From positions 14,884,141 to 14,948,140 of the forward strand of contig OX439044.1 in the NCBI GenBank assembly GCA_949317995.1: a stretch of DNA of 64,000 nt. Reading direction: 5' to 3'. The stretch comes from Acholoe squamosa. Its lineage: Eukaryota; Annelida; Polychaeta; Phyllodocida; Polynoidae. Of the stretch, positions 1 to 64,000 are shown piece by piece. Each line of letters opens with the position of its first letter. Position 1 is the first letter of the stretch. The notes under the pieces are model-generated. The model was not told where the DNA came from, ran no database searches, and worked only from the letters and a program-made list of their open reading frames with translations. The translations under genes and the position numbers were made by a program.

Positions 1-520
1 AAAGGCGTATGTTTAGGACTTCTAAATTAAAATGTAAAATCGACGTTGGAATCTGAATTGTATTGGACCTTGAATTGGCACACATATTTCGATTCAATAA
101 AACCCCTTGGAGATGAAGTACCCAATTGTGTTTTCTTTCCACATGGGCTAGGGAATTTAAACACAAAGCTCTACCCTTGATGCTAGCACGAGATCATTCC
201 CCAAGAATATAATAACATCACGAGTGGAGATGGATTGGTGGAGAAATATAAACTGCAAGTGGAGATTGGAGTGAGGTGAAAACATAACTGGTGGAAATCC
301 GAGTTGAATCATTGTATTCTAAGCTACCTCATTTCAAAAGCTAGCTAAACCCCATCATAAAGGTTCACCCCATTTCCAGGGTGTACTATATTTCAGGAAA
401 ACCCCATTCAAATTATTAAACCAACACCACCTCCAGTCTCCTCCCCCAAATAACACAACAACTCCCCCAACATTATAAAACTTAAACACCCCTCTTTCCC
501 TCCACCTGCCATAGCCCAAC
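1..520 (+). repeat. Dispersed direct repeat, copy 1 (partner 44995-45535)
   Basis: About 500 bp that recur in the same orientation at 44995-45535 with scattered substitutions. Both copies hold a canonical AATAAA-type signal (near 97 and 45089), a 'gcgagtggagat'-like motif repeated twice, and end at 'ctgccatagccca'. The window cuts the 5' part of this copy. The order poly(A) signal, short tail, then a purine-rich 'gtggagatgg' segment resembles an LTR followed by a primer-binding region. I find no gag or pol here, so LTR identity is inference. Confidence 0.6.
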
Positions 521-1113
521 CTTTTGTGTGTTTAAAGGCATAATAATAAGTGCATGGATTGGCTGTCAGCTGATATTCACATGTATTTACTGGGTCTGGC
601 AAATGGATAAAACCCCTAATAAAGGCCTGGCAAATGGGAGGAGGGTAATTGTAAAATTAGTCTAATTACCATATCAAAATAAATGCAAATCAAAAACAAA
701 GTTACAGTAATCAAATTGACTACCCAGACACATCATATTGATTGCATTGCTTCACATGAAAAGTGATCGATTTGAGTACATTGGGTCATCAATATGAGGA
801 CTTTAGGTCATCAATTTGAGGATCGGGTACTCCCCCCAGGACCCATCAATTTGAGGACCTAAAGTCCTCAAATTAAGGACCTAAAGTGGTTATCTCTTAA
901 AAAGCTTAACTTATAATGCTTACCCCTCACCTTACATCATCTTATTTGTTCCTTCTTTCCTTTTAGTCTACTTATCCTCAATCTGCCTATCATTCATTTT
1001 ACCTATCCCTCATGGTGACTATCCCTCAGTCCCTCATCCCTTATATTTAATCTGCACTGTTTGTCTGTTATATAAACCTTTTAGTTGGGGGGGGGGGGGC
1101 AGCTCCTGGTCAG
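521..1113. other. Gene-free stretch with a short hairpin and poly-G
   Basis: No supported gene. Near 800-890 there is an inverted repeat built on 'ctttaggtcatcaatttgag' and its complement. A run of thirteen or more G sits near 1087. The stretch 950-1035 carries 'cctatccctca' motifs that are the reverse complement of part of the repeat at 14280-14360. Confidence 0.5.
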
Positions 1114-1170
1114 GCAAAAGTACTGGTGTTGAGAGCAGCACAAGGTATGAGAGTTGGATTAAGGTAATAT
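1114..1170 (+). repeat. Left part of a palindromic MITE split by a LINE
   Basis: This 57-bp piece (core 'ctggtgttgagagcagcac') is the reverse complement of 4443-4500. The two pieces flank the minus-strand LINE. The right piece continues inward as a foldback (4147-4450). The simplest reading is one palindromic element into which the LINE inserted near the 'aaggtaat' position. Confidence 0.6.
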
Positions 1171-1583
1171 TTTTTGAACAACTTTAAACTTTATTTGGTC
1201 TGAAAGTATTTCATCATGTTTACATAGGCGCAGTCTATAAGTCCACATATGGTCATACATATTTGGGTGAAAGTTAGATTATAATTTCCATTAATTTGCC
1301 AGCCTATGTACATTAGGTAATACATAGTAAACTACCCATTTATTGGGTAATAGTAATAATAATAATGTGACCAAACAGTTAATGACCAGATTGTCATTTA
1401 AAAAATGTTGTGATCTGACCATATAAACACCTACCATTTCTCATAGAAATATGACTGCATAATAACAATTTTTTGAACAAACTGGGACACTGTGTGTACT
1501 TTAACTACAATAATAATTATATCCCCATCCTAACTATATACATAACAAAATTAATACAGCAAGTCTGGCAGAGACTACTATAA

Positions 1584-1916
1584 TTATATGTTGATAGAGT
1601 CGATTAAGACTTTCTTAGATACAGCCTTAAATCTATCTATGTCCCTCACATTTCTAGTGTTGGTATCGAGATTATTCCAGGTTTGAGCGCATAGACATTC
1701 TGGTGACTTGGCATATGATGTACAATTAATCTTTTCATATTTTAACACTGGTGCATTAGAAAATCTAGTGATTCTTACATTAGGTTTGACATACTTTTCA
1801 ATTGTAGATCTTTTAAAGGCTTGCATTTTAATATGATGAAATCTTCTAGACTCTAACATGGGAGTACCTGTTTCCCTATGGACAAAATTGGTTGGAGTCA
1901 GTAGGTGAACATCCAA
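1584..1916 (-). pseudogene. LINE ORF2 C-terminal tail fragment
   Basis: A 110-codon open segment that follows the RT thumb fragment in another frame and overlaps it by 19 bp. Content such as 'TPMLESRRFHHIKMQAFKRS' and a late Cys/Trp-containing part fits the poorly conserved post-RT region of Jockey/CR1-type ORF2. It matters mainly as the 3' extent of the element. No domain is recognisable by itself; assignment rests on position and orientation. It ends near 1584, just before the presumed 3' UTR. Confidence 0.55.
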
Positions 1917-2380
1917 GCAAATTGTAATCTTTGTAATTCTAATAGTAGGTCAGCTTTAGCTCCATTATACAGTATATCACAATAATCTACGATAGGAATA
2001 ATATGCATCTTATACATTCTTATTCTTGCATTAGTTGACAAATATTTTCTGGTTTTATACAAAATTAATGATTTGAAGCGAACACTTTTTATAACATTTC
2101 TTAAGTACATGTTAAAATTCAATTCTTGGTCCAAAGTCACTCCCAGATATTTGTATGATGAGACATTCATAAGTGTTTTTCCATTCAGGACAATGATTGG
2201 TTTTTGTATTCTTTTTAATTTAGTTGCAGAAGCAAAGGTCATGATTTTTGTTTTCGATTCATTCATTGTCAATTTATTTGCCGAGGACCAAAGAGAGAAG
2301 GTATTTAAAGTGGCGGTAAGTTTGTTTGATAATAAGTCTATGTTTTTTCCTGATACATATGACTGGATCTGCTGAACCAT
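1898..2380 (-). pseudogene. LINE reverse transcriptase thumb region fragment
   Basis: 160 codons on the minus strand. The stretch 'LWSSANKLTMNESKTKIMTF' (about residues 30-50) and 'VSSYKYLGVTLD' (about 74-85) are typical of the region just after the catalytic YxDD box in non-LTR reverse transcriptases. 'MHIIPIVDYCDILYNGA' further on matches the thumb of the same family. It is separated from the upstream RT core by a 135-bp repeat insertion and frameshifts. It would bind template-primer in an intact enzyme; here it is a relic. Confidence 0.8.
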
Positions 2381-2392
2381 GTCACTTTAGGT

Positions 2393-2530
2393 TTTTTTTG
2401 GGTCTTTATGGATACAGGGGGCTGTAGAATAAAAAGTAACTAACCATTCTTCCTATTTTGAAGGAAAACATGTAGGGCTTCAAAAGAAAGGCATATTTGA
2501 GTATGTCAGACCGCTATTTCTTTTAGATTC
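2393..2530. repeat. Short repeat inserted in the LINE (partner 42590-42705, inverted)
   Basis: The core 'cttcaaaagaaaggcatatt' and its surroundings reappear as the reverse complement at 42590-42705. It sits between the catalytic motif and the thumb of the LINE, a place where no extra sequence belongs, so it is a secondary insertion. Ends and target duplication are not clear by eye. Confidence 0.6.
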
Positions 2531-2559
2531 AGTCCTATATATAGGACTTAGTCATCCGA

Positions 2560-3129
2560 TTATAGCAAAGTTTTGTGTACATCATTTTCAGAAATGCAGT
2601 CATTAATATATGATAAGAAGAACAAAGGACCCAAAATTGAACCCTGGGGTACCCCACATGCCAAATTAGCCTTTTCAGAGTGAATATGGTTTGCAATAGA
2701 ACATTGTTGTCTCCTGGACAAATAATTCTCAATTAAAGTCACATTTCTATTACTAATTCCATATTGTTCAAGTTTATATAATGATATTAAATGGTTTACA
2801 GAATCAAATGCCTTTTTTATATCTATGAAGGCAGCCATTGTTATATTACCATTGTTTTTATTCTTTAATATATCATCAACCAATACCGATATAGAGTCAA
2901 TTGTAGACTTGAACTTCTGATAGCCACCTTGATTTTTTGATAAAATATTGTATCTGTCTAGGTGATAGCTTAATTTATTATGAATAAGTCTCTCTAGTAC
3001 CTTGCCTGGAACAGGTAATACACTAATCGGTCTGAGGTTTGATACATTGGATGGATCGCCACCTTTTGGTAGAGGAGTCACAGTAGCAATTTTCCAGCTA
3101 TCTGGTATTAAACCTGTATTTGTAATCAA
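2560..3129 (-). pseudogene. LINE reverse transcriptase core, broken at the YxDD box
   Basis: 189 codons. The opening segment 'PDSWKIATVTPLPKGGDPSN' followed by 'NLRPISVLP' is RT motifs 0-2. 'AFIDIKKAFDSVNH' (about residues 101-114) holds the first catalytic Asp. 'GVPQGSILGPLFF' (about 158-170) is motif B. The frame stops exactly where the YxDD box should begin: the codons read stop-Ser-Asp-Asp-stop (Asp-Asp codons at complement of 2551-2556). So the tyrosine codon has become a stop and catalysis is lost. The upstream linker and endonuclease are in other frames. Confidence 0.9.
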
Positions 3130-3138
3130 ATTAATAAT

Positions 3139-3753
3139 TTAAAAATATTTATGAGGGAATCTTAGCATTGTCTTCTTAAAGATATCAGTAGATAAGTAGT
3201 CAATGGCTGAAGATTTGGACACTTCTATGTTTTGAAGACATTCAATAATTTCTTCATCAGTGAATATAATGTTGTGTTGCTCGGCAAGTCTAGGTCCTAT
3301 CTCAGCGAAAAAGTTTTTAATATAAGTAGATGTATCATTCATCGAGATTACCTGGCCATTTTCATCTGTTAACATGATAGATTTATTTGTAGCTTTGTTT
3401 GAAGGGATAATTTCCTTCATTGTACTCCAAAATTTTTTTGTGTCTTTTTTGAAGACCTCTGATAAATTAGAATAATATGTCTCCTTGGCAAGTTCAATTT
3501 CTTGATTTACTAAATTTCGACACTCTCTAGATCTATGCCAAGAGATTATATCCATACGTTGCCTTGCTAACTTTAATAACATATTTTTATCATTAATTCT
3601 TTCTAAAAGTTTATTAGTCATCCATGGGCTGGGTTTGTCGACAACTTTGAAACCTTTTACAGGGCATTGCGAGTCTAGCATAAGTTTTATCATATTTTCT
3701 AAAATTTCCCAGCATATAGATTGGATCATCAGTCTGATTAAAAAGATCCCCAT
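3139..3753 (-). pseudogene. LINE ORF2 linker between endonuclease and RT
   Basis: 204 codons. It contains 'PSPWMTNKLLERINDKNMLL' and 'RECRNLVNQEIELAKETYYS', then 'FWSTMKEIIP'. This Trp/Arg-rich pattern (PWM, then helix-rich, then FW..) is characteristic of the linker after the EEP nuclease in Jockey/CR1-type ORF2. It overlaps the endonuclease fragment in a different frame, so a frameshift lies near 3614-3753. A second break near 3130 separates it from the RT core. Confidence 0.75.
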
Positions 3754-4141
3754 TACAGTTTTCCAAATCTGTATAAAAGTTTTCTATATCAAGCTTATTG
3801 TATGGTCTGCCCAGGAAGGTTCTATAATTCTTTTTTAAATTTTTTTTAAACTTCTCTACATATACTGGTAAATGGTCAGATAAATGTATATTAAGTGGAC
3901 CGCTGGAAGTAATATTAGTACACTTTGAAAAAATAAGGTCAATACATGTATTACCCGATGTGGTTGTTACCTCATTTACAAGCTGAACTAAATGAAAATG
4001 ATCAAAGGTTTCAATGAGGAGCTGCTTATCAGGTGTGTTAGATAGTACATTCACATTAAAATCTCCAAGAATAAAAATATCATAGCTATCTAAGTTTTCT
4101 ATTTGTAGAAGTAAAGCATGTATGGTGTTACAGAATTCCAT
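3614..4141 (-). pseudogene. LINE apurinic-like endonuclease C-terminal part
   Basis: 175 codons. 'YDIFILGDFNVNVLS' (about residues 20-34) is the GDFN catalytic motif. 'TCIDLIFSK' and 'SDHLPVYVEKF' follow, the last holding the SDH catalytic His of the EEP (exonuclease-endonuclease-phosphatase) fold. The N-terminal half of the nuclease is missing: the frame begins right at the junction with the palindromic MITE near 4141. In an intact LINE this domain nicks target DNA for target-primed reverse transcription. Confidence 0.85.
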
Positions 4142-4146
4142 AAGAT

Positions 4147-4500
4147 TACCTGAAGATAGTGATAGTGCTGATTCCGAATCTGGGGTGCGTATCTTCCCAT
4201 CTAGGTCGGAACACGGTCAAATCAAATATCAAAGATCCCAGTGTAATTGTAATGCAACCTAATAAAATTAGGATACACATACATGGGAAACCACCATGCA
4301 CTAAGGACCTCTAGTGTTAATGAATGGAACAGAGTCCTCTATCTGTTCTATATAGAATACCAGATTGTGACATTTGACCTTTGATTTGACCTTGTTCCGA
4401 CCTTGATGGGAAGATACACACCACAAATTTGGAATCAGCACTATCATATTACCTTAATTCAACCCTCATACCGTGTGGTGCTCTCAACACCAGCAGATTC
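4147..4500. mobile_element. Palindromic MITE, right and central part
   Basis: The segment 4166-4236 pairs with 4374-4440 as a long imperfect inverted repeat ('tagtgctgattccgaatct' against 'ggaatcagcacta'). Its outer part 4443-4500 pairs with 1114-1170 on the other side of the LINE. Together these make one foldback element interrupted by the LINE. There is no coding capacity. Target duplication not resolved. Confidence 0.65.
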
Positions 4501-5152
4501 CTAAAAATGACATTTCAGCCGGCTGGCTCCCCAGCTATTTATTGGTTAACAGTACATTCCTTACCATGTCTACTATTTCTGTGAGTGTGTTGCTTTGCTA
4601 TGGAGCTGTAGTATTGTAGCACGAGCAGTTTAGTAATTACAGGTACTTGACTTTTTTCCCTCCTCTATCTAAGTCATTGTGTAACATTTCACTTCAATTC
4701 TTTTACCATAGTGTCCTATGGTGGTATATCTAAGTGTATGCAAAGATTTAGAGTTATAGTTATTTAGAGGTTTTTCCTCCTTGCACCCTCTATCGCCATA
4801 CTTTTGCCATTTACTTATCATGTCCGCTTTTTCTTTTCCCTCTAGGGCTTTTATTTCCTATTTTCTAGCTAAATCATCTTAACATGTGTGACTTGAATAT
4901 TGGTTCTGTAGGGGACAACAGTAGTATATAGGGGTAAACTCAGTGCATAGCTACAGCAACTGAAATCCGATTGACCTACTTACGAACCAGAAGTGACCTT
5001 TTGACCCCAACCTCTCGACCAATCAGAGGTCAGCATTTCACCGGAAGCCATGACCATATATGGACATGTGACCCCCTTTCTAGAGCTCTGATTGGCTGAG
5101 AGGTGGTTGTCATGGCAACCGACAAAAATAAACAAACTGTGTTGTCATGGCA
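4501..5152. other. Gene-free stretch
   Basis: No reading frame, RNA gene or repeat with a partner in this window that I can support. AT-rich, with a few short 'accaatcagagg'-type inverted motifs near 5020-5100. Confidence 0.4.
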
Positions 5153-5335
5153 ACACCTAGCGGATATTATTGGAACTGCTTATAGCTGGGTTTAGTTGTG
5201 ACCCCTAATGGATATTATTGCATTTGCTCATAGCTAGGTTTGGTGGAGTCACCTTGTGGTTAAAAAAATAGGGACATCTGACACCTAGTGGATATTATTG
5301 AAACTACTTATAGCTGGTGTTAGTGTAATCTCTTA
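5153..5335 (+). repeat. Degenerate tandem repeat, three units
   Basis: The motif 'ggatattattg' followed by 'cttatagctgggttt' (or 'ctcatagctaggttt') occurs at about 5160, 5210 and 5288, each preceded by 'cacctag' or 'ccctaat'. The spacing is uneven (about 50 and 78 bp), so it is a decayed array. Confidence 0.6.
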
Positions 5336-5416
5336 TGGTTAGGACATGACATATTTTTCCCATATTGATATATATCAATGCAATTTAACTGTCAAGACAA
5401 AAAATGAAATGTGCAA

Positions 5417-6290
5417 TTACCTCAACACAACACAACACAGTTTTTGTTCACTTTTTTTTTCATTTTGCAGACGCCCTCGACATACAAATGTGCTTTTACC
5501 ATTAGAAGGTTTTGTACATATGCGACAGAAAGAGCTGTTTGCAGTTTGTGATTCAGGTCTTGTCCAACGCATTGACTTTAAGCTTTCTTTCCAGGTATTA
5601 GAATAACACGTGCTACTGATTCTAGCGATGTTTTTCAATAGCGGGTTTGAACAATGTCTGAGCCAGAAAGAAGGCGGAGTTGTTTTTTACAGAAGCTAAA
5701 AGCCCTGAAAGGTACCCTTCCTTGAAATTTAGCTCGAATAAAAAATGACTTTTCACACCGACCAAGTTTAAAGCTGAAAGTTCCAAGGTGCATTGTAGAC
5801 AGGTGAAACATATGGTTTCACATATTTTGCCACTGTTTAGATCACTTTTACAATGGCATAATACACCCACTTTGGGGTAAATTTCTAGTTCCTGAAGGTA
5901 TGCTGCAAATTCTTGCACGCTGCCTAGTGTGTACCTGGTATAATGCCGTGGACATGACTCTTTAGTGTGTAATTTGTATACTCCAATACACCAGTCCTTT
6001 GTCTGCAATGTAACATTGTTATGTTGACAATAGTCAATGCAAGCGCCAAAAGCATCCCAAAGAGCCTCTTTATAGAACTTGCACAAAATAACACTATTTA
6101 AACAGTGTCTGGTTCATCTCTAAAATATTGAATGTTGTCTTCAGGAATCACTTCCCAGAAAAAGTTTTCTTCACATCTGCATAACACATTTTAATTGCAG
6201 AAGGTTTACCATATGTTGTGCTAGACTGTAAATAAGGTCGCATATAAAATTCAACAGGAGGGTTAGACATTATACAGTCTCCTTAGTAAA
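5417..6290 (-). pseudogene. Decayed Cys-rich gene of unknown family
   Basis: The longest clean segment is 5622-6086 (154 codons, minus). It has a cysteine-rich middle ('LCHCKSD', 'ICETICFTCLQC') suggestive of a metal-binding module. An upstream ATG near 6273 opens about 40 codons on the same strand. Reading on requires at least two frame changes before 6086. A 73-codon segment downstream (5417-5638) contains another Cys cluster ('SSFCRICTKPSNGK'). So this looks like one gene broken by frameshifts. I do not recognise the family. Its surroundings (5.3-10.3 kb) share no repeats with the rest of the window. A viral or otherwise foreign origin is possible but unproven. Confidence 0.4.
5470..5595 (+). 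other. Possible internal exon (126 bp) on the plus strand
   Basis: A strong pyrimidine tract ending 'cattttgcag' (5459-5470) precedes an open 126-bp stretch that ends 'tttccag' followed by 'gtatta'. The length is a multiple of three and one frame is open (42 codons, including 'LEGFVHMRQKELFAVCDSGL'). I do not recognise the peptide. The minus strand of the same stretch is also open, and the decayed minus-strand frame next door is the competing explanation. Confidence 0.25.
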
Positions 6291-7175
6291 AACGCTACCA
6301 AAGACCAGATAAGGGAAAAAAAACATTTTGTCTGGTGAAGTTGACGCAAAAGATACTGAACTGATTTTACACAATCAATTTCTTTTTTGTTTTCTCGTGC
6401 ATAGTACTTTTTGGGGGTGTAATTTCTTTTTCACACAGAATATATGAATGAAAGAACTAAACCTTTTACACAGTATACACATGATAGAATACAACCTTAA
6501 ACTATGCAATTTTTTCCTTTTCCCTTTTACTTTTTCACTTTTTTTCCCCTTTTTTTTCCACACAGCATACATAATAGAACATAACTTTGTCCTTTAATTT
6601 TTACTAAAACTTTTACAAAAATGCTTATACAAATGACTTGCTTAAACTCTGAATCACTTTTTTGGAATGGTAAATCTGACATTGTAAACGGTTTTGTATC
6701 ACTTTCTAAACCAGCTATAGATTTTAAAGTTGCCATCATAAGTTTCCATGTAAGGAGAGTTTTTTTTTTCTATTTTCAAGGCATGCTACACTATACATGT
6801 AGTTTCTATGCATTAAGATGATACGCTATAACGTTTTTGATGGTTGTACACATGAACACCAGTTGTTGTTGAACTGGTACATATACAACAATGCTATGAA
6901 ACACGTTCAATTTTGACAGATGTCCAAATCCTCTATGTGTAAGGAACGGTTGGCGCTCCCTGACAGGCTTGGAGTAAAATATCTTTGTAGTGCTTTAGGA
7001 GAGTTGGACATTTGCTGATGAGCCGTCTGACCTGGGGAGTTGAAAGGTTAATACACCTTTCAAAGGGTTCACCTATGTAGGAGCGAATGGCCAGACATTT
7101 TATGTTGGGTTCATTGTACACTTCTATGCATGTGTTCTCATCATTTTACGGGGTAGAAAATTTGGTTAGGAGTGA
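6291..7175. other. AT-rich stretch with short frames, no supported gene
   Basis: Contains T-rich tracts and a thrice-repeated 'acacag(a/t/c)at' motif near 6435, 6476 and 6560. A 62-codon minus frame (6933-7121, with 'LAIRSYIGEPFERCINL') looks protein-like in composition but I cannot assign it. It may belong with the decayed gene at 5417-6290. Confidence 0.3.
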
Positions 7176-7309
7176 GTGGGTGTAATATTTCAACCGCTCA
7201 CTTTTTCCATAGGATTCATAGGCCATTCTGTGGAAATAAATTTGATGTTCTCATTTTTACCTACAGACCAAAGGTGTACTGGTCTTGGTGCCTGTGGAGG
7301 CGCTGGTGC

Positions 7310-7400
7310 TTGTGGTAGTGCTGCTGCTGCTGCTCCTGTTGCTGCTGCTGCTGCTGTTGCTGTTGCTGCTGCTGCTGCTGCTGCTCCTTCTGCTGCTTTA
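7310..7400 (+). repeat. Interrupted CTG/CAG trinucleotide repeat
   Basis: About 80 bp of (gctgct)n with ctcctg and ttgctg interruptions. It would read poly-Gln, poly-Ala or poly-Leu depending on frame. It is followed by a CTC/TTC-rich tract (7400-7490) that reads as Lys/Arg/Glu-rich on the minus strand. Both can be chance low-complexity DNA or the tail of a charged, poly-Q protein. No start, splice site or domain decides between them. Confidence 0.8.
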
Positions 7401-7541
7401 GAGGTTTTCTGCTTTTCACCCTCCGCCTCCTCCTTTTCCTTCTCCGCCTCCTCTTTTTCCTCCTCCGCCACCTTTTTCTTCTCCTTTCTTCTTGTCCGCG
7501 GGGGTGGTGTTGGTTCAACTCCAGTTAGGTCTGTGGGGGCT

Positions 7542-7754
7542 TTAGTGTACTTGAAGCAAGTTGTGCATTGAGCTTTCCACCTTTGGAGTTTTATCTGGTG
7601 TGAGCAGTGAGTAAGAAGGTGGTGCCATTCTCTCAGTGTGGGAATCGTCTGCTGTTATATTATAACAAGGTGCGGAGAGAAAGCCATCTGTAAAAGATAG
7701 CTGGCATTTAAGGGGTGGTACTCCTTTATCTCTCGTTTTCAGTTTGCTTGACAT
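7542..7754 (-). CDS. Short minus-strand frame, unknown, low support
   Basis: 70 codons with mixed, non-repetitive composition ('PPLKCQLSFTDGFLSAPCYN'). It lies upstream of the poly-Q/basic frame on the same strand. If the 5.4-7.8 kb block is a foreign gene cluster this could be one of its members. No domain, no signal peptide and no family recognised. Confidence 0.15.
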   Translation of the reverse strand: MSSKLKTRDKGVPPLKCQLSFTDGFLSAPCYNITADDSHTERMAPPSYSLLTPDKTPKVESSMHNLLQVH

Positions 7755-8039
7755 AACTGTGGAGATGTTGGTGGCGGTGTAGTGAAGCTGTGGTAGGTGT
7801 GGTTACAGCCGCAGCAGTAATGCTAAAAGTGCTCATGTGATGGACAGTGAGCTGCTCACCACTTTTTATGAACCCTACTTTTCCACACCCTCCCCCTTTT
7901 CCCCAGTGGGTTCATTACCTACCTACACTCCCTCCCCCCTTTTTCCTCCCACCCTCTGTTAAACTGACCACCGAGTTGCCACTGTTTCCATTGATGGTGC
8001 AAGGTTCACTCACATTAGACAAGAGCTGCTCAGCTGATC

Positions 8040-8133
8040 ATGACTCCTCCTTCACTACCTCTGAGCTTATCCACTTCTCACAAAAGAGAAACAGAGGTTT
8101 TCATCTTAGACATAAGAGGTGGTGTCGAACAAG
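8040..8133 (+). other. Possible exon end with a strong splice donor
   Basis: An open frame runs through 'KRETEVFILDIRGGVEQG' into 'aacaaggtaagc', which is an excellent metazoan 5' splice site (AAG/GTAAGC at about 8129-8137). I do not recognise the peptide and see no matching acceptor upstream. Weak. Confidence 0.2.
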
Positions 8134-8314
8134 GTAAGCTGGTTCAACTGTGGCTGTATTGTCCTGAACATCATCCTTCAGACACGTTTGTTCCTCCCAA
8201 TTTGAATTTTAGAGACTGTTTCCTTCAAAACAACACTGCACCTTTGATCAAGAACGGTAAACACTCCTTTTGCCCATCCATTAAAAAAAATGATCACAAA
8301 AAGTAAAAATTGGC

Positions 8315-8386
8315 AGGTAGCAGGGATTGAGCTTACTCATAATGTTGTAATGCACATCACGCCATACGCTGCGCATCCTCAATCTC
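8315..8386 (-). repeat. tRNA-like fragment, degenerate
   Basis: Reading the minus strand gives 'gcgcagcgtatggcgtg' (A-box-like) and, about 40 nt later, 'agctcaatccctgc' (B-box-like), ending 'ctacctgcca'. The spacing suits a tRNA, but stems are poor. A tRNA pseudogene or SINE head is the likely identity. Confidence 0.3.
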
Positions 8387-10319
8387 TTTCACGCACGAAA
8401 GGCAGAAAACTTTGTTCCTAAAAAAAAGTCCAAAGGGTGGAAATTCAGTTTTTATTGATCCTACTTTGGTAGAAGCATTGATAAAATCAACGCTATTTCA
8501 GGCGGGCTAAATTACATTATCCCCCCTTGTCCCAAACAGAATAATTCACGAAAGGGTGTTCAGAACTGAAATCGGCCACTCCTGACTAGACTGTTGTCAT
8601 ATAGTGAGGATGGTAACTCAAATATCCGCTAAAGGTTGCAAAGTTGTCACAGCTTATCCTGTTAACCATTTTACCCCCTGTTGAAGAAAAAAAAAATCCT
8701 CTTTGTTTTTTTTACCTGTTGATAAAAGTAAAAAAAAAATTAACAAAAAATAAGTTTTTAATTTTTTTTTTTGAAAATTAAAGCGAGTTTAAAAGCACAG
8801 TTTTCTTCAAAAATATCTTGTGGGGTTCTAAACGCTAAGTTTCCACACGCTGTATGAAAAATCTCCTTGTTACTAAAACATCGTTTTACACAACACACAA
8901 TTTAAAAAAAAAGGTTTCCATCAGCACATTGAAAACTAGTTTAGTCTACACCCCAGCCTGATTGCATGATGCACCACTGCCTTTGCCAGCTGTCCTCCAG
9001 GATCAAAAGACAAGTGTGGATTTTATCCTTACCTCTAGTCCCACCATAACCTCCACAACAACAACAATCGCCACTGCACACTTCCATGCTTGTATAATAA
9101 ACGTTTCTTTTGCTTTTATGTTTGAGCTAAGATGAAGGGCAGTAAAAGTGGGCATGCACCATTGCACCTAGCCAGGCGTGATACAGCATCATTTCACTCA
9201 CTAACAACGCTCTCTTTACCGCACCTTTAAAACAATAAACCCCAAATTAGAAGTTTACATCGTGCTTACATGTTACAAGCTGTTCAAGACCATCTGTACT
9301 ACATTGCTATAGACTTCAAAAGACAGCTGCACACCCAATGGTATCTGTGTTCCTGGATCAAAGCCAGTCATCGGGTTTTAACACTATACCTTTTAGTCCT
9401 ACTCAATCATAACATTTTTATTTGTTTTTACCAAAACTACATACAAGCATTAAAAAGTGTTTCTTTTTTTACTATCTGCTTCCCGGCTGACTCATCATCC
9501 CACCACACCTGTGCCATATGTTTCAGGATCAAGGGAAAAATTTCCAGTTCCATGCATCATAACAGTCTTCCACAACAACTCGTCAGCATCAACCACTGGA
9601 CACTGCTTCGTGCTTGTATAATAACAAACAAATTCCAACCTCAGGTGTAAGGATCAAAAAGAAAAATAGGTGACACAGCTTACCCCCTGCTCTACGGCAT
9701 AACATTTTCCCCACTGCAAGATTATACAAAAAAATGACCCTATCAACATATTCCAATTAACCTTTAAGTGAGTTTATTTTAGTGCTTTTAATGATTTAGG
9801 AGAACTACACTCCAGAGAGACACTTTCTGCTGATCCCACAATCAAACCAGCTGTGGCGACATGCTTGTATGTGACAATGAGTCTTGCGCTCGGACCGTAA
9901 CAGTTGGGGTACGGACCTCCTCAATAGCTATTAGGACAAAGCGTACTTATATACCCATTGGTCATGTAGAACCCACGAATAAGGTGTGGACTAAAGTAAA
10001 AAAATAGAAAGCGAACGAAGTACACCATATGTTGTATCTTGTCCAATTTATTCTATAGCTACAAGCTGTGATTTTCCATTTTTAAATAAAATAGGACATA
10101 TAAACTGCGTTTTTTCCAACATAAACGTAATACTATGTGCTTAGGTGGTTAGTGTTTCTGAAAAAACTCAAAGTGGTGGCACCTAGTGAAAAGAAGACGC
10201 GCTAACGCTGTTTATACACACAGGTGGCACACCACTCGCTAACTTGCTACACCACCTAACCCACCTACCACTGCCGCCGCGCCTACCCTATATAACACAC
10301 TCGTAATGTTTCCGATAAG
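8387..10319. other. Long gene-poor block with internal repeats
   Basis: No convincing gene. Homopolymer A/T runs cluster at 8690-8780. Loose repeats recur: 'ggatcaaaag' motifs near 9000, 9355, 9525 and 9650, and 'gcttgtataataa' near 9088 and 9612. The end (10150-10300) is unusual: CA/AC-rich with 'caccacctaacccacctaccactgccgccgcgcc' split by short turns, then 'ctatataa' that could be a TATA box (10290). None of this recurs elsewhere in the window. Confidence 0.4.
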
Positions 10320-10790
10320 ATGACCCAGTCAGCTGATCGGGACAGGTCGTTTGCGGTCCCCTTTAGGGGTTGGGGGGGGGGTCTTTGGGTTCCTTTGTAT
10401 GTTCCATACAAAAACAGTGACAAGAGGGGGTGCGTGGGTCCTGAAAAATGCCTAAATATCGGTGACGTAATTGTCCCCTTATTAAATCACTTCCTGCTAA
10501 TAAAACTTGAGCTTATAATAGGGCGGGCAAGTCTCGTGACCTAGATAAGGTGTCGGGACCTCCCTTTATCGCTCAGGGTATTACTGCTACCATAAGCATA
10601 CAGGTGTTGCCCTGATTAGACCTCGATTTTGGACCAATATCTCTGAGGAAAATAGCTAGCTAAATGAATCACCAAGTGCTCCTGATTTCAAGCTTTCAAG
10701 TACCGCAGGGAGTGCACTGATTTGATGTCATTGATCCTGGTTATCACCAGTTTAACTTTGCCCACTGTATATATTAATTTGATACCAAAC
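10320..10790. other. Gene-free stretch before the satellite
   Basis: A G-rich run near 10370 and otherwise unique-looking sequence. No supported gene. Confidence 0.35.
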
Positions 10791-12385
10791 ATGCCTAAAT
10801 GTAGTGGCATTATTATTGAAAAGGTTTAATTGTTTCTATCAAGCATTTATCTATGTTTTAACGCTCGTTTGCGCGACTGACCGGTATTATTTCTATTTCT
10901 CAATTTATACAGTTGAGTAACTCTCAGGTGCCTGGGGTAGTTTAGTGCTATCAAAAGTATTACTAGACCAGTGTGGCTAGTAGTTGAAGCCTAATGGGAT
11001 GGTTCCTGTTGCGAATTTTTCCAGTTTCGGTCCGTGCGGTGTTGAGATTTGGTTAAAAAAAAGCAGAATTTAATTTTCCGAGCATCCGCATAGACCCAAG
11101 ATGGATAGATATTGTACAGTTTTTGGTTTTAAACAGTAGCCCAGGTGCACTAGTTACTCTGTGTGTAGTGGCATTATGATGGGAAAGGTTTAATTGTTTC
11201 TATCAAGCAATTACAGATGTTTAACGCTCGTTTGCGCGACTGACCAGTATTATTTCTATTTCTCAATTAATACATGTTGAGTAACTCTCAGGTGCCTGGG
11301 CTACCTTGATGATATTTAAAGTATTAGTACACCACTGTGGCTAGTAATTTAGGCCTGTTTGGATGCTCCCAGTTGAGAATTAAGCACCTTGTAGTCCTCT
11401 CGGTGCAAAGATTGGGTAAAAAAAAAGCTAAATTTAATTTTCCGAGCATCCGCATAGACCGAAGATGGATAGATATTGTACAGTTATTGGTTTTAAACAG
11501 TAGCCCAGGTGCACTAGTTACTCTTTATGTAGTGGCATTATGATAGGACAGGTTTAAGTGCCTCTATGAGGTGTTCTTCTACACGTAGACATGTAGTAAT
11601 TCTTGTTTGCGCGACTGACCGGTATACGAGGTGTTCGCATGGTCATGGTAAAATGCTTCTTATGACAATATGAGTTGTGTGATGTATCCTATTGCTATTC
11701 CCTCTATTAGTAAACCTTTTTTACTAGTAAATTAAGCCTAATAGGATGGTAGTAGTTGAGATTTTTTCACATTTTGGTCCGGTTGTCGATGAAAATTTGC
11801 CAAAAAAAGTCAATTTTTATTTTTGGAACTCATGGTTGGACACTATACAGGCATTAAATGTACATTTCTTGGTCTTAATCAATAGCCCAGATGCTCTGGT
11901 ACAGGTGTGTGAAGTATAGTCATGATATGAAGTGTCTAAGTATTACTTTTATGAGCTAGCGAATATGTTACAATAGTGCTCGCAGGTGCCTGAAAATGAC
12001 CCTGCGGAGGGGTATTGACATTGTGTCAGTAGAATGCTTGTAGTGATACTGTGATATGCCTGGGCTAACCTAATGTTATCCAAATTGTTAGTAGACCAGT
12101 GTGGCTAGTAGTTGAAGCCTAATGGGATGGTTCCAGTTCTGAATTTTTCCAGTTTCGGTCCGTGCGGTGTTGAGATTAGGTAAAAAAAATGTTAAAATTA
12201 ATTTTCAGAGCATCCGCATAGACCCAAGATGGGTAGATATTGTACAGTTATTGGTTTTAAACAGTAGCCCAGGTGCACTAGTTACTCTGTATGTAGTGGC
12301 ATTATGATAGGACAGGTTTAAGTTCCTCCTTCAGGTGTTCTATGTACTACTGCTTGTTTGCGCGACTGACCGAAAACCGCTACTC
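10790..12385 (+). repeat. Satellite-like tandem array, unit about 365 bp
   Basis: The anchor 'gtagtggcatta' occurs at about 10801, 11167, 11531 and 12295. 'gtttgcgcgactgacc' occurs with the same spacing, as do 'gtgtggctagta' and 'gagcatccgcatagacc'. The first two periods are about 365 bp. The last gap (about 765 bp) is two units, one strongly diverged (around 11880-11940). A single inverted copy lies at 41755-42110, and diverged traces lie at 31.7-33.2 kb and 12.6-12.85 kb. No coding capacity. Confidence 0.85.
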
Positions 12386-13540
12386 GGGACATCTATTTTG
12401 GCTACAGACCACATGCAGAATGTACTTGATGAGTGGCAAATGATGATTGTTTAAGTAAGTGTACATATTGAGGATGTAATATATTGATTTTCATGCATGT
12501 ACAAAGGGTTTTAAGCCAGTGAGATCAAAATTGAGAATGTGTGTTAAAATTTTCAGAAAAATGATAATCATCGCAAAATGTGAAATGTCATCACTTTGAG
12601 AGTTTATGTGCCTCAGTTCTAACTTTTGGTACACTTATACTACACTATTAGACTAGTTTGGATATGCAATATGGTAATGATAGGGGATTTATTGAAAGAG
12701 TTACATGTATTATAAATTATTTCGATCAGTTGAGCAAACACGATCATATGGTTTTATGGCGATTGTGATAAAAACTGACCCCCTGGGAGTTAATGACTTG
12801 AATGAATGTTTTCATAAAGCCAAGATATAGGGCTATCAACAAAATAAAGTCTTAAAGTTTAATGCTGACTTTGCCTGAATTATTCCTGGGCCATGGAAAA
12901 CGACATACTTGGTTGGATCCAGTCTTATATTGTATTAGCCAATTAACAAGTCCCTTGACATACAATTCCTTTGTGGCCTAATGCAACATCAAGGCCATAG
13001 GTGTGAAGCATTAGTGAATGTCAGTGTGACATGAGCATCTCACCACCACTTCTAGGTGTGGAAATGTCACACTTATAGGTGTGGAGGCTTAAGGCTAAGC
13101 TTGGGTAGATGGGGGAGGGGGCGATGTTGCCGTCTAGGCATGGAGTGGCTTCATGCATTTAGTTGTCATACTCACAGTGAGCTGTTGCATTACATGCTAT
13201 AGTGACAGTTTCAAATGCAGTCCCCCATGATATTTTAATTACCATACCAGTATAATCATACACCAATTGGATTATTGAGAGTTGAGTTCACATACTAGTA
13301 TGCAATAGCCCATAGCTCATTTAATGTGCTGTCTAACATGAGTGGGATAGCAGGGAAAAAGTGTCTTGTTAAAGTTGTTTTAGTTGAAAAATCACCTCCA
13401 TGTTATTTTTCAGTGTGCAAATATTGTATGATATTAGGGATATGCTTGGAATTGACAATTTGTGTCTGTAAGATGCAGAAATGACAAGAAATGTTTCCAG
13501 TCCATAGACATTGCACTGTGAGCGATAATAGGAGGTCCTG
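12386..13540. other. Gene-free stretch, partly satellite-related
   Basis: The part 12760-12860 ('ccctgggagtt', 'ccaagatatagg', 'aataaagt') matches 33140-33210 in the same orientation, so it belongs to a dispersed repeat. The rest shows nothing I can name. Confidence 0.4.
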
Positions 13541-13664
13541 ACTTTGAGATTTCTCGCCTATTCTCGTGACCTACTTTCCCGCCCTATAATGGACATATAC
13601 ACTCACAGTTTTGATATATACACAAATAGTACCATGGACTGCTATAGAAATGGACTGCTCTATT

Positions 13665-14375
13665 TTTCAATTTTACCTATCCCTAATTATCCTATTGTAA
13701 AGCCTACCTATCCCTCATTTTGCCTATCCCCCAACTCTGCACATCCCTCAACGAGTAATAGGGAGTGAGGTTTCGTGGCTCTATCCCGGGCCTCAAAATG
13801 TTCCAGTCATGCGGGATTGAATCCCATCGTCAGCGGATGTGTTTTGCACCAGGCTCCTGGCTCTCCAGCCATGCGGGTTCGAATCCCATCGTCAGCGGAC
13901 ACATTTTGCACAAGGCTCCCTGCTCTCCAGCCGCGCGGGTTCGAATTCTATTGTCAGTGGACCAGCCAATCAATGGAAATGCTCCAGTCACATTTGGATG
14001 TAGACACAAGGATGGGTAGCAAGGGGGATAGGTAGCATGGGCAATAAGCAGTTTGAGGGATAGGCACAGAGAGTACCTTGTAAGATGAGCAAATGTAAAA
14101 AAAAAAAGAAAACATGGGTGCTAGGGATAGATGTACAAGTCAAATATGAGGGATGTGCAGAGTTGGGGGATAGGTATAATGAAGGATAGGTAGGCTTTAT
14201 GATTGGCATTGTTAAGGATAGGTAGACGTGATAAGCAATGTACTGTTAACCATTAAGACTTAAATAAACAGATGAACAATACAGTTAAAACACTGAGGGA
14301 TAGTCACCACAAGGGATAGGTGAAATGAATGATAGGCAGATTGAGGATAGGTAATCTATGGGGAAGTAGGACCAG
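13665..14375. repeat. Foldback region built on 'cctatccctc' motifs
   Basis: 'cctatccct' motifs on the left (13670-13765) are matched by 'gggatagg' motifs on the right (14020-14370), giving a loose inverted repeat around a 62-bp tandem array. 14280-14360 is also the reverse complement of 950-1035. Likely a MITE/foldback element without genes. Confidence 0.55.
13795..13980 (+). repeat. 62-bp tandem repeat, three units, each with a B-box-like core
   Basis: The core 'gcgggttcgaatccc' begins at 13811 (variant ggattgaat), 13873 and 13935, exactly 62 bp apart. The core matches the pol III B-box consensus GGTTCGANTCC, perfectly in the second unit. Each is followed by 'atcgtcagcgga' or a variant. There is no A box at tRNA distance, so these are not tRNA genes. 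Confidence 0.75.
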
Positions 14376-14537
14376 AGAAGTATGACTTACCACCTTCAGA
14401 TCATATCTTTGCAGTAAATGTAAAAGTGACATATGGTCCCAGGCATATTTCTAATGTTTTGGGGCTGGGAAACAAGTAGAATACCAGCTTTCAACACACA
14501 GAGCAGTTCATATGAGATTTCAAGTGGAGATCTTTCA

Positions 14538-14612
14538 GCACAGTCAAGATGGTGTAATGGTAACATGTTTACCTTCATATGAGAAGGTTCTGAGTTCAAT
14601 TCCAGCCCAGGG
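14538..14612 (+). repeat. tRNA-derived SINE head, plus strand
   Basis: 'gatggtgtaatggtaaca' resembles an A box/D arm. 'accttc-atatga-gaaggt' can form an anticodon-like stem. 'gagttcaattcc' is a B-box match. The order and spacing are those of a tRNA, with imperfect acceptor pairing. Probably the head of a SINE rather than a working tRNA. Confidence 0.45.
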
Positions 14613-14822
14613 ATGCTCTCCAAAAGCTGTAAGTTTCCAACCCAAAATTTTTTGTTATGCAAACAATTTATTTTCTTGCTATTTTCTGACTTGGCAGATG
14701 TTGAAGATTCTGTCAGTTTTCAAGCAAGCATCTATTTCAATTAGTTACAAAGTAAGGTCTTAAAAAAATACACTGCAATAGATGAGATGTTTCCTATTAA
14801 ACTGAAAAAATGAAAAATGTTT

Positions 14823-14896
14823 CTCAGCACCACCGAGACTTGAACCTGAGACCCCTCACATGCAAAGCGAGAATGCTACTGCTGTGCCACCTCTAC
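14823..14896 (-). repeat. tRNA-Ala(TGC)-like SINE head or pseudogene
   Basis: On the minus strand the A box 'tggcacagcagtagca', an anticodon stem CTCGC/GTGAG around loop TTTGCAT, and the B box 'ggttcaagtc' occur at correct distances. Acceptor, D and T stems have mismatches, so the molecule is degenerate. Flanked by other tRNA-like pieces at 14538 and 15113. Confidence 0.5.
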
Positions 14897-15112
14897 AACT
14901 GGTGAGCCAGGTTGCAATAGGCATATAAGTAGGACTGTGCCATACTTACTGAGGACATTGTGGACATTTGTCCTTACTATGGGCATTTTTCCTTACTATG
15001 GTCACTCCAGTCTGTGTTTCCTATTACTCTACTGGGCCTCAAATGACCAATGACATCTCACTGTAGTAGGTCTATGGTTGAAATATCATATTGATAGTGT
15101 CACTTTCAACAC

Positions 15113-15187
15113 CTGCCCCGCTAGCACAGATAGGAGCACAAAGGAGTGACAATAAGGAGGTACCCAGTTCAAATCCCACCAAGGAGC
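15113..15187 (+). repeat. tRNA-like fragment, plus strand, degenerate
   Basis: 'gctagcacagataggagc' (A-box-like) is followed after about 30 nt by 'cagttcaaatccc' (B-box-like). Stems are weak. Third tRNA-like piece within 650 bp. Confidence 0.35.
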
Positions 15188-16555
15188 AAAAAGGACACTG
15201 AAACCAGGAATGCACAAACAATTCATCTATTAATTAGACTACCTTAGGAAGTTGAATGTTCAACCATCTGAAGTCCTTGTTTGTATGAAATAATGGGCTT
15301 TTGTCATACGGTGACCTTAATTTCTATATTTCTTTATAGTCTTTAATAAACCACTTATGTGTTGGGCTTAATACACCCTACAGCTTAGTAGTTCAATAAG
15401 GGCTACAAATGCACGGCTACATAACCATTACAATTTAGACTGTCTGTAACTCTACAATGCAGTGCTGTTTAGTAACTCATTAAGTGGGGTTGTGCCCACT
15501 GGGTTGTGATGCTGAACTCACTCTGAAGGTAGAATCGAGCAAAGTGTGATCCTATGTATTGGGATACTCTGGTAGTGCATGACACCATTGGTAAGAAAGA
15601 CTCCTGCAATGTTGGAGCCTGTTCAGGTAGGATCCAGCATTGCCTGACCCTCTTGATAGAGATACTTAGGCAATGTCCTATTCTCTTCTATTATGTTACT
15701 CCAGTTGACCCTGAGCCTGTCTCTAAAGAGACTCCTGCACTGTGAGAGTAGGGCAGTAGAGAGGGTACAGCTAGGCCATAAACAATCTAGAGTAGAGTGT
15801 CAGGTATTGCTGGAGTATGCCTAAACCCTAGGCACACACTGAGTATCAAAATATACTCATTTTGACGACATTTGCCTGAGGCTAACATCAGGCTCACGAT
15901 GAGTATCAATATTTTCTCTGTGTACTTGTCAGATTGGGAGATAGGCAGACATTTGGATATGTGCATTGAGGTACTAACTCTGGTCTACATGTTGTGTCAA
16001 TAAACACTTCTTATCATTTTGAATATTCTTTGAATGTTTTTGTACACCTTTAAAATATCTTCTTCATCAAACCTCATTTTTAGGTACTTTTAGTCAATTT
16101 CTAAGAATCACGATCACAAATTCTAGATTCAGCAGGATTTTCTGGTCTATGAGATTCCTTCTTCCCCTTTGATTCACCCTGGTAAAGGAATGCCACAGCT
16201 CCATAAACCACCTACTCCTCTAAAGAAATCAACAATGAAGACACAAGGGCACCTAGTTTCATGGGCGCCTTAGCCCGAAGTCTATTGATATGACTTACAC
16301 CTTGGGGCACGTAACCACGTGACAGACGTGATAGCAGAAATGTCAAACTGCACAATCCCATCCGCTTTGGACATTCGGATTGGATAATTGTCATAGGACC
16401 AAAAGATAATTTGTAATTCTTTGAGAACCGGATATTGGAGTTGGAATAGGGTCACTCTTTTTATGTGGTAGCATCCAAATAGAAACTGAAACATCAGTTG
16501 AAATATGTTCTATCATGACTATCATTTCATGTGCTTATGTGCATTGTGCATTTAT
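15188..16555. other. Gene-free stretch
   Basis: No supported gene or partner repeat. Short frames are without recognisable content. Confidence 0.35.
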
Positions 16556-19500
16556 TAGCATATTATTCCAAACAGATGTGATAATTTTTTAAAAGAAGAC
16601 AATCATCTCTACTGAATATCGCAGATATGTTTAAGTTCGAGGACGGTATTAAAGAGGTCTGAAATCGTAGTTAAGAGGAGGATTTGAGCCTGGAGATTTG
16701 AGGGGGTTAACACACGCCATCTTAAGGTAGACCCTACTAGCAGAGTTTTCAATCTAATACACCAATTAACATCAGAATGAGCTTCTTTGAAGTAAGCTTA
16801 TTGGTGCTGTCTGCTTCCACTCGAGTGAACCATGTTCACTAAAGGAAAAACATTCTTGTTCTTTTTACTCTTAAATCGCGAAGGATTAAGTCATAAAACA
16901 TCTTCCAAAGGGCTTTTGAAAGAATCATCATATTTATTATGGTTCATGAATAGGTAGTGTAACCCAGTAAATATGAAATTAAAACCAATTTTGATTATTT
17001 TAATATTGTCATCATCCTTCAAGTAATGCGTCACAACTTAATCATTTTACCCCTCATGGTGTGAAGACATTAAACCCTCGTACAGTATGCTAGCCTCCCA
17101 GGTTAACCTACAATTAAGTTTGCATGCTAAGACCTCCAGGTAGTAGACACGTGAAGTACAGTCCCGTACACCATGTGGAATAGCCCCTATCAGTCCTTCA
17201 AATTTAAATAGAAAAATATCTGTCTGTTGCCAGAGCAATTATGAAGACATTTCCATCCTACTGTCGGCAGCTACTGGGAATCTTCCCCCTATGCTTCGAA
17301 TCTCTATACAATAAGGTAGCTGCCATTAGATCCATTACTATCACCTCATTCTCTGAACCATCAGAACCAGTCAGTTCTTTCCATTAGGGGATGTATTGAA
17401 GTAGATGGGAGGGGAGGGAGGGGGGGGGGCATCTCATGCCAACGGTCTAAGTGTGCAGTTCTTCCCCACTGAGATGCCATGCACGCAGACTGTCTTCTTT
17501 AAAGTGATAGCCTTGATAACATCTGCGAAGTACTAAGATGTCTAGATACTTGGTGGCCTATAAATTGATCTGTAATGGATCTTTGGAGAACACAATACAT
17601 TAGCTGCCCTGGAAGGCATTTCCCAAGGCAGTGCAACTGAGCATGGCTACTATGATATGAAACCCTTATAATTAGATTGGGTGATCGTAGGTAATGCACT
17701 ACGACTGCTATGTACGATCAGAACTTAATGTAGTATTTGCAGTCATACCAGTGCAATCAGTAGTGACCACTAGGTGTAGGGTTATAATGACATTAAAGTG
17801 AGGGATCCCAGTGCGATTTTAAGGGGATCTAGTCGTACCATCTTGAGAAATGCCTTCCAGGTCGCCTTAACAAATAAAATGTCATCTTTCGAATTAATAA
17901 ACCACAGTAACGACATATATGTACATGTACATGTATAATTATACTCCTTCAGGTGGCTAGCCAATAAAGTGGATAATATCATCGTTAGATCATAGCCCGA
18001 ACACAACTGTGATCCTGTTGCATGATTCATTTGTCAGATTAAAGATAACAACAATTCCTAAAAAGTATTTTTTTCAAAATTTTGAAACTTGCCTTTTTCC
18101 AAGATGTTGGGTATATACATTCTACTTTATCAAAGAATGACAAGGCTTGATAATAAATGGCCTCAATCATGTTTTTGCTTGGCGAAAACAGTCATTTTCC
18201 TGAAAAATGGATGGCCTTTGAACTTACCCCAAGGCCATTTAAGGTCTCTGGACTCTCTCCGTGTTAAATGAGAAAAAAAGAGAACAAAATGACAATTTCT
18301 GGTTGTTATCGACCCTTGTGAGGGTTATTGAACACTGTTGGCGCTGCACCCCTCCCGGATACAGACATGACCATGTGCCACCTCTCTTTACAGGCATGAT
18401 TGGATAACTAAAACATCCACGATGCTGATGATATAGTGGACACTCCAATTAGTCTAGAGCTGCTGATTCCTGCTGTGTTTAGATCTTTTTCTATTAGATT
18501 GGCCCAATTCTGGGAGCAACCATTAAGGACCCTTTAGAGTAACATTGTAACTTGTAAGCAACTGAGATGTTTTCCTCCTGAGGGTATCCATTGCACAAAA
18601 ATGCTTCAAAGTATGGGACGCTATTAAGCCATCCTTTAAATCATCAGTATCTATCGTTTGCTTGTACATTGTATTAGGCAATCTATTGAAAGGGATAGGT
18701 GCACCTCCTTCCACTGTCGCCACTAGTCTGATTAGCGGTCCTTCTCTACCAAGGTCTTCTTTGGAGTGATAGCCTTGACAACACCTGCCACATCTCAAGT
18801 TGTCTAAAAGCTGATCTGTGATACATGTAACAGAATCACCCAGTAATCAAGAAACATTCTTTTGGTAAGATCATATTCATCTCCCCATCCTGCAATTAGC
18901 TGACTGGAATTGAATTGTAATGAAAATATGTGAAGATTGATCATTATTACCAGTAGTTGGCTTTACTGGGAAGGGATTTTATTGGTCTAGATTAATCCAT
19001 TAGAAGATAGATACATTGTTTTACAGTCAATACTCATTACATGGAGCACAGCAGCTTAAGATCCTTCCCTATTTGCATTTGCAAAATTAATGCCACTTCC
19101 TTTTGAAGTAGTCTAAACCTGGTAGCTAAAACCTGTATGGTGTAGGCTGAAATGCTTATTGGTAATCTGCTTGATTGGTCTATGGTTCATTGCACATGTG
19201 TAATCGTTTCTATTACATTTTCCATCATGGATGATACTTTGATTCCCAAAGCAATCTAAGGAATTTTCACACTGGTGTTGTTAGCTATACTGAGAAGCTG
19301 GCATCTACATATAGAATAAGAAACCCATCACATGATGGATGATATCAATGCATCCATTTATAAGATCATCTTTATCCATTAGGTAATGTTTGGGAGCAGA
19401 TGGGTGAGACCCTTGTTAGTGATCTAACGAGACACTCCATCCTCACTGAGTTACCATGCATGCAGATTGTAGCCTTGAAAACACCTGCCAAGTCCAAAGA

Positions 19501-20700
19501 TGTCCATTTCCCCTTTGCATGACAACTATTGGCCACCATGATTGCACTAAACAACATCCTGTGTGGCAGATCAAAAGTTTATCTCACCCTGATGGTGACA
19601 ATAATGGACCTATTGACTATACTATATGTTATGTATGATTATATATGAATGCATCAGAAATTATATTTATATGCATCATATGTATTGAAATATGTTAATA
19701 CTAAATAAAAACACAATATCTTATCTGTGCACACACAAAAATTCAATCTTAAAGGTATGGCAGTAGCAAATACAAAAGGTCTAATACCTAATCTCTGATA
19801 CCATACTTCCCACACCAACCAGACCACCACCTGCTCCATCTTACTCTCAGCCCCAATTGTAAATGCGCTAAACATACTGCTGTAGTAGGTACACCAGTAC
19901 CCACATCAGATCAATGGGTTAGTACTAACAGTAACTACCCCTTAGTCCCGCATAATAAGCAATCCACTGTAAAACTGGTGCACTGGGCTGACAGTGCAGG
20001 TGTCTTATGACAACAGTGAGCAGTGCAACATAGCATTATCACTGATTATCTGACTGGAATTGGCTCATAATGAGAGATTTGTGATAATCGATTGTTGTCA
20101 CTAGTAATTGGCTTTACTACGAAGGGCTTTATTGATTAAGATTTAATAATCCATAAGAAGATAGACACATTGACTACACTGATAATCGGCAGTTTCGAAT
20201 CCTTCCCAACTCAGTTACTTTTCATTTGGATTTGTTTATCTCTTACCTTCAGTAATGCTTTTGAAATATTTTCAATATCCACCTTTGATGGTGAGGCATG
20301 GAGGATTTACATGACAGAAATTGACACTGATCCAGTGGGGTTGATTTCCCTCTTAAACCTTCAACTGTCATTTGGTTTCAAACAGTTATTTTTCTCTTAC
20401 CTTTGATATGACCTTAGCTATTGAAATGGTTTAAAGCATCACTGATTCATTCCTCACTTACTCACACCGTCTTTGACATGGCCTTCCCATGATATATGTG
20501 TTATGCAATGACAAAGTTTTATTGAGAAAATCACTGCTAAAACCGAATTCAATTGACAATATGAGTGGGCTGGTGAAATAATGAAGTGATTTACAGTATT
20601 CTCAATAGGAGCCACCTAGCTCTCTATTGAGAGCTAGGTAGCTCCTCATTTATAATGATTATTTCTAGATCTTGTGCATTCACTAGCATAACACTCCAAT
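16556..20700 (+). repeat. Segmental duplication, copy 1 (partner 20700-23620)
   Basis: Blocks 16570-16850, 18300-19030, 19300-19480 and 20040-20350 reappear in the same order and orientation at 20715-21055, 21358-21965, 22060-22470 and 22550-23225. For example 'ggatttgagcctggagattt' is at 16680 and 20832. Indels and substitutions separate the copies, and the blocks 17.0-18.2 kb are unique to this copy. No coding sequence recognised in either copy. Confidence 0.8.
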
Positions 20701-23620
20701 TAGTCATAGTATTCCAAATAGATGTGATCATTTTTGAAAAGAAGACAATCGTCTCTGCTAAATATCATAGAGATTTTTTAATTCGAGGAATCAATGGTAG
20801 TAAAGAGGTCTGAAATCATGGTCAGGAGTAGGATTTGAGCCTGGAGATTTGAGGGGGTTAACACACGCCATCTTAAGGTACCAGCAGCCATTTCAATCTA
20901 ATACACCAATTAAAGTCGATAAACTTCAAAGTGTCCTTAGTGTACGTGGGCTCACCCACTTAACGATTTAATTCTGCATCAGAAAGAGCTTCTTTGAAGT
21001 AACCTTATTGGTGCTGTCTACTTCCACTTGAGTGAGCCATGTTCACAAAAGGAAGAAAAACATATGTGACCCATCCTAATAAAATGGTACGGAAGTCGCA
21101 AATAGAAAATGTTTCGATATTGCCATATTCATTTACAGCTCATCAAGAGCTTTTATTTGGTATATAACCCTTGCATATTTGAACCAGGTTGTCCTCTGTG
21201 GGTCTTCTAGCAGTAAATGTAGTCATAACAATTAATAAAAGATTAAACTGAGATAATGAACATATTAAACATATTATAACTTATAAATCCTATAAATTCC
21301 TATGCAATTCTATATAACCACAAAAGTTATGAGTGCCCAAATAAACCAGCCATTTTTGACCGTTATCGACCCTTGTGAGTGCTAAAGTGTCATTGAACAC
21401 TCGCGGCACTGTAACCGCCGATCACAGATAATGACCATTTACCACCTCTCTTTGCAGGCATGATAAGATACCTAAAACATCCACGATGCTGATGATATAG
21501 TGGGCACTCCAATTAGTCTAGAGCTGCTGATTGCTGATGTGTAGATCTTTTTCTATTAGATTGGCCAAATTCTGGGAGCAACCATTAAGGACCCTTTAGA
21601 GTAACATTGTAACTGAGATGTTTTCCTCCTTTCCCAGGGTACCTATTTAAATCATCAGTATCATTTGCTTGTATTAGGCAATCTATTGAAAGGGATAGGT
21701 GCACCTCCTTCCACTGTCGCCACTAGTCTGATTAGACAGTCCTTCTCTACCAAGGTCTTCTTTGGAGTGATAGCCTTGACAACTCCTGCCACGTCTTAAG
21801 TTGTCTAAAAGCTGATCTGTGATCCATGTAACAGAATCACCCAGTAATCAATAAAATGAGAAGGTGTGAAAGTTGATCATTGTCACCAGTAATTGGCTTT
21901 ACAGAGAAGGGATTTAATTGGTCTAGATCAATCCATTAGAAGGTAGATACATTGTTTTACAGTCAAGCCTCACAACATGGAGCACAGCCATATAGCAAAT
22001 ACTTTGATTCCTAGAGCAATCTGAGGAATTTTCACACTGGTGTTGAACATTAGCAACTGAGCAGCTGGCATCTACATGTAACCCATCACATGACGAATTA
22101 TTATCATTGTATGCATAGTGAGTGAGTAATAGATGTTTAACGCCATTTCGACAACTGAGGTCATATTCATGGCGAGAACTACATTACACAATTTCACAGG
22201 GGAATGTGTCAGTGCCCGTGCATATGTGCACCACACACATCCCGAGGGGATAGGAAAGAGGAGAAATAGACCCTTTTAAGTGGGCTAGGGAGGCTCGGGG
22301 ATAGGGAAGAGGAGAAGTAGACCCTTTTGAGTGGGCTAGGGAAGCCCACATTGTATGCATAAGGTCATCATTATCTGTTATAACTTTCTATTAGGGAATT
22401 TGTGGGAGAAGAAGGGTGAGACTCTTGTCATTGGTCTAACCATACACTCCTTCCTCACTGAGTTATACAGACCTAGCTGGTTTGATTATCAGCCAATGAA
22501 ATGACACCAACTATTCACTGCGGTCCTCTCGGGGGCCAACTGGTACCCATCTGATAGTAATTGGCTTTACTACGAAGAACATTATACATCTAGATTTAAT
22601 AATCTATCAGATGTTAGACACATTGTGTTACAATCAAGTCTCACTACTCTGATCATTAGCAGCTTTCCTGTGGGGGGGGGGGGGCTTTAACATACGTTGG
22701 ACAGCCACTGCAGCACAAGTCTGAGGAGCTATAGCTGTTGATGACCATGGAGCCCTGAAGAATGGGGGCTGTCAGATGCCATCATGAAAGAAAAGGGAGA
22801 GCTGTCAGTGCCATGATGACTAAAGTGGGGGGGGGGGTGTCAACATTCACAACAAGGCTGTAAGGTAGAAGTTGTGACCCTAAAGTTGTCAATGCCTCAG
22901 CTTTCCTCTGGTGGCAAGTTTGGATAGTTAAAACTGTACTAGTCTGTGTAAGGTGTAGGCACTATTGAGAAGGTATGTGAATTAAGTATGGAGTTATTGC
23001 CTGGGAGTTCTAGCCATGTATTTGCTCTACATCTCATTTTTGGTGCATGAATTCTAGAGCGGGATATAGGTTTTTGCTATTTTTCACATGGATTAATTTA
23101 CCTTTTATCTTCAGTAATGAATGCTTTTGAAATGTTCTTAATATCCACCTTTGATGGCTAGGCATGGAGGACTTACATGACAGAAATTGACACTGGTCCA
23201 GTGGGTTTGATTCCTCTTAAACCTTCAACGGTGCTATGAAGCATTAAAGACAGTGGTGCGTTTCTTAGATTCTAAGGTATGTCCTAAAATTAGGGATCAC
23301 ACTGTCTTACTCTCAGGCCAAGTGAGAACGGACCCATACTCTCTACAATAACTTATCCCCCTGCAACGTCTTTTCACTGACAAATCAGGATAGATTCTAT
23401 CCTGTTATCAAATTGATTTCAAACATTTTTCTTTTTTGTAACTTAATATACACATAGCCACCACTCATTCATTCATTCGTCTTTGGCATGGCCTTCCAAT
23501 GATACTTACTTAAAGCAATGACAGAGTTTACTGAACATATCACTGCTAATATGAGTTCAAGTGATAATGAAGTACTATAGTATTCTTCATTTGTTTATTG
23601 AGAGGGGACTCCTTGTTTAT
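20700..23620 (+). repeat. Segmental duplication, copy 2
   Basis: Direct copy of 16556-20700, shorter because the 17.0-18.2 kb part is absent. It carries a private SINE-like insertion (22118-22348) and poly-G runs near 22672 and 22830. The match resumes on both sides of the insertion. Confidence 0.8.
22118..22348 (+). mobile_element. SINE-like insertion with a 13-bp target site duplication
   Basis: Flanked by identical 'cattgtatgcata' at 22105-22117 and 22349-22361. The paralogous copy near 19345 lacks the insert, which confirms it as a discrete 231-bp insertion. The left end 'gtgagtgagtaatagatg' and the following 'tttaacgcc' recall repeats common in molluscs and other marine invertebrates. 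The right part has two roughly 55-bp direct repeats ending 'gtgggctaggga'. The long duplication implies LINE-type target-primed insertion. No clear tRNA head. Confidence 0.75.
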
Positions 23621-24220
23621 AATGATTAATTTCTAGATCTCAGGAAAACTACAAAGCAGGTGATCTGATTGATACTATTGTACTCGACATGACACGCAGG
23701 CATTGCACCTGAAATAGCATATATACAAGTTCTCATTTCTTGAATAAACGACTGAGGAAGGTTATCTTTGTATTGCATGTTGCCAATGGGCAGGTAACCT
23801 TTCAGTCCCCCCAGTGTTTGCCACTAAATATAGACGGTTACCTGACAACAGAAACTCTGTCTCAGTCCCTTTTTCACCACCGAAGCCAGGTATACGCCTT
23901 CCATTGTAATGGTATCGCCCCCTCTCTCTCAAAACATTTTAGCGTTTCTTTGACGTTATAAAAACTGCAGTAAAATTTCCATATTGGTATATAGGCCTTG
24001 ATATGATGAGGGGATTCTTGTGGATATTTGATCATGTTCATTAAGAGGTGTTGAAATGCTAAGCGGTGTTGAAATGATTCTCACCGTTGGGAATAGACCA
24101 CTTGTAAGGTTTTGTACAAGGGCCAGTGATAATTATCCCTCCTGATCTATCTATGTGCATGGACACTAACACGTGACAATATACATGTATTGCATATAGA
24201 CTTTGATATGAGAGAAATAG
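23621..24220. other. Stretch before the orphan frame
   Basis: A 73-codon plus frame (23740-23961) with no recognisable content. Nothing else supported. Confidence 0.3.
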
Positions 24221-24847
24221 ATGCCTTTTATGACTAGCGAGAGCAAAAGCATGTTCTGCAAAAGAAACCAGGTGAAATGCTACATGCACACCTCCATCAA
24301 CCATCACATCCATGTTTCACTGATATGCCTGTCGCGTCGCCCCACACAACAAACCACTCCCATATCTGCCATCAGCTCTAGATATGGGTCTGAACCTTCA
24401 GGTGAACTGGTAATTCATAATTCATCGCTGACAGGTCTCCAAGGTGAAAACGTGCTATGGTTTTTAGGAATTGCCTGGTGTGGCTGTCACTTATTTCACA
24501 ACAGAGAAGTTTTAGCAAAATACTTGATACTAATTCAAAATAGACCTAGATCTACATCTAACACGTTATACGGTTTTATCACGTCAATCATTAAAACACA
24601 TTTGTTGTATCATAGAAAAGAATATTCTTTTCTATATTCTATAAATCCTTTTCAAATGCATGCTGTTCGTTCTAGACTCATCAAAAGGATTGTACAGGTG
24701 TGGGACAGATACTGTAGATATCAGCATGGAGACAGTCTGGCACTGCTGCTCATCAGGACAGGTGTCTATATCAAACACCTTGTCCCTAAAATGGGCCTTC
24801 ATTTGGAGGAAGATTCCCGGTACCTGCTAGAGACAATGAAAATATAG
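24221..24847 (+). CDS. Orphan 208-aa reading frame with a downstream poly(A) signal
   Basis: An uninterrupted plus-strand frame, the longest in the window after the recombinase. An in-frame stop sits directly before the ATG, so the start is bounded unless splicing is used. Composition is protein-like: aromatic and basic residues in the middle ('TSIIKTHLLYHRKEYSFLYS'), a possible amphipathic helix 'RSRLIKRIVQVWDRYCRYQ', and an acidic C-terminus. No signal peptide, membrane span or known motif seen. An AATAAA lies near 24873, about 25 bp after the stop, as expected for a terminal exon or a retrocopy. I do not recognise the family. Confidence 0.35.
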   Translation: MPFMTSESKSMFCKRNQVKCYMHTSINHHIHVSLICLSRRPTQQTTPISAISSRYGSEPSGELVIHNSSLTGLQGENVLWFLGIAWCGCHLFHNREVLAKYLILIQNRPRSTSNTLYGFITSIIKTHLLYHRKEYSFLYSINPFQMHAVRSRLIKRIVQVWDRYCRYQHGDSLALLLIRTGVYIKHLVPKMGLHLEEDSRYLLETMKI

Positions 24848-25176
24848 TATAATCCATCAGATATAATCTTTTAATAAATGTTAAGAACTGTATGAGTATG
24901 ATATTTTTTCTGACTATAAACCCATCAAATGAATTTATTTAAGAGAAGGTGAAAGCTGATTTGGCATGGAATTTTTCTAACTTTTGAATAATCAATATAA
25001 CAATTTACTTTTCATGTGTTTCATAGGGACCTTAGCTCTACAGCTCCTCATTTGAAATCCTCCCACAATCATCAAAGGCTAGAGGCCATTTCTCAAGGTG
25101 CTACAACTGACAACCTAAAACAGCCAGTGATCGTAGGTAATGCCATACGGCTGTTCAGTACGATCAGAAATTATTT

Positions 25177-25314
25177 AGAGGATATATAAGCTTTATTGAT
25201 GCACAAGTTGGTTTTAGTCACACATACAATGAACGATGGCATTATATATGCCAGAGTTCATTGTATCAAGTGACTGAAACCAACGAGTGCATCAATAAAG
25301 CTTACATATGCTCT
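25177..25314. mobile_element. Near-perfect hairpin (MITE-like), arms about 65 bp
   Basis: The left arm ('ataagctttattgatgca', 'ggttttagtcac', 'catacaatgaac') is mirrored by the right arm ('gttcattgtat', 'gtgactgaaacc', 'tgcatcaataaagctta'). The centre 'ggcattatatatgcc' is itself a palindrome, so there is almost no loop. No genes. A foldback MITE or a hairpin-RNA source. Confidence 0.8.
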
Positions 25315-26760
25315 TTATACCAGCTGTCTGTTGTTGGGAGAAAGTACTACAACATCGTTCATTCTGGGTTTTATCCTTTAACTTGAACGCAAAAATATGC
25401 AAATGACCCATAACCATGGTTTAAGTAGCAATCACATAGTGTTTGGTAGGGGAGTCATTGTGCTGCAGGTGCTACATGACCAAGAAAATTAGGCGGTATT
25501 GTCTCTAATAAAGTAAGGGTTCCCACTACGATTTGAAAGTGTGCAGTCATAGCCTGCTAAGAAATGGCCTCCAGACTACTTGGACTGATACAGTGATTAC
25601 ATGTGGACCTATTTATAAGGAGCGCTAGTCACAGAATGTCTGCTCTAGCCATATAGAATTTCCACTTTGTGACTGCAGTCTGAAGTCTCTGTCTGATTAG
25701 CCAATCTATAGCTCATAATGATTTTGCTGCTGCCACAATTATATAGACATTCTCATGTCCTGCTGTGAAGCAGTAAGCAGCCCGGCTTTTTGTGTTATGA
25801 GCGTTTCTATAGCCTGCAATAATTGGAAGCCAGCTGTTAAAAATTTCATTCTTCAAATTGTCTACAAATGCCGTCAACGGGCAGACTATAGACGCGTCTT
25901 ATAGGCGGGGTTGCAGAGGCATTATTTGCGAAGGACAATTCATAGGCCTAGTGCATTAGTAATGGACTTTGCCTTGCTATCTGGAAGATACAAGTATGGA
26001 ACACCACAATTAAGTCGCCTGTGAGACATTGATACATCATGACATCCCACTGTACTATTCCTATGTGTGTGTGCCCTTTCCCATTCATTTCAGCAGATGT
26101 TATTATATTTCTGTCTGCAGACTAGACATCGAAATGTCATGCAGACAATGTTTCTAAAATAGCATGCATAGTGTCCTTTGTTCTGATGAAACACCCCTTG
26201 TATTATCCAGGCACTCATTTGAGACTAGTACGAATATGGTGTTTCAGTGTCTGTTTAAAGCAAGGCAACCTTGCCCCTGTACTAATGATTTGTGTTTAGG
26301 CATTTTATTTTCAAAGTCAGTTTCAGCACACTGAAAACAAGTTTAGGTATGTAGTTTCCATTGAAACAAATCGTTTTGGTATCTTCACATAAAGGAAAGA
26401 AAAATGTACAAGAAGAAATTGATTATTATATTCATAGTAAAGCCTCTGATACTCCCCCACCACCAACACCAATATTTCTGGTCTAGCTGCATGTCAGTCT
26501 GTTGTAATCCTTCCATGCCTTTAATGAATGCATTGAGGCAGTTTTCTAATATGAGAATTGTGTATTTAGTGGTAGGTATCATAACGCTCCACCTATTAGG
26601 TGTGGCTTATATGTGAAACTGATTGTATGCATGCATTATGAGACCCTGCCAAAGTCAGGGTGCACTTTATAGGCAGGGTAAAATTACATTAGATCTATCA
26701 AAGTTTCCAAAAGCAACCCACAGGTCTTATACTTTATAGGTCTGCCTTGAACAGAGGGTG
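25315..26760. other. Gene-free stretch
   Basis: No gene or partner repeat that I can support. Confidence 0.35.
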
Positions 26761-26762
26761 TA

Positions 26763-27652
26763 CACTGCAAAAATGGTGTTTAGATTTTAAACATGTTTAG
26801 GTCTAAATATGTTTAAAACCTAAACATATAGGTCAGTTAGGTGTCTCATTGACTACACATTTAGGAAATGAACACTTTTATTCTAACTACATAAACATTT
26901 ATGTTAAACATGTTTAGATGTTTAGAGTTGAGACAGTTGAATAATAGGTGTAAACATCAATATGTTTAGATACTTGGATGTTGAATCCACACCAGGTAGC
27001 AGCACTACCTTTGAATGGACTATCTGTGCACAGTTATAATCAATTGTTGTGACAAATATCCCCAAACCCCATGTTTATCATGGTTTCATTTTATGGAATG
27101 TCATGTGAACAGAAAGGGCAATAGAAAATTGACTACATTCACATTATGCCACCATCATTAGCATAAAATAATCAATAAGCTCCATGACTAACACCTATTT
27201 GATGTTATTCTGGAATAGATAAGACAATGTCCTTCCTGCCAAGCTGTTGTACTTTCTCAAGTCTCTCATTCTGATGCAGTGTGTAATACATGTACATGTA
27301 TATAGCTGTGGCTGATATCTCTGGAGACTTTGACAAGTAAATACCTGCTGATGTCCCCCCAGTAAATGAGAAAACAAACAAAATATATCTCTGTTTTTTA
27401 ATGCATACATGTCTGCAAACCTTAACTCTCCATCAAATCATTTAAAGATCTAAACAAAAAAATTCATAAACACCTAAACACAAACATTCATATATCTAAA
27501 CACAAAGTTTTAACCTAAACACCTACATTTCTAAACACTTGAGCTAAGCACATTGTTTGGCTAAACATGTTTAGGAAATTAATGTGATTACAAAAACGTT
27601 GCAAGAATATGTTTAGAATTGTGTTTAGGATCTAAACACCATTTTTGCAGTG
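26763..27652. mobile_element. Non-autonomous TIR transposon, TA target site
   Basis: Perfect 23-bp terminal inverted repeats (26763-26785 and 27630-27652) beginning CACTGCAAAAATGGTGTTTA, flanked by TA on both sides. Inside each end for about 200 bp the motif 'gtttag' or its complement 'ctaaac' recurs many times, a subterminal array typical of transposase-binding regions. The 890-bp element has no transposase frame. I would place it with TA-targeting cut-and-paste elements; the superfamily is not certain. Confidence 0.8.
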
Positions 27653-27687
27653 TACCTTATATGTGGGGTATAACAATGATACTGACT

Positions 27688-28508
27688 GATCCCTATGGCT
27701 ATGATTAGCATCAGATATACCTGTAGAGATATGTACCTGTGCACTCCAGTTATTCTATGCAGCTATGATTTCCAATGATTAGTACACTCAAATATTGCCA
27801 TTTCTGATATTTTACATCATGATGTTTAAGAATGTCAAAGATTTTTCATCAGGCTGCTGACCAAAGTCTGAGAAGACCATAAAAGTAACTCTTGCCTTTG
27901 CTTATCTCATAAAGTAAAATGAAATGATAATTACATTTTCATATTTATCACTTTGTTCCATCCAATTATCTGTCAAATGATTGGCCATATATCTATGAAA
28001 AGGTGGGATATTGTACTATATAATAAATAACTGGTGAATCTACCAGGGTCCTGTGATCCTTATAAAACTGAACAGTGAACCACCTTCTGTCTGCAGTTTC
28101 AGTAATACCTGTTCCCTTTACCCTTCAAAATGTTACTGGCTCTGTAAGAATGTCTGACTGATACTAACTTTTCTTGAAGCTCGGGGTCTACATTACTGTG
28201 AACCCCCCTCCACTCACAATGGTTCAAACAGTGAGGACTGTTACATGGCTCCTTCACCTTCCAGTGAGCCCTCTGTGCTAGTGATACCTTTGCAGAACTC
28301 GAAAGCTGGTGCTTTAGCTAGCTTGAGACTGTCAGCTAGTAGATTGGAGGATGGATGAGGTATAATGTCCCTGCAGAACAGGTATTAGTATTAGCTTCAT
28401 GAAATCAGCATGGTTCTAGGAAGAACAGCTAAGAGGAGACAAGGATAATACTGCACTGTCATGCAAGATGTCTAGCAGTGACAGTTGGAAGCATAGTGAT
28501 ATAGATGG
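27688..28508 (+). repeat. Inverted duplicate of 46617-47475
   Basis: Reads as the reverse complement of 46617-47475 over about 0.8 kb, for example 'ggataatactgcactgtcatg' parts near 28445 against 46655-46680. Diverged with indels. No gene recognised. Confidence 0.75.
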
Positions 28509-28911
28509 GCCCTGATTCCAGCGCCTTTTTTCTCTGTAGCATTCCCCTGTCATTCATTTCTGAAAAATAAGTATGGCAAGGGTAGTCAGTTATAGAATAT
28601 CTTCTCTGGCCTCTTCTCATGAATCATATGGAATTTCAAGCCCTCATTAATGTTTGCCTAGGGTCCCTAAAATCAACCTGGTACTAGTTGCCATCAAAAT
28701 TTAATTATCCTCTAGGTTATTAGGATACACCAATCTTCTCTATGAGCAGGGTGTGGAGGTAGTTTGGTATGAAAGGTCCAATATCAGTGATGGACTCTTT
28801 ATTCCTCACCTACTATGTACACATTCCTCTATATCGTGACCACCACCACCATGTTTCCTACACAGTATCTAAGTAAGCCAGTCTGATTGGGTTCCTGTAC
28901 TTTTAACATGT

Positions 28912-29408
28912 GGGACCGTCCATAAATTACGTCACACAGGAGGGGGTGCGGGGGGTATTTTTCTGATTGTGGCAAAGTGTGACAGGGGGGTGGGGGTGTC
29001 AAGGATTGTGTGACTTCACATTTTCAAAAATTAATTTTAAGACTTATTAAAGATATTATATGAAACAAGCTAAATATGTTAGCTAGAAGGGAACTACAGA
29101 AGGGCAGCACTGTTTTGGTAGTCGCGGAATTTGGGTGCTGTGCCCCAAACCCCCCCCCCCCATATTCAGATAGGATTCTATTGTAACCCCCAGTCCCCGT
29201 TACTCAGGTAAAATTCTAATAAGATTCAGATAAGATATTATTATTGGAAGCTGAGCTGGGTCGTTAGAATGGCTGAGAGGGGGGGGGGTCTAGCCAAGTG
29301 TGACGTAATTTTCGAGGGGGGTGTTGGCTGATGTGTAACTAAGTGGGACAGGGGGTGAGAGTGTTGAAAATGGCCAAAAAAGGTGTGCCATAATTTATGG
29401 ATGGCCCC
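28912..29408. mobile_element. TIR element with GGGRCCRTCC ends
   Basis: Left end GGGACCGTCCATAAATTACG and right end (complement) GGGGCCATCCATAAATTATG are imperfect inverted repeats of about 26 bp. TGT flanks both ends, a 3-bp duplication. Ends of this type ('gggccgtccataaattacgt') are familiar from widespread invertebrate elements of the Harbinger/ISL2EU kind; that label is from memory. The inside is poly-G/C rich and without a transposase. Confidence 0.7.
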
Positions 29409-29455
29409 TGTATATCTGAAATACTGATGCTTTGCTTTTGTTGTATCATATCTTA

Positions 29456-29675
29456 CCGTAAAGCTCTGCATATAAGCCACATCCACATAATAAGCTGCAG
29501 CCTTATTGAGGGAGAATGCTATAAGCTGCAATGGTCTGAATGGTTGTCATTTCCTACTATACAAGTCTACATAAGTAAAACCCTGTATATATGCCACACC
29601 CTGACTTCAGTGGAATCCTATAAGCCATAGCCTGAAATGGTCTATAAGCAGCAACTTACACACAGGGGTTTATGG
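29456..29675. mobile_element. 220-bp MITE with CCRTAAA ends and TA target site
   Basis: Ends CCGTAAA and TTTATGG are complementary except one base, flanked by TA on each side (29454-29455, 29676-29677). The inside has repeated 'tataagc' motifs. Mariner-type in layout. Confidence 0.6.
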
Positions 29676-29677
29676 TA

Positions 29678-30890
29678 GTCAATTGTGCAACATTTTTGCT
29701 TGTGAGTTTGAGGGGATGCAGTTGTTTTTGCTAATGCCTACAACTTTTGGTACTCATAGGGAATGATCTGAACAAAAATCATAAATAGTCTTACATGTGC
29801 AGTAGACAAAGATATGGTCCTTTATGTTTAAGGGCCAAGAGGGCATTAATACATTATGCATCATACCGACCATTTGGAAATCTGCAATTCATCCATCAGC
29901 ATGATGCATGAATGCAGCCCTGACAAGTAGACTTAGCAGGGGTGCACTCATGTACCTTAGCGATCAACGGACAGGATGCACTAAAACTGAAATATTGACC
30001 TGTGTTAATGAAAAGAAATGCAGGATGGGGGTGAAGATTGGAGCCGAATTAGCCTGGCAACATTCCCAATCAAGTGCCCAATCAGTGTCCTTCAGACCAG
30101 CCTTCACAGGGTCAAAGAAGGATGCGTTTGTGTGCCACCCTCTCATCCATTACCATGGTTCTTAGGCCGTGTTCCACATTTCTATGATAGAGTAGACTGA
30201 CAGAGTAGTCCAGATGGTCTTATGAAGATAGGATCATGGATACGATAGGCCTACATATATTTTGTATCACACTCTCTACAAACATCTACAAAAATTTGTC
30301 AATACCATATGATTTACAGCACAAAGGCACAATTACAATGTTATTACATGGGTGAGATAATTCACAAAAATAAACAAAAAAGAAAGCTAATCAATATCAT
30401 GATCAGACTGCTGGCAAACAGAGCCATCAGTTATCAAACACATCTCCACTTGTCCATGATAACTCATATCTTATGATAGAAATGTTGATATCTTTATCTG
30501 TATGCCTACACTGACTAACAAAGCTGAAGTATCAAGCAAAAAATGCTTGTGACATTGAAATATGGAAGGGGAACGAACAACCTGGCCATCTAATCTGCCC
30601 ATGCATAGAAATCACCTTATCAGTTATCGTGACCTGTGTACCTATGTCACTTGGCTACTGCTGATGATAAAGTTCCTCTGACTTTGACTTATAATCAGTA
30701 AGGTAAGTCAATGGCAACCCCTTCATATCAAAATGGATGCATATTGAATACTTCTGGCTGGATTTGAATGTTGAGGTTATACCTAATGAGTCAAAACTAG
30801 GGACATGATGGATGAAGAAATGATTATTGATTAAGTATGTATGTATGGACAAAATCAAATGTGGGATATTAGTTGTAGAAAGAAGGGTAT
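29678..30890. other. Gene-free stretch
   Basis: Contains 30330-30500, which matches 34310-34450 in the same orientation (for example 'atcatgatcagactg' against 'atcatgattagactg'). No supported gene. Confidence 0.4.
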
Positions 30891-31840
30891 AAGGAAGTGT
30901 GTGATGGCCAAGGGTGAGCAAGGCAAAATGAGCTTCACTTTGATTAAGATATGACAATGAGATCACAGGTCTAGTGAATTCAAGGAATCCTAATGTGAAC
31001 TTTGTAGCTTGGTAGAAAAATTTAGGTTAGAATTAACAGATCTAAAAGCTGTTGTTCAGAGAATTTACCTTGACAAAATGAAGAGTGTAGAGCAAACTAT
31101 GACTGTCATCTGGGTAACCACTGTGTGATGGGCGCCATGGAATTAGGTGACAGACCATCAAGTTATAGTTAAAAACCAATCATTTAATCATCAATTAATA
31201 AATAAAGGCTGCTGGCTTATCAATTTTGCATTTTAATGTCATTAAATAAAGTATGACTCCAGTCCCATTAGCCATGAAAAAAAGAGACAGGAACACACAA
31301 AAAAAAACCATGGTAGGAGTCATAAGATAATCCTCCTCTCGCTTTTATATGAAGCTGTGATTCTCATAATGAGACATAGACTCCTCTGATAATAAACTGT
31401 GTGCTCTCACAGCACTAGGGAAGCAAGCCATCCTTGATGCTCAGTGTGCTATGGCTATAAGGTGACCTTGTGGCAAATGATAGGTGGGGCCCATACATGG
31501 AACGATCTTGTCATCCAACAATGAAGATTGTTGGTAACAATGTCAGATTAATCATTGAGTAAATATGCTAAGCCTACAAGATGTATAACACAGTAACGAG
31601 ACAAAATGAGGTAAGTGGCTTTAGTCAGCAGCTTCTTGTAGCCCTATTTATGTTTGAGTCTGGGGTGGATGTGGGGGTTGTAGGGAGCAATGAAGATGTA
31701 GGGGTACCTACTAGCTAATATTTTGATGTCTTTCAGAGCTGATTGATCTCGTAAATTTTCCTCGGGAGGGTCTACTATGAAAAAAGTCAGGTTTTCTGCC
31801 AACTAGGCATATAATAAAAGTACATTGGGTAGCCTGCTAA

Positions 31841-32245
31841 AATACTATCTTTAGTACCGCCTATTGCCCCTCGCGAAAAAGACGGTGTATGTTCAGGACC
31901 AGTACAAGTAAGGTGACTGTCATCGTCGCTGAACTGCACCCATCAGATTCTACAAAAGACAAGTGGTTCCCTGGGAAGGTGAAATGCAGGCACGACGTCG
32001 GTTACAAGGTCACTATGATGTTGCATACCAAGAACGAGGAGAAAATCACTCCTGCCTTCCGTTAGCCCAAAGAAGACCTTGTGATGACACTCGAAGTTTC
32101 TGACATCCTGGGCAAGGTGCACCCACCAAGGAGGTATGGCACCACATCCTACACTGCTGCTTACCTCCTGTCCGCAAACCACTTTGGACCTTGCTTACCG
32201 GAAACTCAAGAGGAAACTTGCCCATGGGCCCCTCACCCAAACTAA
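31841..32245 (+). pseudogene. Coding-like stretch with one internal stop, unknown family
   Basis: One plus-strand frame is open from 31841 to 32245 apart from a single TAG at 32063-32065. The conceptual peptide is balanced and protein-like ('KVTVIVAELHPSD', 'KWFPGKVKCRHDVGYKVTMM', 'PRRYGTTSYTAAYLLSANHF'). The stretch is richer in G+C and CG than its surroundings. It lies inside the 1.6-kb block present only in arm A. I cannot name the family. A processed pseudogene or part of a mobile element is likely. Confidence 0.4.
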
Positions 32246-33939
32246 AACCCTGAGATGTACCTTGCCATTGTGTTGTTCCATGTTAAATGTATTTTCATAA
32301 TACAATAGGCTTCAGAGTTTTGAGACCATGGTGGCTGCAAAATAAACCAGCTACTATAGCCTCAATAAATCTGATTTTCCTATTTCATTAACGCTTCAGC
32401 GTTGGTCACATTTTCGTATGGTCATAGTAGAATGCTTACCATCAACTCTTTTGTAATGGTTAGTAGACCTATCAGGCTAGTTTATAAAGACAATATGACC
32501 TACCTTTGTATATTTTGTGTCAGGTCTAGGAAATGTGTAAACAAAAAAATCAACATTTATTTTCAAAGTCATGATATGGACCCCACATGTGCTTGAAATC
32601 TGTATAGTTATGCACTATTTAATAGATGAAGAGGTTTTGTGCCTTAGAATGTAACAGGGATGTAATCCAATTAGTTATATTGAGTGTATGGTGCAATAAT
32701 CAATATGTTGTCACCGCTTCAGTGATGGTCACATTTTCGGGAGTTTGCGAGGGTTCGGTGAAGGCCATGATAAGCTGCTGGAGTTAATTATAGATGGCCA
32801 AGGGTCCTTTTCCTGTATAATAGACCTTCTTAAGATAAAGCAAAGTAATTTTCAAGAGAATATGATGAGTTTTGATGAACTGAGGGTAAAGTTAGAATTG
32901 TGGATCAATTTTCACCAAATTTTACACCTTGCGCTATATTACACAAGACCCGTAAATCCAAAAGTTAAGATCCCTGGTTTTTGATTTTTGGTAAACTTAA
33001 ACTACTATATTGCAGTATTATTGAGACAGCATTTGGTGACAATCAAAGCATTACTCAGTGTAGTTTTGATGTTATATCTAAAAACATGACCAACACTGAA
33101 TGTGTTTTTAAGGATTTTACGCCATGGGCTATAAAAACTGAACCCCTGGGAGTTGGATCCTTGAATGAACCTTTCTGATATGCCAAGATATAGGCTTTCA
33201 ATAAAATAAAGTGTTATTAAGTAATACTGAGTTTGTAAATCCATCAGTCCTGAGCCAGATATGCATAGAAAGTTGAATGCCCCCCTTTATGGAATATCTT
33301 AAGCGGCCCACTTTGTCTTGAGGTATATGTAAAAAATATTAATATGGAAAGGAGAACATCAATAATGCAGCATAACAGTTATTGACTATAGGGAGGGAGG
33401 GGTGAAAACAACATCTGTTCAGTGCCATCTTCCTACTCCTAACCTGTTGTAGTCAGACAGGGTTTCCCTGCATAGTAGACTAGTAACTGGACCATGACAG
33501 ATTTCTCTGACATGATGGGAGGCTGTTAATACATTGTGAAATGGACTGGCACTGAATGGAAGGAAGATAATGCGGTTTCATAGAAGTAGAAAAGCTTTAG
33601 GGGGAAAAAAGAGCTGTTCACAGGAAACAGGAATAGTATTCACTTGTCATGTGAAATGTCAAGCTGTGACAATTGATTAAGGTGAAGTTCCTTTCGTGTC
33701 ACAGTATGAACAGAAATGAAACCCATCGGGCATGATTGGTATATAAACCTGTCAGATCCCATTCTGCACTAGCATTTGTCTCTAAGTAGAAATAAATGAA
33801 TTTTGAACCTAGTGCTACCAAAAATAAAATTAGAAATGTGAAATACCCGGTATGGGAGAGGTTTTAATTGCTCAGACATCATTTTTGCGTATTTATACAT
33901 ACATATTTTGTACCGAAGTGAAAGTAATGAAATTTCTGA

Positions 33940-34102
33940 CATGGGCGTGGAAAGCAGGGGCAACAGGGGGGGGACATGTCCCCCCCCCACTTTTGGCCAA
34001 CTCCTCAAAAAGTCAAAACCAGAAGGTCAAGCAAAGGGAGGTCAAGAATTGCAGAAAAACCCCCTGGTCCCACCCACTCTGAAACTGCTTCCCATGCCCC
34101 TG
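33940..34102. mobile_element. 163-bp hAT-like MITE with 5-bp target duplication TCTGA
   Basis: TCTGA flanks both ends (33935-33939, 34103-34107). Terminal repeats CATGGGCGTGGAAAGCAG and (complement) CAGGGGCATGGGAAGCAG match at 15 of 18 positions by eye. The interior holds a G8/C9 palindrome. Same end sequence as the larger element at 55025-56374. Confidence 0.75.
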
Positions 34103-34557
34103 TCTGAGAACAGATATTTTTTATATCATCCATAAACATGGCAGCCCCCATTGAAGATCAACTGCAGCACATTCTTTGCAATTTTGTTGATTACTGGTAC
34201 TCTTTCTTAAAGTTCCTTTGTCGGGAATAGGTAATCTAAAGTTCATATGATGCCCAGCAATAGCCATACAATTTTATAGTATATTTAATGCTAGAGGTGC
34301 AGGTATAATGTCATTGCATTGGTGTGAAATCTATAAATGTATTGGTGGGTAAGAGAATTCATTAAATTAAACAAGATACGCTAATCACTAGATCATGATT
34401 AGACTGTGGGCAAACACATCTACACTTACCCAGGATATCTTTTGATAACAATATTGATATTTTACAATACTAGTCACACTTTACAATACTAGTCACAAGG
34501 TCATGAGGATGAAATTGAATTAATCATATAACTACATTGAAAACCCGCTGCTATTGG

Positions 34558-35120
34558 AAACTCGTCATAAGTGATGAATTTAGGGTTGTCAGGCCATTGT
34601 GATGACCTAAAGTCATCATTCTGACGACCCTGTATGGTCCTCTAGTGTACAGATATCCCATAAGAGGGCCCTACTATCCAATTTCAGTATGCCCATATGA
34701 TAAAATCCAGGATGTGTATCAACTTATTCTTCAATTAATGGTTGTGCCTTGTGCATTAGAAAGTTAAGGGTGCAATAATCATTTGATGCAGATGGAGTTT
34801 TATTATAATTCCCTACTACATTGATTGAGTATACATCTGATAATAGATGCTTAAATGTATCAGCGAGATTGTCATGGCCAATCTGATCAATCTGCTGATT
34901 TGAAATGGAATTCAATGTCAAATGTCTGTATAGTATCACACATCAGAGACATACGTTTTCTTCACAGCATAATAAAGCTTAATGTGTTGCCAAAGAGACG
35001 ACTTTAGGTCATCACTAATGACCTAAAGTCATCACCTATGCCTACCCCATGACGACCTAAAGCTGTAGATTTAGGTATTGTCAACCTGAAGACTTAAAGT
35101 CATCACTGCTGACAAGTTTT
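34558..35120. mobile_element. MITE-like block of GACGACTTTAGGTCGTC palindromes
   Basis: Ends 'aaactcgtcataagtgatga' and (complement) 'aaacttgtcagcagtgatga' form inverted termini. Inside, 'gatgacctaaagtcatca' and variants occur several times in both orientations. Arm B holds the same element (58.27-60.64 kb, interrupted by another insertion), so it predates the duplication. Confidence 0.6.
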
Positions 35121-35293
35121 TGACTGTCAGAGGATTTGAGTGTAACTAGCAGAGTGATATCTTTTAAGAGGAGACTGTACATAATGTTAATCATGATGCA
35201 TAACTAGTGACTGAAAGAAGTAATGGGTCACTATAAAAGTACATCTGCATTTTAAAATATCTTTAATTCACAGATTAGGCAAGGCTAATGTAG

Positions 35294-35527
35294 TGTAGGG
35301 GCCAGCTCTGCCATACAAAGCCAGCTGCCCCGTTCCGCGTGTTCCAGCCTAGCCACCTGGCACCTGGTGGTAGCTGCCCCTATGTGTGTCATACCGATCC
35401 AGGTGTAGATGGAAGGCAGAGAATGTCAGACGGGGAAGTAGCTCAGCGGTAGAGCTTCCGCCTGCAGGTTGGAGGGTCCCGGGTTCGACTCCCGGTTTCT
35501 CCAGGACATTTTCCGCCGACCCCTACA
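35294..35527 (+). repeat. 5' LTR (234 bp)
   Basis: Begins TGTAGGGGCC and ends CCCCTACA, a perfect 8-bp terminal inverted repeat. The first 138 bp have no recognisable motif. The tRNA-like gene fills 35432-35503, and the last 24 bp hold a TTTT pol III terminator (35509-35512). Confidence 0.85.
35432..35503 (+). tRNA. tRNA-Cys(GCA)-like gene inside the 5' LTR
   Basis: Full cloverleaf: acceptor GGGGAAG/TTTCTCC (two G-U), D arm GCTC-AGCGGTA-GAGC, anticodon stem TCCGC/TTGGA (one mismatch, one G-U), loop CTGCAGG with anticodon GCA, variable GGGTC, T arm CCGGG-TTCGACT-CCCGG, discriminator A. A box TAGCTCAGCGG and B box GGTTCGACTCC are consensus. CCA is not encoded, as in eukaryotes. TTTT follows six bases later. 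Whether it makes a charged tRNA or only serves as promoter or primer cannot be told. Confidence 0.8.
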
Positions 35528-35528
35528 C

Positions 35529-35542
35529 TGGTGGAGAAACCG
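35529..35542 (+). promoter_or_regulatory. Primer-binding site matching the element's own tRNA
   Basis: TGGTGGAGAAACCG is the exact reverse complement of CGGTTTCTCCA plus post-transcriptional CCA, i.e. of the 3' end of the tRNA encoded at 35432-35503. It begins two bases after the 5' LTR. The same bases could also pair back on the LTR copy (11 bp, about 28-nt loop). Confidence 0.8.
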
Positions 35543-35747
35543 AGTGGTCCTGACCTGTGAGAGGGGGGACTACGAGAACTCGGTACCAGGGCCGGTATGC
35601 CACAAATGCGATTCAATCTGCTAAGTACTAGGGGACTTGGAAACAGGTGGCACCCTCAGAGATTCCTGGGAACAGGAGTTGGCTACACTGAAGGTGACTC
35701 AGTACTAGTCCTGGGTGTCTGGTTCCGAGCCCTAGGTTGAATCTGGT

Positions 35748-35756
35748 AGGGAGGAG
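35748..35756 (+). promoter_or_regulatory. Polypurine tract
   Basis: AGGGAGGAG immediately precedes the 3' LTR, where plus-strand DNA synthesis is primed in LTR retroelements. Short but in exactly the expected place. Confidence 0.65.
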
Positions 35757-35990
35757 TGTAGGGGCCAGCTCTGCCATACAAAGCCAGCTGCCCCATTTCG
35801 GGTGTTCCAGCCTAGCCACCTGGCACCTGGTGGTAGCTGCCCCTATGTGTGTCATACCGATCCAGGTGTAGATGGAAAGCAGAGAATGTCAGACGGGGAA
35901 GTAGCTCAGCGGTAGAGCTTCCGCCTGCAGGTTGGAGGGTCCCGGGTTCGACTCCTGGTTTCTCCAGGACATTTTCCGCCGACCTCTACA
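35757..35990 (+). repeat. 3' LTR (234 bp)
   Basis: Same length as the 5' LTR with no indel and six substitutions seen by eye: three near position 40-50, one before the tRNA, one in the T arm, one in the terminal repeat. This low divergence implies insertion after the older arm duplication. Confidence 0.85.
35895..35966 (+). tRNA. tRNA-Cys(GCA)-like gene inside the 3' LTR
   Basis: Identical to the 5' LTR copy except for one C-to-T change in the 3' T-stem strand (CCTGG), which leaves a G-U pair. A and B boxes are unchanged. The folded structure is preserved. Confidence 0.75.
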
Positions 35991-37997
35991 GTTGTTAGGA
36001 GCCCACTATAAAGAAGGAAGTCCCCTATTTTCTTCATAACCGCTCTGATAATGGCTTAACCATATGAATATCTGAATCAGTACATTATGTAACCTAAAGC
36101 ACATGCACTGGTGTGTTATACTTATGGTCTCACTTCATCAGAAACATATATTGATTAGGATCTTCAAGATTCTCTGTTTCCTGAGTTATGTGCTTGGGGG
36201 GGGGCAGTTGGCCAAAATCTAGGTACCAACTACTGTATTGTAGCATCATGCAAACAGAGAAACTGGAATCTGGAAGTGGTTATATCTTGTGGCTCTTAGA
36301 TAGTTAAAAACCTACAATATCTTGATTTATCAGCACAAGAGGCACACAATGTGACCAGAATAGTGGGGACTGTGGACTGCCATCTTAGCTAGACAATATT
36401 TTGGGTGATTAAACCTCTTACCCTCTTAAAATGGGTTCATAGCAAGCGCATGTATGGAGAAGACAATTAACTTCCAGTAAAAATGAGTAATGTATTGCAT
36501 TGACACACTTTAAAGTGTCAGTGAACATCAAGATATCCCTTTCTTTTTATTTGGTACAGAGATAGACACTGTAGTATGTAGCAGTCCATTTATAGTGTGA
36601 TGTGGCCAACTCAAAGTACTTGTGGTTTACTCATGGTAATGATGATAAAAAGCTGGAACCATATTGGCTTAAAGGCTTAAGACTTTAAGATGATTTTCAT
36701 ATCCATGGTCAGGTGCCCCCTCTGAGTTTTCCTACTATAGCAGAGACTCTACAATAAATCATAGCTTTCACAGGGGTCCAGGTGGACGACTCATGGTCGC
36801 TTTACCCTACTGATTATCAGGATTCCCAAGTGGCATCTTAAATGAATGAAGTGAGAGTCACTGAGAGAGTATGTGGGGCTTACAGATAGCTTCATCAGTA
36901 AGTAGCACAGGTCCTGGGATCTTCTGGAATATATAAGACAGTAATCTTCCTAGTACCAAAGGGAATGCTTACAAAGGATCCAGGTCAAACTTACTATTCC
37001 TCCCACCTTTGTGATTCTAAGTTACATATTTGGGATTCCCCATAAAAAGAAAAGTCTCTTCCTTTTCCCCTAAACAAAGTAGTGGTTCTGACAATAATGA
37101 AAGACACCCATCCCCTGAGGGGAGAGGGGTACACCAAAGGCTGTTGCAGCACTAGTGATGCCACCCCTGGTACTCAGTCTGTTGATCAAGCAGTGGGTAA
37201 ATAAGCCAAGCCTGCTATACATAGTAACCAGACAAAATGAAATGGGTGATGTGCTAGGCAGATTCTCGTGTGCATGATGTGGTGGGTGCTAGGGAGCAAT
37301 ATGGATACATGTGTGAGGGAAGGCACATCGGTTGAAAGAAAGCTAGCCCTTTCCAAAAAGCCTCAGGGAATACTACACTTCTGTTAAAGGAAAGGCTCCA
37401 AAAGGCAGCTGTGGATTGTTTGGACTGGTACCCATAGAGTTATGTAATGAATCAAATGCACCCTAAAATTGTGCAGAGAATAAAGGGAATTATCTCAATG
37501 GTCAATAATACATCCCGGTACCTCCCAATAATGCATCCTTAGTTCATTCAGATGCATCATTGTCATCATGAGGCACAAATGCAGTACTGGTGAGTCTACT
37601 TGCCATTACTCACATTTGGTGCATCAAATTACCATTCGAGGGTGTCTCAAACATGACATGATGTGTGAATGAAATACCAGAAAATTACATTGATACAATG
37701 GGACGAACGAGCATAAATGTATACACTTTTATGCAATCAAATGTTCATGTGATGCTGTGCAGTGTCAAAGCTGTGTCTGGTAGAAGAACCCATCTACAGC
37801 CTAAATAAATAAATGCTCTATCCAGGTGGTGACTGGGATGGCAGGAAACAATTCATCTTTATTTCTTTACTTTGGCAGCCACTGCTGCGATCTCTGTTGA
37901 AACAGGAGGTTTTGATGATGACATCATTTCCTGAGATGGTTACCAACTGTTTCGGAAGGACAGGAACCTGAAAAGGGGAGGTGGGGTAGCAATCTAC

Positions 37998-38440
37998 ATG
38001 AAAAACCACATAGCACAGTATGTTACGAGAATGGAGAAGTCAATCAAGACTACTCCAGATATTGAACTTCTCACCTTAAAGGTTGAACAACCTGAGAGAA
38101 AACCAATGGTCATATCATGTGTCTATAGACCACCCAGTGGTAAATTGGATGATTTTATAAAAGAGCTTGATACTCTCTACACTAATTTCTCAGGGCCAGA
38201 ACAAGAACTTTGGGTTCTTGGTGATACTAATATAGATGTTCTCGAAGAAGAACGTTCCAAAACAACGAAACTGGTAGATAAGTGTTGAAACTATGGTCTA
38301 AAAAATCTCATTCCCTTCTGCACACGACCTTTTGAAAACAAGGGGTCTTGTATAGACAAAATTATCACAAACTCACAAAAAGAACTACATAGCGGAGTTC
38401 TAAATTACCTGGTTTCTGATCATCTTCCTGTTTTTGTTGT
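37998..38440 (+). pseudogene. LINE EEP endonuclease fragment
   Basis: 'PMVISCVYRPPSGKLDDFIK' (from about residue 35) and 'LWVLGDTNIDVLEEE' (about 73-87) mark the nuclease. The usual GDFN is GDTN here. A stop ends the frame at 38288. In continuing frames 'NYLVSDHLPVFVV' at about 38402-38440 supplies the SDH motif. Catalytic Asp and His codons thus survive, but the frame does not. Confidence 0.8.
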
Positions 38441-39105
38441 AATGCTTATGCAGGATCAGGACTATACCATCAGTAAGTACTGGTCAAGGGACTATAAGCA
38501 TCATTTGCATGATAAGCTTGTGTCCTGGATTAATTAATGGGACTGGGAAGCATTCTGGCAAACAGACAATGTCAATGAAAAGTGGGAAATTGTTGAGAGC
38601 TGTCTGACAGAATATCTCGACAATTACTGTCCACCTTAGGAAAAGGAGTACAAAGACTGTGGAAAAAGCTGGATGACAGCAGAAATCCTCAGGCTGTGTT
38701 CTGACAGAGCTGATGCCATGGATGACTTCTTTTGAACTAAAAACAAAAAATTCCTCAATAGGGCAAAGACACTGCATAACAGGATAACAAAAAAAGTGAA
38801 ATACGCTTAGGCATCTGAAGTAAAATCTATCCTGGATGAAAATCGTGTTAACCCCAAAAAGTTCTGGAAAATATTAAATGGTGTTCTGAAGCCAAAGGGT
38901 GCTATACAACCCCTGGTTCTGTTGGGTCCGGATGGTGAGTTAAAGGGGAATCAATCTTGGGTTGATTATTTAAACAAATACTTGGCTAATATTGGGCACA
39001 TACTTTCTGAAAATCTAACGGCAGGTGGTAACCCGTGATTAGACACAGAGTACTCTCCTGAACAAGACTCAGTTTTTCGAAAAACTTGAGGTACAACCTG
39101 AGCTT

Positions 39106-39894
39106 GTGGAAATTCTGGTAAAGGAGATTAACCCTAGTAAAACGTCTTGCATGAAGGATGTACATACTTCATATCTAAAAGAGGCACTACTCTTGCTTAT
39201 TGACCAGTTGACACACTTGATTAATGAATCATTTGACCAAGGTATTGTCCCTGATGCATGGAAAGAGGCTAGAGTGTCTACAATCCCAAAGCCAGGAAAT
39301 CCTAAGGATACAAATAACTGGCGACTGATATCGCTGCTCTCCGTAGTGTCTTAAATTGCAGAGAAGTGCATGCATGGGCATCTAACAGAATGCATGAAAA
39401 TTAGAGGTTCAATTAGCAATAGGCAATACGGATATCAGTCAGGGCTTGGTACTGGTGATGCAATATTTGAGTTAGCCAATGATCTTTATAAGAAACGAGA
39501 CTTGGCAGAGGTGACTGCCTTGTGTTTCATTGACCTGAAAAAGGCGTTTGACTCTGTAGACCATAAGTATCTCATACATAAGCTGAAGAGCCTGAACTTA
39601 CAAAAGTGTGACTATATGTGGTTGGTAAGTTACCTAGATGATAGAACACAATACAGGGAAATTGGGGGTTACAAATCAGGGTGTGAGGGGGTGGCCTTTG
39701 GAGTCCCACAAGGCTCTGTACTAGGGCCCCTACTTTTCATATTCTTTATTGATGACCTAGCCTCCAACCTTGGATACTGTAGTAGCAAGCTCTACGCAGA
39801 TGATTTGGTGTTTTACTGTTCCGACAGAAATGCACAATTGGCGGATGACACGATCTGGTTAAAGTTGCAGACAAATGTGTGGAGCTCTGGCTAA
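39106..39894 (+). pseudogene. LINE reverse transcriptase with intact YADD
   Basis: 'AWKEARVSTIPKPGNPKDTN' opens the RT domain, and a stop near 39352 breaks it. The next segment (39370-39894, 174 codons) has 'CFIDLKKAFDSVDH' (motif A), 'GVPQGSVLGPLLFIFFIDDL' (motif B) and 'LYADDLVFYCS' (motif C) with all three catalytic Asp present. A frame change near 39880 leads to the thumb. Target-primed reverse transcriptase, inactive as it stands. Confidence 0.9.
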
Positions 39895-40279
39895 CCATCA
39901 ATAAATCAAAAACCAAATTCATGCTGAGTGGGAGTAGGGACAAAGTCAAGTTTGATTTGGTCTCTAATTTAAATATTGGAGATCACCAACTAGAGAGAGT
40001 CCAGAACTACTGTTATCTTGGTATAAGATTCGGTGAAACACTGACCATGGCCGAATCGATCATGATTTGATCAGAAAGGTAAATCACCGGCTATTCAGAT
40101 TTGCGAAGCTCAGATCCAACCTGAGTAGGGAAGATGCAGTTGTAGTTTATAAAACTACAATTTTAAGTCTATTTGACTATACCTGCTTTACACATGGTGG
40201 TGCCAATCAAGATCTACTGGCTAAATTGCAGCGATTGCAGAATCGAGGCTTGCATATCTGTATGCGCTGTTCTGTGTGA
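39879..40279 (+). pseudogene. LINE RT thumb and C-terminal fragment
   Basis: Two overlapping frames (39879-40070 and 40067-40279). 'LWLTINKSKTKFMLSGSRDK' and 'VQNYCYLGIRFGETLTM' follow the YADD box as expected. 'LRSNLSREDAVVVYKTTILS' and 'LQRLQNRGLHICMR' are close in pattern to the fragment at 53613-54275. Confidence 0.8.
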
Positions 40280-40489
40280 GATCGGTCCATAGCTGAACTC
40301 CATGAAGAATGTGGAGTCCAGATGTTAGACAGACGTAGAGATGAAATGCATCTAACTAGCTTCCCCTTAAAACAAAGAAGAGAGGGCAAATAAGTAAGGA
40401 AAAACAGTAAGGATAGAAAGATGCCCATCTAAGGAAAAGGGAGGGGAGGCTGAAGATCAAGATAAGTTGCACACTAGCACTGTATTCTT

Positions 40490-40985
40490 CATCAAGACAT
40501 CAATCAGAAACCTCCCCAGTCAGAAACCTCCCCGGTCAGAAACCTTCATTATGTGAAGCTTTCTGACCAGAAAAGAGATGGCCAATTGTGCCATAAATAT
40601 AAGGGGTGGCAAGAAATCTGTCGATCTAAAAATAGAGCCAGGATTGGATCAATCCTATGTTGACTGAAAAAACTACGCCTTTCTGTGATGGAATTCAAAC
40701 TACAGGTCAATAGATGTTTTTATAACTGCCGGTCAGAAACCTCCCCGGTCAGAAACCTCTTTGGCAGAGGAGGAAGTCAAGAAAATCTTCCTTCTCAGTT
40801 TTTCCTGAGTCTGAAAGGGAACAAAAAGCACAGGGAAGGGTGCCCTGGACCATAAGGAACATGGGGGATGTGAAAAAACAGTACCTTTCTGTGACCAATT
40901 TCAAACTGGAGGCTAAATTAACTCTGTAACTCCCGGTCAGAAACCTTGGTCAGAAACAGTCAGAAACCTCCCAAACGTAATTGCA
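40490..40985 (+). repeat. Clusters of 'ggtcagaaacctcccc'
   Basis: The 16-mer or a close variant occurs about three times at 40500-40555, twice at 40732-40765 and twice or three times at 40935-40975. It lies after the LINE coding part and inside the arm-A-only insertion, so it may be LINE 3' UTR or a separate element. Confidence 0.6.
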
Positions 40986-41220
40986 TCACATTGTTGAGAA
41001 TGAGTCATAAGACTAAACATCTAGCCACAAATTGCAATAGTTATGACTGCTGTTTCATCGTCAGTCATCAATGAATATTATAATCAATTCTTCCTTATAG
41101 AACTATTCTGGCTCACCCTCATTATGACATCTCTGCCCATCCTTCGCACAGTCATCCACTGAAATCAACTGTTTTGTTAGCTTCAAATACAATTGAATTG
41201 AGATTTTATAACTCACTACC

Positions 41221-41754
41221 ATATATCATACTTTTTTCAGGAATGAATTACGCAGGAATGATCATATACAAATACATGAACCAAGGTCAACCAGTGGAAC
41301 TGAAGGTCCAATCTAAGGCACTAAAGGAATTGGTCTCTACACAAAATCCACTAAAAATAAAATTGTGCACCAAAATCCCTGAAGTTACACCTGATGAGAC
41401 TATGAAATAGTCGAAACACTCCTCAGATACCAAACTAACTCACCTGACTTGACATTGACTGTCAACACTAGCCTAAGGCTCATGGGTAATCATGAAATGA
41501 TTATGAACCTATGATTTATATCCAATTACCAGTAATATCCAACAGGATTTTGCTCAGTTATGGTAAATAACTAACATAGGATATAAACTAATTATGAAAC
41601 AAAGGCTAATAATTCTCTGAAAAATAACAAATTTGACCTGTTAAGCCCTGCATTCAATCAGATTACAGGGTTTAGGTGGGAAAGGTATCATGTGTAAAAA
41701 AATTCAAAAACCATATTTTTAAACCTTTCAAATCATAATGCCCTTATATAAACA
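41221..41754. other. Start of the spacer between the inverted arms
   Basis: No supported gene. Nothing with a partner elsewhere. Confidence 0.35.
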
Positions 41755-42110
41755 GTTACTAGAGACCTTGGGCTACTGTTCAAGGTCAATAAATGAACAA
41801 TATCTACCTATTTAGGGTTCTTAGGGGTGGACAGAATATTAAATTTCGCTTTTTTTTACCAAATCTTGACACCGAGGGGACTGTAAGGTGAAAAACTGGG
41901 ACCAACCAATTAGGCTTCAAATACTACCCACACGTGTATTCTATTACTTTAAATAACATTAATTTAGTCCAGGCACCTGAAAGTTAGTTAACAAATATCA
42001 ATTAAGAAATAGAAATAATATCGTTCAGTCGCGTAACATGCAGTTATACATAGATAAAGGCTTTGTAAAAGTTCTTAAACCTTTCATATGAGCAGGTAGA
42101 GACACATTTT
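41755..42110 (-). repeat. Single inverted copy of the 365-bp satellite
   Basis: Read on the minus strand, it gives the same series of motifs as 10790-12385: 'gttacgcgactgaacg'-like, 'caggtgcctgg', 'gaagcctaattgg', 'accaataactgt' region. More diverged than the array units. Confidence 0.65.
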
Positions 42111-42589
42111 TTTTAAATCAACACATCACCAATAGATACACACTGTATGATAGGTAAAATAGTCCCAGAATGATCTATAAGTGCGAAACATACAGAAGTC
42201 CAGTTTAAGGGGTGTTGACTTGAAAAATACTTGAATGTGTAGTGCACTCAAAGGGTGCATGGTACGCAAAAAATTTCTTTAGCAAAAACTCCCCTATATA
42301 GACCCCCTCTATGGGTAAATATAAAAATGCTGAGGAATTCTTTTTTAATATGTTTACAGAGGTTTAAAATTTTTATCAGTAGCGCAAACAACGCTATTTG
42401 AACATATGAGAATGGCTAGGGTAAAAAAGAATTGAAACATATCACCTTCAAACCACATGGAAATCTAGGACCCCGCACCAAGGAATAAATAAATAAATAA
42501 AATTATGGTGATCTTTTACTGCTTGGCTTGATTCTATAGGGTAAGGAATATGATGGAAATTAAAAAAAAAAACTATTTTGGGCCATTTT

Positions 42590-42705
42590 TCAACTATGGG
42601 CCACCATATCTAAAAGATAGTGGACTGACATGCACAAATATGCCTTTCTTTTGAAGCTCTACAAATGAGACCCAAAATAGGAAGATTTCTTGTAATTGCG
42701 ATAAA
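42590..42705 (-). repeat. Partner of the repeat inside the 1.3-4.1 kb LINE
   Basis: Reverse complement of 2393-2530 over its core ('aaatatgcctttcttttgaa'). A 101-codon minus frame (42610-42915) overlaps it and contains a hydrophobic run, but nothing marks it as a gene. Confidence 0.55.
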
Positions 42706-44994
42706 CTTGCCCACTAAATTGGCAAATAGGTTGAAATATCCTTCTTGGGTATAACCTCCGTGAATAAGCATAGAGAAAGGAATCACTGAGATCAGCAATA
42801 TTGTATATTCAGTAAAGCTTGGTGAGCTCCAAGCAGCTTCTCTACTAGCCACCATAGGAAAAGCATATGTCATTATAAAGTCTGGAGTCATTTTACTACT
42901 TGATTCTGTAAGCACACTAGACCAAAATTACCTGCTTGTTGATTTCACCCTCATGGCCCACTCCCCTGTACACACTACATTACAACCGGCATAGAGACAA
43001 CATGAGGGTCTAAATTACTAGCTAGTCAATGGCTAATCCTAAGTTGTTGTCTATGTATGTGTGTATGTGCATAACAACCCTTTAATGGTGTTACATAAGG
43101 TGTTAACAGTACTCAGAAGGCCTCATGTTATCTGGATTCATCTCACGATTCTGGCCATCAGAGTGCCTTTTTGGTCATAACCCCATTCCGTTATCAGGGT
43201 TTAACCGCACTCTGAGAGCTTTTATTTTTTTCTAAGACCATGTTGGTTTGAACCTGGACATGTTAATAAATTGGAGAAGGATACAAAGTCACCCTCGCCA
43301 TACATTTCCAGTTAAAACCATTCAGGGCTCTATGGGAATCGTTCGAACAGTACTAGAAACCATGAACTATTTGAAAAATCAGTCCGACATACCTGGGGCT
43401 TTGCACACCTCATTAGTATAGAATCCAATGGTGCCATGTCGAGTTATTAACAGGGAAACATCCTTAGATAACCTTTATTAACATGCCATGCCTAAATTCT
43501 CCATATTGTTCGCAATAAATAAGAATCCAATGATTTTTCATATTGATACGTCTCGGCACCTGCCATTGCGGCTTGCTGACCTTTGACCCGTAAGTGTGTC
43601 ATGCACCGACATCCGGTCTACTTTTACAGTGTTGAGTTATATGGAATCGTGAAGAGCGACAAATCAATCGCTATTGTTTGGGGAGTTACAATAGTAATCC
43701 TGGAAATAATATAAAGACACGGGGTTCCTTCACACTGTCTATATCCCAGTAGCATACAGGAATGGTTATTGTATAGAGCATAATGGTTGTTATATAAAAC
43801 CTAATTTAAAAGGCAAGAAACGTTTGAATGCGACATGTCACCGGGAACAAAGCAAAGAGTGTTACTATAATGTTACTATAAATCCTCAGTTACATGCTAT
43901 AATGTCACTATAAGTCCTCAATCACATAAAGTCTAGAGTGGGCGCAATGTGTTATAGTCCTATAGGATACAGGAGATGGCTGTGGGGGCTGAGTCATTGT
44001 TTTGGACTGGAGCCAAGTAGTTCCTGGGGGTCCCGGTGGCCACAGTAGAGGTGAAGTCCTTATAAGTAGGTATGTTTGTGTGTCCTCTGTTATGGCAGTC
44101 AATGGCCACAGGGTGTCGAGTGACCAAAGACCAAAACCACCGGTGGTCTGGTAGTATAAAAGGCTGGCACTGCAGAGGTGGGGTGCAGACTTTGTACCAA
44201 AGGAAGGGATTCACGGTCTGTCCTGGAATCAGAGGGGAAGAAATTTATATTTGGCAGTTCACAAGCAGGATTCAATTGAGATTCTGAATAGTATCTATTG
44301 GAGCTTGGCCACTGTTTTGGAGTACGTTCTGGGTCCACAACTTTATTCAATTGAGGATCATACTTGTATCCTATTGAGTCTCGACTTCATTTGATGAGGG
44401 TTTTGACTCATTCAACTGGAGATCTCAAACACACCAACTGAGAGATCTGCTTATAACATACATAGAGGAGACACACACATCTGAAGGACTTCGATTTGTT
44501 TAGCTTTCATTGGTTCTCACTACGCATTATTGTATTCTCAATGCTCACTTGAAACATCTCACCATGGAGCTATTGATTTGATTTGAGGTTATGCCAAACT
44601 GGAGCTCTAAGGCCTCAACGGTTTGTGATTGTGATATTCATTTGTGATTACTGATTTAGCCTGGAGTTATGCCATAATGGACTTCAAAAGTTCATGATGA
44701 CATGTGGAGATCGATATTTGTAAGAAAGTTTAGGCATTTCAAATTATTATTGAATTTGTGATTGAAAACCAACCTCATCTTTGGACTTGGTCATGAGGAT
44801 TGAAACTTGTAAAGGTTTGTAACTGAGTGCCTGCACGCACCTGTACCTACGATGGAAAGTGTTTCCACCCCGGATTGGGTGTATGAAACCATTTATGAAA
44901 TGTGGTGCAATTACTACCTGATGATTTTAGAAATGGACAATGCGGAATTGGAATTGATCATTGAATTGATTTGATTGAAATCCTTCCTGTTTAA
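42706..44994. other. Gene-free stretch, possibly upstream part of the 45-kb repeat
   Basis: No supported gene. From about 43.9 kb the composition resembles a non-coding leader or LTR (repeated 'ctcaa', 'ttgaggttatgcc'/'ttatgccataatgg'), but its partner would lie before the window start. So membership in the repeat at 44995-45535 cannot be tested here. Confidence 0.3.
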
Positions 44995-45535
44995 AAGGCG
45001 TATGTTTAGGACTTCCAAATTGAAATGTGAAATCGACGTTGGATTCTGAATTGTATTGGACTTTGAATTGGCACACATATTTCGATTCAATAAAAACCCT
45101 TGGAGATGAAGTACCCAATTGTGTTTTCTTTCCATATGGGCATAGGAATTTAGACACAAAGCTCTACCCTTGATGCTAGCACTAGATTATTCCCCAAGAA
45201 TATGGTAACATTGCGAGTGGAGATGGACTGGTGGAGAAATTCAAGCCGCGAGTGGAGATTGGAGTGAGGTGAAAACATAACGGGTGGAAATCCCGAGTTC
45301 GATCATTGTATTATAAGCTACCCCATTTTGGAATGCGAGTTAAACCCCATTATAAAGATTCACCCGATTTTAAGGGTGTACTATACTTCTGGACTAACCC
45401 CATCTAAATTATCAGAAGAACACCACTTCACCTTCAGTCTCCTCCCCAGAACTATAACAAGGCGGCTCCCCACAAAGCAAAAATAGAAACCCCACTGCCC
45501 ATCTACCCTCCGCCTGCCATAGCCCAGTGTCAACA
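44995..45535 (+). repeat. Dispersed direct repeat, copy 2 (partner 1-520)
   Basis: Starts 'ggcgtatgtttaggacttcc' and follows copy 1 base for base with scattered changes to 'cgcctgccatagccca'. It includes the AATAAAA signal at about 45089 and the doubled 'gcgagtggagat'. Confidence 0.8.
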
Positions 45536-45899
45536 TGCCCTGGCTTGGCTTTTCGCTTCGATTTATAAAGAATTTGTTGGTATTTGGCCTCTGTATAGAC
45601 CAGAATGGCATTGAAACATGGCGAGAATAATCCTTGGCACCATGTAGTAAAGAATAGATAGGTTGAAAGAATAATATCATAAAATTTCAACGTAAGAAAT
45701 TGATTATCCACATGCAGGGGCCCTGCGGCATATTGGCCCGGCAATATGGACAAGAAAGCACAGGACGACTTCCGCTGACAACATGGCAAAGATTATTTTT
45801 CTACAGCTTGGCCTAACAAAATCTCTTCTCCTGGCTTTATTAAGAGGTTATAAGGTAAGAAATTGATACAAAAGGGAGGAATAAGTGCGATAAACGCAT

Positions 45900-46015
45900 T
45901 AATATATGTTTAACCTAGGACTCGGTGAGGTTAGATGGAAATATTCGCCCTCCTGCTGCACGGTCAGGTGAATATTTCCAGCAAACCTCACCTCGTCCTA
46001 GGTTAAACATACATT
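45900..46015. mobile_element. Hairpin element, arms about 48 bp
   Basis: Left 'atgtttaacctaggac', 'ggtgaggtt', 'ggaaatattc' is mirrored by right 'gaatatttcc', 'aacctcacc', 'gtcctaggttaaacat', around a 17-nt loop. Only a few mismatches. No gene. Like 25177-25314 in size and form but with a different sequence. Confidence 0.75.
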
Positions 46016-46616
46016 GATAGCTTATTAATACTAGGATAGGTATAATTCAGACTAAGTGGTTTTGGTTATTTTCCACAGAAATTCCTTGAACTAAGCCCCA
46101 ATATTTTACCACATCTATCAAAAACATACATACATAGATGTATTATAAGGAAAATAGAAAATGGGGTCTGCATTAGCAGACATTGCCACTTTAAAAGAAC
46201 ATGACCCATTTTCATAACTTGACCTTTGACCTACTGACCTAATTATCTCAAAATATTATCTTCATGTTTAATATAATCTTTTCACACTGGTTCAATCATA
46301 GGTAGTAGTAGGATTTGATGAAATAATTTGAATTAAAAATAATTAAAAACTCTTTTTCTTCAGGCTCATATTCTGAACAATACGGTGTTTAATTTTTTTT
46401 TACACCTGGCATATTCATAATCCTGACATTCTAAGCTTTAATTTGGTATATAGCATGTTTGTTTTTTTTTGTGGTGATGGGAACAATTTGAAATACAGCT
46501 CGTAGCTCAGCCATGCTGCAGCAGTATGTAGTGTTGGGGTACTGACACAATTGCGAACCTCGTCCATCCACACTATATACAAATACATTGTTATTTAGGG
46601 CCCCCCCCCCTACCTT
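46016..46616. other. Gene-free stretch
   Basis: T-rich, no supported feature. Confidence 0.35.
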
Positions 46617-47475
46617 CATCTATATCGCTATGCCTCCAACTGTCACTGCTAGACATTTTGCATGACTGTGCAGTATTATCCTTGCCTCTCGTTAGCTGTT
46701 TTTCCTAGAACCATGCTCATTTTATTAAGCTAATAATTACACTACAGGTGTTTTCCATCCTAACCTTCCTCCAATCTACTAGCTGACAGTGTAAGGCTAA
46801 CTACGAGTATAGCAAATATAAGTTGCCACTACCACATAGGACTCACTGGAGGGTGAAGGAACCACAAACAGTCCTCACTGTTTAAATTCTTTCAAAGGGA
46901 TTGTCCCCTGAATATTTTAGTTGGAGGGGCTGCACAGTAATGTAGACCCTGAGCATCAATACGATTTTGTGCCAGTCAGACAATGTCCCAGAGCCCTAAC
47001 TGTTCACAGATTTTACTCTTTTTACTTTCAATACTTCTTCTGACCATTAAAAACATTCAAGGATCCTCCTGATAAGCATGATTGTTCTAAAAGGGTGAAG
47101 GAAAAATTAATTAGTGATACCATGGGCAGAATGAGCCAGGCTTTCACCAAGCTTATAGACAGGCTAATTCCTTACCCATTCTTAGACGCACGACCAATTA
47201 TTCCACATACAATTAGATGGAACAAAGTAAAAATCAAGGAAATATAGTCATAGTATAGTTTTATTGGTGGTATAAGCATCTGACAGACAAGAGTTGCCTT
47301 TAAGATCCTGCCAGACTTTGCTCAGCTTGGTGAGAAATCTTTGATATTCTTGAGCCTCATGAAAAAAATATTAGAAGTGGCAATGTTCAGGTGCAATAAC
47401 CATTGACAATGATAGCTGCATAGAATACCTGGTGTGCACATCTTTACAGGTATCTCTGATAGTAATCATAGCAAT
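46617..47475 (-). repeat. Inverted duplicate of 27688-28508
   Basis: Reverse complement of 27688-28508 with indels. Its centre of symmetry (about 37.6 kb) differs from that of the large arms (about 43.3 kb), so it is a separate duplication. Confidence 0.75.
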
Positions 47476-48000
47476 AGGGAGCAATCAAGATTACCGTAAT
47501 ACCTCAGGTAAAAGGCACACCCTCAGTTCAAGGCACAGCTGTAAATTATAAGGCGCACCTGGAGGTTGTTTTTGGCCACTTTAATTCAGATATAATCAAA
47601 CTTTATCAAACCTATATATGCATGTCCAGTCTTTGAGAGGGTCCTATAAGAGGCACATAGGGTTAGTTTCATGTACCTGCCACTCTTTATATACCAGGTG
47701 TTAGGGTAAATACCACTAAATACATCATTCTTATGTATATTGGAATATCGCCTCAGGTGGTTCATTAAGTGCACGGAGGGATTCCAACAGATAAATATCT
47801 AGAGCAGCCAGATTGGTGTTGGTGGGGGGGCGGCAGTATCAGACAGGTATAGTGCCTATTTCCCTTCATTATGAACATCATAATTGGCCTGTGATGAGTT
47901 TTTTACAGGTGCTGAAAGATTAAAATCTGAATACTCACCTGCTACCTGTCAATTATACTAATTGCTGTATCAATTATTTCTAATAAGCAACCGACAAGAA
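47476..48000. other. Gene-free stretch
   Basis: Begins with 'ttaccgtaatacc', similar to the end of the MITE at 29456, but no matching right end was found. No gene. Confidence 0.3.
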
Positions 48001-50299
48001 GATACGAGCCCTTCAGTAGAAACAAAAAAAAACACTATACAAATCACTCCCTAAACTCAATTCAATTGTATTTGAAGCTAACAAAACAGTTGATTTTAGT
48101 GGACGACACTGCATGGGATGGGCAGATATGTCATAATGAGGGTGAGCCAGAATAGTTCTATAAGGAAGAATTGATTCTAATATTCATTGATGACTGACGA
48201 TGAAACAGCACTCATAACTGATAGGTTATCTACCCATGCCAGAAGGGAAACGATGCCAGGCACTGAGTTGAAAAGTGCAATAGCCTACATTAAATTTCTC
48301 AGTCCGAGTTGTACATAGTAGGTCATCCATGAGTTCTTGCTACAAGTTGAGAGTCAACCCATCAGTACAGAAGCCTGCTTTTACATGGGCCCTGTGTAGA
48401 TATAGAAGAATTAGAATTTCCAGACCCACCTCCCCTTGTTGTGTAGCCCAATTGCCCTGAGATATATACCTACCTGGCCCTATCCTGGATAGGGAACTGT
48501 CTTTGTATTTTGATTTGAGAGAAAATGTTATCCGAAGCCATCAATTATAAAAAAATTAGATATTGATACAGTAGAAAGCTATTTTGGAGAATCTAGATAG
48601 TGTGTCTAGTGAAATCTATTGCAATTTGAGGCTAGATGTTTAGTCTGTTTATTGTATACCCTTATGGGTGTGTTTATTAAGCTGTCCTTTTAACCTCCTG
48701 TTTCAACAGAGAATGCAGCACTGGCTGCCAAAGTAAAGAAATAAAGATGAATTGTTTCCTGCCATCCCAGTCACCACCTGGATAGAGCATTTAGTTATCT
48801 AGGCTGTAAAGGAGTTATTCTACGACACAGCTTTGACACTGCACAGCATCACATGAACATATGGTTATTTAATGGCTAGGTATTGTGTTAAAGTGTATAC
48901 ACATTATATACTCATTTGTCATCCCAGTGCATCAATGTAATTTCCCAGTATTGCATTTATGCATCATGCCAATGCTACATGTTTGAGACACTCTCAAATT
49001 GTCACATGATGTACAATTTCTGAGTACTGGCAAGTGGACGCACCAGCACTGCATTTGTGCCTCATGGCAACAATGATGCATCAAGCTATGCCTGTAGCCT
49101 GAATGTGCAGCTTATACAAAGGATATCCCCTTTGCTATGACTTGTAAAGTGCACCTGAACTACTTATGGATGCCTTATTAGGAGGTAGCGGAATGCATTA
49201 TTGACCAATAAAATAATGTATACCCTTCATTCACTGCAGAATCTATACGGTGCATTTCATTCATTACATAATAACTCTCTGGTTACCAGTTCAAATAATG
49301 ATAGACCTACTGGATGACTTGCGACCTTGGTATAGACACGGATCTTCACTAAAATCTTCGCAAAATCAAACCACATCTCTGTCTTATAGCCATTTCCTCA
49401 ATGGTAGTGTAGTATTCCCAGACGTTTTTTTGGGAAAGGACTAGCTTTCTTTAAACCAATGTGCCTTGTCTCACACATGTACATCCATATTGCCCCCTAG
49501 CCCACCCTCTCCCAAGCACACACCACACCATGCACACAGGTATCTGCCTAGCACATCACCCATCTCATTTTGTCTGGTTACTATTTATAGCAGATATGGC
49601 TTATTTACCCACTGCTTGATCAATGACTTTGGGGACTGGGTTGTGTTATCACTGGGGAGGCTGCACGGATCATGAGATTCTTCAGTGTCTGAATCGTCCC
49701 TATCATCCGCCTGAAGGCATCCTTCAGTTACAGCAGACTGAGTACCTGGGGTGGCTTCACTAGTGCTGTGCAGCTACTCCCCTCAGTGGATGGGTGCCTT
49801 TCATTTTTGTCAGAGCCACAACTTCATATAGGGGAAGAAGAAGGAAGAGAATTAAACTGATATCTGTGGTTCCAATGCCTTTTAAGATATATTATACATG
49901 TAGTTCTACACCTCTTCTTTTTATGGGGAATCCCAAATATGTAACTTAGAATCACAAAGGTGGGAAGGATAGTAATTAATAGCCTAGGTGCCGTCTAGAG
50001 GCACCTTGCAGCGAAGGACGTACGGTGGGTTATTGGTGATTCTGAACCGTAAGACCACCCTGATCACAGATCCAAACGATACCAAGCTGGCATTGCTGGG
50101 GAAATTCTGTAAAACATGTTTTTCCAAAATGGCCACCAGAAAAGCTAATTTCTTCTCAACTAACGGGCATAGAGAATTGTAACAGCAAGGTATATGTTTA
50201 CAAGGTCATACATTCAGCTTTTTTTCTTGTGAAATCAGTACACTAACATGTATACAATATTTTATACCTATATCATATCATTATTCAAGGTGAGCATAG

Positions 50300-50640
50300 T
50301 AGGTCACAAGGTCAAGGTCAAGGTCAAATCTGCCATTCAACCTCATTTCAGCAGTTTCTGTGTGAAATCAATAAAAATAACAAGTATATAATGGTTGGTA
50401 CCTATATCAAAGCACTACTTAAGGTCAGCCTCAAAGGTCACAAGGTTAAGGTCAAGTTTAATATCTAGGTCAAAGTCACCTTTTAGCTATCATCATGAGA
50501 AATACTGCTTTCTAACAATTTAGGGTGTTGTAGGTCACAAGGCCAAGGTCAAATTAATAGTCAAAGTAATATTCCACCACCAAGGATATGACAAATGTTA
50601 ACTAATATAGTAGGTCACAAGGTCAAGGTCATTGTGAATT
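50300..50640 (+). repeat. AGGTCA-rich repeats in the left terminal repeat
   Basis: 'aggtcacaaggtcaaggtca' or variants recur near 50310, 50430, 50530 and 50610, about 80-120 bp apart. They give AGGTCA half-sites as direct repeats with 0 and 2 bp spacing. The right inverted arm keeps two of them (about 56660 and 56795). Nuclear-receptor-like sites by sequence; function is inference. Confidence 0.6.
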
Positions 50641-50993
50641 TAATTTGTGTCAAGGTAACATAATGAAAAATGATAACCAATATTAGTAGAGAGATTATGT
50701 CTATAACAAAGCACTACTCTGTGCCCATGTTACATTGGAGATGCATCGTCAATGTCAAGTTCATTGACTAAGAAAACCTGTGCTTTTACATGGGAAGTAA
50801 TAGTGTAATTCATATCAATACAGGCGCAAACTAATATTTAACAATAACAATGTTATATACATTTTTTTTTCATGTCCTATAAATAGGCATTTATTGTAAC
50901 TGCAGATGGCGATTTTCTGTTACAATATGAAGACAGGATATACAAGATTGGATACATTTGTTTCCTTGAATAGATATAAAAACAGTTTCACAA

Positions 50994-51285
50994 AAAGCAT
51001 ATTGGCATCATGTTGGTAAGTCGGTAATTCCAGTTAATTACTATATAGCATATCCAATGGTGTTTCTATGTGTTTACAAAACTTGTGTTTGCGTATGATT
51101 TCAAAAAATCTCTAGTACAATATAATTCTAATCACATATATAGTCATTTCAATTTACCTGCCTGCCACTTTAAGAACATTTCTATTATTAATCCTTTACG
51201 GTGAGAGGGACAAGGGAGTAACGCAGTGATGGACTTGGGCCAGTTTAAACAGAACTACCGGCCTATTTATTGAAAAAACAAAGAA
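50994..51285 (-). repeat. Terminal direct repeat, downstream copy (292 bp)
   Basis: Same length as 52849-53140, no indels, offset 1855 bp. Carries the 'ctttacggtgagaggg...aactaccgg' segment near one end. Confidence 0.85.
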
Positions 51286-51473
51286 AAAACAAAAGAATTT
51301 TCCCCAGCTGTGACCAAGCACCAGACCCTCCAGCATGAGGGTTGGTAGCAGCAATGTAGGTCAGCACCTGACAGGTAACACACACCTGTACAGGTAGGAC
51401 ACCTGTAGTGGGACAAGTGGCTCCACCTGAGTATCAATACCGGTAACCATATGATCGTTCCCTTACATTACTC

Positions 51474-51542
51474 CTTTACGGTGAGAGGGACAAGGGAGTA
51501 ACGCAGTGATGGACTTGGGCCAGTTTAAACAGAACTACCGGC
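51474..51542 (-). repeat. Third, internal copy of the 69-bp repeat segment
   Basis: 'cctttacggtgagagggaca' through 'cagaactaccgg' is identical to the segments inside both terminal repeats (about 51192-51261 and 53047-53116). It occupies the place where YR elements keep internal or split repeat pieces used to rebuild ends. Confidence 0.8.
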
Positions 51543-51648
51543 AACTCCAAGTAAAGGAATATAACAATATATAGTTAAACATCAAGAAAATGAAAGTTCA
51601 CACTCTCGAAACATGGTAAATATACTATGTCTAAGCGATAGTCATAAC

Positions 51649-52617
51649 TCAAATCGACAACTCTTTTCCCAAGCAGCTTGACACTACCATGTCAGTCTCA
51701 ATACGTGTGTGATAGGGTTTAGTCAGGTACAATAAGGCGGCCATACTGGCCCAGTCCCCGGCCTGATGTATGTCCTCCAAAGAGAGTCCCATACGGTACA
51801 TGTATAGAGCTCCCGCTCTCCTGAGGGAGTGCATGCCAGCGTGTTCTGAAGGTAAGTCGGCTAAAAACATTAACCTCTTCAGAAATTTCAGCAATTGACC
51901 GTAAGTGACTGGTACCAGTTCTGAGTTCTTGGGAAGTACAAAAGCTGGAGCTGATGGGTCAGAACTGGGGAATTCATTTAAATGACGTCTGACTAGACTT
52001 GCAGCACATAGGGGAGATCCGGGGGCATAAGTGATTGGCACCTTGTCTACTCTCTGGCCATGCTGAATAGTCTTAGAACTAGACACGGCCAGCTCCATGC
52101 CCCAGTCTGTGAAACTAACCGCTCCGCGCCTGAGATAATGAACTCCAACAGCTGAGATAGAGTCTGGGACAATATTAGATTTCCTGAGTAGCCCTCTAAA
52201 GCTCAGTGCCAGGCAGGTCCATAGGACTCTATCACGAGTTTGACTCATGTCGACAAATTTATACATATTGAGTATGTCTTTTAAGGTGAACGATGGGCGC
52301 ACTGGTTCAGGATCACCTAAGACCCTGCGAACCCCAGCTAAAGTCATAATGAATTCAAAAGAAGAGCGGATAAACTTGACATCATAACCATAGTACATAT
52401 TCAACGAGATCACTCCGCTAACATAATTTTGGATAGTCGAGTACTTAAGACTTCTCGCCATGTCCACGACATAACGGCACATATGTTGAGCGTCTGGTGT
52501 GAGGATTGAGTTACTGAAACTTATGTAACGCTTCCACTGGGAAGCCTTTGTCCTCCACGTACTGGGGGCCCATGCCTTGGACCTATACTCGGCTGCTTCC
52601 AAGTCTAACTGGCACAC
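51649..52617 (-). CDS. Tyrosine recombinase (DIRS/Ngaro-type)
   Basis: 322 codons, intact. The N-terminal SAM-like core-binding part runs about residues 10-100 ('WRTKASQWKRYISFSNSILT'), and the catalytic domain from about 108. Candidate catalytic residues are Arg145 in 'RGLLRKSNIVP', Lys183 in 'SKTIQ', His263 and Arg266 in 'MHSLRRAG', Trp289 in 'GDWAS' and Tyr297 in 'LLYLTKP'. These are the R-K-H-R-(H/W)-Y set of the family. 'LRKSNIVP' followed by 'LRRG' is common in DIRS/Ngaro recombinases. It would integrate circular cDNA without a target duplication. The start is the first Met; the fused upstream RNase H frame ends 8 bp before it. Apparently undamaged, unlike every other mobile gene here. 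Confidence 0.85.
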   Translation of the reverse strand: MCQLDLEAAEYRSKAWAPSTWRTKASQWKRYISFSNSILTPDAQHMCRYVVDMARSLKYSTIQNYVSGVISLNMYYGYDVKFIRSSFEFIMTLAGVRRVLGDPEPVRPSFTLKDILNMYKFVDMSQTRDRVLWTCLALSFRGLLRKSNIVPDSISAVGVHYLRRGAVSFTDWGMELAVSSSKTIQHGQRVDKVPITYAPGSPLCAASLVRRHLNEFPSSDPSAPAFVLPKNSELVPVTYGQLLKFLKRLMFLADLPSEHAGMHSLRRAGALYMYRMGLSLEDIHQAGDWASMAALLYLTKPYHTRIETDMVVSSCLGKELSI

Positions 52618-52624
52618 TCGTTGA

Positions 52625-52855
52625 CTAGCGTCTACAACAAAGAAAAACAGGCAAGTCTTTAGAGCATGTGGCCCTTGAAATCGTGTCTGGGATATGGATA
52701 CTCACTAAGTGACAGGTAAATATAACACATAACCAGAAAATTTTTCTCAACAAAATCATTGAGGCGTCATTGTCACTTCTACCCTTGTTGATGGCATGCA
52801 TAACTTGTGTATTGTCAGTAACACAATATATTTTGTGATCTCTCCAATAAAGCAT
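52625..52855 (-). pseudogene. RNase H remnant of the YR retroelement
   Basis: 76 codons. 'IYCVTDNTQVMHAINKGRSD' (residues 9-28) is the RNase H strand with the catalytic TDN Asp (Asp14). 'ILLRKIFWLCVIFTCHLVSI' follows as in DIRS-type RNase H before 'HIPDTISRA', where HxPG...N..AD is degraded. The first five codons come from the terminal repeat, so the domain is cut at the repeat junction. Reverse transcriptase is absent upstream. Confidence 0.75.
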
Positions 52856-53140
52856 ATTGGCATCATTTTGGTAAGTCGGTAATTCCAGTTAATTACTATA
52901 TAGCATATCCAATGGTGTTTCTATGTGTTTACAAAACTTGTTTTTGCATATGATTTCAAAAAATCTCTAGTACAATATAATTCTAATCACATATATAGTC
53001 ATTTCAATTTACCTGCCTGCCACTTTAAGAACATTTCTATTATTAATCCTTTACGGTGAGAGGGACAAGGGAGTAACGCAGTGATGGACTTGGGCCAGTT
53101 TAAACAGAACTACCGGCCTATTTATTGAAAAAACAAAGAA
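52849..53140 (-). repeat. Terminal direct repeat, upstream copy (292 bp)
   Basis: Partner of 50994-51285. Immediately outside, 53141-53161 repeats 'cactttaagaacatttctat', which also occurs inside the repeat at about 53026. So the 'tattaatcc...caaagaa' segment is itself bracketed by a 20-bp direct repeat. Confidence 0.8.
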
Positions 53141-53612
53141 CACTTTAAGAACATTTCTATTAAAAACAATATGAACAGGGATGAAATTATTTACATTTGA
53201 TGATAATGAAATCTCTTTTGGAATAATAATCACAGGTTTTTGTTGGGCATAAATTAGTAGCATTACAACATTCAGCTTTAAAGAGCAAAGACTCATTAGG
53301 TCTTTAATCGTAAGTGAGTTTACTGCCTTCCAGTTCTCATCTCTTGTATATATTTCTCCTTCATATTTCTCCTTTTATATCTGTACCATTTCACTTTTTG
53401 ATATCTCTTTAAAATTTTTCCTTCACTGATAAATACTGGACCTCACATGGTAATTCGTTCCACAATTTTATACCTCTATAAAGTGGACCTTTTTTGAATG
53501 ATTGAAGTCTATACCGCCTTTCAAAGAAAACTATCTTATCATTCTGTCTTGTCCTCCTGTCTGTATGAGTATACAATTCCTCTAAGACTATTTTCTGTAT
53601 CTGAGCCTTCCT

Positions 53613-54275
53613 TTACATTAATGAAGTGAGCAGCTCCTTTCTCCGTGCCTCCAGCATTGGTACTTCACATCTGGCATGCAGCCCTACAATAGTTTCATGT
53701 CTCTTTTTCACCTTAAGACAGATTCTTAATCCCTGGTTTTGTATTATTTGTAACCTTGCAATATCTGCTACATTAGCACAGTCAGTGATAAAGCAACAAT
53801 AGTTAAATATGGGGAGTATACACTGTTTGTAGAACGATATGCTAGCTTTCTCCTGTAGAAGATGTCTAATTTTTGCAAGCTTAAAAATAGAGGCTGCAGC
53901 CTTTCTTACAGTGTCATTTAAGAAGGAGGCCATAGTGAGTTTACTATCAATGATGACCCCTAGATATGTGTATTTGTTTACAACTTTAAGTTTCTGTCCA
54001 TTTATATTTACATCTAGATTTTGTAAATTTGGTGCTCTTTTGGGAGAGGAGAACCACATGCACTGAGTCTTATCAACATTAATAGTCATAAGGTTGTTAT
54101 CACACCATAGACCTATTCTATTAAGATCCACTTGCAGATTTCTGATAGCCATCTTATCTCTTCTTTCATTTGTATAGAGTACAATATCATCTGCATGCAT
54201 AATGACCTTTGAGAAATGTATTTCCTCTGTGATATCATTAAGATATATAACCACCATATACCAGGATCTAAGCAT
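53613..54275 (-). pseudogene. LINE RT C-terminal fragment
   Basis: 220 codons. 'VIMHADDIVLYTNERRDK' (from about residue 23) is the YADD box with His for the Tyr. 'MTINVDKTQCMWFSSPKRAP', 'VVNKYTYLGVIIDSKLTM' and 'YKQCILPIFNYCCFITDCAN' are the thumb. Truncated at the 5' side near 54265, where it abuts another decayed gene; 5' truncation is usual for LINE insertions. Same family pattern as 39879-40279. Confidence 0.85.
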
Positions 54276-54870
54276 ATGCAGGCTTGGAAGAGTGCCCTTT
54301 GAACATCAGGTTTAAATGCCTCAGAAGTAGGTGGCAAGGTCTTGAGCTAAGGTGATAACACCAAACTACCTCTCCCATTCTTACCTTTCCATACTTTGAA
54401 TCAGAGGATCCCCATATTGTCTATCTAAAGCTGTTCATAGTAGGCTCTCATAAATATTGTTGCCTCATGGACAACATCCGCTAAGTTTGATGCTACATTT
54501 CCTAAAATGTAAATATAGACCTTCAAAATCTATGTCCAAGCATTGTCTAGCAGAGTCTTGATATCAAGCATCCTGTATCCTTTGAGATTTCTCCCATAAG
54601 TATGGCACGGTCTAGTTCATGCTTATGCTAGTAGTCAGACAAAGATATCAGTGTCTTCTGCAAGAACCTTGATGGCATATAGTTCATCTTCATTCATTAT
54701 AGAGAGGATTTGGTGAATTATGATGACATCTGCCTCTCTGTGAGTTGTCTGCATGTCTGACCTGTGAATACAAAGCCCTTTACTGAATTCAAGGTAAACA
54801 TTTTCTTCCTTGACTTCATCATCAATACTTACAATGTAGTCCATCACCAGTGCATAATCCACAACATAGC
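54265..54870 (-). pseudogene. Decayed gene of an uncharacterised transposon-associated family
   Basis: The 75-codon segment 54635-54862 ends 'HREADVIIIHQI' ... 'IKVLAEDTDIFV'. About 120 codons later, in another frame (54260-54337), 'PPTSEAFKPDVQRALFQACI' appears. From memory, these three signatures (READVxIxHQ, DTDVFVLL, LPPTSEAF...RAHFQ) occur in this order in a large family of unnamed invertebrate repeat proteins with a C-terminal Cys-rich part. The acidic DTD may be nuclease-like; that is inference. Stops and frameshifts break it, and the LINE fragment follows at its 3' end. Confidence 0.5.
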
Positions 54871-55024
54871 ACAGCCATCAATCATGATGTGTATTATCTT
54901 TGGGGTGACCTCTGCGGAAATTTGAGCTTGTTCTTTTATGTAGACTTGTTCTTTGGAGTACACAATTCACCAGTATCCATGAGACAGGTACAGCTGCCAA
55001 CTCATATGAGAGGGTGTCCTCTAG

Positions 55025-56374
55025 CAGGGGCGTAGGAAAAGGGGGGGGGGCAGGGAGGCCTGGCCCCCCCCCCCCAATCACAAGGGAGGTGGGGGCCTGA
55101 GTATGTCTGGGCCCCCCCAAATTTGCCAAGAATTCATAATAGTAAGAAGCTAAAACTTTGCATCTCAAAGTAGGGTAAATTAAGGCACCCATCTTGGACG
55201 CTCCTGACCAAACCTTCAAATAATATAAATCCTATTTTTTATTGCACTAATGGGATCATGATACCTGATCACATATATTTATGGAGGGGTTTTAATAAAT
55301 CTGTCCATAACACATTAATAAAATAACTGTATATATTCTGATGCTAAAATGCCAAATTGCCCCTACAGTCGGACAGCTCAGATTAGGAATGACCCTAGAG
55401 TCAGACACTTTGTTAAATGATTGTTATAAAGGATAAATGCATATGAAATATTCTGTAAAGGCAGCTAGCATTAGTCTGGAATGTATACACTACTTGGTTA
55501 ATGTTCAGAATAACTAAGATATGTATTTGTGAACACCTGTAACAGTATATTGTGCAGGCTGAAATCTATATGACTTCCACAGGGCAGATGGAGCACAGAT
55601 TGGACGCAGGTGTTAGATAGGTAAAACCAAGAAAAGGTTGAATATTCATGGTTGGGTGTACAGGTATAGTGTAAGAGATTCATTTTATGAAAAAAGATCC
55701 AATCTAAAAATACTTCAACCATTATGTAATTGTGTCCCAGAGATGGTGCAATTGGTGTCCAACTTTATGTGTAATTTTATAGTGACATAAGCGTGTCTCC
55801 AAAAATATGATATGAGTGATGTATCCTGGTATGCTAAGTCAAATGATTAGCTAAAACCCCTATTTTGCCATTGCAATACATAGCAATACTGTAGACATGC
55901 TGGTGAAGGTGCAAAAGATGGAAGAATTAAACGAGATTTCCAATTCACTCAACATTCTGCATGAGCAGAATATACCAAGAACACACCAGGTTTACACAGT
56001 TATAAAGCCATGTATGCAGAGACTTATATTTGTTATACTGTAATAAGTAGAGAGAATAACACTTTAATTTTCATATCAGGTTCATATGATAGCCAGAATT
56101 CTGATATTGATTATGTAATTCAGTCCCAAAGGTGTCCGACTGTAGGTGTCTGTCCGACTCAGGGTGCGTCTACCCTAGATTGATATAGCAATGGGATACA
56201 AAAAATGGGGGCCTGGGCATCAAGTCAGATCTAAAATTCATAAAAAATTATCTTTCTATACAAATATTATATAGATATGTATTGGCGCTATTACGCTTGA
56301 GCCGACAATTCAAGGTGGCCAAGGTGGGGCCCCTGCTGGGCCCCCCCAAAGAAGATTTGCTTCCTATGTCTCTG
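55025..56374. mobile_element. 1.35-kb hAT-like element, 5-bp target duplication TCTAG
   Basis: TCTAG flanks both ends (55020-55024 and 56375-56379). Ends CAGGGGCGTAGGAAAA and (complement) CAGAGACATAGGAAGC are imperfect inverted repeats, close to those of 33940-34102. Long G and C runs sit near both ends. No transposase frame. The 5-bp duplication and CAGGGGCGTAGG-type ends suggest a hAT subgroup. Confidence 0.7.
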
Positions 56375-58959
56375 TCTAGGTCCAGAGCTCTACCTGATAC
56401 TAGAAGGCCAACAATACAATGTGTAAATGGCTTTGGTTCCATATGCTTTTTTATGGGTGCACTCACTGTATAGGATTTTGAAGCATGCATAGTTTTAACG
56501 AGTTTATGACAACTCGACACTTGACAAAGGGTTGAGTTGTTAACTAGTTGATAATCATGTTTATTTAACCTATGCCTATATTGCAGATAATTGTAATAAA
56601 AGATAATATATAACAAAAGTAGCCTTGGTGGTTGAATGTGTCTTTGGCTATTGCTTTGACCTTGGTCTTGTGACCTTCAACACCCTAAATTGTTAGGAAG
56701 CGGTTTTACACATTTAAAGCATAGTATTTCTCAACATATTGGTTCTCAATGGCTCAAAAAGGCCTTTGACCTAGATATTGTCCTTCAACTCGACCTTGTG
56801 ACCTTTGGTACTGACCTTAAGTAGTGCTTTGGTGTAGGTATCAACCATTATATACTTGTTATTTTATTGATTTCACACAGAAACTGCTGAATATTTCTAT
56901 GCCTATTAATTGAGAAGAAATTACATTTTTTGAATTAGATTTTCCTGGTGGCCATTTTGGAAAATCAAGTTTTACGGAATTTCCCTGGGGATGCCAACTT
57001 GGCATCATTTGGATCTGTGATCAGGGTTGTCTTACGGTTCAGAATCACCAATAACCCACCATACGTCCTTCGCTGCGAGGTTAGGTTACCTTCATACCAG
57101 ATTGGCACCCAGACTATAAGACCTGGATCCTTTGTAAGTATTGCCTTTGCTACACAGAAGATTACTGTCCTATATTTTCCAGAAGATCCCAGGGCCTGTG
57201 CTAATTACTGATTAATTACTGAATCTAAACAGCTATCTGATAAATTATAAGCTCCACATACCATCTCAGTGACTCTTACTTAATTCATTTGCCATGCCAG
57301 TTGGGAATCCTGATAATCAGTAGGGTAAAGTGACCATGAGTCGTCCACCTGGACCCCTGTGAAAGCTATGATTTATTGAGTCTCTGCTGTAGTAGAAAAA
57401 CTTGGACAGGGCACCTGACCATGGATATGAAAATCATCTTAAAGTCTTAAGCCTTCAAGCCAATATGGTTCCAACTTTTCATCATCATTACCATGAGTAA
57501 GCCACAAGTACCTTGAGTTGGCCACATCACACTATAAATGGACTGCTACATACTACAGTGTCTATTTCTGTACCAAATAAAAAGAAAGGGCTATCTTGAT
57601 GTTCACCGACACTTTAAAGTGTGTGAATGCAATGCATTACTCATTTTTACTGTAAGTTAATTGTCTTATCTAGGGTAAGAGGTTCAATCACCCAAAACAT
57701 TGTCTAGCCAAGATGGCAGTCCCCAGTCCCCGCCATTCTGGTCACATTTTGTGTCTCTCACATTGTGTGCCTCTGATAAATCAAGATCTTATAGGCTTTT
57801 AACCATCTAAGAGCCACAAGGTTCCAGTTTCTCTGTTGGCATGATGCTAAAATACAGTAGTTGGTACCTAAATTTTGGCTAACTGCCCCCCCAAGCACAC
57901 ACACAAGCAAATAACTCAGGAAACAGAATCTTGAATATCCTAATCAATATATGTTTCTGATGAAGTCAGACCATAAGTATAACGCAACAGTGCATGTGCT
58001 TTAGGTTACATAATGTACTGATTCAGATTTTCATATGGTTAAGCCATTATCAGAGTGGTTATGAAGAAAATAGGGGACTTCCTTCTTTATAGTGGGCTCC
58101 TAACAATATTAGCCTTCCCTAATCTGTGATTTAAAGATATTTTAAAATGCAGATGTACTTCTATAGTGACCCACTAATTAGTACTGTCAGTCACTAGTTA
58201 TGCATCATGATTAACATTATGTACAGTCTCCTCTTAAACGATATCACTCTGCTAGTTACACTCAAAACCTCTGATGGTCAGAAACTCTTCAGCAGTGACG
58301 ACTTTATGTCTTCAGGTTGAAAATACCCAAATCTACAGCTTTAGGTTGTCATGGGGTAGTCATAGGTGACGACTTTAGGTCATTAGTGACGACCTAAAGT
58401 CGTCTCTTTGGCAACAAATTAAGCTTCATTATGCTGTACAGAAAACGTATGTCTCTGATGTGTGATACTATACAGACATTTGACATTGGATTCCATTTCA
58501 AATCAGCAGATTGGCTCAGATTGGCCATGGCAATCTCGCTGATACATTTTAGCATCTATTATCAGATGTATGCTCAATCAATGTAGTAGGGAATTATAAT
58601 AAAACTCCATCTGCATCAAATGATTATTGCACCCTTAACTTTCAAAGCACAAGGCACAACCATTAATTGAAGAATTAGTTGATACACATACACAACATGT
58701 TATCATATGTGCATACTGGATAGTAGGGCCCTCTGTACAACCCTATCTGTGTAAATGACTGCTATCTGCAGTACTGCAGATAGAGCCTGACAATCCAACC
58801 TCTATCTGTGTAAAACTGATGTTATCTGCACAAAATTGAGTGTAGAAAACAGCTGTTATCTGCATCAAGGGCAAATCACATTTCCCCTTACACTAACTGC
58901 ATCAACATACACTAACTGCAGTATTGGCCTCAAAACATGTCTCATTTAATGGAATGAGT

Positions 58960-59310
58960 GGAGAGAGGGAGTGAGTGAGTGAGTGAAGGGACCGACTGAC
59001 CAACCAATTTTGACCAACCGACCAACTGACTTTTGGGTGAGCGACCAATTTCTGGCTGGCCGACCGACTTTTGACCAACCAACCGATTTTTTACCCACCT
59101 GACCGACCGATTTTCGACCGACCAACCAATCGACCAACTTACCGACCGACTTGACCAAAGTTGACCTACTTTGACTCACTTTGACCGTATTTGATATTTG
59201 ACCTGACTTGACCTATTTTACTCACTTTGACCTAATTTGGTGTACTTGACCTAGTTTTGACTAATTTGACCCAGTTCGCCCAATTTGAACCAATATGACA
59301 TTTTATCCAG
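58960..59310 (+). repeat. Degenerate 'gaccaacc'/'ttgacc' simple repeat
   Basis: Runs of 'gaccaaccgacc' grade into 'tttgacctactttgac' spaced about 10 bp. Low complexity, within the 1.78-kb element. Translations of it are not genes. Confidence 0.75.
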
Positions 59311-59784
59311 AATACCCAAGTCCTGAGTTACCATGCCCCCACCATAAACGGCCGCTTGGGGCGCAGTTTACAGCCCCAGGGAGGGTATGGAGTAGAGACC
59401 AGCTGGAGGGGGTGGTGAGCTCCCTGACAGCTGACCGCAGGGAGGGGCCTGCTCCTGGGTAGGGAGGGGATGGACTCAATGTGGGTCAGTCTGTTTACAC
59501 AAATGTACATATTTCCTATACTTCTATCTATCGAAAATCCTAATAAATTCAACCAAGGAAGGAGAGTTGTATGTCAGTCATGCTGACAAAGTTGCATCCA
59601 CAAATACAAAGAAGTTCATAGTTTAAAAAAGTACTTCCTGTCCAGCTAGTGTTATAAGTATAGGCCTTCTGAGAAGTGTACCCTCCTTAGGGTCTCAGAG
59701 AATGACCCCTGGAGGTGGCAGGCGGCGAAACCAGCTGTCGCAGCCTTACTCGGGACTTGGGTATTGATCCACATTACCCTTAGC

Positions 59785-60175
59785 TATTCGGTGAGGGAAC
59801 CAGTAGCTACTTTATATGGGAACCAGCAGCTATCTGATGTGGGAACCAGCAGATACTGTATGTGGGAACCAGCAGGTAGTGTTGCAGGAACATGCAACTA
59901 CTGGGTGTGGGAACCAGCAGCTACTGGATGTGGGAACCAGAAGCTACTGTATATGGGAACCAGCAGGTACTAGGTGCAGGAACCAGCAACTAATGTGTAT
60001 GTGAACCAGTAGGTTCTAGCTGTGGGAACCAGCAGCTACTTGGTATGAGATCCAGTACCGGTAGTACTGGTGTGGAACCACCAGTTACAGTGTGTGGCAA
60101 CCACCAGTTACGGAATGCGGGAACCAGCAGCTACTTGGTGGGGAACCATCAATTATTGTGTGTGGGAACTGATAG
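59785..60175 (+). repeat. 23-bp minisatellite, about 16 units
   Basis: Unit 'gggaaccagcagctactgtat' plus two bases, recurring every 23 bp with changes, more degenerate after 60000. A period of 23 is not a multiple of three, so all frames stay partly open and yield repetitive pseudo-proteins. Confidence 0.85.
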
Positions 60176-62100
60176 CTATGCAGTATAGATCTGCTGGTAT
60201 AGATTTTGTTCATATAGCAAGACATAGAGTGCACCATGCAATGCTAAAAGATACCCTTCTGGGTGACATCATTCTTGGATCGGCCCTTATTTTTATGCTC
60301 TTTTTAAAAAACTCTAGTTACACTTTGTATACAATGTTATTATGGTATCTTTGAAAACCTTTATGCAGATAGCGTTTTTTACACAGATAGTGGTGGGATG
60401 TGCCTTTGCATGGCAATGGGGATTGTTGGGACACTATCTCACAGATAGAGGTTGGATGGTCAGCCTCTATCTGCAGTTCTGCAGATAGTGGCCATTTACA
60501 CAGATATCGGTTGTACACTCTGTTATGGGATATCAGTACACTAGAGGACCAAACACGGTCGTCGGAATGACGACTTTAAGTCGTCACAATGGCCTGAGGA
60601 CCCTAAACTCATCACTTATGACGAGTTTCAAATAACGGCGAGTTTTCAGTGTAGTTATATGATTGATTCAATTTCATCCTCATGACTTTGTGACTAGTAT
60701 TGCAAAGTTTCACTGAGTATGTAAGCTATAAAACAGAGCATTGTTTTCTTTCAGGCCTACAGGAATATTGCAGAGGGACAGCAGACAGTTACCCATGGTC
60801 CCCATAATGGTAAATTACTATCACAGTGACGTCAGACTGACGTCAGGAAACCATTGTAATTGGATAATGTGAATATAGTATTGTTGGCAGGGTAGGGCCA
60901 GATGGAGGGGGGACTGTAGGATAGTGGGTGGATGTCTTAATGAGGAAGATTCATCAATTCCCCCTGGATGAATCCATTTCACAATGTATCAACAGCCTCC
61001 CCATCATATCAGAGAAATCTGTCATGGTCCAGTTACTAGTCTACCATGCAGGGAAACCCTGTCCGACTACAGCAGGTTATGAGAAGGAAGATGACACTGA
61101 ACGGATGTTGTTTTCGCCCCTCCCTCCCTATGGTTAATAACTGTTACGCTGCATTATTGATGTTCTCCTTTCCATATTAATATTCTTTACATATGCCTCA
61201 AGACAAAGTGGGCTGCTTAAAATATTTCATAAATGGTAATACTCTGAAAACTTTGGATAAATCACTGTATATCTACCTACTTTTTGTTGCTCCCTGCAAC
61301 ACCCACACCCACCCCAGACTCAAACATAAATAGGACCACAAGAAGCTGCTGACCAAAGCCACTTACCTCATTTTGTCTGGTTACTGTGTTATATATGTAG
61401 TAGACTTAGCATATTTACTCAATGATTAATCTAACATTGTTACCAACAGTCTTCATTGTTGGATGACAAGATCGTTCCATGTTTGGGCCACACCCATCAT
61501 TTGCCACAAGGTCACCTTATAGCCATAGTACACTGAGCATCAAGGATGGCTTGCTTCCCTAGTACTGTGAGAGCACACTGTGTACCATCAGAGGAGTCTA
61601 TGTCTCATTATGAGAACCACAGCTTCATGTAAAAGGGAAAGGAGGATTATCTTATAACTCCAACCATTTTTTTGGTGTTTTTTTTTTCATGGATGGGCAT
61701 GCTAATGGGCTTGGAGTAATACTTTAGAACTGAATTAAAAAACAAAATTAATTAGACTGCAGCATTTTTGCATCTGTTGAATATTAGATGATTGGTTTTT
61801 AAGTAGAACTTGATGGTCTGCCACCTATATATCTAATTCCATGACACCCATAGCACAGTGGTCATACAGATGACAGCCATAGTTTGCACTACCCTCATTA
61901 TTCTGGTTAACCATCTTTGGACCCTTTAATTTTAACCCAAATTTTGCTACCAAGCCGCAAAGTTCACATAAGAGTTCGTTGATATTGTCTGAATTTACAA
62001 GACCTGTGATCTCATTGTCATATTTTAATCAAAGTGATGCTGATTCTGCCTTGCCCTCCCTCAGCCATCAGTAAGCTGTGTGAGATTGACTTACCTGAGG

Positions 62101-63584
62101 CAAATGTATGGGGATCTTTTACTTTGGCCCGGTTAACCCTGTAAAACCTGATGGAAAAAGTCAGCTCATCAAGGATAATGACTGCAGTGTAACTGCAGTG
62201 GGTGCATGGTTTTTGACCTATAACTGTACTGTGTTTCTACAGTTGTTGCTCAACAAACAGCCTATCTACAGCTCTAGTACGATGTAGGCTTGTTAAGTTC
62301 TCGTGCTGCAAGTATTTTTTTTCAAATCTTTGATGATATGGCAGTCTAAAACATTATTTGTTCTTTTGGCTTTATAGGTGCATCATTTTCTTCAATAATT
62401 CTAGCAATTGATTCTGGTATGAGCCATGGTTGTTCCTAAAAATATCTAAAATACAATTCATATTTTCTTCAAACAGTACCCAGCATGCTTCTACACCATT
62501 AATCGTATCAAATTATTCCAATGACATATCCATATTTCTATGTGAAAAAAATCTTCATCGAATAGTCTATATGATCGAGCTTTGAAAGTTCTTGGTCTTT
62601 CCCCCGTACATCGTCTCTTTAGGCTTACATAGACAGATAAATGAGCATAATAATATGTATTATCAACCAATCAGATAATTCTCTTCATTCACTACAAATT
62701 ATATTTGGTACATTATGTCACAATTGGTACCCATCATGCGGGCTGATATCAGTGCTTATCTTACCAGGGCCCATATCAAGCAATGGCTGAATCAGTGGTC
62801 GTCCATATTGGGCCTTATGGAAGTCCTGCTGTGGGGTGACCAGTGAGTCCCTAGTGGGGATGGGTGTTGCTCTTTTGGGAAAATGTAGTTTTACCTAAAA
62901 AGTTTTACCTCACCTGCAGTAGTCTCTTTCACGTAGTCCCAACTTTTTTGTGTGTTGCACACAAGTGGTCAAAACAAGAGCACTTAAAAGAGTGTGTTAC
63001 AAAAATAGGTACCTCATTGTGCAACACATACTATTTTTAAGCAAGACAGATGCCTTTTCCGACTAATATTGTGGATGGAAGTTGAATGGTGAAGCAGAGC
63101 GTAACTTCTTTGGAAAAGAGGGCACCTACTCCCAGCTCTATTTAGCATACGAGCAACACCCTCCAGAAGTAGTACATGGCACATCAGTTTTCAGCAGGTT
63201 ATGAGGGGGGAAGATAAGCTGACACTCAGAACAGGCAGGGCACTTTGGTGCTAGCCTTTCCATTTACACAATCTCTCTCTACACTTAGAACACTATCACT
63301 GTATTAGAAACATAATCTTTGTACCTATAGCAATCTAGAGACATTTTGCCCAGGAAACTAAAAGGTGAAAGGATGTAGCATGATAATAATGGGCAATCTC
63401 GTTAGTGGCCTTCTGCTTGTAATTTACTAGCGAACGTTGGGCTTACCATGTCCTTTGTCTATCGTGTGATTACCTACCCATGTAGCAAGCCCGCTCGGGG
63501 CCAAATTTGTTTTACCCGTGATAAGGTGGTTCAAAGCGGGCAGTATTCAGTACATGGGTTTTAGGTTCGGCAGATGCTGGGTTT
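62101..63584. other. Gene-free stretch after arm B
   Basis: No supported gene or partner repeat. Confidence 0.35.
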
Positions 63585-63726
63585 CCAGTCAGGGCCACAC
63601 AGGGCAGCCCAAATCGGGCAAACCCACTTGAGCCCGTGGGCAAACCCCCTTGAGGACAAAACCCCAACGGGTTTTGTCCTCAGCATACGGTCTGGGCCAC
63701 ATTGGGCTGCCCTATTTGGGCACTGG
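63585..63726. repeat. GC-rich imperfect palindrome
   Basis: 'gggcagcccaaat' on the left and 'gggctgccctatttgggc' on the right can pair around a perfect inner palindrome 'gaggacaaaacccc'/'ggttttgtcctc' (63652-63681). Surrounding DNA is also rich in 'gggcaaaccc' and 'gggcaacc' motifs. Probably a foldback MITE. Two short opposing frames cover it and are not genes. Confidence 0.6.
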
Positions 63727-64000
63727 TCAGCTTTAAAATGGGCAACCACATTGGGCCCAGGATGGTTTCAAAATGGGCATCCCAAGATGGGTACTTAGCT
63801 GCATAAAGTCTTCCCAGTCTGGGGTGAGAGTGGGTTTGGACAGGGCAGCCTCATCTTCTGAACTGTTCTAAACTCTGTGATGAGTGTTCCCCCTCCCTCT
63901 CTCTTTTTTGTTCGTCCATCCCCTATCCATCCCCTACCCCTTCCATCTCCTCCTCATTCCACTCAACCTGCCCTGTCCTTTCCCCCTCTCACCCCGCTCT
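63727..64000. other. Gene-free end of window
   Basis: CT-rich tract from 63890 to the end. No gene seen. Confidence 0.4.

Follow-up and report, generated by a model that had tools for sequence, protein, structure and literature searches.

A miniature LTR retroelement of Acholoe squamosa whose LTRs carry a tRNA gene matching its own primer-binding site

The window, a stretch of 64,000 nucleotides from contig OX439044.1 of the annelid Acholoe squamosa, contains at 35294–35990 a 697 bp LTR element, which sequence analysis indicates to be real (Table 1). Its two LTRs are identical at 228 of 234 positions in a pairwise alignment, with six differences, and both start with TGTAGGGG and end with C[CT]CTACA. 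The interior has no open reading frame of at least 110 amino acids; it opens with one spacer base and the primer-binding site (PBS) TGGTGGAGAAACCG, and it closes with the polypurine tract GGGAGGAG. The TG...CA repeats and the polypurine tract had been noticed in a first-pass annotation made from the letters alone, and both are confirmed here. A length below about 1 kb, two short LTRs (234 bp), a non-coding interior (229 bp), and a PBS and polypurine tract at the interior ends give the element the anatomy of a TRIM. A longer repeat surrounds it (window 34663–35303 and 35992–36986) and has an inverted relative about 22 kb away (57120–58734), which reads GGCTAAT-ATTG-TTAGG, with ATTG at the duplication position. 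The flanks GTAG and GTTG, a 4 bp duplication with one mismatch that was absent from the first-pass annotation, together with this element-free inverted relative, indicate an LTR insertion with a 4 bp target-site duplication. One base of the duplication presumably changed after insertion.

Table 1. Features of the element and its insertion site in the window.
Feature	Position	Strand	Basis
Left target-site duplication, GTAG	35290..35293	+	4 bp preceding 5' LTR; empty-site paralogue in window
5' LTR, 234 bp, TGTAGGGG...CCCCTACA	35294..35527	+	Identity to 3' LTR; genome copies
tRNA gene in 5' LTR (ARAGORN Cys-GCA; Ala-like body)	35432..35503	+	ARAGORN, Rfam RF00005
A box, TAGCTCAGCGG	35439..35449	+	Read from sequence
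B box, GGTTCGACTCC	35482..35492	+	Read from sequence
tRNA 3' end, CGGTTTCTCCA; with added CCA pairs to PBS	35493..35503	+	End-to-PBS comparison
TTTT, minimal pol III terminator	35509..35512	+	T-run count in LTR tails
Internal region, 229 bp	35528..35756	+	LTR alignment; genome copies
PBS, TGGTGGAGAAACCG, one base inside 5' LTR end	35529..35542	+	Complement of tRNA 3' end + CCA
Polypurine tract, GGGAGGAG	35749..35756	+	Sequence; same in most aligned copies
3' LTR, 234 bp	35757..35990	+	Alignment to 5' LTR
tRNA gene in 3' LTR (13/14 to PBS)	35895..35966	+	ARAGORN, Rfam RF00005
TTTT 3' of 3' LTR tRNA	35972..35975	+	Sequence
Right target-site duplication, GTTG	35991..35994	+	Comparison with empty-site paralogue
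Empty-site paralogue of repeat hosting element	58095..58106	-	Repeat comparison inside window

Other mobile-element remains lie in the same window. A 322-residue open reading frame at 51649–52617 (-) gives a weak match to Phage_integrase, the tyrosine-recombinase family (E 2.4e-4, below the curated cut-off), and possibly belongs to a DIRS- or Crypton-like element. Reverse transcriptase fragments matching RVT_1 are found at 2560–3129 (-, E 1.6e-23) and 39370–39894 (+, E 9.8e-21), and a minisatellite with periods of 23, 46 and 91 bp at 59795–60169.

The only two tRNAs that ARAGORN finds in the window are those of the LTRs, both called tRNA-Cys(GCA), and they score 52.3 and 49.0 bits with Rfam RF00005 against a gathering score of 29. 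Within the 5' LTR gene, the segments that we read as the A box (TAGCTCAGCGG) and the B box (GGTTCGACTCC) agree with the consensus boxes of the first-pass annotation, and the TTTT terminator that it proposed is present in both LTRs, each time five bases after the tRNA. Of 77 distinct LTR tails, 76 have no T run longer than four and contain one of exactly that length, and the remaining one reaches five; this count leaves out L122–L131 because these were chosen by a pattern requiring TTTT. Other T4 runs are lacking from the interior and U3 of all 20 elements compared, which is a weak test because only 0.5–1.5 are expected by chance (five shuffled) and the copies are related. The minimum-energy structure that RNAfold gives for the tRNA alone is not a cloverleaf, and its energy is unremarkable (z -0.53); the predicted cloverleaf rests on the tRNA models.

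The element belongs to a family that we searched for in the whole genome (1.48 Gb, 63 contigs, 18 of chromosome size). The LTR query returned 3156 first-look candidates, which are not confirmed copies and of which 40 were scored; among the LTR matches listed, 41 have 93–100% identity, and 40 of these cover at least 214 of the 234 bases. The interior query returned 1806 candidates, likewise not confirmed copies, with 40 among the matches listed. From loci L001–L058, a script delimited 20 distinct LTR-pair sequences after collapsing identical pairs. Exact 4 bp flanks accompany 16 of them, including two with the same flanks that may represent a single insertion present twice in the assembly (L017 and L024) and one delimited as a 548 bp repeat that is probably two LTRs (L044); the flanks of the window copy and of three others are not identical. 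The element has thus transposed repeatedly with 4 bp duplications. Five pairs (L036, L046, L048, L053 and L055) combine LTRs of 252–253 bp and a 525 bp interior with no difference between LTRs, and the 249 bp LTRs of L038 and L039 are also identical within each pair. LTR pairs with zero or one difference imply recent movement, and the family is, to judge by these copies, large and recently active.

We distinguish subfamily A (the window type), B and B2 (young), C (the second element in L041), D (the outer LTRs of L003), E (L098, L101 and L102) and F (with TATCTCCA). The longest subfamily, with a 252 bp LTR and 525 bp interior, slightly exceeds 1 kb. When one copy per subfamily is compared (A, B, B2, C and D), identity is 73–99% in the tRNA and 43–86% in the LTR upstream of it. 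Two loci hold compound arrangements. L003 (reverse strand, approximately 1026–2123) consists of a D-type LTR, an A-type interior, an A-type LTR, a third interior and a D-type LTR, and looks like the product of recombination between subfamilies. In L041, two related elements with LTRs of the 252 and 220 bp types stand a few bases apart, and GATC flanks both as a whole. In IMG/VR viral contigs, neither the tRNA tail nor the LTR/PBS junction gave a match in a pattern scan.

A pair of SINE-like tRNA repeats that became tandem by chance would also present tRNA-derived sequence with A and B boxes. We regard this explanation as extremely improbable, given the TG..CA ends, the PBS, the polypurine tract, the 4 bp duplications in 16 of 20 pairs and the empty site. 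The first-pass annotation had named single SINEs with long duplications as the finding that would overturn its LTR reading; the copies are instead paired LTRs with short duplications. The SINE class as such, a single unit with a LINE-like or A-rich tail and long variable duplications, is contradicted by the LTR anatomy and the 4 bp duplications.

The identity of the LTR tRNA is not the one that its anticodon suggests. ARAGORN reads GCA in A, CGA or TGA in B, CGA in C and TGC in D; the anticodon is undefined in two E copies, and GCA is found in the window subfamily and in none of the other subfamilies read. No tRNA is called in L102 (E) or L089 (D-like). One copy each from A, B, C, D and E (L101 for the last) has complete pairing of the acceptor stem (7/7) and T stem (5/5); the acceptor stem retains 5/7 pairs in L098 and 6/7 in L089. 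G3:U70 and A73 are alanine identity elements. Both are kept in the tRNAs of A, B, C, D, L101, L098 and L089. Position 6:67 is A:U in A, B, C and E, U:G in D and U:A in host tRNA-Ala(TGC), to which the D-subfamily tRNA is close. By its acceptor stem and its likeness to host tRNA-Ala(TGC), the LTR tRNA is Ala-like. A tRNA gene in each LTR, as first annotated, is therefore upheld by ARAGORN and RF00005, but its assignment as tRNA-Cys is ruled out by the Ala-like body and by the drift of the anticodon among subfamilies. It speaks against a primer role of the LTR tRNA that an abundant tRNA with an Ala-type acceptor and a Cys or Ser anticodon could be harmful to translation.

The PBS of the window copy, the sole occurrence of this 14-mer in the window, is complementary at all 14 bases to the end of the 5' LTR tRNA with CCA added. 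The TGG of the PBS pairs with CCA, which the LTR does not encode. The complementarity stops at 14 bases, not 18, and the 3' LTR tRNA matches at 13 of 14 because of a change at LTR position 200; the exact match claimed for the LTR tRNA thus holds for the 5' LTR but not for the 3' LTR.

This match is kept, and both sides of it change together, across the genome. We counted LTR-end/PBS junctions by the bases at tRNA positions 66–67 and PBS positions 10–11, with the remaining bases of both ends intact. There are 1407 such junctions (739 + 668), of which 1185 are TT/AA (..TTTCTCCA with ..GAAACC), 184 are TG/CA (..TGTCTCCA with ..GACACC) and three are TA/TA (..TATCTCCA with ..GATACC). Since TT/AA, TG/CA and both crosses total 1383, there are 14 crosses between the first two types, compared with roughly 330 expected if the two positions were independent (assuming an even split of crosses); 21 other junctions remain. 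Because the copies share ancestry, these counts are evidence for about two joint changes and not for a thousand, and the co-variation reflects few evolutionary events, with two clear states and a rare third. By arithmetic, one random PBS change falls on the right site and yields the complementary base about once in 42 times.

Individual junctions give a similar picture. In the fetched loci, 39 distinct junctions were read (identical ones collapsed); the match is perfect in 23 of them, and one to three of the 14 bases are mismatched in the other 16. The junction script took near-intact ends only, so older copies were dropped. TT/AA accounts for 29 (17 with no mismatch, eight with one and four with two) and TG/CA for seven (six with none, one with one). 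The rest are TG/AA (L003), AA/TA (L127) and CA/CA (L129), the last two decayed. A non-T at position 67 followed by the family LTR tail occurs 609 times genome-wide, with 100 among the matches listed, and ten short stretches were fetched. All seven D-type stretches among them (TGTCTCCA) have the PBS TGGTGGAGACAC, with C opposite G67; one, L130, carries a change at PBS position 13. Of the F type, L127 has the PBS TGGTGGAGATACAG and L128 is a solo LTR without a PBS. In the decayed L129, the 5' LTR does not match its own PBS, and the presumed 3' LTR is of the TGTCTCCA type. Several observations speak against self-priming: the TG-type LTR of L003 is followed by an AA-type PBS, L129 does not fit its own 5' LTR, 16 of the 39 junctions are imperfect, the complementarity ends at 14 bases, and no tRNA is called in L089 and L102. 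The first-pass annotation had proposed co-variation as a check and loss of the match in most copies as a refutation; the match persists and co-varies. A PBS that tracks a changed tRNA points to a primer supplied by the element and not borrowed from the host.

These features point to a priming cycle that we consider probable, in which the tRNA of the LTR, after processing and CCA addition, acts as primer for reverse transcription by borrowed Gypsy-type machinery. The LTR gene, derived from tRNA-Ala and with an internal pol III promoter, would have pol III start at the tRNA. A stop at the minimal TTTT would yield a short tRNA precursor, which host enzymes would trim and provide with CCA, while read-through as far as the TTTT of the 3' LTR would yield a long template RNA. 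The tRNA 3' end (CGGTTTCTCCA-CCA in the window copy) would then anneal to the PBS and prime reverse transcription by the proteins of a Ty3/Gypsy-type element. Copying of the primer into the plus-strand PBS would rewrite that site to match the tRNA of the element's own LTR. In retroviruses, copying of the tRNA primer generates the plus-strand PBS, and HIV-1 with a foreign-tRNA PBS can be complemented by that tRNA in trans (PMC1785368, PMC1797187). It follows from such copying that proviral PBSs are expected to drift towards the primer used, and from both observations that element-encoded priming predicts co-variation. The earlier suggestion that the element brings a tRNA matching its own PBS is thus supported by the paired-LTR copies and by the kept and co-varying match, from which we infer priming. 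We lean, somewhat less firmly, towards the wider reading that this is the first natural retrotransposon to encode its own reverse transcription primer tRNA, with one leaky LTR pol III gene giving both primer (TTTT stop) and template (read-through), and with tRNA and PBS locked together by primer copying in each cycle.

Alternatively, the LTR tRNA may be a pol III promoter only, with a host tRNA-Ala serving the PBS and the match arising from the tRNA-Ala origin of the promoter. The canonical tRNA-Ala pattern has 208 matches in the genome, and 73 of the 100 listed lie in one tandem array on C12. This array of tRNA-Ala(AGC) genes spans C12:51451336–51480597, and gene spacings of 291 or 391 bp are frequent in it. 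At the A-type PBS, host tRNA-Ala(AGC) matches 13 of 14 bases, ten of them contiguous, and differs only at PBS position 11. The 3' end CGGTTTCTCCA is found in none of 33 distinct host tRNA-Ala genes read (30 loci). A canonical Ala anticodon with TTTCTCCA occurs in three genes genome-wide, all in the C12 array; they fit the PBS at 14/14 and would have a C7–U66 mismatch if their 5' end resembles that of their neighbours. Exact host donors are therefore rare but not absent. A looser tRNA-end pattern has 345 matches, and all 20 fetched of the 100 listed carry the family's LTR tail. Besides these host fits, a chance isotype match of perhaps 1 in 20 (an estimate) and the similar PBS of a Gypsy-type element favour a host primer. 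However, PBS position 10 tracks the element's own tRNA in three states, and the A at position 11 fits T66 of the LTR, whereas the 33 host genes read have G or C. Under host priming, the PBS should be rewritten to the host sequence, and position 11, which needs U66, disagrees with it save for the three array genes. We therefore consider priming by a host tRNA-Ala unlikely.

The LTR tRNA end and PBS could also form a hairpin in one RNA, with no free tRNA involved, in either a regulatory or a Tf1-like self-priming role. On one strand, about 25 nt separate the 11 encoded bases CGGTTTCTCCA from the PBS downstream of them, co-variation fits a hairpin equally, and Tf1 self-primes with its RNA 5' end (PMC7175516). 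That Tf1 primer is, however, the extreme 5' end of the RNA, and a hairpin leaves the TGG of the PBS without an LTR partner, yet TGG pairs with CCA. The pairing that the 5' acceptor strand keeps with the 3' strand would also be superfluous for a hairpin. This explanation is quite unlikely in our view. A role of the pairing in silencing or packaging, for example via PBS-binding tRNA fragments, is very unlikely: 3'-tRNA fragments are reported to target PBSs (PMC12853362, PMC7472051), but selection on the element should then weaken the match and not preserve it.

Priming by the LTR-encoded tRNA would require a partner that provides the proteins, and the PBS points to a candidate. PBS-like 13-mers followed by a non-G base occur 248 times genome-wide, against 19 for the reversed control. 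Among 12 such places fetched, all ten ending in CCC share another repeat downstream of the PBS, and both ending in CCT are TRIM copies. In L121, an LTR-like stretch with TATA and AATAAA ends in GTCGACA and is followed by one spacer base and the PBS TGGTGGAGAAACCC; a gag open reading frame (Retrotrans_gag, E 2.6e-4) and a reverse transcriptase fragment (RVT_1, E 4.2e-5) match below the curated cut-offs. L121 shares with the TRIM 13 identical PBS bases and the one-base spacer, and has an unrelated LTR. When the Gypsy-type copy was compared by BLAST with the LTRs and interiors of the TRIM, the best match outside the PBS had E 0.023 and lay on the other strand, and we regard the 13 PBS bases as the sole serious shared feature. 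The Gypsy-type element of L121 is a candidate partner. Because an element with an unrelated LTR is identical over 13 PBS bases, the A-type PBS may be ancestral. The Gypsy-type element with TGGTGGAGAAACCC is present in L121 and L109–L118; in L114, the same PBS and leader follow a different upstream sequence. In its boldest form, our proposal extends to a Gypsy-type helper: its PBS fits the LTR tRNA along 13 contiguous bases, and it too would use the tRNA of the TRIM.

LTR elements and retroviruses are taught as dependent on cellular tRNA for priming. If the proposed cycle is correct, the element is freed from the host tRNA supply and from host changes in that tRNA, primer and site could evolve together, and the tRNA in LTR elements gains a function beyond that of a promoter. 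An explicit negative in the literature, on complementarity between LTR tRNA and PBS, would become a testable positive case, for which the natural tRNA/PBS types are built-in controls. In addition, element tRNAs may inflate the number of tRNA genes counted in genomes of this kind.

Among known systems, pol III genes in LTRs have a precedent in plant Cassandra TRIMs, as summarized in the relevant part of PMC10886601; these carry 5S rRNA and not tRNA, have plant hosts, and no primer role is mentioned for them there. The biv-TRIM is likewise an animal TRIM with solo and tandem forms (PMC6934838). However, the portion of that paper considered gives it repeats of 202–218 bp, an inner domain of 77–80 bp and no unambiguous PBS, and reports no tRNA gene in the repeats; the 234 bp LTR and 229 bp interior rule out membership. 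A primer supplied by the element itself is shared with Tf1-type self-priming Gypsy elements, in which the PBS pairs with the 5' end of the RNA and RNase H makes the cleavage. A PBS matched to a tRNA from a co-delivered gene is shared with HIV-1 trans-complementation, which is a laboratory construct with the tRNA gene outside the LTR (PMC1785368).

The closest relative is Helenus (TRIMp3; Kojima 2024, PMC10886601), with which animal TRIMs containing tRNA-derived LTR sequence were already described. Helenus is a short non-coding LTR element with tRNA sequence in the LTR, a PBS and a polypurine tract; it has 4 bp duplications in animals (here exact in 16 of 20, with one mismatch in the window copy), several families per genome, tandem arrays in one family, and presumed Gypsy mobilization in animals. 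Animal Helenus elements have a Gypsy-like PBS, and here the 13 PBS bases and the spacer are shared with an element whose gag and reverse transcriptase matches fall below curated cut-offs. The bivalve primers named are Lys, His, Ile, Pro, Glu and Ser, with no Ala. The defining features tested, LTR tRNA, TRIM anatomy and 4 bp duplications, fit membership of Helenus. The novelty proposed at first therefore shrinks with respect to the LTR tRNA in an animal TRIM, and stands for the self-matching primer site; in a literature search that covered a minority of the subscription journals, none of the matches listed reports an LTR element with a PBS complementary to the tRNA of its own LTR. The Helenus paper states that complementarity between the tRNA-like LTR sequence and the PBS was not found, and that the LTR tRNA takes no part in priming. 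In contrast, the A. squamosa element has an LTR tRNA that is complementary to its PBS at 14 of 14 bases and co-varies with it.
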